From a virus: a DNA stretch of 35,597 nt. This document shows, piece by piece, positions 1-35,597 of this stretch. Numbering within the stretch: position 1 is the first letter of the stretch; each line of letters opens with the position of its first letter. The DNA is taken from the IMG/VR virus record IMGVR_UViG_3300041809_003492, positions 1 through 35,597 of that record; one strand, 5' to 3'. Both the position numbers and the translations under genes were made by a program. Under the pieces are notes generated by a model. The model had not been told where the DNA came from. It made no database searches and saw nothing but the letters and a program-made list of their open reading frames with translations.

Positions 1-1878
1 TACATACTGCGGATTCGCCGCGACGTCGCCACTGCCGTAGCCGCCCGGAGGAGTGGGGCTATAGGCGGTCGACGGGCCCACATATTTGCTCGTGTAGGCC
101 GAGCCGGTCACTTCCCACCACGCATTGTTGCCCACGTTTTCAAACGTGTTTGCGCCGGGAGTGTAACCGGTATACCAGCCGACTCCATAAGCCGTGCCAG
201 AAGTCGATGGCGTAAGCCAGAAAATGTTGTCGGCAACTTCGGCATAAAGAGCGGCCTCGCCGGTGCTGTTCTCCCAAGCAAAGGCCCCGAAACCGCCGCT
301 CCCGGTGGGACTTGCCAGAACTGTATTATGCGTCGCCTGAATCGTCTCGCCCGATGGCGGACTTCCAACCCCATTAACGATTTGCGTGGGGGAGTAGCCG
401 TTTGGCGTCGGAATCGAGAGCCAGCCCTCAATCGTATAAGCGAAGCTGCCTCCGGGGAAATAAAGGCAGGTATTCGATCCCTGATCGCCGGAGGCGCTGT
501 TATATTGATTCTCAACAGTGCCTCCGTTAAAGACAGTGCCCGCATAGGGTGACGGATCTCCGCAGTAAAGATGCAGAGAGCCGCTCGAATTGTTGAATGC
601 CAGCAGGGTGACGGCGCGAGTCACCGAGATTGCCGGATAGGCCCCCGTCGAGGCTTGCGCCAGCAGGTAGAACAGATCGCCATCAAAGTGGCCGGTGGCA
701 TGGCCTACGGTGCCTTCAGCAAAGGCTGAGTAACTGGACGAGCCAGCGAATACATTCCCATTCACGATGCACTGATCGTCCTGCCCGTCGTCGCTCCCGT
801 TGCCCTGCGCTTCTTTGAATTCACCCTCGATATAGTTATTTTCAATTTGGCAGGCGAAATTGGCGAGTGGATTTGCGATGGTCAAATTGACGGCGTAGCC
901 AGAGGAATTTATTGGGTTTATGATCGTGTTGTTATTGAAGATAAAAGAAAGACCGCTTCCGGCCCCACTCGTGGTAACGTCGGTCTCTATGACGCCACTG
1001 GAAACAAAAGCACAATGGGTGCATGACGCCGAGAGGCCGTTTCCGTAGTAGAAAAAATAGGGATACCAGCATTGACCGGAGGCCGTGCCGCAACCGATGA
1101 AATTCGCGTAGGTCGCTTGCATCATGCCGGATTCTTGATAGGTGGAATTCGAGAACCCTCCAAAGTTTCCCGATCCGACCGCGTTCTCCACGGTCACGGG
1201 GCCGGACGATGTTCCATTGAGTTTAAGAACCGCGTACGGCCCAGAATTCCCCCCATTCGTGTATCCGACCTGCCACACATAATTGCTGGTGGCGGGGGCG
1301 GATGCGAGCGAGGAATCATGGATGAGGCTTGGCGAGAAAAAGGTAAGCGTTGTTACGCTTCCCGCTGCGAAGGCATTCAACGATAGCGTTAGAGATGTGC
1401 CGGAAATGGCCAACACAATGGTCCCAGGGTACATGCCCGCGCCCGTCACAGCTTGACCGATCGCTACGCCCGTGCCAGATGCCAGGGTGACGGAATTTGA
1501 CCCACTGCTCCACGTCCCCGTGGTGGTCGCAGCTGCCGTTTGAGGATTGACCTGCCACGTGGCGGGGCATTGGTTTACCGGCCCTTGAAGATCTAAGGTG
1601 CCATTTACAATCAGGATTCCAGTCCCCGAAGAGCTTGAACACATGATTGCCGCTGCGCCGCCGCTGGCGGGCGACGTGCCCACCGTGGCCGTGTAGCCAG
1701 TCGGGATGGTTACCGTGTAACTATTCGCCAGCGTCACCGTGTCGCCACTGCCAGGGATGCCGGAAGGCGACCAGGTGGAGGTGCTGTTCCAGTTGCCTGT
1801 AGCGTTCGACGTGTAAGCCGTGGCGCACGCCTGCGCGGACGCGCAGGCGAGCGCGATCGAAACGAGTAATCGCTTCAT
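1..1878 (-). CDS. Exported probable beta-helix surface/tail-spike protein, partial (runs off left edge)
   Basis: The reading frame opens with ATG at 1878 and stays open to base 1, so at least 626 residues are present and the C-terminus is missing. GGGAG lies 7 bases before the start. The N-terminus MKRLLVSIALACASAQACA reads as a Sec signal peptide with an A-x-A cleavage site. A segment rich in Gly, Trp, Ser and Thr follows, with a GNWNSTSTW...PGSGDTVTL pattern typical of the first strand of secreted beta-rich proteins. The rest is rich in Asn, Gly and Ser with repeated hydrophobic-Asn-N patterns, and the last visible part has GDVAANPQYV, resembling the DP-F-V element of parallel beta-helix proteins. 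It is the fifth exported protein in a row after the tail-tip genes. I infer a beta-helical spike or surface protein, perhaps polysaccharide-binding. No catalytic residues can be assigned. Confidence 0.75.
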   Translation of the reverse strand, partial: MKRLLVSIALACASAQACATAYTSNATGNWNSTSTWSPSGIPGSGDTVTLANSYTVTIPTGYTATVGTSPASGGAAAIMCSSSSGTGILIVNGTLDLQGPVNQCPATWQVNPQTAAATTTGTWSSGSNSVTLASGTGVAIGQAVTGAGMYPGTIVLAISGTSLTLSLNAFAAGSVTTLTFFSPSLIHDSSLASAPATSNYVWQVGYTNGGNSGPYAVLKLNGTSSGPVTVENAVGSGNFGGFSNSTYQESGMMQATYANFIGCGTASGQCWYPYFFYYGNGLSASCTHCAFVSSGVIETDVTTSGAGSGLSFIFNNNTIINPINSSGYAVNLTIANPLANFACQIENNYIEGEFKEAQGNGSDDGQDDQCIVNGNVFAGSSSYSAFAEGTVGHATGHFDGDLFYLLAQASTGAYPAISVTRAVTLLAFNNSSGSLHLYCGDPSPYAGTVFNGGTVENQYNSASGDQGSNTCLYFPGGSFAYTIEGWLSIPTPNGYSPTQIVNGVGSPPSGETIQATHNTVLASPTGSGGFGAFAWENSTGEAALYAEVADNIFWLTPSTSGTAYGVGWYTGYTPGANTFENVGNNAWWEVTGSAYTSKYVGPSTAYSPTPPGGYGSGDVAANPQYV

Positions 1879-1935
1879 TGATTCACTCCCAATTTGTCGA
1901 AGAGAAAGTCGAAGAGAAGGCCGAGCAGCGTAGCC

Positions 1936-2691
1936 TTATTGGCAAACGAGCTGCGCGTTGATGTAGCCCGTGCCAGAGGTTGTGATCAGATCCACGCCCA
2001 CAACGTCGTTCGGCGCCACAGCCGTCGTGGTGAAATCAGTCACCGTGCTGCTTTGAATCACGGTGCCCGTCGAAAGCGAGACGCCGCTGGTCGAGATAGA
2101 ATTCGAGCCGAGCGTCGGGATCGCTGTGCCTGCAGCCACCTTCAAGAACTTCACTGTGTCCGTTCCCGCATCCGCCTGGATGGACCAGCCCGTAATGGTG
2201 CAAGCAAAGGGGACAGTGATGTAGCCAATCAGGCCCGTCGAAAGCGCGGATCCGCCAGGCTGCCCAAACTGGAAGCTGATCACGCGCGGGATGCAGGCCG
2301 ACGCCTGCGGGTTCAGCAGTTGAAACTCCGTGCCGTCATAGATCGCGTCGGCGACCGCCGTCGTCGTCAGATCGCTCGCGACAAGCGCAGCCGTCCCACA
2401 CTTGGTGATCGATATGGCAGACAGGCCATTGACTGCGAGAGTCGGCGCCGGCGCCGTGTTCGCGGCCGTAGGCAGCCACCGCACCTCGAGGCCGGCCGTC
2501 AGATAAGGCACCGGTGGCGCGAGCGTCACCGTCTGCGCCTGAGCCGTGCCGCCGCCGGCGGAATAGAGAGGCGTGGCGATATCCCGCGCGGTCTTCGCCG
2601 TGCCGGTCTGCGCGCGCAGCACTCCCGTCAGCAGCAGAAGCGCCGCCAGCGCCGTCTTAGTTGGTGCGTTCAACTTCTGCATGAAGGTCAT
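1936..2691 (-). CDS. Exported fibre-like protein with ANT/YDGT repeat module
   Basis: 251 residues. The start overlaps the end of the preceding gene by 35 bases; an alternative ATG lies three codons downstream. Residues 1-28 (MTFMQKL..TALAALLLLTGVLRAQ) read as a Sec signal peptide. Residues about 75-130 contain a fibre module with ANTAPAPTLAVNG, ITKCG, LTTTAVA and YDGTEFQLLNPQ. The same module is found in the next gene upstream (2657-3574) and in the head-region gene at 14547-14987. The C-terminal half is a beta-rich domain with many Thr and Val. A tail-fibre or adhesin subunit is the best guess. The signal peptide is unusual for a virion protein. A role as a phage-encoded secreted protein of the host cell is equally possible. 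Confidence 0.72.
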   Translation of the reverse strand: MTFMQKLNAPTKTALAALLLLTGVLRAQTGTAKTARDIATPLYSAGGGTAQAQTVTLAPPVPYLTAGLEVRWLPTAANTAPAPTLAVNGLSAISITKCGTAALVASDLTTTAVADAIYDGTEFQLLNPQASACIPRVISFQFGQPGGSALSTGLIGYITVPFACTITGWSIQADAGTDTVKFLKVAAGTAIPTLGSNSISTSGVSLSTGTVIQSSTVTDFTTTAVAPNDVVGVDLITTSGTGYINAQLVCQ

Positions 2692-3574
2692 AGGTTCCCG
2701 TCCCTGATGTGCAGGCTCCGTAGGTCGTGGTATAAGTGATGGCGCTGGCCGCGGCGGACCAGAGCGGGATCGCCGCGTCGACGTAGCCGGCGGCAGCAGA
2801 GATCGACGTGTTGGCGAGCGTCAACGGAATGGTCTGCGCCGTGTGCGCGTGCGTCGCGTCGGTCCAGCCCACCGTGGCGTACACGCTCCCCGTGCCCGTA
2901 GTGCAGAGTGCGTTCTGGTCGACGTAGAGCCGCACCAGGTAGTGGCCGGCCGCCGGCGTCGAGGCCAGAAGATTGACGCTCGATTGCGACGCCGACTGCG
3001 AGGTCACATCGGAGACACCGAGCACCGTGGGGTAGCCAATCCCGGCCGTGCTCTGTCCGTCGGCAGTGCTCGGATAACCGCCTGCCGCCCAGATGATGTT
3101 CGCGTTGTAGCCGACGACGTGCTGCGCGCCTGTGGAAACGGCCGTTTCGCCGGGCGTCGACACGCCTACGCCATCTGTCATCGTTCCGGCCCCGGCCCCA
3201 CAGGCCGAGGCCTGCGGATTCTGCAGTTCCATGTCGGTCCCGTCGTAGACGAACACCGCGACCGCGGTTGTAGTCAGATCGCTTGCCGCTACCGCCGATT
3301 GGCCGCATTTAGTGATGGTTTTTGCCGCAACGCCGCAGTATGCCAGCGTGGGCGTCGTGGTCGTGTTGGCGTGCCCCGGCAGCACCTTGATCACTTCGCC
3401 GGTGCTGATGGCAATGCAACTGTTCACCGTGGCGACCAGCGTATTGACCGCGCCGGTGTCCGCCGCGTAATTGGGCGCGAGGTTGTTCTCGGGATAGTTC
3501 GCGTTCGCCGTCTGCGCCACGACAGGTACCGAAAGCAACGCGAGAGCAAAAACTGAAAGCAAAAGCCTTTTCAT
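2657..3574 (-). CDS. Exported fibre-like protein, two modules
   Basis: 305 residues. The ATG overlaps the upstream stop as ATGA, with GGAGGAG just before it, which fixes the start well. Residues 1-20 (MKRLLLSVFALALLSVPVVA) form a clear signal peptide cut before QTAN. Residues about 36-122 carry the ANT...YDGT...LQNPQ module, including AADTGAVN, HANTTTTPTLAYCG, ITKCG and YDGTDMELQNPQ. Residues about 187-305 are paralogous to the C-terminal domain of the adjacent upstream protein: SDVTSQSASQSSVNLL here against SDVTNQTASQGTVNLV there. The protein therefore combines a fibre module with a second beta-sandwich-like domain. Likely a receptor-binding or surface protein; the partner is unknown. Confidence 0.75.
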   Translation of the reverse strand: MKRLLLSVFALALLSVPVVAQTANANYPENNLAPNYAADTGAVNTLVATVNSCIAISTGEVIKVLPGHANTTTTPTLAYCGVAAKTITKCGQSAVAASDLTTTAVAVFVYDGTDMELQNPQASACGAGAGTMTDGVGVSTPGETAVSTGAQHVVGYNANIIWAAGGYPSTADGQSTAGIGYPTVLGVSDVTSQSASQSSVNLLASTPAAGHYLVRLYVDQNALCTTGTGSVYATVGWTDATHAHTAQTIPLTLANTSISAAAGYVDAAIPLWSAAASAITYTTTYGACTSGTGTYDLHAEVERTN

Positions 3575-4419
3575 TGGATCTCCTCCACGGCGATGTGCGC
3601 GTCGTAACTCGCTGGCCCACCGGTCGCGCAGGAGCCGGTCAGGGTTGAGGTGTAAGTGACGGCGGTTGCAGCAAGAACATAAATCGGCACCACGCCTTGG
3701 ATCGAGCCGGTGACCGGCGCCTGCGAGGGCCCGATAGTGAGCGCCACGCTTGAGACCGAGCGCGCGCTCACGGGGTCGACCCAGTTGAAGGTGAAATGGA
3801 CGGCAACAGTGCCGCTGCCGCAAACCGAGTGCTGGTTCGCGTAATAGCTGATGCGATATTTCCCCGTCGCCGGCGCCGTGCCCACCAGGTTCACAGTGCC
3901 CTGCGAGGCGGTCTGATTCGTCACGTCGGAGTCCCCGACGCTCGCGCCCGCGACCGTGCACACGCCGACGCAGCCATTCACCGACTGCACATATGCGATC
4001 ATCGGCAGCGGCGGGATGCTGGGAAGGAAGTTATCCAGGCTACAAACCCCGGCCGTACACCAGGAATTGCTGTAGGTCGGTTGCAAACACGAGTAACCAG
4101 GCCCGAGAACCTGCGACCCGTTCTGCGTGCTCAATATCGCCTGAAAGCAGACGTTTGCCGGGATGGTCAGCGCCGTATCGGGCACGCCCGTCAAAGTGAA
4201 CGCGCCATTCTGAACGCTAACTGTCAGCGGCGTGATCGACGCCTGGCCGCCTCCCGGCCGGTGGTAACTGGCCGGCTGGCCAGCGGCCGTCACAGGAGCG
4301 AGCGTCAGCGTCCCGTACGCCGGATTCAGACCATCGTAGAGATAGGACGCCTGGACCGTCACCGTCTGCGCGCCGGCCGCACAGCAAATCGCCAAAATCA
4401 ACCACGCAATCTTTTTCAT
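3571..4419 (-). CDS. Exported fibre-like protein sharing domains with both neighbours
   Basis: 282 residues from ATG 4419, chosen because AAGGGG lies 7 bases upstream and a signal peptide (MKKIAWLILAICCAAGA, cut before Q18) follows directly. Residues about 18-140 resemble the N-terminal domain of the large spike encoded just upstream. Shared features are TVSVQNGAFTL versus TVTAGAFSI, CFQAIL versus CYAVTI, VLGPGYSCLQP versus a GCVQP element, and an NFLPSIPP or SFIPPGP end. Residues about 163-282 resemble the C-terminal domain of the downstream gene 2657-3574. The gene thus links the two neighbours as a module hybrid. Function is inferred only from position: tail-tip or surface protein. Confidence 0.75.
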   Translation of the reverse strand: MKKIAWLILAICCAAGAQTVTVQASYLYDGLNPAYGTLTLAPVTAAGQPASYHRPGGGQASITPLTVSVQNGAFTLTGVPDTALTIPANVCFQAILSTQNGSQVLGPGYSCLQPTYSNSWCTAGVCSLDNFLPSIPPLPMIAYVQSVNGCVGVCTVAGASVGDSDVTNQTASQGTVNLVGTAPATGKYRISYYANQHSVCGSGTVAVHFTFNWVDPVSARSVSSVALTIGPSQAPVTGSIQGVVPIYVLAATAVTYTSTLTGSCATGGPASYDAHIAVEEIQ

Positions 4420-4445
4420 CCGCGATCCCCTTGTGCTCTGCATGG

Positions 4446-7331
4446 TTAGCAGTGGGTTACAATCCCATTTACGCTGGCGAAGCTCGAGCTGGGGCTCCCG
4501 CTGCAAGACACAGAGGCCGTGTCGTTCACATAGGGCACGTTCCCGATATTCACCAGGCCATTCCACGAGCCGCTCGTGATGCTTCCGGCGGTATATCCTG
4601 CAGTGTCGATGTTCCCGTAGAGGATCGGCGCGCTGCCGCCCCCGGAATTGCTCGCCTTCAGGATGGTCCACCCGCTGTTATAGTTTTGGGCGGCGATGTT
4701 GAGCATGACCGCATTGCCGACGCCAAAGTTCGTGGCAGACGTGTTGGTTACTGAAACGATCGAGGGCGACGATCCCCAGGGACAACTGACATAAAAAGCC
4801 GTGCTATCGATCCACAGCGGGGCGCCGCGCCAATTGGTAATCGACAGCATTGAGCTTGAGGGAATAGTGCCACTGCCGCAGCTCGTTCCCCCGATCATTG
4901 AATTTCTAATCGACAACTGCGTCTGCGAACTCGGGCCCGCGTCGCCACTGCCGTCAATGGTCCAGGGGCCGTCCGTCACCACGTCATTCACGATGCCGCC
5001 GTTAATTTGCGTGCCCATTCCGATGGCCACGCTCGTGTACGCCGTGGGATAGGTCGTCGTGTTTTGAATGCTTACGTTGTCGAGTTCGAAATTGCGGGCC
5101 GCCAGAATGCCCGTGACGCTTCCGGTCGTCGCGGTGAGTTTGAGATGCAAGTCTTTGACCGCGGGCCTGTAATTTGCGCCGGTCCCGTCGGCGATGATCA
5201 GCGCGTCTCCGGTTCCGGTCATCTGCAGGTTTGCCCCGTTGCCCTCCAGCGTAACCGGGCCGGCCAGTCCGAGACCGGATGAAATGCTGCAGGTTCTGGC
5301 GGTAGCTCCGCCCGCGGCGTTTGTCGGAGGCGGAAGGTTAAGGACAATCGGACCATTCGTGGCCTGCAGCGACGCGCCATAATAGAGCGCCGAATTAAAC
5401 ACCGCGTGGTCGTCCGTCGAACCGTCGCAGGCCGCAGACCAGGGAGGATCGGTGATGTAAAGATTCAGCCCCGTTCCGGCGGAGTTAATGGTTGGGCTCG
5501 CGGCAAAGTTGGCGAGCAGATACTGCGATTGCGCGGGGTTCGTCATGATCGCAGCAGCTACCGATTCCGCAAAAGCGGCATATCCGAAGAGATTGGGATG
5601 CAGGTTCCCTTCGCCGTCAGAAGCCATGGCGCCATGGTCGTTGGAATAGGTCCATCCATAGCTCGCCCCGTTTGCCGGGCCTGAGAACATTGCCCAATTG
5701 TTGATCCACGGTAGTGGAACACTGAGACCCGGATTTGAGTTGCTCTCTGCCAGCGCTTGGAGAGCCGCCACATAGGGCAGCATCACGGCGGGAGTTTGGT
5801 TGCCGCTTGGGTTCCCCGAGACTAGAGCAACATCGGCGCCGGTAGCCAGCAATGCAGAAATGACAGTCTGCATGTTGGCGCTAAACGTAGAAACGGCGAT
5901 CGAGGTCCCCCAGTCGTTGATCCCAGCTTCGTAGACCGTAAGATCACAGCCAAGAGTAGCCCACGGCAACGAATAGCCAGCCCCGTACGGATTCGACCGG
6001 TCGGCAAAATTAGCGGAAGTTCCACCGCCATTTCCCATCAGCTCAACGAGCACCATATGCGAGGTCGAGTCATAGCCCTCTTCACCCCACAGATCGACCG
6101 GACCGCCGCTCGACCATGTGACATTGAGGGTGTGCGCGCCGACCGTGCTTGCGGTCAAAGTCAAAACCCCGATTCCCGGGCTGCCTGATGTGCTTTGCGT
6201 GGTTGCAGTACCGCCGTCGATATTCGCGCTGATGACGCCCGCGCTGCTGTTCTTCAGATAGAAGATACGAAAAGTGTTGACGTTCTCCGTGGGCGTAAAG
6301 GCCAGGGTTCCGGCGCTCGAAGCCGTCATCGCATAGCCGCCTGGCACTTGATTTGACGGGTTTCCAGCCCACGCGGAGTTTACGCTAAGGCGCGAATCCG
6401 CGCTCAGTAATTGGTAGGGAGATATATAGAGCGAACTCGCGGAGCCAAACCAGTTGGCGGCTTGCGCTTGAATATGATATTGCGATTGCAGGATGCGCGA
6501 AAGTTGCAGCGCGGGAGCATAGAAGACCTGATTGCCAGATGGAAGGCTCCAAAAGCCCCGCTGCGTTGAGTCTCCCGCCATGCAGACGCGGGCGTTTGCG
6601 GATTGAGCCAACACAGCGGCAAGCGCCGTCGCCCAGTGATAATAGTTTCCATCACTGCCAACGCCGCTTGTTGCCGCCACAGGCGCGCAGGACGACGCAT
6701 TGGTGCAATCGAGGCTATAAGTGCCGGGCGCTGGATTGCCTAGCAGGTTCGAAACGGCCGCCGCGGCCGTGGTTGCCCCGGTGCAGCCTCCGCTGATTGA
6801 GCCGCCGCCGGAACCGCACCCCCCGGTGCCCGGATTTCCCTGCGGCCCTTGCGGCCCGGTTGCTCCTGCGGGCCCTGCAACCACCTCGGCAGTCGCGGGC
6901 CCCGGAGGTATGAAGCTATCGAAGCTCCAGGTCGAGCCCGAGGGCTGCACGCATCCGTAGGACCCGCCTGCGTTCACGTGGATGCCATCGTTCGCCAGGC
7001 CCGCACCGAGCAGCACTTTGCCGGTCAGATTGTCGAGAATCGTGACGGCATAGCAGGGATACTGCGGATCGCTGAGCGATGTGTCCAGCGTAGAGATTGA
7101 GAACGCCCCGGCCGTCACCGTCGCCGTGATGGGGACGCCAAGGTACTGTCCGCCGGCCGTGCCGATCCGCGCGGACGTGAGCAGCTGCCAGTAAATGGTG
7201 CCGTTCGCGACCAGGTGCCCCGTGCCTCCTGTGCTCGAAGCCGAGACGGTCGTATATTGCGCAACTGCCGCAGGCGCAAAAAGTGCACACAAGAGCAACA
7301 GCGCCACGATGGCGTGGATCCGAAAACGCAT
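4446..7331 (-). CDS. Exported tailspike-like protein: collagen-like + SGNH esterase + beta-helix
   Basis: 961 residues from ATG 7331, chosen for the AAGGAG site 5 bases upstream and the signal peptide MRFRIHAIVALLLLCALFAPAAVA, cut before Q25. Domains in order: a beta-rich N-domain (about 26-148) shared with the next gene; a short collagen-like GPAGATGPQGPQGNPG stretch (153-168) and Gly-rich linker; an SGNH/GDSL hydrolase with block I AGDS (Ser255), a block III-like GIND (470-473) and a block V-like GNLHP (His578); and a C-terminal part from about 624 starting DPPWSAACDGSTDD, typical of pectate-lyase-like beta-helices. A beta-sandwich segment (about 331-412) interrupts the hydrolase. The usual block V Asp three residues before His is Gly here, with Asp at 572. 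I infer an enzyme that deacetylates or cleaves surface polysaccharide. Confidence 0.82.
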   Translation of the reverse strand: MRFRIHAIVALLLLCALFAPAAVAQYTTVSASSTGGTGHLVANGTIYWQLLTSARIGTAGGQYLGVPITATVTAGAFSISTLDTSLSDPQYPCYAVTILDNLTGKVLLGAGLANDGIHVNAGGSYGCVQPSGSTWSFDSFIPPGPATAEVVAGPAGATGPQGPQGNPGTGGCGSGGGSISGGCTGATTAAAAVSNLLGNPAPGTYSLDCTNASSCAPVAATSGVGSDGNYYHWATALAAVLAQSANARVCMAGDSTQRGFWSLPSGNQVFYAPALQLSRILQSQYHIQAQAANWFGSASSLYISPYQLLSADSRLSVNSAWAGNPSNQVPGGYAMTASSAGTLAFTPTENVNTFRIFYLKNSSAGVISANIDGGTATTQSTSGSPGIGVLTLTASTVGAHTLNVTWSSGGPVDLWGEEGYDSTSHMVLVELMGNGGGTSANFADRSNPYGAGYSLPWATLGCDLTVYEAGINDWGTSIAVSTFSANMQTVISALLATGADVALVSGNPSGNQTPAVMLPYVAALQALAESNSNPGLSVPLPWINNWAMFSGPANGASYGWTYSNDHGAMASDGEGNLHPNLFGYAAFAESVAAAIMTNPAQSQYLLANFAASPTINSAGTGLNLYITDPPWSAACDGSTDDHAVFNSALYYGASLQATNGPIVLNLPPPTNAAGGATARTCSISSGLGLAGPVTLEGNGANLQMTGTGDALIIADGTGANYRPAVKDLHLKLTATTGSVTGILAARNFELDNVSIQNTTTYPTAYTSVAIGMGTQINGGIVNDVVTDGPWTIDGSGDAGPSSQTQLSIRNSMIGGTSCGSGTIPSSSMLSITNWRGAPLWIDSTAFYVSCPWGSSPSIVSVTNTSATNFGVGNAVMLNIAAQNYNSGWTILKASNSGGGSAPILYGNIDTAGYTAGSITSGSWNGLVNIGNVPYVNDTASVSCSGSPSSSFASVNGIVTHC

Positions 7332-7347
7332 GGCTACTCCTTTTTCG

Positions 7348-7899
7348 CTAGCCCCAAACCAGGGCAATATCGTTGAGGGTTTCAACCCAGTTGAAGCCGG
7401 AATCGGTGGGAAAGTAATACGTCTGATCGCTGGCCGTGTAGCGGCGATTCGATGGCCGCTGCAGATTCGCCATGCGGCTTTCGAGTTTCAGCGTGATCGC
7501 GATCGTGTCCGGAGAGATCGGCACCACCGGCTGATCGACCGTTCCCACAAAGAGCGGGTATGGCGCTCCGAGGATCCCGCCATTCTGGAAAACCGCGAAC
7601 CAGACGGTGACCGGCGCGCCCAGCTGGATCTCGAGCAGGCAATCGTTGAGCAACGTCGCATCGATGCCGGAAAGCGTGATCGTGGTGCCGTCCGCCTTTA
7701 CGTCGCTGCCCTCCGTCACGTCGCCGATCTGGCCGAGCGAGCCCACGCCAAGATAGGTATTGCCGCCATAGAGCAGCGAGCCCACGCCCGACCAGACATG
7801 CTGGACCCCGGTCGCGAGCGTGAGATCGACCAGAATGCACGGCGCCGCCAGGTTGGACGTGACGGCGGTGATCATCGGGCTCGGAAGATCGCGGGGCAT
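7348..7899 (-). CDS. Tail-tip/baseplate-hub-like protein
   Basis: 183 residues, starting on the base directly after the TAG of the preceding gene. The protein has an N-terminal domain that could form a beta-barrel (YGGNTYLGVG, ITLSGIDATL, VTVWFAVF, LFVGTVDQP) and a C-terminal signature ESRMANLQRPSNRRYTASDQ, followed by FPTDSGFNWVE. This arrangement is familiar from tail-tip or hub-associated proteins of siphophages and gene transfer agents (DUF2163-like), which sit below the distal tail protein. Its place between a distal-tail-like protein and the fibre cluster supports a structural role in the tail tip. It lacks a signal peptide, unlike the five genes that follow. Confidence 0.62.
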   Translation of the reverse strand: MPRDLPSPMITAVTSNLAAPCILVDLTLATGVQHVWSGVGSLLYGGNTYLGVGSLGQIGDVTEGSDVKADGTTITLSGIDATLLNDCLLEIQLGAPVTVWFAVFQNGGILGAPYPLFVGTVDQPVVPISPDTIAITLKLESRMANLQRPSNRRYTASDQTYYFPTDSGFNWVETLNDIALVWG

Positions 7900-8547
7900 C
7901 TAGCGCACCTCAATGCACTGAAAGCTGATCGTGGTGAGCCGTTGCGGGCTCGCGTGAATCGGCCGCCGGTTCGAAGCCAGGCGGAAAAGACCCTGCGGCG
8001 CAGCCAGAACGACCTCGGTTCCATCCGCCGGCGTCTCGCGCAACGACGGCCAGACGGTCAGCGTGGCGTTTCCGCCCGAGTCGGAGTTCACGATTTCGCA
8101 AACGCGATGCAGCCGGTAACCGATCTGGAACTGGTCGCCGGGCAGCAAAAGCCTGAACGCACTGGCAGCCCATCCCCGTGTCACCAGGGAGGTCGTAGAG
8201 GGCAGGTTGGCGCTGCCGCTGGTCGCAACTACAGGCGTGCCCGCGGCGGAGCCCTGAGGCCCGTTTGCGGCCCGCGGATCGCCAAGCTGGAAAACGTTGG
8301 CCTTGCCGCGCAGCTCGGCCAGGAAGCCCTCCCAAGCCCAGGCCTGCGCGGCTCTCAACGGCGGCAGGGTGATCGTCGCATCCCAAAAGTCCGCGCCTGG
8401 CCAGGGCTGCACCTGCTGCACCTTGGTAAACGGCGACTCGACGACAGCAACCGAATCGCTCATGCCCAGCTCGATCTCGGCAGGCCCGGGAGTCGAAGGC
8501 ATCGCGCACAGGTTATAGCTGTTGCTGCCAATCGTGATGGTGATCAT
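7900..8547 (-). CDS. Distal tail-like protein
   Basis: 215 residues from ATG 8547. A TTG codon sits directly before it, and the tape-measure stop is at 8551-8553. The N-terminal part (MITITIGSNSYNL..PSTPGPAEIELGMSDSVAVVESPFTKVQQ) and the motif FWDATITLPPLRAAQAWAWEGFL are followed by a loop with FQLGDP and a C-terminal domain containing LLPGDQFQIGYRLHRVCE. The position right after the tape measure is where Dit or lambda gpM-like proteins are encoded. I therefore assign a distal-tail or tail-tip role by synteny and general layout. Family membership is not proven by a diagnostic motif. Confidence 0.6.
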   Translation of the reverse strand: MITITIGSNSYNLCAMPSTPGPAEIELGMSDSVAVVESPFTKVQQVQPWPGADFWDATITLPPLRAAQAWAWEGFLAELRGKANVFQLGDPRAANGPQGSAAGTPVVATSGSANLPSTTSLVTRGWAASAFRLLLPGDQFQIGYRLHRVCEIVNSDSGGNATLTVWPSLRETPADGTEVVLAAPQGLFRLASNRRPIHASPQRLTTISFQCIEVR

Positions 8548-8550
8548 CAA

Positions 8551-10488
8551 TCAGCCCCGCGCCCTTGAAGGCGGAATGCGGCGGTTATTGTCGCGCATGG
8601 CGCTGATCGCCATGCTTCCGATATGGGGCAGGTAGGACGCCATGGCGCGATGCACCGCGGCATGGATGGCGGCGGGGTCATTCGAGCCCTTGGCGTCGAT
8701 GTAGATGTTCGGAGATCCACCAAAGGATCCGCTCGGCGCAATCCGCCCGGAGGTCGACGGCATAAAAAGCTCTGGGCCGTTCTCGCCCACGATCGCCGGC
8801 ATGTTCGAAGGAATCATGCCGCCCTCGGCAAAGCCAGGGATCCCAAAGCTGCTCACCGCGCTTGCGACCCCGGATCCAATCGAGGCCATGGGCGACATCG
8901 AGCCGCCGCCGAACGCGCTCACCATGCCCGCAGCCGTAGATCCGATTGACGACATGGGCGACATCGAGCCGCCGACTCCAGCCAGCCGCACCCAAAGCGG
9001 ATCGCTCGCGGTTCCGGTGGGCTTGCCGCCAAAGAGCTTGCTCAGGCCCGGAATCGACTTCATGATCTCGCCCTCGCCAAATTTGAGGGCCGCGCTGCCC
9101 GCGCTTTCGGCGGCGCTCGCGCCCAGGTTACGCCACGGATGCTTGCCGCGAAGCATATTTTCCGGCGTCGAGAGGACCTTAATCAGCGTCTCGTTGAACT
9201 GGTTGAGCGTGCTAATCGTAAAACTGCTCAAAACCTGGTCGAGGTTCGTGAACTCCTTCGCCGTATCCTGCAGGCTCTTCAGGAATGCATCGAATGGGCC
9301 AGGCATCTTTTGCGCCAATGTCACACTCGGCGCCGGCGGGAACATCGCCTCCATCTGCTGGGCGCTGAGACCAGCCAAAGCGGGCGTCGTCGCCGGTTGC
9401 GGCGCGTTATATTGCGCGGCCCAGTTCCATGCGCCGGCAGGAAGCCTGCTCGGAGCGGCCGCCGCGGCAGCCGCCTTAAAATAGCCCGGGTAATAGTTGC
9501 CCCAATCGAGAGCGCCTGGCGCAGCCGCGCCTGCGCCGCCGCTGGCTGGTATTTGCAACTTAAGCTTTGTCTGCTCGATAATCCCCTGAACGTAACGCGC
9601 TTCCTCTTTTTGGCGGTCGATGAGATCACTCACCGCCTTAATCTCGGCCTGATAGTCGAAGCCGGGACGAGCCATAGGCGCGCCGCCGGGTGTACTCGGC
9701 ATGTAGGCCGAGGCAGAGACGTTTTGATCCGACTGCTTCTCTTGAGCAGCCTGCTTTTCGAGGAGTTCACTAAGCCTCGCCTGAAGCGATGCGCCGAAAC
9801 TCTGCGACTCGCCGAGCATCTCCCCGGGATTCAACGCTAAATTTGCCCGCCGCGCGTGCTCCTGGAGCATCGTCTGCTCATAACCGGTTGAAGCGGTCCC
9901 CATGAAGAACTGCTGCATCATGCCCGGCGCCTGCTTTTCGAGCAACGCCTGCGCGTCCTTGATCGCAGCCTGGAGTTTGTCGTCTAAGCGCTCGGTCTCA
10001 AGCCGCGCCTCAATGATCGCCGCGGCGAGTTGGTTCCCGGGCTTATGTTCCAGCTTCAGGTTGCTCAACTCGATCTCATCAGCCATCTCCGCGAGTTTGC
10101 GCTTCGATTCATCCCATTCGAAAGCGTTTTTCTTCGCGGCATCCTCGGCCTTCTTGAAAAACTCGTAGATCTTTTCTCCAGCCTCAAACACCGCCTTACC
10201 GATCGCAATAACCGCGATCGCGCTGAACGCCGACGACATGGCCGAAGTGACGCCGGGCAGCTTGGCGATAAAAGCCTGAACGTGCCGGGGCAGATGGACG
10301 CCAATCTCCTCGCCTAACACCATCACGCCGCCGCGCGCGTCCGCAAACTGCTGGCGCGCAACTTTCCCGGCAGAAGTGGCGCTCTGCTCAAAGACGCCGA
10401 GCTGCTGCTTGGCGGCCTTGACGGAGGCGGTGTAAGACGCCGTATCGGCGCTGAAAATGACTTTGACTTGACCGGCTACTCCCGGCAT
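8551..10488 (-). CDS. Tail tape measure protein
   Basis: 645 residues. The start has GGAG 5 bases upstream. The N-terminus GQVKVIFSADTASYTASVKAAKQQL and the early hydrophobic segment (about residues 78-105, SAMSSAFSAIAVIAIGKAVFE) are followed by long charged helices likely to be coiled coil. A Pro/Ala-rich middle comes next, then a C-terminus with the classic FAEGGMIP..PAIVGENGPELFMPSTSGRI signature of tape measure proteins. The protein sets tail length during assembly around the chaperones. At 645 residues it is short, suggesting a short siphovirus tail by the usual proportionality. Near the C-terminus GGSMSPM-SSIGS is repeated after 22 residues (DNA repeat at 8888-8974). Confidence 0.88.
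   Translation of the reverse strand: MPGVAGQVKVIFSADTASYTASVKAAKQQLGVFEQSATSAGKVARQQFADARGGVMVLGEEIGVHLPRHVQAFIAKLPGVTSAMSSAFSAIAVIAIGKAVFEAGEKIYEFFKKAEDAAKKNAFEWDESKRKLAEMADEIELSNLKLEHKPGNQLAAAIIEARLETERLDDKLQAAIKDAQALLEKQAPGMMQQFFMGTASTGYEQTMLQEHARRANLALNPGEMLGESQSFGASLQARLSELLEKQAAQEKQSDQNVSASAYMPSTPGGAPMARPGFDYQAEIKAVSDLIDRQKEEARYVQGIIEQTKLKLQIPASGGAGAAAPGALDWGNYYPGYFKAAAAAAAPSRLPAGAWNWAAQYNAPQPATTPALAGLSAQQMEAMFPPAPSVTLAQKMPGPFDAFLKSLQDTAKEFTNLDQVLSSFTISTLNQFNETLIKVLSTPENMLRGKHPWRNLGASAAESAGSAALKFGEGEIMKSIPGLSKLFGGKPTGTASDPLWVRLAGVGGSMSPMSSIGSTAAGMVSAFGGGSMSPMASIGSGVASAVSSFGIPGFAEGGMIPSNMPAIVGENGPELFMPSTSGRIAPSGSFGGSPNIYIDAKGSNDPAAIHAAVHRAMASYLPHIGSMAISAMRDNNRRIPPSRARG
8888..8974 (-). 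repeat. 66-base direct repeat inside tape measure gene
   Basis: A 21-base identical block occurs at 8888-8908 and 8954-8974, giving a 66-base (22-residue) period. It encodes the duplicated GGSMSPM motif of the tape measure protein. The period is in frame and probably arose by local duplication. Confidence 0.7.
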
Positions 10489-10502
10489 GTTTTCTCCAAT
10501 AG

Positions 10503-10528
10503 AAAAGCCGCCCCGAAAGGCGGCTTTT
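10503..10528 (-). terminator. Strong hairpin terminator, both orientations
   Basis: A perfect 10-base-pair inverted repeat (10503-10512 with 10519-10528, 6-base loop) has AAAA at one end and TTTT at the other, so it can work as an intrinsic terminator on either strand. It lies between the lipoprotein stop (10557) and the tape-measure start (10488), upstream of the tape-measure ribosome binding site. It would reduce read-through into the tail-tip genes. Confidence 0.8.
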
Positions 10529-10556
10529 CATAGATTCTCAGTTGAACGACCAGCGA

Positions 10557-10907
10557 TTACCAGTCCTTCTCGGCGGCCTGCTCTCGAGCCGCCTCCCGAT
10601 CTTGTGCAGATTTGATCCGAGTGGACAAAGCCGCACACGCGGCCTGATTTTTCTTTGCCTTCGGCGGATCATTAATACACTTCGCCCAGCGCTGCGCGGC
10701 CGCATCGCCAAGTTCCCTTTGAATGATTTCGTACTGCAGCTCCATATTCTGGGCAGCGAGCTGATCGTTATCTTCCTGCATTTTACGATTCAGATCATCC
10801 CATTGGCGTTGACTTTCCGCGCTCCTTTGCGCGTTATCACATGCTGCTAAGGGTAGCGCGAGCAGCAGCACTGCAGTAAAAACGAGTAGCGATTGTCTTC
10901 GTTTCAT
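10557..10907 (-). CDS. Predicted lipoprotein with coiled coil, moron-like
   Basis: 116 residues. The N-terminus MKRRQSLLVFTAVLLLALPLAAC is a lipoprotein signal peptide with an LAAC lipobox (Cys23). The mature part is short, charged and alpha-helical (SAESQRQWDDLNRKMQEDNDQLAAQNMELQ), consistent with a coiled coil, with two more Cys in the C-terminal half. Such a protein would sit on the inner or outer membrane, not in the virion. Its place between an HK97 gp10-type gene and the tape measure is odd. A strong terminator follows it and a weak promoter-like sequence precedes it, so it looks like a moron. Roles such as superinfection exclusion or an Rz1-like spanin are guesses. Confidence 0.75.
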   Translation of the reverse strand: MKRRQSLLVFTAVLLLALPLAACDNAQRSAESQRQWDDLNRKMQEDNDQLAAQNMELQYEIIQRELGDAAAQRWAKCINDPPKAKKNQAACAALSTRIKSAQDREAAREQAAEKDW

Positions 10908-10916
10908 AGCGCCGAA

Positions 10917-10945
10917 ATAGTATCACTTTTCGGCAGCTTCTTCAA
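10917..10945 (-). promoter_or_regulatory. Weak sigma-70-like promoter candidate before lipoprotein gene
   Basis: On the minus strand TTGAAG (10940-10945) is followed after exactly 17 bases by TACTAT (10917-10922). Each box matches the consensus at four of six positions. The start codon at 10907 is only 10 bases past the -10 box and no ribosome binding site is visible, so a transcript from here would be almost leaderless. This is suggestive only. Confidence 0.3.
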
Positions 10946-11432
10946 TCCCCTCCAAAATTACCTCTCGCGCGCGCTCGACCGCCGCATTGGTGCTCATCTC
11001 GAAACCGGGCCGGATGAACGGATGCGCAGGCACGTTCTTTTCGAACCATACTGTCATCACGAGGCGCCCGGGTCCCCGTACCCTACCAGATTTCGTCACC
11101 TTACTATAGCCACCCTTCACCATCCGGTGGCCATATTCAACCCAGTTCGCCGCGTAGGCCGTCTCCGTACCCGGATAAATGATCGCGGCCGGTTTGCCGT
11201 CCTCCTCGCCGATATGCAGCTCGATATCCCGCGCGAGGGCGCCCGGCGGCAATGCCGTTCCGCTAGGTAGATCAGGCCGCACCGGAGCCAGGTCGCGGAT
11301 CGCGGCCTGGATCACTTCGCCGCCGGCGCGCAGGCCATCGCGCACCACGTTGGTCGCTGCCTTCCCGCCCAGAGCGGCAAGCTTCGCATCGAGCTCCTTA
11401 AACCCCTCGACCTTAATGCTGAAACCACCCAC
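10923..11432 (-). CDS. HK97 gp10-family head-tail connector/tail completion protein
   Basis: 169 residues with a GTG start. GAGGAG lies about 9 bases upstream, overlapping the end of the preceding gene. The N-terminus (GFSIKVEGFKELDAKLAAL), the helical VVRDGLRAGGEVIQAAI, the central YAANWVEYGH and the C-terminal PAHPFIRPGFE are hallmarks of the HK97 gp10 family. Members join the head-tail interface or complete the tail terminus. In most HK97-like phages this gene lies between the head-closure and tail-completion genes. Here it sits after the tail tube and chaperone genes, a local rearrangement. Confidence 0.85.
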   Translation of the reverse strand: MGGFSIKVEGFKELDAKLAALGGKAATNVVRDGLRAGGEVIQAAIRDLAPVRPDLPSGTALPPGALARDIELHIGEEDGKPAAIIYPGTETAYAANWVEYGHRMVKGGYSKVTKSGRVRGPGRLVMTVWFEKNVPAHPFIRPGFEMSTNAAVERAREVILEGIEEAAEK

Positions 11433-11435
11433 GGG

Positions 11436-11822
11436 CTAATGCTCCTCAACCGCATCGCTGAATAACGCGCGGATATTTTCCGCGACCGCGGCGGCGTCCT
11501 GGCTCTTCGCTCGCGACCTCCTCTGCTCCGGCATGAAGTCAGCGGGAGCGAAAGGTTTCTTTGGCGCGCGCATCGAGTAGTTCGCCGTCACCGAGCAGAG
11601 CAGGCCAGCGAAGTACTCCTGCCGGCGCTGCCGCTGCCGGAAGCGTTGCCCAAGCCAGTACAGCGATCGCGGCGTCATGCGCCAGAATTCCTGCCCAGAA
11701 AGCCTTAAATCGATCCGGGCATAGCTCCAAAGGCTGAGCCAGCGCTGCTGGCGCGTTAGTCCTGGCTCTGCGAAGGGTCCGGACTTTCGCTCTCCTCGGG
11801 ATCCTGCATACAGGCGACCCAA
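11436..11822 (-). CDS. Second tail assembly chaperone frame (gpT-like)
   Basis: The open frame has an ATG at 11822 (128 residues) and overlaps the preceding chaperone gene by 67 bases. Its first part is probably not protein-like on its own. From about residue 15 (GPFAEPGLTRQQRWLSLWSYARIDLRLSGQEFW) it looks genuine. The frame is offset by -1 relative to the upstream gene, which is the geometry of the gpG/gpGT pair of lambda-like tails. An imperfect slippery heptamer, C CCT TCG, lies at 11771-11777, and a slip there would join ESPDP to FAEPGLTRQQ. Initiation at an internal start is the alternative. The C-terminus is basic (MPEQRRSRAK). Confidence 0.6.
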   Translation of the reverse strand: MGRLYAGSRGERKSGPFAEPGLTRQQRWLSLWSYARIDLRLSGQEFWRMTPRSLYWLGQRFRQRQRRQEYFAGLLCSVTANYSMRAPKKPFAPADFMPEQRRSRAKSQDAAAVAENIRALFSDAVEEH

Positions 11823-12121
11823 GCCTCGAGCACTTTACCCCAGATCGGCGTCATTGTCTTGCGTGTGACAAACGCGGAGGCCTCGGCCACCGTGATCTTT
11901 GGCTGTGTTGGCAGTAGCGCGGCGAAAAGCATCGCGCGCACGAACGAAATCGTCGGGCGATCGACCTCGCGACGTGTCAGGCCGTTAAGCAGCGGGCGCC
12001 CGGTCGCATCTTCAGCCTGCGCAATGGCCTCGAAGTCGAAGAGCAGCTCAAATGTGACCTCGCCGCCCTTGATCGGATCGGGGATAGTCAGCATCGTTGT
12101 TGGTTGAATCGGATTCTTCAT
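11756..12121 (-). CDS. Tail assembly chaperone (gpG-like)
   Basis: 121 residues, with GAGGA 4 bases before the ATG. The protein has a beta-rich start (LTIPDPIKGGEVTFELLFDFEAIAQAED) followed by helices, and ends in an acidic tail (DPEESESPDPSQSQD). A start built around a -T-F-ELL-DF-A---E pattern is usual for short tail chaperones that coat the tape measure during tail assembly. It sits between the tail tube gene and the overlapping second frame. A terminator-like hairpin lies immediately upstream, which could lower its expression relative to the tail tube. Confidence 0.7.
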   Translation of the reverse strand: MKNPIQPTTMLTIPDPIKGGEVTFELLFDFEAIAQAEDATGRPLLNGLTRREVDRPTISFVRAMLFAALLPTQPKITVAEASAFVTRKTMTPIWGKVLEAWVACMQDPEESESPDPSQSQD

Positions 12122-12137
12122 GGTTTCCTCAAAAAGC

Positions 12138-12169
12138 GAGAGCCGCCCGCGAGGACGAGGGCGGCTCTC
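12138..12169 (-). terminator. Intrinsic terminator after tail tube gene
   Basis: An 11-base-pair perfect stem (12138-12148 with 12159-12169) has a 10-base loop. On the minus strand GC and then TTTTT follow the stem, the form of a rho-independent terminator. It separates the abundant tail tube product from the chaperone genes; the next ribosome binding site begins just after the T run. Confidence 0.85.
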
Positions 12170-12205
12170 AAGTTGTTCCTAAGAAAGGAGCGATAGAGGG
12201 CTGCG

Positions 12206-12646
12206 TTAGGAACCGACAGTCAGGGTGCAAGCGCCCGAGATCTGCAGCTCGATCGAGAACTCGACCGCAGCGGTGACGGCGTCGGTGAAGTCGGAACCAA
12301 CCACAAAGGCGTTGAAGGTGTACTTGTCGCCGGCCGTCGTCTGCGTCGCAGTCTTCGGCAACTGCAGCACAAATGCGACAAGCGTGCCCGCCTGGTAGGC
12401 CGTCTCCACCGCGACCTGGCCGGCGTCTGACGAGACGCGGTTGCCCTTGAAATTAACGGTGCCCGGCTTGCGGATGGTGACGAGCTGCTCGGAGTCCGAC
12501 CCAGACTCGAAGTTGGTGGTGTCGATGAGCTCCCACTTTCCGCGATTCAGCGGAACTTCCTTGATCTCGCCGATCAATGTGGGGGTTGAGCCGATGGAGA
12601 GCGAAGATCCCCTCCCGGCCTGCGCTTGAGAACCTGTATAAGGCAT
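12206..12646 (-). CDS. Major tail (tube) protein
   Basis: 146 residues, with AAGGAG 7 bases before ATG. The chain starts MPYTGSQAQAGRGSSLSIGS and contains LIGEIKEVPLNRGKWELIDTTNFESGSDSE, a pattern typical of tail tube proteins (a GEI..V...D-TN-..SGS-E core). It ends with the beta strands VEFSIELQISGACTLTVG. It is placed after the tail-completion gene and before the chaperones, as expected. It should polymerise in rings around the tape measure. Only one tube-like gene and no sheath gene are present, which supports a non-contractile tail. Confidence 0.85.
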   Translation of the reverse strand: MPYTGSQAQAGRGSSLSIGSTPTLIGEIKEVPLNRGKWELIDTTNFESGSDSEQLVTIRKPGTVNFKGNRVSSDAGQVAVETAYQAGTLVAFVLQLPKTATQTTAGDKYTFNAFVVGSDFTDAVTAAVEFSIELQISGACTLTVGS

Positions 12647-12658
12647 AGCAATCGCTCC

Positions 12659-13093
12659 TTAAGCGGTTGGAAGAGTGTAGAGGACATAGAACTCGCACAT
12701 CGAGCGGAAGATTCTGTCTTCCGATACAAAGTCGGTCCCAGGATTGAGCAGGACGGCATTCGATACGTTCGTGCCGTCGGAAAGCACTTGCTGCCAGCCG
12801 TTGACGGCTGCAATCACAGCGCTGCGAATAGCGGCCGCTACAGATCCTGCCGAAAGACCACCGCTCGGCATCGCCGCAAAACCGTTGACCTCGACACGCT
12901 GGCGAATCATGCCGGAGGTGGCCATAGTCGGATCGCTCGAACCGCCGACGAAAGAGTAGGCAACACAGGGATACATGGCGAGATCATCCGGAGCGTCGCC
13001 GGCGAAGATCGCAGGCTGCCCGTTGGCCGAAGCCAGCAGCGCCGTGAGAGCTGAATTCCCCGAAAGCAGCGCGTAGATCCCGGCATCAATCAC
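12659..13093 (-). CDS. Tail completion/terminator protein (DUF3168-like)
   Basis: 144 residues with a GTG start, supported by GGAGG 5 bases upstream. The gene overlaps the head-closure gene by 8 bases. The N-terminus IDAGIYALLSGNSALTALL, the region containing AMYPCVAYSFVGGSSDP, RVEVNGFA and the helix SVAAAIRSAVIAAVNGW follow the layout of gp17-like or DUF3168 proteins that cap the tail tube and join it to the neck. The position between head closure and tail tube agrees with this. Confidence 0.75.
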   Translation of the reverse strand: MIDAGIYALLSGNSALTALLASANGQPAIFAGDAPDDLAMYPCVAYSFVGGSSDPTMATSGMIRQRVEVNGFAAMPSGGLSAGSVAAAIRSAVIAAVNGWQQVLSDGTNVSNAVLLNPGTDFVSEDRIFRSMCEFYVLYTLPTA

Positions 13094-13451
13094 CGCTGCC
13101 TCCGTTCACCTCGAGGCAATAGAGCAGGAGCACGCGGTTGCGCTCGAGCACGTCCTCGACATATTTCACCGTGAAGATCCGGCCGTTAAAAACCACCTGG
13201 TAGTTTGCCTTGACGATCACGCCGGGCCAGCGAATCTTGACCACGTGCGAAACTTCAGAAACAATCTGCGAAGCCTGCGACGTCTCCCTGCCGCCCGCCG
13301 TGTAGATGGCGGCGTTGGCGCTGCAGACCGCGCTCCAGCTGGCCGGCGTAATTGAGCCGCCGCGTGCGTCGCCGGCGTATACCGGGGCCTGGATCTCGAC
13401 AAGGTGGCGCAGTTCGCCGGGCCTGACAACGAGCGGATCTCTCACGGGCAT
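13086..13451 (-). CDS. Head closure protein (SPP1 gp16-like adaptor)
   Basis: 121 residues. PGELRHLVEIQAPVY near the start is the standard opening of phage head-tail adaptors of the SPP1 gp16 / HK97 gp7 type (a G-LRH-V-IQ pattern). SWSAVCSANAAIYTAGGRE follows, and a beta-barrel core with YQVVFNGRIFTVKYVEDVLERNR. It closes the portal channel after DNA packaging and offers a surface for tail attachment. It lies one base after the stop of the connector gene and overlaps the next gene. Confidence 0.85.
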   Translation of the reverse strand: MPVRDPLVVRPGELRHLVEIQAPVYAGDARGGSITPASWSAVCSANAAIYTAGGRETSQASQIVSEVSHVVKIRWPGVIVKANYQVVFNGRIFTVKYVEDVLERNRVLLLYCLEVNGGSGD

Positions 13452-13452
13452 C

Positions 13453-14340
13453 TCAGCTCACCAGGTTTCTATAGCCGCCGTTGCGCAGCGCGTTGATCGC
13501 GCGCGGCTCCATCTGGTCAGAAACCGCGCCCTGCTCAAAATAGAACTGGGCCTGCATGAAGATCGCCATCTGCAGCGAGAACGGGATCGGGTAGCCAAGC
13601 CATGCGGAAGCGCTGGTAACGGCGCCGGTAGCGGCCGCGGTCAGCGTGGCGTTTCCTTCGCCGTCAACTGAAGCCACGTTCGTAACCAGGGCCGAAGCTT
13701 GGCCTGTGACAAGCGGGCCGGCCCCGGGAATGCTGATGAGCGTCCCGGTATCGCCCGTGATCTGCGGCGCGTCGTCAGGGTTAAACGTGAAGCCGGACAC
13801 GGAAAGCGCTTTGGAGCCCGCAGCCAGTGAGACCGCGAGCGGACCGCCATAGCCGCAGCGGAACTGAATCGTGACATTCGCGGGAACCATGCGCTGCGGA
13901 GGCCAGGGGCGCGCCCAGGGAGGCGTGATCGCCGCCGGCATGATTCCGCCACCCGGCTCGAGCTGATAGCCATAGAAGGGCGCGGCGAGATTGACGCCGT
14001 AGCTCGGATCGCGCGTGAGGGTCTGCACCGCGCCGCTGGTGTCAACGTAGCTGATCGAATCGATCGACTGAAAAGGCGGCTTCGGCAAAAGGATCTGCGG
14101 GTAGCCGTTGCGATCGTATCGAAGTGGAACCGAGGGAAAGCTGTCGAGCCGCGCCAGCCAGGTCTGCGTGACGAGCGCGATCCGGCAATAATTCTCGCAG
14201 GCCTCGCGGGCAGCCTTCAAGAAAATCACCAAAGTGCTATCCCACGATGTATCCATGGCCGGGATGCGCAGGATGTTCTTGAAATCTGCCAGCGCGACCG
14301 GCTCCGCTGCGGGAGGCGTGATCAGGCGAAGTGGCTCCAT
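13453..14340 (-). CDS. Head-tail connector protein (gp6-like) with inserted domain
   Basis: 295 residues, with GAGGAAG before ATG. The N-terminus LRLITPPAAEPVALADFKNILRI..SWDSTLVIFLKAAREACENYCRIALVTQTW is the helical fold of gp6/phiE125-gp8-type connectors, which form a ring below the portal. The C-terminus (IPFSLQMAIFMQAQFYFEQGAV..INALRNGGYRN) also belongs to this family. Between them, roughly residues 165-255, is a beta-rich segment full of Gly, Thr and Ala that I do not expect in the minimal family. It is probably an inserted Ig-like or decoration domain. Confidence 0.82.
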   Translation of the reverse strand: MEPLRLITPPAAEPVALADFKNILRIPAMDTSWDSTLVIFLKAAREACENYCRIALVTQTWLARLDSFPSVPLRYDRNGYPQILLPKPPFQSIDSISYVDTSGAVQTLTRDPSYGVNLAAPFYGYQLEPGGGIMPAAITPPWARPWPPQRMVPANVTIQFRCGYGGPLAVSLAAGSKALSVSGFTFNPDDAPQITGDTGTLISIPGAGPLVTGQASALVTNVASVDGEGNATLTAAATGAVTSASAWLGYPIPFSLQMAIFMQAQFYFEQGAVSDQMEPRAINALRNGGYRNLVS

Positions 14341-14358
14341 AGCTTCCTCGACGCTCCT

Positions 14359-14538
14359 TTAGCGGCGCTTCCCGTTAGGCTTAACAACGACGACCTTCGG
14401 CGGCGGGACGGCCAGCGAAGGGTATTGATCAGGAAATGCGAGCGCGCCGCGGCCGTCGGCAATCATCGCCTCGGCCGCCCGCCGCGGGAGATCCTGGATG
14501 ATGCCCATGCGCGGGCCGAACTTGATGCGGATAAGCAT
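14359..14538 (-). CDS. Small basic protein of the head-connector cluster
   Basis: 59 residues: ATG at 14538, TAA at 14359-14361. AGGGA lies 5 bases before the start, and the gene fits neatly between its neighbours (8 bases after one stop, 18 before the next start). The chain begins MLIRIKFGPRMGIIQDLPRR, carries a short helix (RRAAEAMIADGRG) and ends VVVVKPNGKRR. Short proteins of this type are common next to connector genes in siphophages, but I cannot name a function. Confidence 0.72.
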   Translation of the reverse strand: MLIRIKFGPRMGIIQDLPRRAAEAMIADGRGALAFPDQYPSLAVPPPKVVVVKPNGKRR

Positions 14539-14546
14539 GACTATCC

Positions 14547-14987
14547 CTAGACGATCTGAAATTGCGTGCCGTCATAGACGACCTGCATGATCTGGCCGGC
14601 GGCAATTTCCCCGCCCGCAAGCGCCGTGGTTCCGCTCTTAGTAATCGCCTTGGCAGCGCCACCATTGACGGCCAGGGTTGAGGCGGCAGTGTTGGCGTGA
14701 AGCGCTTTGAAAAGCACGCGGCTACCGGCCGCAAGCGTCGGAGCCGGCGAAAACGCGACCACATACGCGTTCGCGGCGCCGGTGTCGGCGGCGTAAATCG
14801 CGGCGCTCTGCTGCAGCTGAGCGGGTTGCACCGCCGAATTCGCAATGCCCTGGAGGGCGTTCAGCAGGGCGTCGAGAGCAATGAAGGCTTTGGCAAGGAG
14901 CTGGACGGCGGCGCCCCAGGGCAGTTGGTGCGATTCATCGCCAGGGAGAACGAAACTTTGAGTTGCGGTAACAACCTGGTTTGCCAT
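14547..14987 (-). CDS. Fibre-module protein encoded in the head region
   Basis: 146 residues from ATG 14987; AAAGG lies 5 bases upstream, which favours this start over an ATG five codons earlier. The N-terminal third is helical (VQLLAKAFIALDALLNALQGIANSAVQ) and could trimerise. The rest is one fibre module: YAADTGAANAYVVAFSPAPTL, HANTAASTLAVNG, ITKSG and VVYDGTQFQIV. The module matches those in 2657-3574 and 1936-2691, but here there is no signal peptide. Located between the capsid/decoration genes and the connector, it may be a head fibre or decoration. Confidence 0.72.
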   Translation of the reverse strand: MANQVVTATQSFVLPGDESHQLPWGAAVQLLAKAFIALDALLNALQGIANSAVQPAQLQQSAAIYAADTGAANAYVVAFSPAPTLAAGSRVLFKALHANTAASTLAVNGGAAKAITKSGTTALAGGEIAAGQIMQVVYDGTQFQIV

Positions 14988-15023
14988 GACGACCTTTCCC
15001 AAAACGGAGATTGAAGAGTGAAG

Positions 15024-15055
15024 CTTTCCGGGCCGCGGCTTCGCGACCCGGAAAG
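15024..15055 (-). terminator. Long hairpin after decoration-type gene
   Basis: A 9-base-pair stem (15024-15032 with 15047-15055) continues, after one C/A mismatch, into a further 4-base-pair stem with a 4-base GCTT loop. On the minus strand a pyrimidine-rich CTTCACTCTTC run follows. It is a likely partial terminator or mRNA-stabilising hairpin between 15068-15589 and the next gene. Confidence 0.65.
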
Positions 15056-15067
15056 GCGGAGCAGCGT

Positions 15068-15589
15068 TTACGCCTGGACCGTGGCCGACTGGTCGCCGGT
15101 GAAGCGGCCGCCAGAAAGCACTGCATAGGCTGCGAGCAGCTGCGCGGTGCTGCCGAGAGAACCGACAGCGATGTCGAGCTCGAGGTAGGGCCCGACGCCG
15201 GCAGCCAGCAGATCCGCAGCATCAACTTCGATGATGTAGAACGCGTTGGCCGCGTCCGCGGACGGCGTGTAGCCGGTTGCCGCCTGCGGAAAGTTGCCAT
15301 CGCCCGTCGAGCTGTTGTTGGCGAGCACGTCGTAGGGCCCGCTCGATGCCTCCTGTTTGAAGAGGCGATAGGCGATTGCGGTGCCGCTGCCACCGGTCTC
15401 AGCCGCAAAGGCCTTGAGGGTGATGGCGCCGATGGGGCCGCCGGCGGCGCCGAAGCCAAGCAGGATTGACGCGTGAGCGTAATCCGCCATGCTGAAGCGG
15501 GTAGCCGTAACGGCCGCACCCGCGCTGACGGGCACGATCAACGGTGCGACATGCCCATCCTGAGAAAGCCAAAAACCTTTTGCACTCAT
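15068..15589 (-). CDS. Probable head decoration or minor capsid protein
   Basis: 173 residues; AGGAG lies 7 bases before ATG. The chain has no signal peptide or membrane segment. It is rich in Ala, Gly and Thr and looks all-beta: GFWLSQDGHVAPLIVPVSAG, FSMADYAHASILLGFGAAGG, AFYIIEVDAADLLAAGVG, YLELDIAVGSL, AAYAVLSGGRF. It directly follows the capsid gene, where decoration proteins are often encoded. Hairpins stand on both sides of it, as if its mRNA level were set separately. The decoration role is inferred from position; no family motif is visible. Confidence 0.62.
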   Translation of the reverse strand: MSAKGFWLSQDGHVAPLIVPVSAGAAVTATRFSMADYAHASILLGFGAAGGPIGAITLKAFAAETGGSGTAIAYRLFKQEASSGPYDVLANNSSTGDGNFPQAATGYTPSADAANAFYIIEVDAADLLAAGVGPYLELDIAVGSLGSTAQLLAAYAVLSGGRFTGDQSATVQA

Positions 15590-15640
15590 CTGAGTGCTCC
15601 TTTCCCGGCAAAAGCCGAGCAGATGTTAGATCCCGCGCGA

Positions 15641-15671
15641 GTTGAGGCTCCGCACCTCGCGGAGCCTCAAC
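15641..15671 (-). terminator. 13-base-pair perfect hairpin after capsid gene
   Basis: Bases 15641-15653 and 15659-15671 are perfect inverted copies with a 5-base loop. The hairpin starts 15 bases after the capsid stop codon. No T run follows on the minus strand, so it is better seen as an attenuator, a rho-dependent stop or a barrier to 3' exonucleases than as a classic terminator. Confidence 0.65.
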
Positions 15672-15685
15672 AGGAGAGCAAAAGT

Positions 15686-16969
15686 TTACCGGGAAGCCAG
15701 AGTGACGAACGGCGAACGGCTGGCCGCGCCGCTGTACGGGGTGAGCGGAGCTTTCCACCAGGGCTGCCCATCGAGGCGAAGCATGAAGCGGAAGGCCACT
15801 TCGCCAGTCAGGAAGGCCACATGGATGGAAGTGTCGGCACGCATGTCGGTCTTGGTCGGCAAAAGGTACTGCGTCAGGTCGACCAGGTTCAGATCGCCCT
15901 GCGTGGAGAGCTGTGCAGCCTGCTCCACGAAGATCACCGGACGCCCGAGCAGCATGCCGTAGGGCGTGTTGTTGCCGAGCACGCCGGGAGGCGTGTAGAG
16001 CAACGCGGCCGTGGTGGCTGCAGTTCCAGCGATCAGCAGGGGCAGGAGCTGCGGCTCGACCGACTGCTCAGCGAGCCAGACAGCGTTCTTGAAGCTCGGC
16101 GCCCACATGCGCGACTTCATGTTGAGGACATTCGCGGCCGACACCGTGTTGGCGCCCTGCCCTGAATCCTTCGCCTGCACGATAGTGCAGGGCGCGTTCT
16201 GGAAGCCCAGCGGAACGCCGGCGCCGGCGCCCGAGAAGATGGCCAGGTCGATCTGGAAGCCAAATTCCTCGGGGAACGCCATCCGCATGTAACCCTCAAG
16301 CGCGGGCCCGTCTTCGAGCTGCTCCTCGGTCACATATCCGAGTCCGATCAGCTTGTTGGCGGTGAACTGCACCTGGGTGAACTTCGGCTTGGTGCCGGTA
16401 TACGGCGCGCCTTCAGCCTCCCAGTAAGAGACGATTCCGCCCCACCGCTTGCCGGTTGCGCGGCTGGTTTCGTCAATCGCGTTCATCACCAGGCGCGAGC
16501 TCGACATGGGGAGCTTGCGGCAGCGGCTGGCAATTTCGCCAACCTCGTAGGTCTTCTGCAGGATCCCATCGGCGAACTCAGGAGCCACCAGGAAACCGCC
16601 CTCGGAAGGAATGGTTTCGTTGGCGCCGAGAGCTGCGAACAGGCGCGGATCCATCCGGCTCGTGTAGCCCTGTTGGTGCATCTGGGTTCCCTTGGCGATA
16701 GCGCTGAGCTGTTCGCCGAGGCTCAGCCAGGGCTTCTTAGCGCCTTCCGGCTTTGAAACTTCGACGGCGGTTGCCACGCTGCGCTGGTTCTCAATGAGCT
16801 GCTCAGCGCGTTTGATGTCGCCCTTCAGCGTTTCGGCCTTCTCCATGTGAGCATCGAACTGCTTGCGCTGTTCATCGCTCATCAGCGATCCGGCCGGCAC
16901 TGCGGCGTCGATTGCGGCGGCGGCGTCGGTTTCGACGGCCAGCGCCGCTTGAAGTTCACGGAGCTTCAT
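15686..16969 (-). CDS. Major capsid protein (HK97 fold)
   Basis: 427 residues from ATG 16969, supported by GGAGG 7 bases upstream. Residues about 1-70 (MKLRELQAALAVETDAAAAI..EKAETLKGDIKRAEQLIE) form a charged helical region like the HK97 delta/scaffold domain, which the upstream protease would remove. The shell domain follows with SEGGFLVAPEFADGILQKTYEVGEIASRCRKLPMSS, a capsid E-loop region around WGGIVSYWEAEGAPYTGTKP, FSGAGAGVPLGFQNAPC, and the C-terminal IHVAFLTGEVAFRFMLRLDGQPWWKAPL. Gene order protease-capsid is typical. Confidence 0.92.
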   Translation of the reverse strand: MKLRELQAALAVETDAAAAIDAAVPAGSLMSDEQRKQFDAHMEKAETLKGDIKRAEQLIENQRSVATAVEVSKPEGAKKPWLSLGEQLSAIAKGTQMHQQGYTSRMDPRLFAALGANETIPSEGGFLVAPEFADGILQKTYEVGEIASRCRKLPMSSSRLVMNAIDETSRATGKRWGGIVSYWEAEGAPYTGTKPKFTQVQFTANKLIGLGYVTEEQLEDGPALEGYMRMAFPEEFGFQIDLAIFSGAGAGVPLGFQNAPCTIVQAKDSGQGANTVSAANVLNMKSRMWAPSFKNAVWLAEQSVEPQLLPLLIAGTAATTAALLYTPPGVLGNNTPYGMLLGRPVIFVEQAAQLSTQGDLNLVDLTQYLLPTKTDMRADTSIHVAFLTGEVAFRFMLRLDGQPWWKAPLTPYSGAASRSPFVTLASR

Positions 16970-17073
16970 AGTTTTCCCTCCCGGAAAACAGGGACCCGCG
17001 ATCGTGCTCCGGCTCACCGCCGGCCAAGATCGCTGTCCAGGTTGAAAGTCGGTTGAGGTCAGGAGGCCGCTCG

Positions 17074-17121
17074 CCTGCCATCGGGCAGGGGCAAGCATCA
17101 GGACGGAGCGGCTTCGGCCGC
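17074..17121 (-). other. Two short hairpins between head protease and capsid genes
   Basis: The 161-base gap 16970-17130 holds two inverted repeats: 17108-17112 with 17117-17121 (4-base loop) and 17074-17079 with 17084-17089 (4-base loop). No T run follows either. They may limit read-through or act as processing sites before the capsid message. I see no convincing promoter here. Confidence 0.4.
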
Positions 17122-17130
17122 CGAAACTTT

Positions 17131-18291
17131 TTAAAGCGCCGCCAGGCGCAGGCGCCGGGCGCGCGCTTCCCGCTCTGCGGTCGATTTACTCAAATCGGGA
17201 TCAGGCTTGGCGGCTTCAGCCATTCCGCAGCCTTCGCAACCCTCGTCGTCGGGAACGCAGCCCTCGTGCGTGCAGCTCGAGCAGTCGCCGGCAACGCAGG
17301 CGTCGCAGTCGCAGATGCAGTTCGCATCGGAAGCCTCGTCGTCCTCATCGACAACCATTTCATCGGCGCCAGCCGCGGCCGCTGCAATCGGCGGCGCAGA
17401 GTGAGCCGACACCGCGCGCGCCGATGCCCCCACGGGCTGCTTGACACCATACTTGCCGAGTACTTCATCGAGCGTGGCAACGCGATCGGCGAGATTCTGC
17501 TTCACAGCGTCCTGCGCGGTAAGCACGCGACCTTGGCCGAAACCGTTCACGACAGCCTTGACGGCCACGCCGCGGCCGCGGGCGACGGCCTTAGTAAATA
17601 GGGAATAGAAATCGTCGACCATCGCCTGCATCGCCGTGCGCGCTTCGTCGTCGAGCGGCTGAAAGTTGTTGCCCTCGGTCTTATATTTGCCGGCTGAGAT
17701 CAGCGAAACCTTCACGCCCTGGCTGGCCAGCGCTTCGCTATCGTCTTCGTGGAGCTGATAGACGCCGATCGAACCTGTAAGCGAAGAGGGACTGACGCAA
17801 ACTTCAGAGGCCTGCGAGGCCAGCCAATAGGCCGCCGACGCGCACAGGCAATTCGACACCGCCGTGATTTTTTTCTGTTTCTTGGCGTTGAAGATCTCGG
17901 TGGCGAGCTCGTCGACGCCCGATACAGAGCCGCCCGGCGAATCGACGTCGATCACGATCGCCTTCACGTTGGGATCGTTCACAGCCTGGCGCAGTTGCTG
18001 CGTGAACTCCTGCACCGAGGTTCCACTCGGCCCGGAGACATCGCCCGAGACGCGCTGATTGATGATGCCATAAAGCGGGAGCACAGCCACCGAGCCCGGC
18101 TTGTCGGCCGAGAGGCTCTTCATGCGGGCCGCGGCGATCTCATTTTCGGCGCGAATCGCTGCAATAAGCTCAGGCGCCGCAAAGCCGCCGGCGACCTTCA
18201 AATGCAGAAAAGCTGCGATCGCCTCGAGCTTCTCAGGCAGGATCGCCCAGACGCTCGAGTATACGGCGCGAACGATAGCGGAATAACGCAT
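17131..18291 (-). CDS. Head maturation protease (S49/SppA type) with Cys-rich tail
   Basis: 386 residues. Start and upstream stop share one base (TGATG). The S49 core is clear: VAVLPLYGII, VKAIVIDVDSPGGSVSG, the catalytic Ser152 in CASAAYWLAS, GSIGVY, and Lys202 in SAGKYKTEGNNF, giving the Ser-Lys dyad. It should cleave scaffold or capsid N-terminal segments during prohead maturation. The C-terminal part (about 285-386) is unusual: an Ala-rich linker, an acidic stretch VDEDDEASD, then nine Cys within residues 325-355 in CxC and CxxC spacing. The last 25 residues are basic. The Cys cluster may bind metal or act as a fused scaffold; this is inference. Confidence 0.9.
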   Translation of the reverse strand: MRYSAIVRAVYSSVWAILPEKLEAIAAFLHLKVAGGFAAPELIAAIRAENEIAAARMKSLSADKPGSVAVLPLYGIINQRVSGDVSGPSGTSVQEFTQQLRQAVNDPNVKAIVIDVDSPGGSVSGVDELATEIFNAKKQKKITAVSNCLCASAAYWLASQASEVCVSPSSLTGSIGVYQLHEDDSEALASQGVKVSLISAGKYKTEGNNFQPLDDEARTAMQAMVDDFYSLFTKAVARGRGVAVKAVVNGFGQGRVLTAQDAVKQNLADRVATLDEVLGKYGVKQPVGASARAVSAHSAPPIAAAAAGADEMVVDEDDEASDANCICDCDACVAGDCSSCTHEGCVPDDEGCEGCGMAEAAKPDPDLSKSTAEREARARRLRLAAL

Positions 18292-19964
18292 CAGAGAACT
18301 CCTTCGACGGCCAGAGCCGCCAGACGTGCAGGCTCAGTTGCGGCAACATGCTCGATAAAGGCCACCGCGGCGCCCTCGCCCTCTTCGTGGAGCAGCCTGG
18401 CGAGCTCCGACGCCCGGATATCGCAAGCCTGTTTCGCTTTGAGCTGCCCCAGCGCCGGAAGATGGAAAGCCTCGCAGATGAAGCGGCAGTGCTCGGCATA
18501 AAACGCGCCGATCTCCGCGAATTCAGCCTCGCGGTCGATCAGCTTGCGCACGGCGCCGATTTCGCGCCGCGCACACCGCGCGGCCTGGTCGTGCGCAAAC
18601 AACTCAAACTGCGTGCGCAGTAGCGCCTTCTGCGCCGGATCGGGATCGGAGTTATCGGGAATGTCCTGGTCCAGCTGATCCTCGACATCCTGATCACCGC
18701 CCGGATCAGGGCTCGCCGGCGAAGCCGGAAGAGGCGCAAGCGCCGGATCGAGGTTCTTCCAGTTCATCGGGATGAAGTACTGCTTGCCGATCCCATTCTT
18801 GATCGGGTTCAGGTCCTCAAGCTCGCGAACGTCGTCGGGCGACAACCAACCGTGCTCGACGCCCACCGCATAGCCCGCCATACGGGTGGCGTAATCGCCG
18901 CGCAGCAGCGATGCCAGCGAAAACTTCGAATAGGCCGGATCATCCGGGCTGAAGAGATCGCGCTGGATGGCCTGCTCCCACATAACCGCCATGGGAAGCA
19001 CCGACTGCTGCGCGTGCATCAGATTGAATTGCTCGACAGACGCGTAAGTCGCTGCCTTGCCGGTGTCGACGCCGATCAAGTGCGGCAGAATATTGAAAAT
19101 CGTGCAGATTTCGACAGCCGAAGCCTTGGCGGCATCGAGGAGCTGCATGTCGATCGGCTTGACGCCCAGCGTCTTGATATCGACGCCAGGCGGCAAAAGC
19201 TTGGCGCGGTGGCGCTTTTCTCCGGTGTTTCCCTCTTCGAACGCTTTGAGGTAGAGATCTTCGTCCTGCTTGCTTGCGAAGTTCGTCCCTGTAATGACAA
19301 TGCCCGAACTGGCGTCGTTCTTCAAAAACTTCCCGCGGTAATCCTGCTGCGCGAGGGCGACGCCAAACACGTCCATCCCCATCGCGATGCGCGATTGCCC
19401 CACCTGGCGATGATCCGACCAGTCGCGAACGTGAAACACCTCGTCCTGGACCAGCGTGCGCACCTGACGCTTGAGCGGATCGTCATACTGGTAGCGCAGG
19501 CGGCCGTTCGGCAGCATCTCGACGTGCACGTTATCGGGATGCATCGGGATCAGTTCGCCGATCTCCCCGCGAGAGCTGGTCAAAATCTCCGAATAGGCAT
19601 TTCCGCGGAGCTCGACATGCCCCTGCAGCATCTGAAAATACTCATAGGCCGTCTGCATGTCGTTCGGGCGGTCATGCAGGAGCCTGAAGTTCGGATGCTT
19701 TCGCAGGACAGTCTTGCCTCCGCCTGGAAGGTCGGCGTAGATGAGGCACGGATTCACGCCCAAGGCGCGCCCCTTGGCGCTCACCGCCGCGATCACAGTC
19801 GAGAGACGCTTCACCGTATCGGGCGTGATGCGCATGCCCGCGACTGAAGGCGAACCTATCGGCGAATACCAGTAGTCATCCCACGGGGCAGGAGCACCGC
19901 CGATGCCGGCGACGTCGGCGAGCAGACCGCCGAATCCGAGAAGCGCGGAGCCGACTCGATTCAC
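18291..19964 (-). CDS. Portal protein (HK97 family)
   Basis: 557 residues from GTG 19964: this codon overlaps the preceding stop as GTGA and has GGAGG 5 bases upstream, so it is preferred to any earlier start. Family features: RLSTVIAAVSAKGRAL, LLHDRPNDMQTAYEYFQMLQGHVELRGNAYSEI, VFHVRDWSDH, GSRIAMG-like segment QSRIAMG, the FEEGNTGEKRHRAKLLPPG block and FNILPHLIGV..ATYASVEQFN. The C-terminal 130 residues form an additional acidic then helical domain (PDPGGDQDVEDQLDQDIPDN, then HDQAARCARREIG). It forms the ring through which DNA is packaged. Confidence 0.93.
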   Translation of the reverse strand: MNRVGSALLGFGGLLADVAGIGGAPAPWDDYWYSPIGSPSVAGMRITPDTVKRLSTVIAAVSAKGRALGVNPCLIYADLPGGGKTVLRKHPNFRLLHDRPNDMQTAYEYFQMLQGHVELRGNAYSEILTSSRGEIGELIPMHPDNVHVEMLPNGRLRYQYDDPLKRQVRTLVQDEVFHVRDWSDHRQVGQSRIAMGMDVFGVALAQQDYRGKFLKNDASSGIVITGTNFASKQDEDLYLKAFEEGNTGEKRHRAKLLPPGVDIKTLGVKPIDMQLLDAAKASAVEICTIFNILPHLIGVDTGKAATYASVEQFNLMHAQQSVLPMAVMWEQAIQRDLFSPDDPAYSKFSLASLLRGDYATRMAGYAVGVEHGWLSPDDVRELEDLNPIKNGIGKQYFIPMNWKNLDPALAPLPASPASPDPGGDQDVEDQLDQDIPDNSDPDPAQKALLRTQFELFAHDQAARCARREIGAVRKLIDREAEFAEIGAFYAEHCRFICEAFHLPALGQLKAKQACDIRASELARLLHEEGEGAAVAFIEHVAATEPARLAALAVEGVL

Positions 19965-20173
19965 GAGGTCCTCCGAATCCGGCGTGCGGCATTGCGGCCC
20001 ACGAGCACGCTTACTACGCAAACCGAAGCACCGGCGGCAATGAATCCTAAAGGCCGCCAGGCCAGCCAAAATCCGTAAGAAAAGGCGGCGATCCCAAATA
20101 AGATGCCCAGGCCGGCGAAGATGCTCGCAGTCGGAATAGCCGCGCGTCCGGGAGCGAAATCTTTAGATGGCAT
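19961..20173 (-). CDS. Small two-helix membrane protein
   Basis: 70 residues, with AAGGA before the ATG and a GTGA overlap with the portal gene. It has two hydrophobic segments (about residues 15-36 and 40-58: IFAGLGILFGIAAFSYGFW and LGFIAAGASVCVVSVLVG) joined by a short WRP turn, and ends in a basic tail NAARRIRRTS. It probably sits in the inner membrane. I do not recognise it. Small membrane proteins occur upstream of portal genes in some phages, but no function can be assigned. Confidence 0.7.
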   Translation of the reverse strand: MPSKDFAPGRAAIPTASIFAGLGILFGIAAFSYGFWLAWRPLGFIAAGASVCVVSVLVGRNAARRIRRTS

Positions 20174-20192
20174 ACGTTCCTTTTCAGGTCCC

Positions 20193-20807
20193 TCAACAGG
20201 AAATCAGCTCGCCGTTCCGCAAAAAACCATGCCATGAAGACGTGAGAACCGAGCCAGCCCCCGCCGCGCAAGTGTCGCCCGCCTTATCGACCGTGAGGTT
20301 GGGAGGGACTCCGTGACGCACCCAGCATTTGTGAGGTTCGTTAGGGCGCGTGCAGTTATTGCACGGGCCGTCGATAAGCCAGTCGTGACTGTTGGGAACC
20401 CGACACACAATCGCTTTGCCGTCCGGGCCGCACCAGCTCGGGCAATCGTGAAACCATGCAGCGTCCCACATCGCCCCGTCGGGAGCCTCGCGCAGTGTCA
20501 TCTCCTCACCGGTATCGACACGGCAATAAATATGCGAGCTGAAAAGCTGCCATTCGTCGGAAGCGGCGAACTCGTAGCCACAGGAGCAGCGCGCGGGCCA
20601 CAGCGGATTGCCCTTGAAATCCTCTGCGGTCGCCCGGCTATCGACCCAATGCGTCCCGTCTGCGCTCATGACTTCCCGCGATTCATCGAGAAAAACCATC
20701 GCATCGTGGTAGCCCATCGGCGCAGAACATTTCGAGTTTGACGCGTACCGCCGCAGATAGCGCTTCTCGCGGTCTGTCGGTTCGAGCCAGAAACACTTGA
20801 TGCCCAA
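20193..20807 (-). CDS. Cys-rich phage protein between terminase and portal
   Basis: 204 residues with a TTG start; GGGGG lies 5 bases upstream and the terminase stop is 9 bases away, which supports it. The chain begins GIKCFWLEPTDREKRYLRRY, contains MGYHDAMVFLD and ARCSCGYEF, and has many Cys and Trp, for example CPSWCGPDGKAIVC and CNNCTRPNEPHKC. These suggest zinc-binding elements. Proteins with this opening occur next to terminases in other siphophages as far as I recall. Function is unknown; a role in packaging or head assembly is only an inference from position. Confidence 0.72.
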   Translation of the reverse strand: MGIKCFWLEPTDREKRYLRRYASNSKCSAPMGYHDAMVFLDESREVMSADGTHWVDSRATAEDFKGNPLWPARCSCGYEFAASDEWQLFSSHIYCRVDTGEEMTLREAPDGAMWDAAWFHDCPSWCGPDGKAIVCRVPNSHDWLIDGPCNNCTRPNEPHKCWVRHGVPPNLTVDKAGDTCAAGAGSVLTSSWHGFLRNGELISC

Positions 20808-20816
20808 GACTTCCCC

Positions 20817-22589
20817 CTATAAGTACCCGATCCTGACCGGCGTATAACGGCGCTTGATTTCGCCCGCCATGGCCTGATTGAGGCCAGTGATGAGGGCGGT
20901 CGCAGGATCGATCTTATCTTTCCCGTTCTTAAGCTTCAGCGGGAAGACGTTGTCGTTGTTATCGACGCGGGCCATTACGCAGGACATTGCCCAGGTAAGA
21001 ACCGGATCGCCGTTATGATGAATGCGGCCGGCGCGGATCGCCGCGTCGAGCTCCTTCATCGCCGGAGAAAGGTACTGCACGGTTTGCGGCACCGAAATGA
21101 CGACGTCCTCGCCGAGCTGCGCCGCGAGCTGCTGTTGCATCTGCAGGGCCGACCATGGATCGAAAGCGATGCGCTGAAAATCGTAATCCTCTATCTCGCT
21201 TTCAATGTCGCCCTGGATAACAGAGAGCTGAATTTCCGGGCCCGGCACCGCGGTGAGCTTGCCATCGAGATGCCAGCGTTGATAGTGCGGATGGTCATCG
21301 TCGATGATCCGATCCATGGGGCAATAATGATGCCCAAAAACAAAGTAGTGCCGGACCAGGACGCCCTGCTCGTTTTTGCGCATCTCCTGAAAGATGCGCA
21401 TGCGCGAAGCGAGATCTGTCTGCGCGGCCAGGTCGTTGCCCATCCAGCACGCTTGGCCTTTGAATTCATCGAGCGAGAGGCTGGGATCCTTGCAGTTATT
21501 CCACGCCTCCATGTTGAAAAAACTATTGACCGCGCCGCCCCATATATCGAGGTGCTTGGTCTTGTAGATGAACTGCTTATGCGGCGACTGCAGCGCACCG
21601 CGCAGCTGCTGGGCGAGATACTCCGAAAACACGGATACGCCGAAGTTCGGGTTAGCTTTCTTCTGCGCCTCGATCGATTTCCAGTCATCCTCCTCGTCGG
21701 CGGCGTACATGATCGCAAAGAACGATTCATTTTCGATCAACCCGTCGAGGATCCTCTCGCAATCCTTTTCTTCGATGTAGCAGGGGCTGCCGGTGTCTGA
21801 GCCTGCCGTCGTGATGTCGATCGCAATGCCCTGCCGGCGAGCGCCCTGGCCGCTCACCATCGTGTCGCGCAGGTTATTATTCGGGTGCTCGTGACGCTCG
21901 TCCATAATGGCGCAGGAAGGCGATGCACCGTCGCCTGGATCTCCGATCAGCGGCTCGAACTTACCATCATCGCGCCGGGCTACGATCGATTCCACGTTGA
22001 CTTCGAGATCGAAATGCTCCCTGAATCGGGGCGCCTTCTTTGCCATGCGCCGGGCAGTGCGAAAAACCTCCATCGCCTGCTTTTTGGTAGTGGCGCCGCA
22101 ATAGACCTCGGGGCCGACTTCGCCGTCGGCCACAAGCATGTAGAGGCCGATGGCCGCGGCCAGGGTAGACTTCGCATTCTTGCGCGCGACCTTGATGTAG
22201 GCCTCAGAGAAGCGCCTGAAACCGGTAATCTTCGAGACCCAGCCGAACAGCGACGCGACAATAAAAATCTGCCAGGCCTCGAGCTTAATGGTCCCGCTGC
22301 GACCCTGCTGAACGCGCGCCCACTCTCCTTTAACGTGGGGCAGCTGCTCGATGAAACGGCAGACACGGCCAACCCTGGACGCCTCGAACCTGTAGGGATA
22401 ATCAGCCGATGCCGATTTCGCCAAGTCTCCCAGATGCCGCTCGCACGCCTTCTTCACCCACTTGCCGGCGATGATCTTGCCGGCGACAGCCTGACGCGCA
22501 TAGCGCGTAGCCGCGTTTGCGAACTTACGATCGAGTTGTGCGCGAGTAGGAGGCCTAGTCGTACTCTTCCCAGGTGCCATCTTCGCCAC
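20817..22589 (-). CDS. terL: Terminase large subunit
   Basis: 590 residues with GTG at 22589; an ATG three codons later is an alternative. The gene overlaps the small subunit by 35 bases. The N-terminal ATPase has a Walker A-like ARKNAKST (residues 135-142), the PRK/ARKxxKS form found in HK97/P27-type terminases, and a DE box in CAIMDERHEH (Asp230, Glu231), followed by DTMVSGQGAR and the coupling segment IDITTAGSD. The C-terminal nuclease contains GNDLAAQTDLASR and IAFDPWSALQMQQQL. With the small subunit it docks to the portal and drives and cuts DNA. Confidence 0.94.
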   Translation of the reverse strand: MAKMAPGKSTTRPPTRAQLDRKFANAATRYARQAVAGKIIAGKWVKKACERHLGDLAKSASADYPYRFEASRVGRVCRFIEQLPHVKGEWARVQQGRSGTIKLEAWQIFIVASLFGWVSKITGFRRFSEAYIKVARKNAKSTLAAAIGLYMLVADGEVGPEVYCGATTKKQAMEVFRTARRMAKKAPRFREHFDLEVNVESIVARRDDGKFEPLIGDPGDGASPSCAIMDERHEHPNNNLRDTMVSGQGARRQGIAIDITTAGSDTGSPCYIEEKDCERILDGLIENESFFAIMYAADEEDDWKSIEAQKKANPNFGVSVFSEYLAQQLRGALQSPHKQFIYKTKHLDIWGGAVNSFFNMEAWNNCKDPSLSLDEFKGQACWMGNDLAAQTDLASRMRIFQEMRKNEQGVLVRHYFVFGHHYCPMDRIIDDDHPHYQRWHLDGKLTAVPGPEIQLSVIQGDIESEIEDYDFQRIAFDPWSALQMQQQLAAQLGEDVVISVPQTVQYLSPAMKELDAAIRAGRIHHNGDPVLTWAMSCVMARVDNNDNVFPLKLKNGKDKIDPATALITGLNQAMAGEIKRRYTPVRIGYL

Positions 22590-23082
22590 GCACGCCCTTG
22601 CCTACGCTTGGCAGCCGCTGATCGAGCTCGAGCCTCGCCGTAAGCGAAAGCAGGTTGTTTTTCTCCGAGGTCCTCATGGTTTCGCCCAACCTGCGAAACT
22701 TATCCATCGCCACAACGAACTGCTCGAGCAGTGCGCGGCGCATCGGCGTCCGAATCGTAACCTGCGGTGCAAACTCAGCCCAGATAGCACAGAGCCGGGG
22801 CCCTTCGCGGAATGCCACCTGGGCGTCCTTCAGTTCCCTCGCCTTCTCCCACGGAATCTCGAGCGCCGCCGCGACAGCGTTGAGACCCTCGCCTGCCGAG
22901 AATAGTTCACAAGCACGCGCCTGCAGCGGATGAAAGACCGTCCAACGCGATGGCGGCGGCCCAACGGGCTCGGCCTTGGGCGCCTTGCGCGCCTGCTCCT
23001 GGCGCTCGCGATAGCGCTGCGGGTCTTTTTTGATCGATCCGCGAGCCTCGAGTACGTAGAGCGGCGTTCGTGGTCGCGACAT
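22555..23082 (-). CDS. terS: Terminase small subunit
   Basis: 175 residues from ATG 23082, AGGAA 8 bases upstream. The N-terminus (YVLEARGSIKKDPQRYRERQ followed by a Pro-rich EPVGPPPSRW) is the pattern of P27/HK97-type small terminase subunits. A helical DNA-binding-type region with ACELFSAGEGLNAVAAALEIPWEKA and a C-terminal helix ending in RLELDQRLPSVG follow. It recognises the packaging site and regulates the large subunit, whose gene it overlaps by 35 bases. Confidence 0.8.
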   Translation of the reverse strand: MSRPRTPLYVLEARGSIKKDPQRYRERQEQARKAPKAEPVGPPPSRWTVFHPLQARACELFSAGEGLNAVAAALEIPWEKARELKDAQVAFREGPRLCAIWAEFAPQVTIRTPMRRALLEQFVVAMDKFRRLGETMRTSEKNNLLSLTARLELDQRLPSVGKGVRGEDGTWEEYD

Positions 23083-23336
23083 AGGGCGGCTTCCTGCTTC
23101 CGGAGGCTTGCGCGTGACGCTCGACTCGTTTCAGCGCCTCCTGGAGGGTTAGCATGCGTTTGCTGCCAATTCCTGGCCGAGATGCCAAAGAATGGTGCTT
23201 TTGGCTTGATTTCAGCCGTTTTTCGTATTTTGCGGAAGTAAAAGTTTGGTTTCCATGTCGGTCTACGCGCCGAGACCCGGCAACATTTCGCCCCACCCCG
23301 GTCAAGGTACTGGGAATTGCATCCCGATCGACATAT
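23083..23336. other. 254-base gap between HNH gene and terminase small subunit
   Basis: No convincing gene lies here. The stretch is less G+C-rich in its middle than the flanking genes and carries a 7-base inverted repeat, CCGATCG at 23324-23330 with CGATCGG at 23351-23357, the second arm lying inside the end of the HNH gene. It is a natural place for a packaging site or a late promoter. I find no good -35/-10 pair. Confidence 0.4.
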
Positions 23337-23723
23337 TCACTCTCTAACAGCGATCGGACGACCGAACGCGCCTTCTTCCTCAACCGCCTTTCGGCTATTG
23401 CAGGAATCGCAAAGCGATTGCCAGTTGGTCGGGTCCCAAAAGAGCTTCATATCGCCCTTGTGCGCCCTGATATGGTCAGTGCACGTCGCCGCCGTCGGGA
23501 ACCTTCCATGCACCTTGTACGGATCAGCGCACCAGGGAAATCTCAGCAGCCGCGCAGCGCTCGTCTTCTGCCATCGCCGCCCGTAACCGCGGGCCGCTGC
23601 GTTCGGCCGCTGCTTTTCGGCCATACGCGCTGGCGCCTTCGGTTTACACGCCGCACAATAGCCGTGCGCTACAAGATTCGTGCAACCTGGCTGCCGGCAT
23701 GGCCGCTTGATCCCCGATGGCAC
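23337..23723 (-). CDS. HNH endonuclease next to terminase
   Basis: 128 residues, GTG start with GAGAGG 5 bases upstream. The N-terminus carries two zinc-binding pairs, CRQPGC and CAAC. The HNH core follows: PWCADPY, CTDHIRAHKGD, FWDPTNWQSLCDSCNSRK. HNH proteins encoded beside terminase genes are widespread in HK97-like phages, where they nick DNA and assist cleavage and packaging at the terminase site. Its position upstream of the small subunit fits that role. Confidence 0.87.
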   Translation of the reverse strand: MPSGIKRPCRQPGCTNLVAHGYCAACKPKAPARMAEKQRPNAAARGYGRRWQKTSAARLLRFPWCADPYKVHGRFPTAATCTDHIRAHKGDMKLFWDPTNWQSLCDSCNSRKAVEEEGAFGRPIAVRE

Positions 23724-23732
23724 TATCGCCTC

Positions 23733-24242
23733 TCACGCCGCGTCGTAGGCAATCTGCAATTTCGCCACGTACGCTGGATCTGGACCCTTATGTCCCATGT
23801 TCCAAACTTCGCCGATGTCGGCCAGCGTCTTCGCCTTCTGCGATCCGATCACATACGCGTTAAAAAAGCGCAGAAAATTGCGCGCGCACAGATCGAGATT
23901 GCTTTCGAGCTCGGCGGGCGTCGCACTCACGAAATTGCAAAACATCATCTGCCACGGCCCATATGAGCACGCCGCCGGCGATTGCGGCGGAGCGCCAATC
24001 GGCGGGTAAACCGCCAGCAGCGGAGCCATCGCTTTCTGCGCCCAGGCCGCGCCGTTCGCTTCATAGGCCGGCTCGTGACGTGGCCCGCAATCGTTGCCAA
24101 TGAACTTCACATCGCCACCGCCGCTCTCGACGGCTGCGATCGCAATCATCACCTTCACGCCATCGAGCGGCGCCGTCACTGCCAGCTGATCGCCGTAAAA
24201 CTCGCACGCCGCAAGCACGTCCTGCTGAGCAAAGCTGTTCAT
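23733..24242 (-). CDS. Lysozyme-like/transglycosylase endolysin
   Basis: 169 residues; the start overlaps the upstream stop as ATGA. The sequence AIAAVESGGGD has a Glu in the place of the catalytic Glu of transglycosylase/goose-type lysozymes, followed by FIGNDCGPRHEPAYE, YGPWQMMFCNF and NLDLCARNFLRFFNAYV..KAKTLADIGEVWNMGHKGPDPAYVAKLQI. No signal peptide is visible, so a holin is needed for release. The genes just upstream encode small membrane proteins, consistent with a lysis cassette. A virion-associated role is possible but less likely at this position. Confidence 0.75.
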   Translation of the reverse strand: MNSFAQQDVLAACEFYGDQLAVTAPLDGVKVMIAIAAVESGGGDVKFIGNDCGPRHEPAYEANGAAWAQKAMAPLLAVYPPIGAPPQSPAACSYGPWQMMFCNFVSATPAELESNLDLCARNFLRFFNAYVIGSQKAKTLADIGEVWNMGHKGPDPAYVAKLQIAYDAA

Positions 24243-24598
24243 GCCGCCTTCTCGCGATCCAGCGCTTTCGCAGTCTCTGCGATCCGCGCCTTGTTGGCGA
24301 TCAGGTTTTTATGCCATAACGCGGCGTCAATTCTTACGGCTGGGTTCCATCCGTGGAAATTGCCCAAATGGCCGATAAAGAGATGGCAATTCACAAAATT
24401 CTCGTCTTCACAGAGCGTGATCAGGTTCTTCGGATCGAGCTCGCGCTCAGGGTGAAGGTGAAACGGCAGAATATGATGGACGTTGATTTTCTCGCCCGTG
24501 TGCCCGCAAACCTCGCACGCCGGATGCGCGGCCAGATGCTCCGCGCGCACTCTGGGCCATTGCCCTGAGCGCTTTTCCTCGAGCGGCTTGCTGTTCAT
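24239..24598 (-). CDS. HNH endonuclease in the lysis region
   Basis: 119 residues from ATG 24598, which overlaps the upstream stop as ATGA. The HNH signature is complete: CEVCGHTGEKINVHHILPFHLHPERELDPKNLITLCE, then CHLFIGHLGNFHGWNP. This phage sub-group (HHI-PF-L-PE-ELDP-NLITLCE...GH-GNF) is common near lysis or packaging genes. With the other HNH gene it flanks the lysozyme gene. Whether it helps packaging or acts as a homing nuclease cannot be told from sequence. Confidence 0.85.
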   Translation of the reverse strand: MNSKPLEEKRSGQWPRVRAEHLAAHPACEVCGHTGEKINVHHILPFHLHPERELDPKNLITLCEDENFVNCHLFIGHLGNFHGWNPAVRIDAALWHKNLIANKARIAETAKALDREKAA

Positions 24599-24744
24599 TT
24601 CGACCTTCTGTTTGGCGGCCAGTTCCACTTCTGCCACCATTCGTTTCCGCGCAAATGCTGCAGCCACGCGTAGATCAGCTGCCACGCTATGAGAACGACG
24701 ACAATCGCACCGAAGACCGCGAGAATGTATTCAATGATGCGCAT
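24595..24744 (-). CDS. Small membrane protein of the lysis region
   Basis: 49 residues from ATG 24744. One hydrophobic helix (RIIEYILAVFGAIVVVLIAWQLIYAWL) is followed by a polar tail with four Trp in GNEWWQKWNWPPNRR. The ribosome binding site is weak. The frame stays open upstream, but that part lacks coding character. Its place before HNH and lysozyme suggests a holin or spanin-type membrane component. Not recognised as a named family. Confidence 0.6.
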   Translation of the reverse strand: MRIIEYILAVFGAIVVVLIAWQLIYAWLQHLRGNEWWQKWNWPPNRRSK

Positions 24745-24830
24745 ATTCGACCCATATAGAAACGGCGCAGTCAGCTTCCCAGCTGTCCGCGCCGCCTCCT
24801 TCGCTATTGGCTTCTGCTCTGTGGATCTCG

Positions 24831-25655
24831 TTACTTCTGGCCGCCGAACACAAACTGCAGCTGCGTCGACATGGCCACAAAGCCCGCGCTGCCGAATCGG
24901 CCGTACTGTACCGTCAGCGGCGTCCAGGTGAGCGCGTTCGTGATCTTGTAGAGCACGCCTCCGCCGGCCAGCCACGAAATGTGGCTCGCGCCCGTCGATG
25001 GCACACCATTGCCCGCGTTGCCGTCGAAGAACACCCCAAAGCTCCCAGCCGGCACGTTGACCTTTTTGAATGCCGCGGAAAGATCGGGCTGGATTGCAAC
25101 GCCGCCCATGTAAACATTCACGCCCGGAGTCGGCATCACCAGCTCCACGCCCTGCAGGTAGAGGTGATTCGCTTTGTTCGCGCCGAAGTCCACAAAGTCG
25201 TAGGACTCACGCGTGAAACTCGCTGCGCTCCATGTGCCGTTATAGTGCACCGCGATCGGACCGCCCGCTGCCGCGAAGCCGTTGCTAACCGCGGTCTCTG
25301 TCGGCGAGGTTGTCTGCGCCTGCGCGCGCCCGGGCAACATCAGCGCCAGACTAACCAACAGCAGCACCATCCCTAGCTGCGTCGGCAGCTTCACGCCGGT
25401 GTCTTTCGCCAGGATCAGAGCCACGCCCGCGGCGATCGCGGCGATGGTTACCAAGTCGGCGTGCACCGGGATGCCGTACAGCAAAAGGTTGTCTGAGATG
25501 GCGCCGGCCATTCCGCCCAGCGTCGCGCTCACGATCACCAGCGCGCCGATGATCGACGTCACGTAGTTCTTGCAGGATCTCTCAACGAATCCCGCGATCA
25601 GCTTCTCGATGAAGTTCATTTCGATTTTCCTTTCGATTCCTGAAATCAGACTCAT
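24831..25655 (-). CDS. Holin-like membrane segment fused to exported beta-rich domain
   Basis: 274 residues from ATG 25655 (GGAGG 7 bases upstream); an ATG at 25619 with AAGGA 8 bases upstream is a good alternative. The first 85 residues (EKLIAGFVERSCKNYVTSIIGALV, then DLVTIAAIAAGVALILAKD) resemble phage holins with two membrane helices. Residues 96-114 (MVLLLVSLALMLPGRAQAQ) read as an internal signal peptide with an AQA cleavage site. The remainder is beta-rich with many Gly and aromatic residues, ending FVAMSTQLQFVFGG like an outer-membrane barrel strand. The combination could deliver a domain across the inner membrane. Two separate products by cleavage are possible. Confidence 0.66.
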   Translation of the reverse strand: MSLISGIERKIEMNFIEKLIAGFVERSCKNYVTSIIGALVIVSATLGGMAGAISDNLLLYGIPVHADLVTIAAIAAGVALILAKDTGVKLPTQLGMVLLLVSLALMLPGRAQAQTTSPTETAVSNGFAAAGGPIAVHYNGTWSAASFTRESYDFVDFGANKANHLYLQGVELVMPTPGVNVYMGGVAIQPDLSAAFKKVNVPAGSFGVFFDGNAGNGVPSTGASHISWLAGGGVLYKITNALTWTPLTVQYGRFGSAGFVAMSTQLQFVFGGQK

Positions 25656-25696
25656 AACCGAGCCTCCGTTGTTGCCGCAGCCTCCAGCCCCTGGCC

Positions 25697-25912
25697 TCAG
25701 CCGCCGCCGAATTTTACGTTCTTCAAGCCCTCAAAATGCGAGATGCGGCCTTCGTGGTTTAAGAGCAGCCTGCCGTGTTCGTCCAGGTTTGAGTCGTGTT
25801 TCTTCGACCAGCTGCTCAAGTCCTTCACCCGTTGCGTGAGTTGTCCGTAGACGTAAACGCCAATAATCAGATTCACGAGGATGGTGCCCAGAAACTGTTC
25901 GGTCGGATTCAC
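25697..25912 (-). CDS. Small membrane-anchored helical protein
   Basis: 71 residues; start overlaps the upstream stop as ATGA. An N-terminal membrane helix (FLGTILVNLIIGVYVYGQL) is followed by a charged helix (RVKDLSSWSKKHDSNLDEHGRLLLNHEGRISHFEG) and GGG at the end. The form resembles XhlA-type or other small lysis accessory proteins in which a coiled coil is anchored to the membrane. Assignment to the lysis cassette is by position and topology only. Confidence 0.68.
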   Translation of the reverse strand: MNPTEQFLGTILVNLIIGVYVYGQLTQRVKDLSSWSKKHDSNLDEHGRLLLNHEGRISHFEGLKNVKFGGG

Positions 25913-26334
25913 TTTCTCCCCCGCGGCGCGTGCGGATACACCCGCACCGCCTTGTCGCCAAACACCGGACTTCCGTTCTCATCCGCGCCAATCACCGACG
26001 CCGGATACGGCCACAACCGCACCTTCTCAATCGCGCGCTCCGTCGCATCTTCGGGCGGCAAAATCTTCGACGGATCAAAGCGCGCTTGCCTGCGCAGCCG
26101 CTTCCACTCGCTCATGCCCAGCGTGTGCGATCGCCCGTACAATCCCGCGTTGCGCTTCAGTTCCGCCAGCGTGATCGTCACCGCGATCAGCTGCTCGATC
26201 AAGATTTGATGCAGAGTCTTTTGCTGCTCCGGCTTCAAGGGCTGCACGCCGGCCAGGTCCCCGTTCTCGAGCCAGATCTCGCGCCACTGCCGCGCAGCGA
26301 GCTTTGCCAGCGCGAGCCGCGCCGGAACTTCCAT
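25909..26334 (-). CDS. Conserved-looking protein of unknown function at start of late operon
   Basis: 141 residues from ATG 26334, chosen because GGAG lies 7 bases upstream; an earlier ATG at 26424 has no ribosome binding site and its extra 30 residues look non-coding. The chain is helical in the first 70 residues (LALAKLAARQWREIWLENG, QLIAVTITLAELKRNAG) and then has MSEWKRLRRQARFDP and a C-terminal beta segment ending RVYPHAPRGRK. No domain is recognised. It is the first gene after a 223-base control-type region and is followed by overlapping membrane and lysis genes. Confidence 0.6.
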   Translation of the reverse strand: MEVPARLALAKLAARQWREIWLENGDLAGVQPLKPEQQKTLHQILIEQLIAVTITLAELKRNAGLYGRSHTLGMSEWKRLRRQARFDPSKILPPEDATERAIEKVRLWPYPASVIGADENGSPVFGDKAVRVYPHAPRGRK

Positions 26335-26557
26335 GATGGGTCTCCAGCCCAGAGTGGTGTCGCTCGAAAACAGTGTGAGTTTTATGCCGCTTATACTGCG
26401 GCGTTCGGCACGCGATTTGCCCATGCAATTTTGCGGGAGGCGAGGAGAGAAACCGCTGCGACCTTAGCATTTCTAAGCATTCGGCCGCTTTTCCCGGCCG
26501 AGCGCCCCTCTTGACTCTCGCGAGTCCGGGATTGGGAGACGGCTCAGCCTACCTTTG
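26335..26557 (-). promoter_or_regulatory. Intergenic control region between XRE gene and late genes
   Basis: This 223-base stretch has no gene. It contains GCCGC-N7-GCGGC at 26386-26402, enclosing TATAAG on the minus strand, a -10-like box 55 bases before the next start. It also has a 7-base-pair hairpin at 26481-26487 with 26495-26501, a 5-base repeat CTTAG-N5-CTAAG at 26463-26477 and GACTC-N4-GAGTC at 26513-26526. I find no good -35 box. The likely content is the early-operon terminator plus an operator/promoter for the late genes. Confidence 0.45.
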
Positions 26558-26938
26558 CTACGCGCCCACTGTCGTAGTGCTCGCCGGTCTTGCCGGCGAC
26601 GGGTCCGAACCATCGTCCGTTCCGTTCACAACTCTACACGCCTTCGCCACGGCCGCAAGAGCGTAATGAGTTACTTGAGGTTCCCCATGGGTTATGTGAA
26701 TATCAGGGATTAGCGCCCCGACCTCTACATCGAGATAGCTGGCAATCAATCGCAGCCGAAACGGCGGGCAGCGCGATCCACCACTCTCGTAGCTATAGAG
26801 CTGCGCTGATTCCAGCTTGGCCGCCTTGGCAAGCTCGCGTTGCGTCACCCGCCTAGCCACGCGCAGGAGCTCGATTCGGCGCCCCACTTCCGCGTCGAAG
26901 CGCCGTTCCTCCTCCGTCTTCCCCCCCCGCCTGCCCAT
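26558..26938 (-). CDS. XRE-family transcriptional regulator
   Basis: 126 residues from ATG 26938 (TGATG junction with the upstream gene). The helix-turn-helix is RIELLRVARRVTQRELAKAAKLESAQLYSYESGGSRCPPFRLRLIASYLDV, the usual XRE/Cro form. A C-terminal 50 residues with GEPQVTHYALAAVAKACRVV follow. It is transcribed in the same direction as everything else and is the last gene before the control region with inverted repeats, so it may act on that region. No divergent repressor/Cro pair is present. Confidence 0.85.
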   Translation of the reverse strand: MGRRGGKTEEERRFDAEVGRRIELLRVARRVTQRELAKAAKLESAQLYSYESGGSRCPPFRLRLIASYLDVEVGALIPDIHITHGEPQVTHYALAAVAKACRVVNGTDDGSDPSPARPASTTTVGA

Positions 26939-27366
26939 CACGCCACCGTCGCGATCGCCGCGGCGCATTCCGCGAGCGGCTGCTTCCGTTGCGCGCCCTT
27001 GCGCGGCCCGCGCTTGCGCGCGCACATCACCCTGGCGCGTTCATTCACTTCAGGCTGCGAACACGCGCCCTTGAGCAAAATCGCATCGGCGAACAGGCCT
27101 GCCGGCGCTTCCCTTGACTTCTCGGCAATCACCAGCGACGGCGCGTGCGCACACGTCGCGCGCAGCTCGTTGAGCAGCTCATCTCCGCGCTCGAAAGGCC
27201 AGCAAAGCATCACCAGGTCCAGATCGGCGATCGCCGCCGTCCGCCGCGCGTCGCCGGCGTTGGCTACCGGGAAAACCCTAAAGCCGCGGTTGGCTAAAAC
27301 GAAACTGCGCACCGAGCACCGCGTCTCGTCGGCATCAATCAGCAAAATCTTCTTCTTCGGTCTCAT
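26938..27366 (-). CDS. Degenerate response-regulator receiver domain protein
   Basis: 142 residues from ATG 27366, one base after the preceding stop. The start MRPKKKILLIDADETR matches the first strand of receiver domains with the acidic pocket (Asp11, Asp13). The third strand reads DLDLVMLCWPF: Cys55 stands where the phosphorylated Asp is expected. The fourth strand has VIAEKS with Ala instead of Ser/Thr, while the Lys of the fifth strand remains (ILLKG, Lys99). A basic tail (CARKRGPRKGAQRKQ) may bind nucleic acid. I infer a pseudo-receiver, acting by protein contact and not by phosphorylation, next to an XRE regulator. Confidence 0.7.
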   Translation of the reverse strand: MRPKKKILLIDADETRCSVRSFVLANRGFRVFPVANAGDARRTAAIADLDLVMLCWPFERGDELLNELRATCAHAPSLVIAEKSREAPAGLFADAILLKGACSQPEVNERARVMCARKRGPRKGAQRKQPLAECAAAIATVA

Positions 27367-27367
27367 G

Positions 27368-28126
27368 TCAGCTCCCCACCCTCGCGTTTGCTCCATCGCG
27401 CAGCCGCTGTTCGTCCCAGTGCCAGCGCCGTTGATCTTTCCAAATGCCCTCGCTGAAAAACCGCGCGAGTCCAAACTTCACGCGCAATACCGGCGAATTC
27501 ACGGCCTGCGCGTTCCAAGCAGAGATCATAGCCAGCGCGATCGTCGCCGGCAGATCGCCTTTTTCGGCTTCGAGAGCAATCACATCGCGAAGCAGTCTGC
27601 GTTTGCGCCGGTTGCTGATTCCCAGGGCAGAGCACACCTGGTCAGCAGCCCGGTTGAGAGCTTTCACCCCGCCATGCCCCCAGGCGCTCGCGCCGAGCGC
27701 AAGGGGGGCAGGGGGGTAATGGTTCACTGGTGAATCTATGACGGATACAAATAAGGGCATCTCGTCATTGGCACCTTTCCGTGCACCATTGGCACCTTTC
27801 CCTGTCGCGGCTGTCACCGTTCGCTTTTTGTGAACGGTGACAGCCTGACACCGTTTGAGCCGCTCCACATTCAGCTCATAGCCGCTCAGGTGACCCTGGC
27901 CGCCGCCGCGCTCGCTGATGGAGATCCACCCACCCGTCGCGAGCTCGGCGATCGTCCGCTTCACCGTGCGCTCCGAGTACCGGCTCATCCTCGCGATCCG
28001 CGCCACCCCCGGGAAGGAATTCATCCCGTCGTCGTCAGCGTAGTTCGCCAGGACCAGCAGCACGGCAACCGACACCGCATCCTCAAGCGTCGATTCCCAT
28101 ACCTTGGCCATCACACTCACGCTCAT
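27368..28126 (-). CDS. Helix-turn-helix replication/regulatory protein
   Basis: 252 residues, ATG overlapping the stop of a micro-gene as ATGA; GGGGG lies 7 bases upstream. The N-terminus VMAKVWESTLEDAVSVAVLLVLANYADDDGMNSFPGVARIARMSRYSERTVKRTIAELATGGWISI is the winged helix of phage replication-initiator-like proteins (helix-turn-helix 36 type). A basic linker with GKGANGARKGAND follows. The C-terminal helical part ends FGLARFFSEGIWKDQRRWHW, like the helicase-loading end of phage replication proteins. It is the only replication-type gene visible. Confidence 0.77.
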   Translation of the reverse strand: MSVSVMAKVWESTLEDAVSVAVLLVLANYADDDGMNSFPGVARIARMSRYSERTVKRTIAELATGGWISISERGGGQGHLSGYELNVERLKRCQAVTVHKKRTVTAATGKGANGARKGANDEMPLFVSVIDSPVNHYPPAPLALGASAWGHGGVKALNRAADQVCSALGISNRRKRRLLRDVIALEAEKGDLPATIALAMISAWNAQAVNSPVLRVKFGLARFFSEGIWKDQRRWHWDEQRLRDGANARVGS

Positions 28127-28212
28127 CGGTCAGCCCCCGATTCGCGCGGAACGCTGGCGCGCGTTTGTTGCCTGCCCCCCCATCCGCGCGCCGTCCACTT
28201 GCCAAAAATCAC
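28123..28212 (-). CDS. Micro-gene upstream of replication-type gene
   Basis: 29 residues from GTG 28212, with GAGGGG 6 bases upstream. An ATG at 28236 in the same frame would give 37 residues. The stop overlaps the next start as ATGA, the same coupling used throughout this phage. The peptide is basic and rich in Gly, Arg and Trp (IFGKWTARGWGGRQQTR). It fills an otherwise empty 138-base gap. It may be a real micro-protein or a translation-coupling leader. Confidence 0.4.
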   Translation of the reverse strand: MIFGKWTARGWGGRQQTRASVPRESGADR

Positions 28213-28264
28213 AACAATCCCCTCGCACGCCGCCATAGCGGCGCGTCGTCGTTCGTCGATTCAG

Positions 28265-29077
28265 CTATCCGAGAATCGCGGCCTTGATTCCAGCAGCCAG
28301 AAACGCGGCCCGCTGCTCGCCGCTCAGCTTCGCGATCAGGCCCACCACTTCGCCTTCAGTCAGCTCCAGCCGAACAGTCACGGCCGTTGCCGCATCGCGC
28401 CTGGCCAGCGCGTTGATCAGCGCCGAGGCCGTCCCAGGCCGCTTCGCGTCAACCTCGATCGTACGCACAGCCACAGCCTTCTTCGCAGCAGTTCCCCGAT
28501 GGGCTGCTTTGCCGAGATCACTCGCGCTACGCTTTATGAGCTTGCCTGTTCTGTATGCCATCGACCGCACGCCATACACGCGGCTGATCGCAACGCCAAG
28601 CTCCGCGGCCAATACCGCGGCAGGCGTCGAAACCGGCGCTGCCACGATCTTCCGGTTCGCTGCTTCCTCCAGGTCATATTTGTTCACGTCATTCTCCTCT
28701 TTCGCAATCAAATCGATCATCTCCGCGCCCATCTGCGCATTCGCGGGCATGCGAACCTCGACGCCGCGAATGGTGCGCAGCTCGACCGTCTCCGCACCCA
28801 AACTCACAGTTTCACTTCGCGACTTCAGTCTCTTCTGCCCGAACCGCTCCGCGTAACTTCTCGCCGTGCGCGCGGACTCAGCCGGCCACTCAGAGGGCCA
28901 CACGCTCAACCGCCGCGGCGGATCCGGCGGAATCACGCGCGGAATCCCCAGCTCCTCCGGCGTGCGATGCACGACGGGGCTGGGGCGGTCGCCCGCGAAG
29001 CCCATCACGCCCCACTCGTCGAACACCACCGACACCGAAGATTCAGGCCGCAATCCCACGCTCGCACTCCCACTCAC
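28265..29077 (-). CDS. Protein of unknown function with internal GTG start
   Basis: 270 residues from GTG 29077. The first 130 residues include a Pro/Trp-rich part (PRVIPPDPPRRLSVWPSEWP) and ETVSLGAETVELRTIRGVEVRMPANAQMG. The second half begins NKYDLEEAANRKIV and contains STPAAVLAAELGVAISRVYGVRSM, a possible helix-turn-helix, then basic and helical segments. A GTG at 28687 has GAGGAG 6 bases upstream, so a shorter 140-residue product may be made as well. No family is recognised. A DNA-binding role is only suggested. Confidence 0.6.
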   Translation of the reverse strand: MSGSASVGLRPESSVSVVFDEWGVMGFAGDRPSPVVHRTPEELGIPRVIPPDPPRRLSVWPSEWPAESARTARSYAERFGQKRLKSRSETVSLGAETVELRTIRGVEVRMPANAQMGAEMIDLIAKEENDVNKYDLEEAANRKIVAAPVSTPAAVLAAELGVAISRVYGVRSMAYRTGKLIKRSASDLGKAAHRGTAAKKAVAVRTIEVDAKRPGTASALINALARRDAATAVTVRLELTEGEVVGLIAKLSGEQRAAFLAAGIKAAILG

Positions 29078-29088
29078 ACATGCAGCAG

Positions 29089-29469
29089 TCAGTTCAGGTC
29101 AGCGCCCTTCGGCGCGCGCAGGCCGCAAATCTGCTTCGAAATCGCGATCAGCGAATCGCTCTCGCGCAGGAGCAGTTCTCGCAGCGTCGGAGCACCGGGC
29201 TCCCGGCGCTGCTCCCATCCATAGCGCAACACGCGGCCGGCCAGCATCGCCGCGCGCCCCGCGTGTCCCGCCAGCGCCGTCAGGCGCGCCTCGTCCAGCG
29301 CCGTCAGGCGCGCCTCGTCCAGCGCCTCGATCTCGGCGCGCAACTCCGCAATCTTTTCCGCCGTGCCGGAATGGCACTCGCCGGTGTCCATTTTGCGCAG
29401 CACAGTTATAGGCTTCGCCCACCAATTCACGATCGGCCGCCAAAACTTTCCGATCTCTGGGTTCCTCAT
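29089..29469 (-). CDS. Helical protein with in-frame octapeptide repeat
   Basis: 126 residues, GGAGG 5 bases before ATG. The N-terminus is Trp-rich (FWRPIVNWWAKPITVL). The middle is a charged helix, KIAELRAEIEALDEARLTALDEARLTAL, containing the two 24-base repeats, probably a coiled coil. The C-terminal part LRELLLRESDSLIAISKQICGLR is also helical. Unknown function; resembles small nuclease-less accessory proteins of early phage operons. Confidence 0.65.
   Translation of the reverse strand: MRNPEIGKFWRPIVNWWAKPITVLRKMDTGECHSGTAEKIAELRAEIEALDEARLTALDEARLTALAGHAGRAAMLAGRVLRYGWEQRREPGAPTLRELLLRESDSLIAISKQICGLRAPKGADLN
29271..29326 (-). repeat. 24-base tandem repeat, 2.3 copies
   Basis: Two identical 24-base units (29271-29294 and 29295-29318) and an 8-base partial third unit. 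They encode repeated ALDEARLT in the helical gene at 29089-29469, so copy-number changes keep the frame. Confidence 0.85.
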
Positions 29470-29488
29470 TTTTCCCTCCCGCTCACGC

Positions 29489-29794
29489 TCACACTCCGCA
29501 GATTCGATCCAGCGCCTTCATCACCCGCGCCTTCATCGCTTCGCGGCGCTTAAGCTCTTTCCTCAGGCACCGCGCCAGGCGCGCGTGCACCGCATCGGCA
29601 TAGTCCCAGCAGGCCGCGTGTTCCATCGCCAGCAGCTCGCCCCGTATGGCCAGCTGCTCGGGATTGTTCGCGACAGGCCTGCACGTCGCAATCCGCTCCC
29701 CGCAGCCCTTGCATTCGAACACGCACTGTGCCGCGTGCCACACCACGCCGCCGTCCGCCGGCCGTTCCCGCTTCGCCTTGAGCACCGCCGTCAT
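29489..29794 (-). CDS. Small Cys-containing helical protein
   Basis: 101 residues; ATG overlaps the preceding stop. A zinc-ribbon-like CKGC with an earlier Cys and a later Cys (AAQCVFECKGCGERIATC) is followed by a helical half rich in Ala, Arg and Leu (AIRGELLAMEHAACWDYADAVHARLARCL). It sits between the sigma-like gene and a helical protein. Function unknown; a metal-binding nucleic-acid-associated protein is possible. Confidence 0.65.
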   Translation of the reverse strand: MTAVLKAKRERPADGGVVWHAAQCVFECKGCGERIATCRPVANNPEQLAIRGELLAMEHAACWDYADAVHARLARCLRKELKRREAMKARVMKALDRICGV

Positions 29795-30180
29795 AGCAGC
29801 CCCAGCCGATCCAGAGCTCGCGCCAGGCCGCGCCGCGCTTCCGGCAGAGCGGTAGCAACCGTGCGTTGGGAGCAGCCCAGCACCTTTGCGGCCTCAGCGT
29901 GACTCAGGCCGTCCCGATAGATGAGCAGCAAAAGTGCCTTCCGAAACGCAGGCAGGCTGCCCATGACGCGCTCAAAATCGATCACCGAAACGATACTGGC
30001 CTCCGCCATGTGCTTCGCCTTCTCCTGCCAGCAGCGCCTCGAAGGCCGCCCGCGCTCAGGCAAACCGCATCGCATTCCAGGAAGGCGGCGGACAGTCCAT
30101 TGCCGCAGACGAAGTATCGCCATGAAACCATCCAGGTCCCTGTCGTCTGCCCGCGCGACTTCACCCTGAGCCCATTTCAT
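29791..30180 (-). CDS. Sigma factor region 4-like protein
   Basis: 129 residues from ATG 30180, which overlaps the upstream stop as ATGA. The C-terminal 65 residues are the clear part: FERVMGSLPAFRKALLLLIYRDGLSHAEAAKVLGCSQRTVATALPEARRGLARAL, the region 4 helix-turn-helix (sigma-70 type 2) that contacts the -35 element. The N-terminal half is basic and lacks a visible region 2, so it cannot be a complete sigma factor. It may redirect host RNA polymerase as a partial sigma, an activator of late genes or an antisigma-like decoy. Confidence 0.75.
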   Translation of the reverse strand: MKWAQGEVARADDRDLDGFMAILRLRQWTVRRLPGMRCGLPERGRPSRRCWQEKAKHMAEASIVSVIDFERVMGSLPAFRKALLLLIYRDGLSHAEAAKVLGCSQRTVATALPEARRGLARALDRLGLL

Positions 30181-30608
30181 TGAACCGTCACCGATCCGGT
30201 TGGATGCCAGCACCAAAAGTTGATCCCGTCTCCCCCGTTCGGCGCCTGGGGAACGCACAGCATAAACGCGTTCGGAAAATCGTAATCGTAATAAAGAGCC
30301 ACCGGCACAGCCGCGGATGGGATCGGCGGGTTCAAGGGCGCAACCACCGGCGGCGCAACCGGAGGCGTCGGCGTCGACGCGGCCTTGCAGCCGGCAAATA
30401 AGAGCAGCAACATGCCCGCAAGAAAGACAATCGGCAACTGCTCTGCCGGCTTGGGCTTCGCCTTGCGTGCTTCAGATTCGGCTTCGAGCCGCTCCAGGCA
30501 TGGTATGCACGCTCCCAGCTTCACTCCATCCACGCGGTGCCGCGTACTCTTGCTGCACTTCCTGCACCAGGCCCAGGCCTCGACCGTATTGCGCGTGTAG
30601 TGCTGCAT
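30177..30608 (-). CDS. Zinc-ribbon plus membrane-anchor protein
   Basis: 143 residues. An N-terminal zinc ribbon (CRKCSKSTRHRVDGVKLGACIPC) is followed by a basic linker, one membrane segment with lipobox-like end (LPIVFLAGMLLLLFAGC), a Pro-rich spacer (TPTPPVAPPVVAPLNPP) and a short C-terminal domain with aromatic residues (ALYYDYDFPNAFMLC, INFWCWHP). A Cys after FAG could be lipid-modified if processed, but the preceding 65 residues argue for a simple anchor. The arrangement has the ribbon in the cytoplasm and the Pro-rich part outside. Function unknown. Confidence 0.65.
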   Translation of the reverse strand: MQHYTRNTVEAWAWCRKCSKSTRHRVDGVKLGACIPCLERLEAESEARKAKPKPAEQLPIVFLAGMLLLLFAGCKAASTPTPPVAPPVVAPLNPPIPSAAVPVALYYDYDFPNAFMLCVPQAPNGGDGINFWCWHPTGSVTVQ

Positions 30609-30611
30609 CGT

Positions 30612-30875
30612 CTACTCTCTGTTCTCGCCCAGCTCGAGCCGCGCCGCCGTCTTCTTTTCCTTCCGCGCCCACTCCACGTTTGCGGCCAGGCGCGGCACAT
30701 AGTCCTTCACGAGTTGCTCCGCATCGGCGGGCGCGCACCTGGGATCGACGGCAAACACCGAATCGTGCGGCCGGATGACCAGGACGCAGATTGCGTCGCT
30801 CGACTTGCGCAGATATTCGGCATAGCCCTCCACCGTTCCCGTGCGCGTCCAATCCGGCGGCGTGCGCGCCATCAC
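30612..30875 (-). CDS. Small unknown protein
   Basis: 87 residues with GTG immediately followed by ATG at the start; AAGGG lies about 9 bases upstream and the preceding gene stops directly before. The sequence mixes strands and helices (TRTGTVEGYAEYLRKSSDAICVLVIRPHDSVFAVDP, then DAEQLVKDYVPRLAANVEWARKEKK). No domain is recognised. The tight junction supports real translation. Confidence 0.6.
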   Translation of the reverse strand: MMARTPPDWTRTGTVEGYAEYLRKSSDAICVLVIRPHDSVFAVDPRCAPADAEQLVKDYVPRLAANVEWARKEKKTAARLELGENRE

Positions 30876-31067
30876 TCAAGCCCTTGCCGCGCCCTTGCGC
30901 CGATTAGAACGGGTGCGAAGCGAAGCATCGCGTCTCCCGCGGGTCTTTCGCTTTGAGCGCCACTCCGGATAGTGGCAGCTCTTTTCTTTTTCCATCGCGA
31001 CGCGCGCCGGGCCCCTTATTTGCGCCATCGCTAACGCGGCCTTCAATGCTTCGATTGGTCCCACCAT
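30876..31067 (-). CDS. Small basic protein
   Basis: 63 residues from ATG 31067; AAGGAGAG ends two bases before it, so initiation may in fact be at the GTG next codon. A short helix (GPIEALKAALAMAQIRGP) is followed by a strongly basic end (RSKRKTRGRRDASLRTRSNRRKGAARA) suited to nucleic-acid binding. The gene ends where the next begins. A longer competing frame (start 31197) overlaps it and looks less protein-like. Confidence 0.5.
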   Translation of the reverse strand: MVGPIEALKAALAMAQIRGPARVAMEKEKSCHYPEWRSKRKTRGRRDASLRTRSNRRKGAARA

Positions 31068-31100
31068 TCTCTCCTTGTCGGTGCCTGCGACCTGAGGCCT

Positions 31101-31115
31101 GCTCCCTGCTTTTGT
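31101..31115. repeat. Third, partial CCCTG-type repeat copy
   Basis: The 160-base gap 31068-31227 contains GCTCCCTGCTTTTG here, matching the element found twice in the ParB-like gene (33437-33463 and 34712-34750). Apart from this and the ribosome binding site near 31070 I see nothing else in the gap. Confidence 0.45.
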
Positions 31116-31227
31116 CGGTGCGGCGGCACAAGTGAAGCTGAGCTGCCATAGGCCAACGCTCACCTGCTCGCACGGCCGCCGCACCCTTCGCGCCCATCTG
31201 CCCCTCAGCTCTGAGCGCGAAACTTAT

Positions 31228-31929
31228 CTAACCCGGATCGCGCGCCCGTTGCGCACGCTCGTGAATTCGCTTGGCCGCGGTTTGGTCGATCACGACGGGA
31301 TCCATCCCCGAGCACGAAGGCGAGAAGCTCGTGACTTCACCTGTGCCCACGCTCGACGCCAGCCGATCCAATGCTCCCAGGAGCTTCGGATCTTCGGCGA
31401 TCGCGCTTTTCGCGGACGGCGTGATCAACGGCGTTTTCTTCTTTTGCAAAATCGCCTCGCCGAACTTTTCCAGATCCCGCTTCCAGCAGCCGCGCCGGTT
31501 CACAATCTCGATGAACTCCTCGATGTCATGACCGCGCACGCGCCACACCGGGCGCCCTTTCGTGTCCACCTTTTTCTCACCGTCGTCATCGACAACACGC
31601 GCCGCGTGGCAGAGCTCGTGATCGAGCAGCGCCAGCTTCTTCTCGCGATCGAACTCCGGATCTTCCCACACCTCGCGGTTGAGCACGATCACGAAGTCGT
31701 AGTCGACGAGCTCCCGCGCGAGATCGCTCTGTTTCACACAGCGTCCCAGCACCAGATGCCCATCAACATCAGGCTTCGTCCCTTTCCGCCAGGCAAGCGC
31801 GATCTTCGCCTCCGCCGTGTCGAAGTGGTGCTCCGCGCGGATCTCGGCCAGCAGCTCATATGGCTGCCCGCTCAGGATCACTTCATCGGGCTTGATCAGC
31901 TCGAATAGAACCTTCTTCGGCTTCCCCAT
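31228..31929 (-). CDS. Putative phage metallopeptidase
   Basis: 233 residues from ATG 31929, in a TGATG junction with the upstream stop. The zinc-peptidase motif is LLDHELCHAARV (His104, Glu105, His108). Around it are AEIRAEHHFDTAEAKIALAW, DFVIVLNREVWED and RGHDIEEFIEIVNRRG, typical of the putative metallopeptidase family found in phage and plasmid early regions (Pfam PF18894-like). The C-terminal 70 residues are a helical tail. The substrate is unknown. Similar genes sit among early DNA-metabolism genes; an anti-defence role has been suggested for such proteins but is inference here. Confidence 0.82.
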   Translation of the reverse strand: MGKPKKVLFELIKPDEVILSGQPYELLAEIRAEHHFDTAEAKIALAWRKGTKPDVDGHLVLGRCVKQSDLARELVDYDFVIVLNREVWEDPEFDREKKLALLDHELCHAARVVDDDGEKKVDTKGRPVWRVRGHDIEEFIEIVNRRGCWKRDLEKFGEAILQKKKTPLITPSAKSAIAEDPKLLGALDRLASSVGTGEVTSFSPSCSGMDPVVIDQTAAKRIHERAQRARDPG

Positions 31930-32267
31930 CACCAAACCTCCGACGATTGCACCCAGGCGATGAGCGCATCGCCGAGCTTCCAGCCGATATAAACCAACGC
32001 GCACGCCGCCACGGCGAGGCCAGCGATCGGCAACCACCGCCGCGCCAACTCGCCAATCTCGCGGCCGCGCAGGAACGCATGCAGCTTCCGCGCCTCGCGA
32101 GCGACGGTTTGCTCCGGCGGCTCCGACGGCAGAGCGAAGAGCTGATTGAGCACCGTGCACTCCTGCTGGCAGCGGATGCACAGCGGCAGATCGCGGTAGC
32201 GATCGCAAGTCAGATCCCCGCAGCCAAAGCACTCCGCCACAGCCGCATTCGCACTCGCCTTCTTCAC
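31929..32267 (-). CDS. Zinc-ribbon membrane protein
   Basis: 112 residues with GTG start (GTGA overlap; AAGGG 5 bases upstream). A Cys cluster (CFGCGDLTC, CIRCQQEC) precedes a helical linker and a single membrane helix (WLPIAGLAVAACALVYIGWKL) close to the C-terminus. It shares the ribbon-plus-anchor plan of 30177-30608 but is a different sequence. It probably positions a zinc domain at the inner membrane. Unknown role. Confidence 0.68.
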   Translation of the reverse strand: MKKASANAAVAECFGCGDLTCDRYRDLPLCIRCQQECTVLNQLFALPSEPPEQTVAREARKLHAFLRGREIGELARRWLPIAGLAVAACALVYIGWKLGDALIAWVQSSEVW

Positions 32268-32566
32268 GAGATCCCTTTCCGGCGCCGCGCACGCTCGCGC
32301 GCGTCCTTACGCAGCTCCATGCAAATCGCGCCGTAACCCATGCCGACGAAGCGGTCCCCGTGCAAGCGCCGCGCCGCCTTTTGGAGTTCCCGCCTCGTCT
32401 TTCCTTCCGCGCGCAGCCGGCGGATTTCCGCGCTGATGCATGATGGGTTCGAGCACACCGTACGCTCCGTGTTCGTCCACCAGCAAGGGTCTCCCGTCGA
32501 CAGGCGGCAGGCGCACTCCTCCGTGCAACCGCAATGCCGGCAGGTTCCGGCGGTGATCGCCGACAT
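32264..32566 (-). CDS. Small zinc-finger protein
   Basis: 100 residues; AGGAG 7 bases before ATG. The Cys-rich N-terminus (CRHCGCTEECACRLSTGDPC, then CSNPSC) is of the type often seen in phage early genes and may bind zinc or DNA. The C-terminal half is basic and helical (EIRRLRAEGKTRRELQKAARRL, ELRKDARERARRRKG). A nucleic-acid-binding role is likely but unproven. Confidence 0.72.
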   Translation of the reverse strand: MSAITAGTCRHCGCTEECACRLSTGDPCWWTNTERTVCSNPSCISAEIRRLRAEGKTRRELQKAARRLHGDRFVGMGYGAICMELRKDARERARRRKGIS

Positions 32567-32569
32567 GGC

Positions 32570-32989
32570 TCATCTCCTCGCCGGCGGCCGGGGACCCGAG
32601 GGATTGAAGCTTGGGCGCGGCCGCCCGAGATAGAGGTTGTGGATCGCCCAGGGCAGATTGCTCGCGACGTCGATCACGGGAACGGCATGCGCCAGGCGCG
32701 CGTAACGATGGCGTTCAAGTTGGCGTACCGCGAACCAATCAAGCCCCACAGCGCCGCCGCTGTAGGCCGCGAGCGTCCAAGTGCGGTTGACGACGAAGCC
32801 CGGCAGGAACATTTCATGGTCGCCCTGCGCGAGCGCCCGGCGCGTGGAGTAGGTGTCGAGCGCGCGCGAGCCCGCGTCGACCGTGAGCAACGCCCACTCC
32901 GCGCGATCCAGATGCGGCCTGGGCGCCTCGGGCAGCTGCGCGGCCGCGCGCAGTGCGAGCGTGAATGCCAGCGCGAGCGCAGCCTTCAT
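32570..32989 (-). CDS. Small exported or membrane protein
   Basis: 139 residues from ATG 32989, overlapping the ParB-like stop as ATGA. The N-terminus MKAALALAFTLALRAAAQ is a signal peptide. The mature part contains LLTVDAGSRALDTYSTRRAL, HEMFLPGF, TLAAYSGGAVGLDWFAVRQLERH and PVIDVASNLPWAIHNLYLG, the layout of a family of small exported or membrane proteins I associate with Acidobacteriota genomes (a D-xx-ST-RR...G--E--P pattern). It is a plausible marker of the host and possibly a recent cellular acquisition. Function unknown. Confidence 0.7.
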   Translation of the reverse strand: MKAALALAFTLALRAAAQLPEAPRPHLDRAEWALLTVDAGSRALDTYSTRRALAQGDHEMFLPGFVVNRTWTLAAYSGGAVGLDWFAVRQLERHRYARLAHAVPVIDVASNLPWAIHNLYLGRPRPSFNPSGPRPPARR

Positions 32990-34755
32990 TTGCGGCCCGC
33001 TTTCTTTGCCGGCGACTTCTTCGCGGCCTTTTTCGCGGGCTTCTTGGCCGCCTTGGGCGCTGCCGGTTTTTTCCAGGGATCCGGCCCGGTCCAGCCGAGA
33101 CGCTTCACGCTGGCCAGGAAGTCGGCGCGGCCATTCGAAGCTTCGCCCCACTCGTTCGCCGCAAGCTCGCGCAGCGAAACCAGCGCGAAGGCCTTGGCGA
33201 ATTCAGCGCTGTCGATCTTCGCGACCTGGAGCGTCTTGCGGAATCCAGGCAGAACCGCCTCGGCGATCTTCACTTCGCAAAAGCGATAGAGCGAGGCCTG
33301 CGCCAGCGCGCGCACAGCATCGGCAGGCAGCTTCGTGACGCCCTTGACGGCCTCAGAAGCCACCGCCATACGCAGCTTGCTCTCTTCGATCGCCGCCGCC
33401 TTGCGCTTCGCACGCTGCTCAGCCTCGGCCTTCTGATCCCTGTTGTCTGTTCCCTGTTCCCTGGTTTTTTCGTACTCCTTCTTGTGCGCCTTGCAGCCAC
33501 AAGCAATGCAGACCAGCAACGTCTCCCCGGGCTTGCGCAGCTTTTTGTTGCCGCCCACGTAACCGCGGTTGCCGTCATCGCTCCAGTCGACAGTGACGCC
33601 CGGGCGCACGTTGGGGCAGGATCCCTTTTTCGCCTGCACCCACTGGCCCTGGCGCAGGATCTTTTTAGGATCGGCCGAGGTTGCCATCTTGCCGTTGGCC
33701 GCGAGATCGTTGAAGCAAGTCTTCGGCTTCACGCTCGAGGGTTTCCAGCTCAATCGCGGCACCAGGCGCGGCGGTTTCGCATCGGGATCCGCGCCGGCCT
33801 TGCGCAACTGGATCTCGACGAAGGCTTGGCGCTTGAGTTCGAAGCAGCCGCCGTCGGCGCAGGTCGCTTCCTCGATATCGAGATCGGAGAACAGCGCCGT
33901 GTTGGCCTTCGTGTTGCTGGGACAATCCGCGCAGGCGCCCGCATCGGGCAGATAGCCCGAGGCGTCGAGATCCCACGGTGCGCGAGAGAGCTTGCGGCCC
34001 GCATGCTCCTCGATGTGCTGCTTCAGATCGAGAACCGATTGCGGCTCCCAGTAGCGGCCGAAATAACGATTCGCGTTACCGTCGCCCAGCGATTTCGCCG
34101 ATGCCGCGATGACTTTATCGACGGGCGTTTTCACGCCGGCCTGGGGATCGAGGCACCATTTCAGGTGCTTGTCCTGGTCGTCAACGCCAAGCCGCGCGAG
34201 AAGCAGCGCGTGCTCAATCGTGATCAGCCGGCCGTTGAGCGCATCGCGCGACCAGACGCCGAGCGAGCGGAGCTTTAAGCGCTTCGTCACATAGGCGAGA
34301 TCTTTGCCCACACGAAGGGAGACCGCCGGGATGCCCGTCATCCGGTCGAGCAATGCGCCGAACGCTTCGGCCTCTTCCATGGGAGGCACGTCTTCGCGCT
34401 GCAGGTTATCAATCAAGCCAACTTCGCGCGCCTGGTCGTCGTCAAGCTCGCGGATCTCGCACGGCGCAACATGCAATCCGGCAAGCGTTGCGGCCCTGTA
34501 GCGGCGGTGGCCGCAGACGATCTCGAAGCGGGGACCGTCGTTCCAACCTTCCGGACGTTCGAGCTCGCGCACCACGAGCGGGTTCAGGATCCCGTGCTCG
34601 CCGATTGAGTCAGCAAGTTCGTGGAGCGCGACCTGGTCGTAGGTCTTGCGCGCGTTCGATTCAGAGGGCAGGAGGCAGTCGAGGCCGAGCGTCTCGATGC
34701 GCGCAGCGCCGTTCTGTTCCCTGTTCCCTGCTCCCTCAGTCCCTGCTTTTTTCAT
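32986..34755 (-). CDS. ParB-like protein with zinc-type middle domain and lysine-rich tail
   Basis: 589 residues, ATG overlapping the upstream stop. Residues about 20-120 form the ParB/Srx-type domain: LLPSESNARKTYD, LADSIGEHGILNPLVV, CGHRRYRAAT (82-90), and LIDNLQREDVPPMEEAEAF. A helix-turn-helix follows (IPAVSLRVGKDLAYVTKRLKLRSLG), then a Cys-containing middle domain (ACADCPSNTKANTALFSDLDIEEATCADGGCF) typical of plasmid/phage ParB relatives, and a further C-terminal region. The last 30 residues are a PAKKAAKKSPAKKAG-type basic tail. No ParA is in the window. It may act in CTPase-type DNA binding, segregation or regulation. Confidence 0.85.
   Translation of the reverse strand: MKKAGTEGAGNREQNGAARIETLGLDCLLPSESNARKTYDQVALHELADSIGEHGILNPLVVRELERPEGWNDGPRFEIVCGHRRYRAATLAGLHVAPCEIRELDDDQAREVGLIDNLQREDVPPMEEAEAFGALLDRMTGIPAVSLRVGKDLAYVTKRLKLRSLGVWSRDALNGRLITIEHALLLARLGVDDQDKHLKWCLDPQAGVKTPVDKVIAASAKSLGDGNANRYFGRYWEPQSVLDLKQHIEEHAGRKLSRAPWDLDASGYLPDAGACADCPSNTKANTALFSDLDIEEATCADGGCFELKRQAFVEIQLRKAGADPDAKPPRLVPRLSWKPSSVKPKTCFNDLAANGKMATSADPKKILRQGQWVQAKKGSCPNVRPGVTVDWSDDGNRGYVGGNKKLRKPGETLLVCIACGCKAHKKEYEKTREQGTDNRDQKAEAEQRAKRKAAAIEESKLRMAVASEAVKGVTKLPADAVRALAQASLYRFCEVKIAEAVLPGFRKTLQVAKIDSAEFAKAFALVSLRELAANEWGEASNGRADFLASVKRLGWTGPDPWKKPAAPKAAKKPAKKAAKKSPAKKAGRK
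33437..33463. repeat. CCCTGTTCCCTG repeat inside ParB-like gene, copy 1
   Basis: Three partly degenerate ccctgtt-type units (TCCCTGTTGTCTGTTCCCTG then TTCCCTGG) lie in the coding sequence. On the minus strand they encode REQGTDNRDQ. They match copy 2 at 34712-34750. Confidence 0.7.
34712..34750. repeat. CCCTGTTCCCTG repeat at ParB-like start, copy 2
   Basis: Bases 34712-34750 contain ccctg units with tt/ct spacers and end in a T run. On the minus strand they encode the first residues, TEGAGNREQNG, including NREQ as in copy 1. Because they lie at the very start of the gene they may be a recently inserted leader. Confidence 0.7.
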
Positions 34756-35597
34756 CGCGCACCGCCTTCATGGCAGCGCACCGCCGGCAGCTCATCGACG
34801 GCGGTTGCCGCCGCGCAGGCGTGCGTGTAGAGCACATGCAAGCCAAGGCCGGCTCTCTTCGCGACCTGGTTCAGGCCCAGCGGCGGGAGATCAATGGCCT
34901 CCCTCACGAACCGCGAGGTCCATCGGTCACCGCCGCGCTGGCCGCATTTCAGGCAGATCAACTCATCGAACCCGCGCGGGCGAATCCCGTCGCCCGCGCC
35001 GTTCGTCTCCTCGCCTTCCGCAGCCTCCTTTTCGTGGGATTTAGAGACCAGGGACTCAAGCTCGGCGATCGCCGCGAGGACGGCGCCGGTGTCGCAGGTG
35101 CGGTCATGCTCGAGGCGTCCGGAACGAACGCGAGCGCCGCATTCGATGCAGACCAGGGCGCCCTCGGTTTCGGTCTCCGCGACCCCGTAGCGCATCTTTC
35201 GGTCAGCCATGCGCTTGGCGGCAAACAGCAGCTTGATAAAGGCGGCGTCGCGCGCATCCTCGTCAAGCAGGCGGCGCAGAGCCGGAGGGCAGGCGATCGC
35301 GGCCGGCGCGGCCGGCGCATTCACGCGGGGCCTGGATTCCATGGAATGCCAGCGGCTGGTGTAAGCTTCGAGATGCACCGTGGGCGCCAGAACGTAGCGC
35401 CAGGCGTGGCAATCGAGGCAGGTCTGCTGTTCGCCGGTAACTTCAGAAAGGTTCCGGTGGTTACAGCCAAAAATTACCTGAGTGATGTGGAGCAGAGCTT
35501 TTCTGGTTGCGCGCAGAGCGCGATGGAGGTAGGATGTGCGCCAATTCGAGCCATAGCGTTCGGCAGGGGCTCGAAGACCAAGCGAGGGGCATGTCAT
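34752..35597 (-). CDS. Zinc-ribbon protein at right edge
   Basis: The frame is open to base 35597, where an ATG lies exactly at the window edge, so the true start could lie outside or inside (281 residues as drawn). Three zinc-type motifs are visible: CNHRNLSEVTGEQQTCLDC, CIECGARVRSGRLEHDRTC and CLKCGQRGGDRW. Between them are an Ala/Pro-rich stretch and a helical segment (LRRLLDEDARDAAFIKLLFAAKRMADRKMRYG). The gene is coupled to the ParB-like gene by an ATGA overlap. Unknown function, probably nucleic-acid or protein binding. Confidence 0.6.
   Translation of the reverse strand: MTCPSLGLRAPAERYGSNWRTSYLHRALRATRKALLHITQVIFGCNHRNLSEVTGEQQTCLDCHAWRYVLAPTVHLEAYTSRWHSMESRPRVNAPAAPAAIACPPALRRLLDEDARDAAFIKLLFAAKRMADRKMRYGVAETETEGALVCIECGARVRSGRLEHDRTCDTGAVLAAIAELESLVSKSHEKEAAEGEETNGAGDGIRPRGFDELICLKCGQRGGDRWTSRFVREAIDLPPLGLNQVAKRAGLGLHVLYTHACAAATAVDELPAVRCHEGGAR

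Follow-up and report, generated by a model that had tools for sequence, protein, structure and literature searches.

Predicted Sec export of side tail fibres in phages of Acidobacteriota, with a possible attachment to virions at lysis

The assembly of tailed phages is taught as a cytoplasmic process. The siphovirus considered here, a 35.6-kb IMG/VR virus record analysed over its whole length (35,597 nucleotides; hereafter the window), carries five fibre-like open reading frames (ORFs) directly after the gene for a gpL-like tail-tip hub protein, and each begins with what resembles a cleavable secretory signal peptide. This raises the question of whether the fibres of such a phage leave the cytoplasm and, if they do, in what capacity they would act. 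The original prediction held that the entire receptor-binding cluster is destined for export, as a new maturation route, as a surface-display or decoy system on the host cell, or as fibres co-opted as secreted adhesins. The window keeps a full structural gene set in HK97-type order on the minus strand, and its contig end falls inside the fifth fibre-like ORF:

22589-20817, minus strand: terminase, HK97-type structural order
20069-18291, minus strand: portal, HK97-type structural order
18291-17131, minus strand: protease, HK97-type structural order
17098-15686, minus strand: major head protein, followed by neck and tail genes
10488-8551, minus strand: tape measure, tail region
7900..8550, minus strand: distal tail protein (Dit), no signal; phrog_1302, E=2e-34
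7348..7899, minus strand: tail-tip hub N-terminal protein, gpL-like, no signal; phrog_2048, E=1.5e-42

The host is very probably an acidobacterium, judging from relatives of the hub protein (57% identity) in two Acidobacteriaceae MAGs and from the presence of the N-terminal fibre domain in one Acidobacteriota prophage; both findings back the link to Acidobacteriota that had been proposed beforehand. Away from the structural genes, the window also encodes a 589-aa ParB-like protein (32986-34755, minus strand; phrog_4715, E=1e-29).

The fibre genes, which sit in the tail-tip operon, and a fibre-module ORF that serves as a within-genome control are composed as follows:

4446..7331, minus strand: fibre gene 1, 961 aa; the signal peptide is followed by the N-terminal domain, a short collagen-like stretch, an SGNH/GDSL-like hydrolase region and the C-terminal region
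7260..7331, minus strand: predicted signal peptide of fibre gene 1, MRFRIHAIVALLLLCALFAPAAVA before QY; strong ribosome binding site
6861..7259, minus strand: N-terminal fibre domain of fibre gene 1, tail-attachment-type fold as modelled
3571..4419, minus strand: fibre gene 2, 282 aa; signal peptide 4369-4419, N-terminal domain 3991-4368 with two Cys pairs
2657..3574, minus strand: fibre gene 3, 305 aa; signal peptide 3515-3574, 'VYDGT' fibre domain with 4 Cys, C-terminal head
1936..2691, minus strand: fibre gene 4, 251 aa; signal peptide 2611-2691, 'VYDGT' fibre domain with 2 Cys; phrog_35197, E=7.5e-6
1..1878, minus strand: fibre/spike-like gene 5, at least 626 aa, cut by the contig end; signal peptide 1822-1878, no recognised domain
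14547-15221, minus strand: fibre-module ORF of the head region; 'VYDGT' domain, no signal, no Cys in the domain

The hydrolase region of fibre gene 1 matches Lipase_GDSL_2 at E=5e-6, below the Pfam cut-off, and the signal peptide of this gene is conserved in the related locus L002 with five amino acid changes. Fibre genes 2 and 3 have a C-terminal head in common, the head of fibre gene 4 recurs at the end of the L002 homologue of fibre 1, and gene 5 has no Pfam or PHROG match. After removal of the predicted signals, the complete fibres 1-4 hold 14, 8, 6 and 4 cysteines.

Signals were scored with a weight matrix derived from 39 E. coli signal peptides, supplemented with h-region and n-region terms. 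With this E. coli-based matrix, the starts at 7331, 4419, 3574, 2691 and 1878 score 15.1, 8.5, 10.3, 9.8 and 9.7, while 20,000 random proteins give a 99th percentile of 5.3 and a 99.9th of 8.7; shuffles of the same composition match the observed scores in 0, 0.9, 0.2, 1.6 and 0.3% of cases, in the same order. The same scorer gives at most 1.9 for the hub, Dit, tape measure, major head protein, protease, portal and terminase, and among lambda controls it gives 8.4 for Lom and values below zero for J and Stf. The expectation that all five ORFs open with a signal of the Sec/signal peptidase I type is thereby upheld, all five scoring well above the random-protein null, as is the lack of signals in the two tail-tip genes before the cluster and in the head-region fibre-module ORF.

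Each of the five starts is an ATG that leads into a basic n-region, a hydrophobic core and an A-x-A-like site. Cleavage is predicted at AVA/QY (7331), AGA/QT (4419), VVA/QT (3574, where the scorer favours a site two residues further on), LRA/QT (2691) and either ACA/TA or AQA/CA (1878). Good ribosome binding sites had been claimed for four of the starts; those at 7331 (AAGGAG) and 3574 (GGAGGAG) are indeed strong, whereas that at 1878 is only fair and that at 4419 moderate. The site at 2691 is weak, and the ORF shares 35 nt with the gene before it. Translation could skip the signals only from in-frame GTG and TTG codons, which have no Shine-Dalgarno match. On these sequence criteria, the products of the five window genes are predicted Sec-exported proteins with type I signal peptides. 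A lipoprotein type and the Tat route were also considered and were rejected, a canonical lipobox and a twin-arginine motif each being found in none of the five.

Two further ORFs of the window have starts of a related kind. A small ORF upstream of the tape measure gene (10557-10907, minus strand) begins with MKRRQSLLVFTAVLLLALPLAACDNA, has a lipobox-like LAAC and is likely a phage lipoprotein, and a 139-aa ORF away from the tail region (32570-32989, minus strand) has a possible signal peptide, MKAALALAFTLALRA before AAQ, with a score of 7.0.

Profile searches with the N-terminal domain (~130 aa) of the 7331 gene returned 31 and, after two more collection scans, 61 distinct ORFs, all of them in tail loci of related phages, which were found with the gpL-like hub gene (7348..7899) as anchor. 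A hydrophobic signal lies ahead of the domain in 48 of the 61 (including L009, L118 and L134, whose clear signals the scorer missed and which were assigned by eye), and in the other 13 an initiator Met with its own ribosome binding site directly precedes the domain (e.g. MPTGYTQVS). Ahead of the domain, the best 10-residue hydropathy reaches 2.0 or more in 48/48 signalled and no more than 0.7 in 13/13 unsignalled ORFs. Signalled and unsignalled fibres occupy the same slot, from tape measure to Dit, in different phages; in L009 and L021 the signalled fibre is flanked by the hub and gpK-like genes, and the window fibre likewise follows the hub. No record contains both forms, though several contain two signalled copies. 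The signalled fibre of L124 is collinear over ~755 aa with the unsignalled fibres of L030 and L035, including the GDS and HPT motifs of an SGNH-like hydrolase. For 688 of 832 BLAST-linked pairs of signalled proteins, the N-part alone is common, and the C-part is variable. An unsignalled gpJ-like protein is retained in all siphophage relatives that are complete enough to show it, so the signalled fibres would not be the sole receptor binders.

Within the window, the profile finds genes 1 and 2 only, and the attachment-type N-domain is absent from genes 3, 4 and 5. Fibres 1, 3 and 4 have no direct homologues in 50,697 phage records, a hand-composed N-domain query had no match among phage records, and a viral-contig search with fibre 1 gave no confirmed match.

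Several neighbouring observations concern the same loci. Further consecutive signalled genes occur at L003:15537-18722 and L014:2433-9131, some encoding proteins without the N-terminal fibre domain. The L024 record has a second, frame-broken copy of the domain (G021:C1:63472-63838, minus strand) ~45 kb from the intact unsignalled fibre gene of a prophage. A divergent signalled fibre-like protein in the Acidobacteriota genome G430 (L086:1438-3249; MRKYILALLLCAASLSYA before QSS, with a WCT..CSLD Cys pair) adjoins small tail-like ORFs. Unlike lambda J, the gpJ-like proteins at L004:11036-14929, L014:11093-15004 and elsewhere start with a long hydrophobic stretch (MSKAIxGAAMLxGA...), which has a signal-like score in several cases and no clear c-region.

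The cysteines of these proteins vary together with the signals. All 37 alignable signalled domains contain a VCY...CVQP Cys pair, whereas none of the 13 unsignalled ones does, the first Cys position being Gly, Ala or Tyr in all of the latter; 11 divergent signalled ORFs are without the canonical first Cys column, mostly because the domain there cannot be aligned. A second pair, WCT...CNFD, is found in 34 signalled and no unsignalled domains. Of 46 complete signalled proteins, 40 have an even mature Cys count (binomial p=3e-7), as against 3 of 9 unsignalled ones, and cysteines number 18.1 per 1000 residues in signalled versus 8.8 in unsignalled proteins (Mann-Whitney P=2e-5). The tree-corrected correlation between signal and Cys is not significant (six changes in all, two starred pairs; some divergent domains were left out of the trees), a test without power because independent gains or losses of the signal on well-supported branches are few.

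A second, unrelated fibre domain ('VYDGT') follows the same trend, with 4, 2, 2 and 2 Cys in signalled members (window 3574 and 2691, L004 and L019) and 0, 1, 0, 1 and 0 in unsignalled ones, the head-region ORF of the window included. The positions of its Cys pairs differ between the window and L004/L019, a sign that the pairs may have arisen separately. In 311 phage records, mainly of Pseudomonas phages, homologues of this domain belong to virion or tail-fibre proteins, and its relatives in the sampled Pseudomonas and E. coli phage fibres have no signal and few cysteines. The original prediction had allowed that related phages might carry the same domains without signals and that the signals might then be start-site errors; unsignalled forms do exist (13 ORFs), but the two forms differ in cysteines, which argues against such errors. 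Export itself gains from this comparison, as relatives have kept the signals, which go together with paired cysteines and even cysteine counts, a pattern that a start-site error would not yield. It is therefore highly probable, as far as sequences can tell, that the fibre proteins are exported and adapted to an oxidising compartment.

A domain-only AlphaFold2 model of the N-terminal domain (pLDDT 84, pTM 0.80) was compared with 996 PDB chains. The closest is the cyanophage A-1(L) tail fibre, residues 2-104 (8kec; Z 9.7, rmsd 2.2 A over 93 residues), followed by a 94-residue Ur-lambda tail-tip chain (Z 7.7), which is the N-terminal 94 residues of Stf (9e7m chain T), and by a Bxb1 tail-tip chain (Z 7.6). 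At E<=0.001, Foldseek with the same model found nothing in the PDB but did find four predicted viral proteins, a minor tail protein and a collagen-like protein among them. Sequence matches are weak (phage_tail_N at E=0.05 in one member; 11 bits to lambda Stf 8-56), and the sequence profile of the domain returned unrelated weak matches only from the PDB. In a model of mature fibre 2 the head part is poorly modelled, and a Foldseek search with it gave no usable match. Because a constant attachment part with variable heads is the layout of receptor-binding proteins, we read the N-terminal domain as a putative tail-attachment part. The initiator Met in one form, and signal peptidase in the other, would bring it to the start of the mature protein.

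Signalled fibre genes are also found in phages that have been grown. Five acidobacterial phage isolates, Tunturi 1, 2 and 4 among them, are in culture (Demina et al. 2025, PMC11924767). In the podoviruses Tunturi 1 and 2, the genes gp12, gp13, gp14 (annotated as tail spike or pectin lyase), gp16 and gp17 (annotated as virion structural protein) are signalled, with 20, 10, 20, 1 and 32-34 mature Cys; the signal of gp14, whose best start lies 11 codons inside the annotated start, was assigned partly by inspection. The siphovirus Tunturi 4 has signalled gp113 and gp114 (8 and 20 Cys; the signal of gp113, score 4.7, likewise assigned partly by inspection), which adjoin an unsignalled fibre, gp111. 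No signalled fibre genes were found in the first 50 kb each of Tunturi 3 and Tunturi 5. Outside its annotated fibre genes, Tunturi 3 has a 170-aa ORF with a signal-like start, MNRRQLFKGAAALVAATVLPLPALA (L145, minus strand, 7352-7864 in reverse-strand coordinates). The main text of PMC11924767 makes no mention of signal peptides, nor of 'mass spectrometry' or 'structural protein'.

The explanation that we prefer, and whose prospects we rate as even, is that exported side fibres dock on virions at lysis. It builds on what the sequences hold, namely the signals, the cysteine co-variation, the synteny and the equivalence of the domain in its two forms. The five genes would give side-tail-fibre proteins bound for export through Sec. 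Signal peptidase I would then cut the presequence and expose the N-terminal domain at the mature N-terminus, as it stands after the initiator Met in unsignalled relatives, and disulphides would form in the oxidising periplasm, as the paired cysteines and even counts lead us to infer. Virions lacking fibres would meanwhile assemble in the usual way in the cytoplasm, and once lysis breaks the envelope, the periplasmic fibres may dock on the tails through the N-terminal domain. Docking would account for the retention of an attachment domain, for the single slot that exported and cytoplasmic forms fill without ever co-occurring, and for the signals on the annotated spike genes of the podoviruses Tunturi 1 and 2. 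The case for this step is weaker still for genes 3, 4 and 5, because the attachment-type domain is absent there. Late attachment is physically plausible, since P22 and T4 particles are known to take up fibres or spikes in vitro; no tailed phage is known to add exported fibres after lysis, and the literature searched contained no such case. More generally, and a little more tentatively, tailed phages of Acidobacteriota might be built in two compartments, with cytoplasmic heads and tails and with Sec-exported, disulphide-bonded fibres attached during lysis through an Stf-type domain, one fibre family having switched between routes while gaining or losing Cys pairs.

Export without incorporation into the virion is a possible reading, if a somewhat doubtful one. 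The fibres would then be free periplasmic or extracellular proteins that bind or modify receptors and mask or alter surface polysaccharide, so as to prevent superinfection or to stop progeny from adsorbing anew to the dying cell and its debris. Such a role would suit the export signature, which is real, the presence of a gpJ-like tip protein in any case, the tandem arrangement of signalled genes (window, L014, L003) and the SGNH-hydrolase-like regions of several members, and lambda lom, a signalled gene between J and stf, provides a precedent for an exported product in a tail-fibre cluster. However, the conserved part is a tail-attachment-type N-domain, which a free protein would not need, the genes lie inside the structural operon, and no phage in this set combines the two forms, which would be expected of forms that share a single role. 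The retained attachment-type domain thus favours the new maturation route over surface display or a decoy among the alternatives first put forward.

Readings that dispense with phage-directed export fare considerably worse. That the starts are wrong or the hydrophobic stretches non-functional, so that the fibres are ordinary cytoplasmic virion proteins, is very unlikely; the weak ribosome binding site at 2691, the related fibres without signal and the signal-free lambda Stf would fit, whereas the signal-bypassing starts lack a Shine-Dalgarno match, paired cysteines and even counts go with the signal in both fibre domain families, and signals also occur in annotated genes of cultured phages. 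We give still less credence to capture of the fibre genes by the host as secreted adhesins, with the contig representing domesticated prophage remnants. Relatives do occur in Acidobacteriaceae MAGs and in one prophage, but the N-domain is found in just 3 of 396 Acidobacteriota genomes, at least two of these being prophage or tail loci, as against dozens of viral contigs; for this reason co-option as adhesins, part of the original prediction, is disfavoured. The window, moreover, has a full structural gene set, and similar signalled genes are present in plaque-forming phages.

If export of the receptor-binding proteins is borne out, either assembly would have a second compartment, the fibres being attached at lysis, or exported phage proteins that act on receptors would form a widespread class. 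Both outcomes bear on host recognition by acidobacterial phages in acidic soils. The cultured Tunturi 1, 2 and 4 make the export question directly testable. For annotation, a signal on a fibre gene need not mean a mis-called start.

We found no report of signal-bearing side fibres in the literature searched, which covers the field incompletely. Signal-bearing endolysins such as the fOg44 lysin and those of the J5a clade are exported by the host Sec route (PMC8878798); they are thus Sec-exported phage proteins like the window fibres are predicted to be, but they are lysis enzymes, not fibres (PMC8878798). Lambda Lom resembles the window genes in being a signal-bearing product of the same tail-fibre cluster, yet it is an outer-membrane beta-barrel, whereas the window products are fibres, with an attachment-type domain in genes 1 and 2. 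The 'VYDGT' domain of window genes 3 and 4 also occurs in Pbunavirus and other tail-fibre 'virion proteins', which differ in having no signal and only 0-3.1 Cys per 1000 residues in four sampled domain-bearing fibres. The N-domain of the cyanophage A-1(L) tail fibre (8kec) is the best structural match, yet no sequence relationship with it was detected. Lambda Stf (Pfam phage_tail_N) is like the N-domain fibres in modelled fold (Z 7.7), in the N-terminal position of the domain and in being encoded in a tail operon, and both combine a conserved N-part and a variable C-part alongside a J-type central tip protein. Stf, however, starts at its Met, with no signal and 2 Cys, whereas the window fibres have a Sec signal before the domain and paired cysteines; since all five window genes carry signals, the window fibres would be a variant of the lambda Stf-type side tail fibre and not a typical member.
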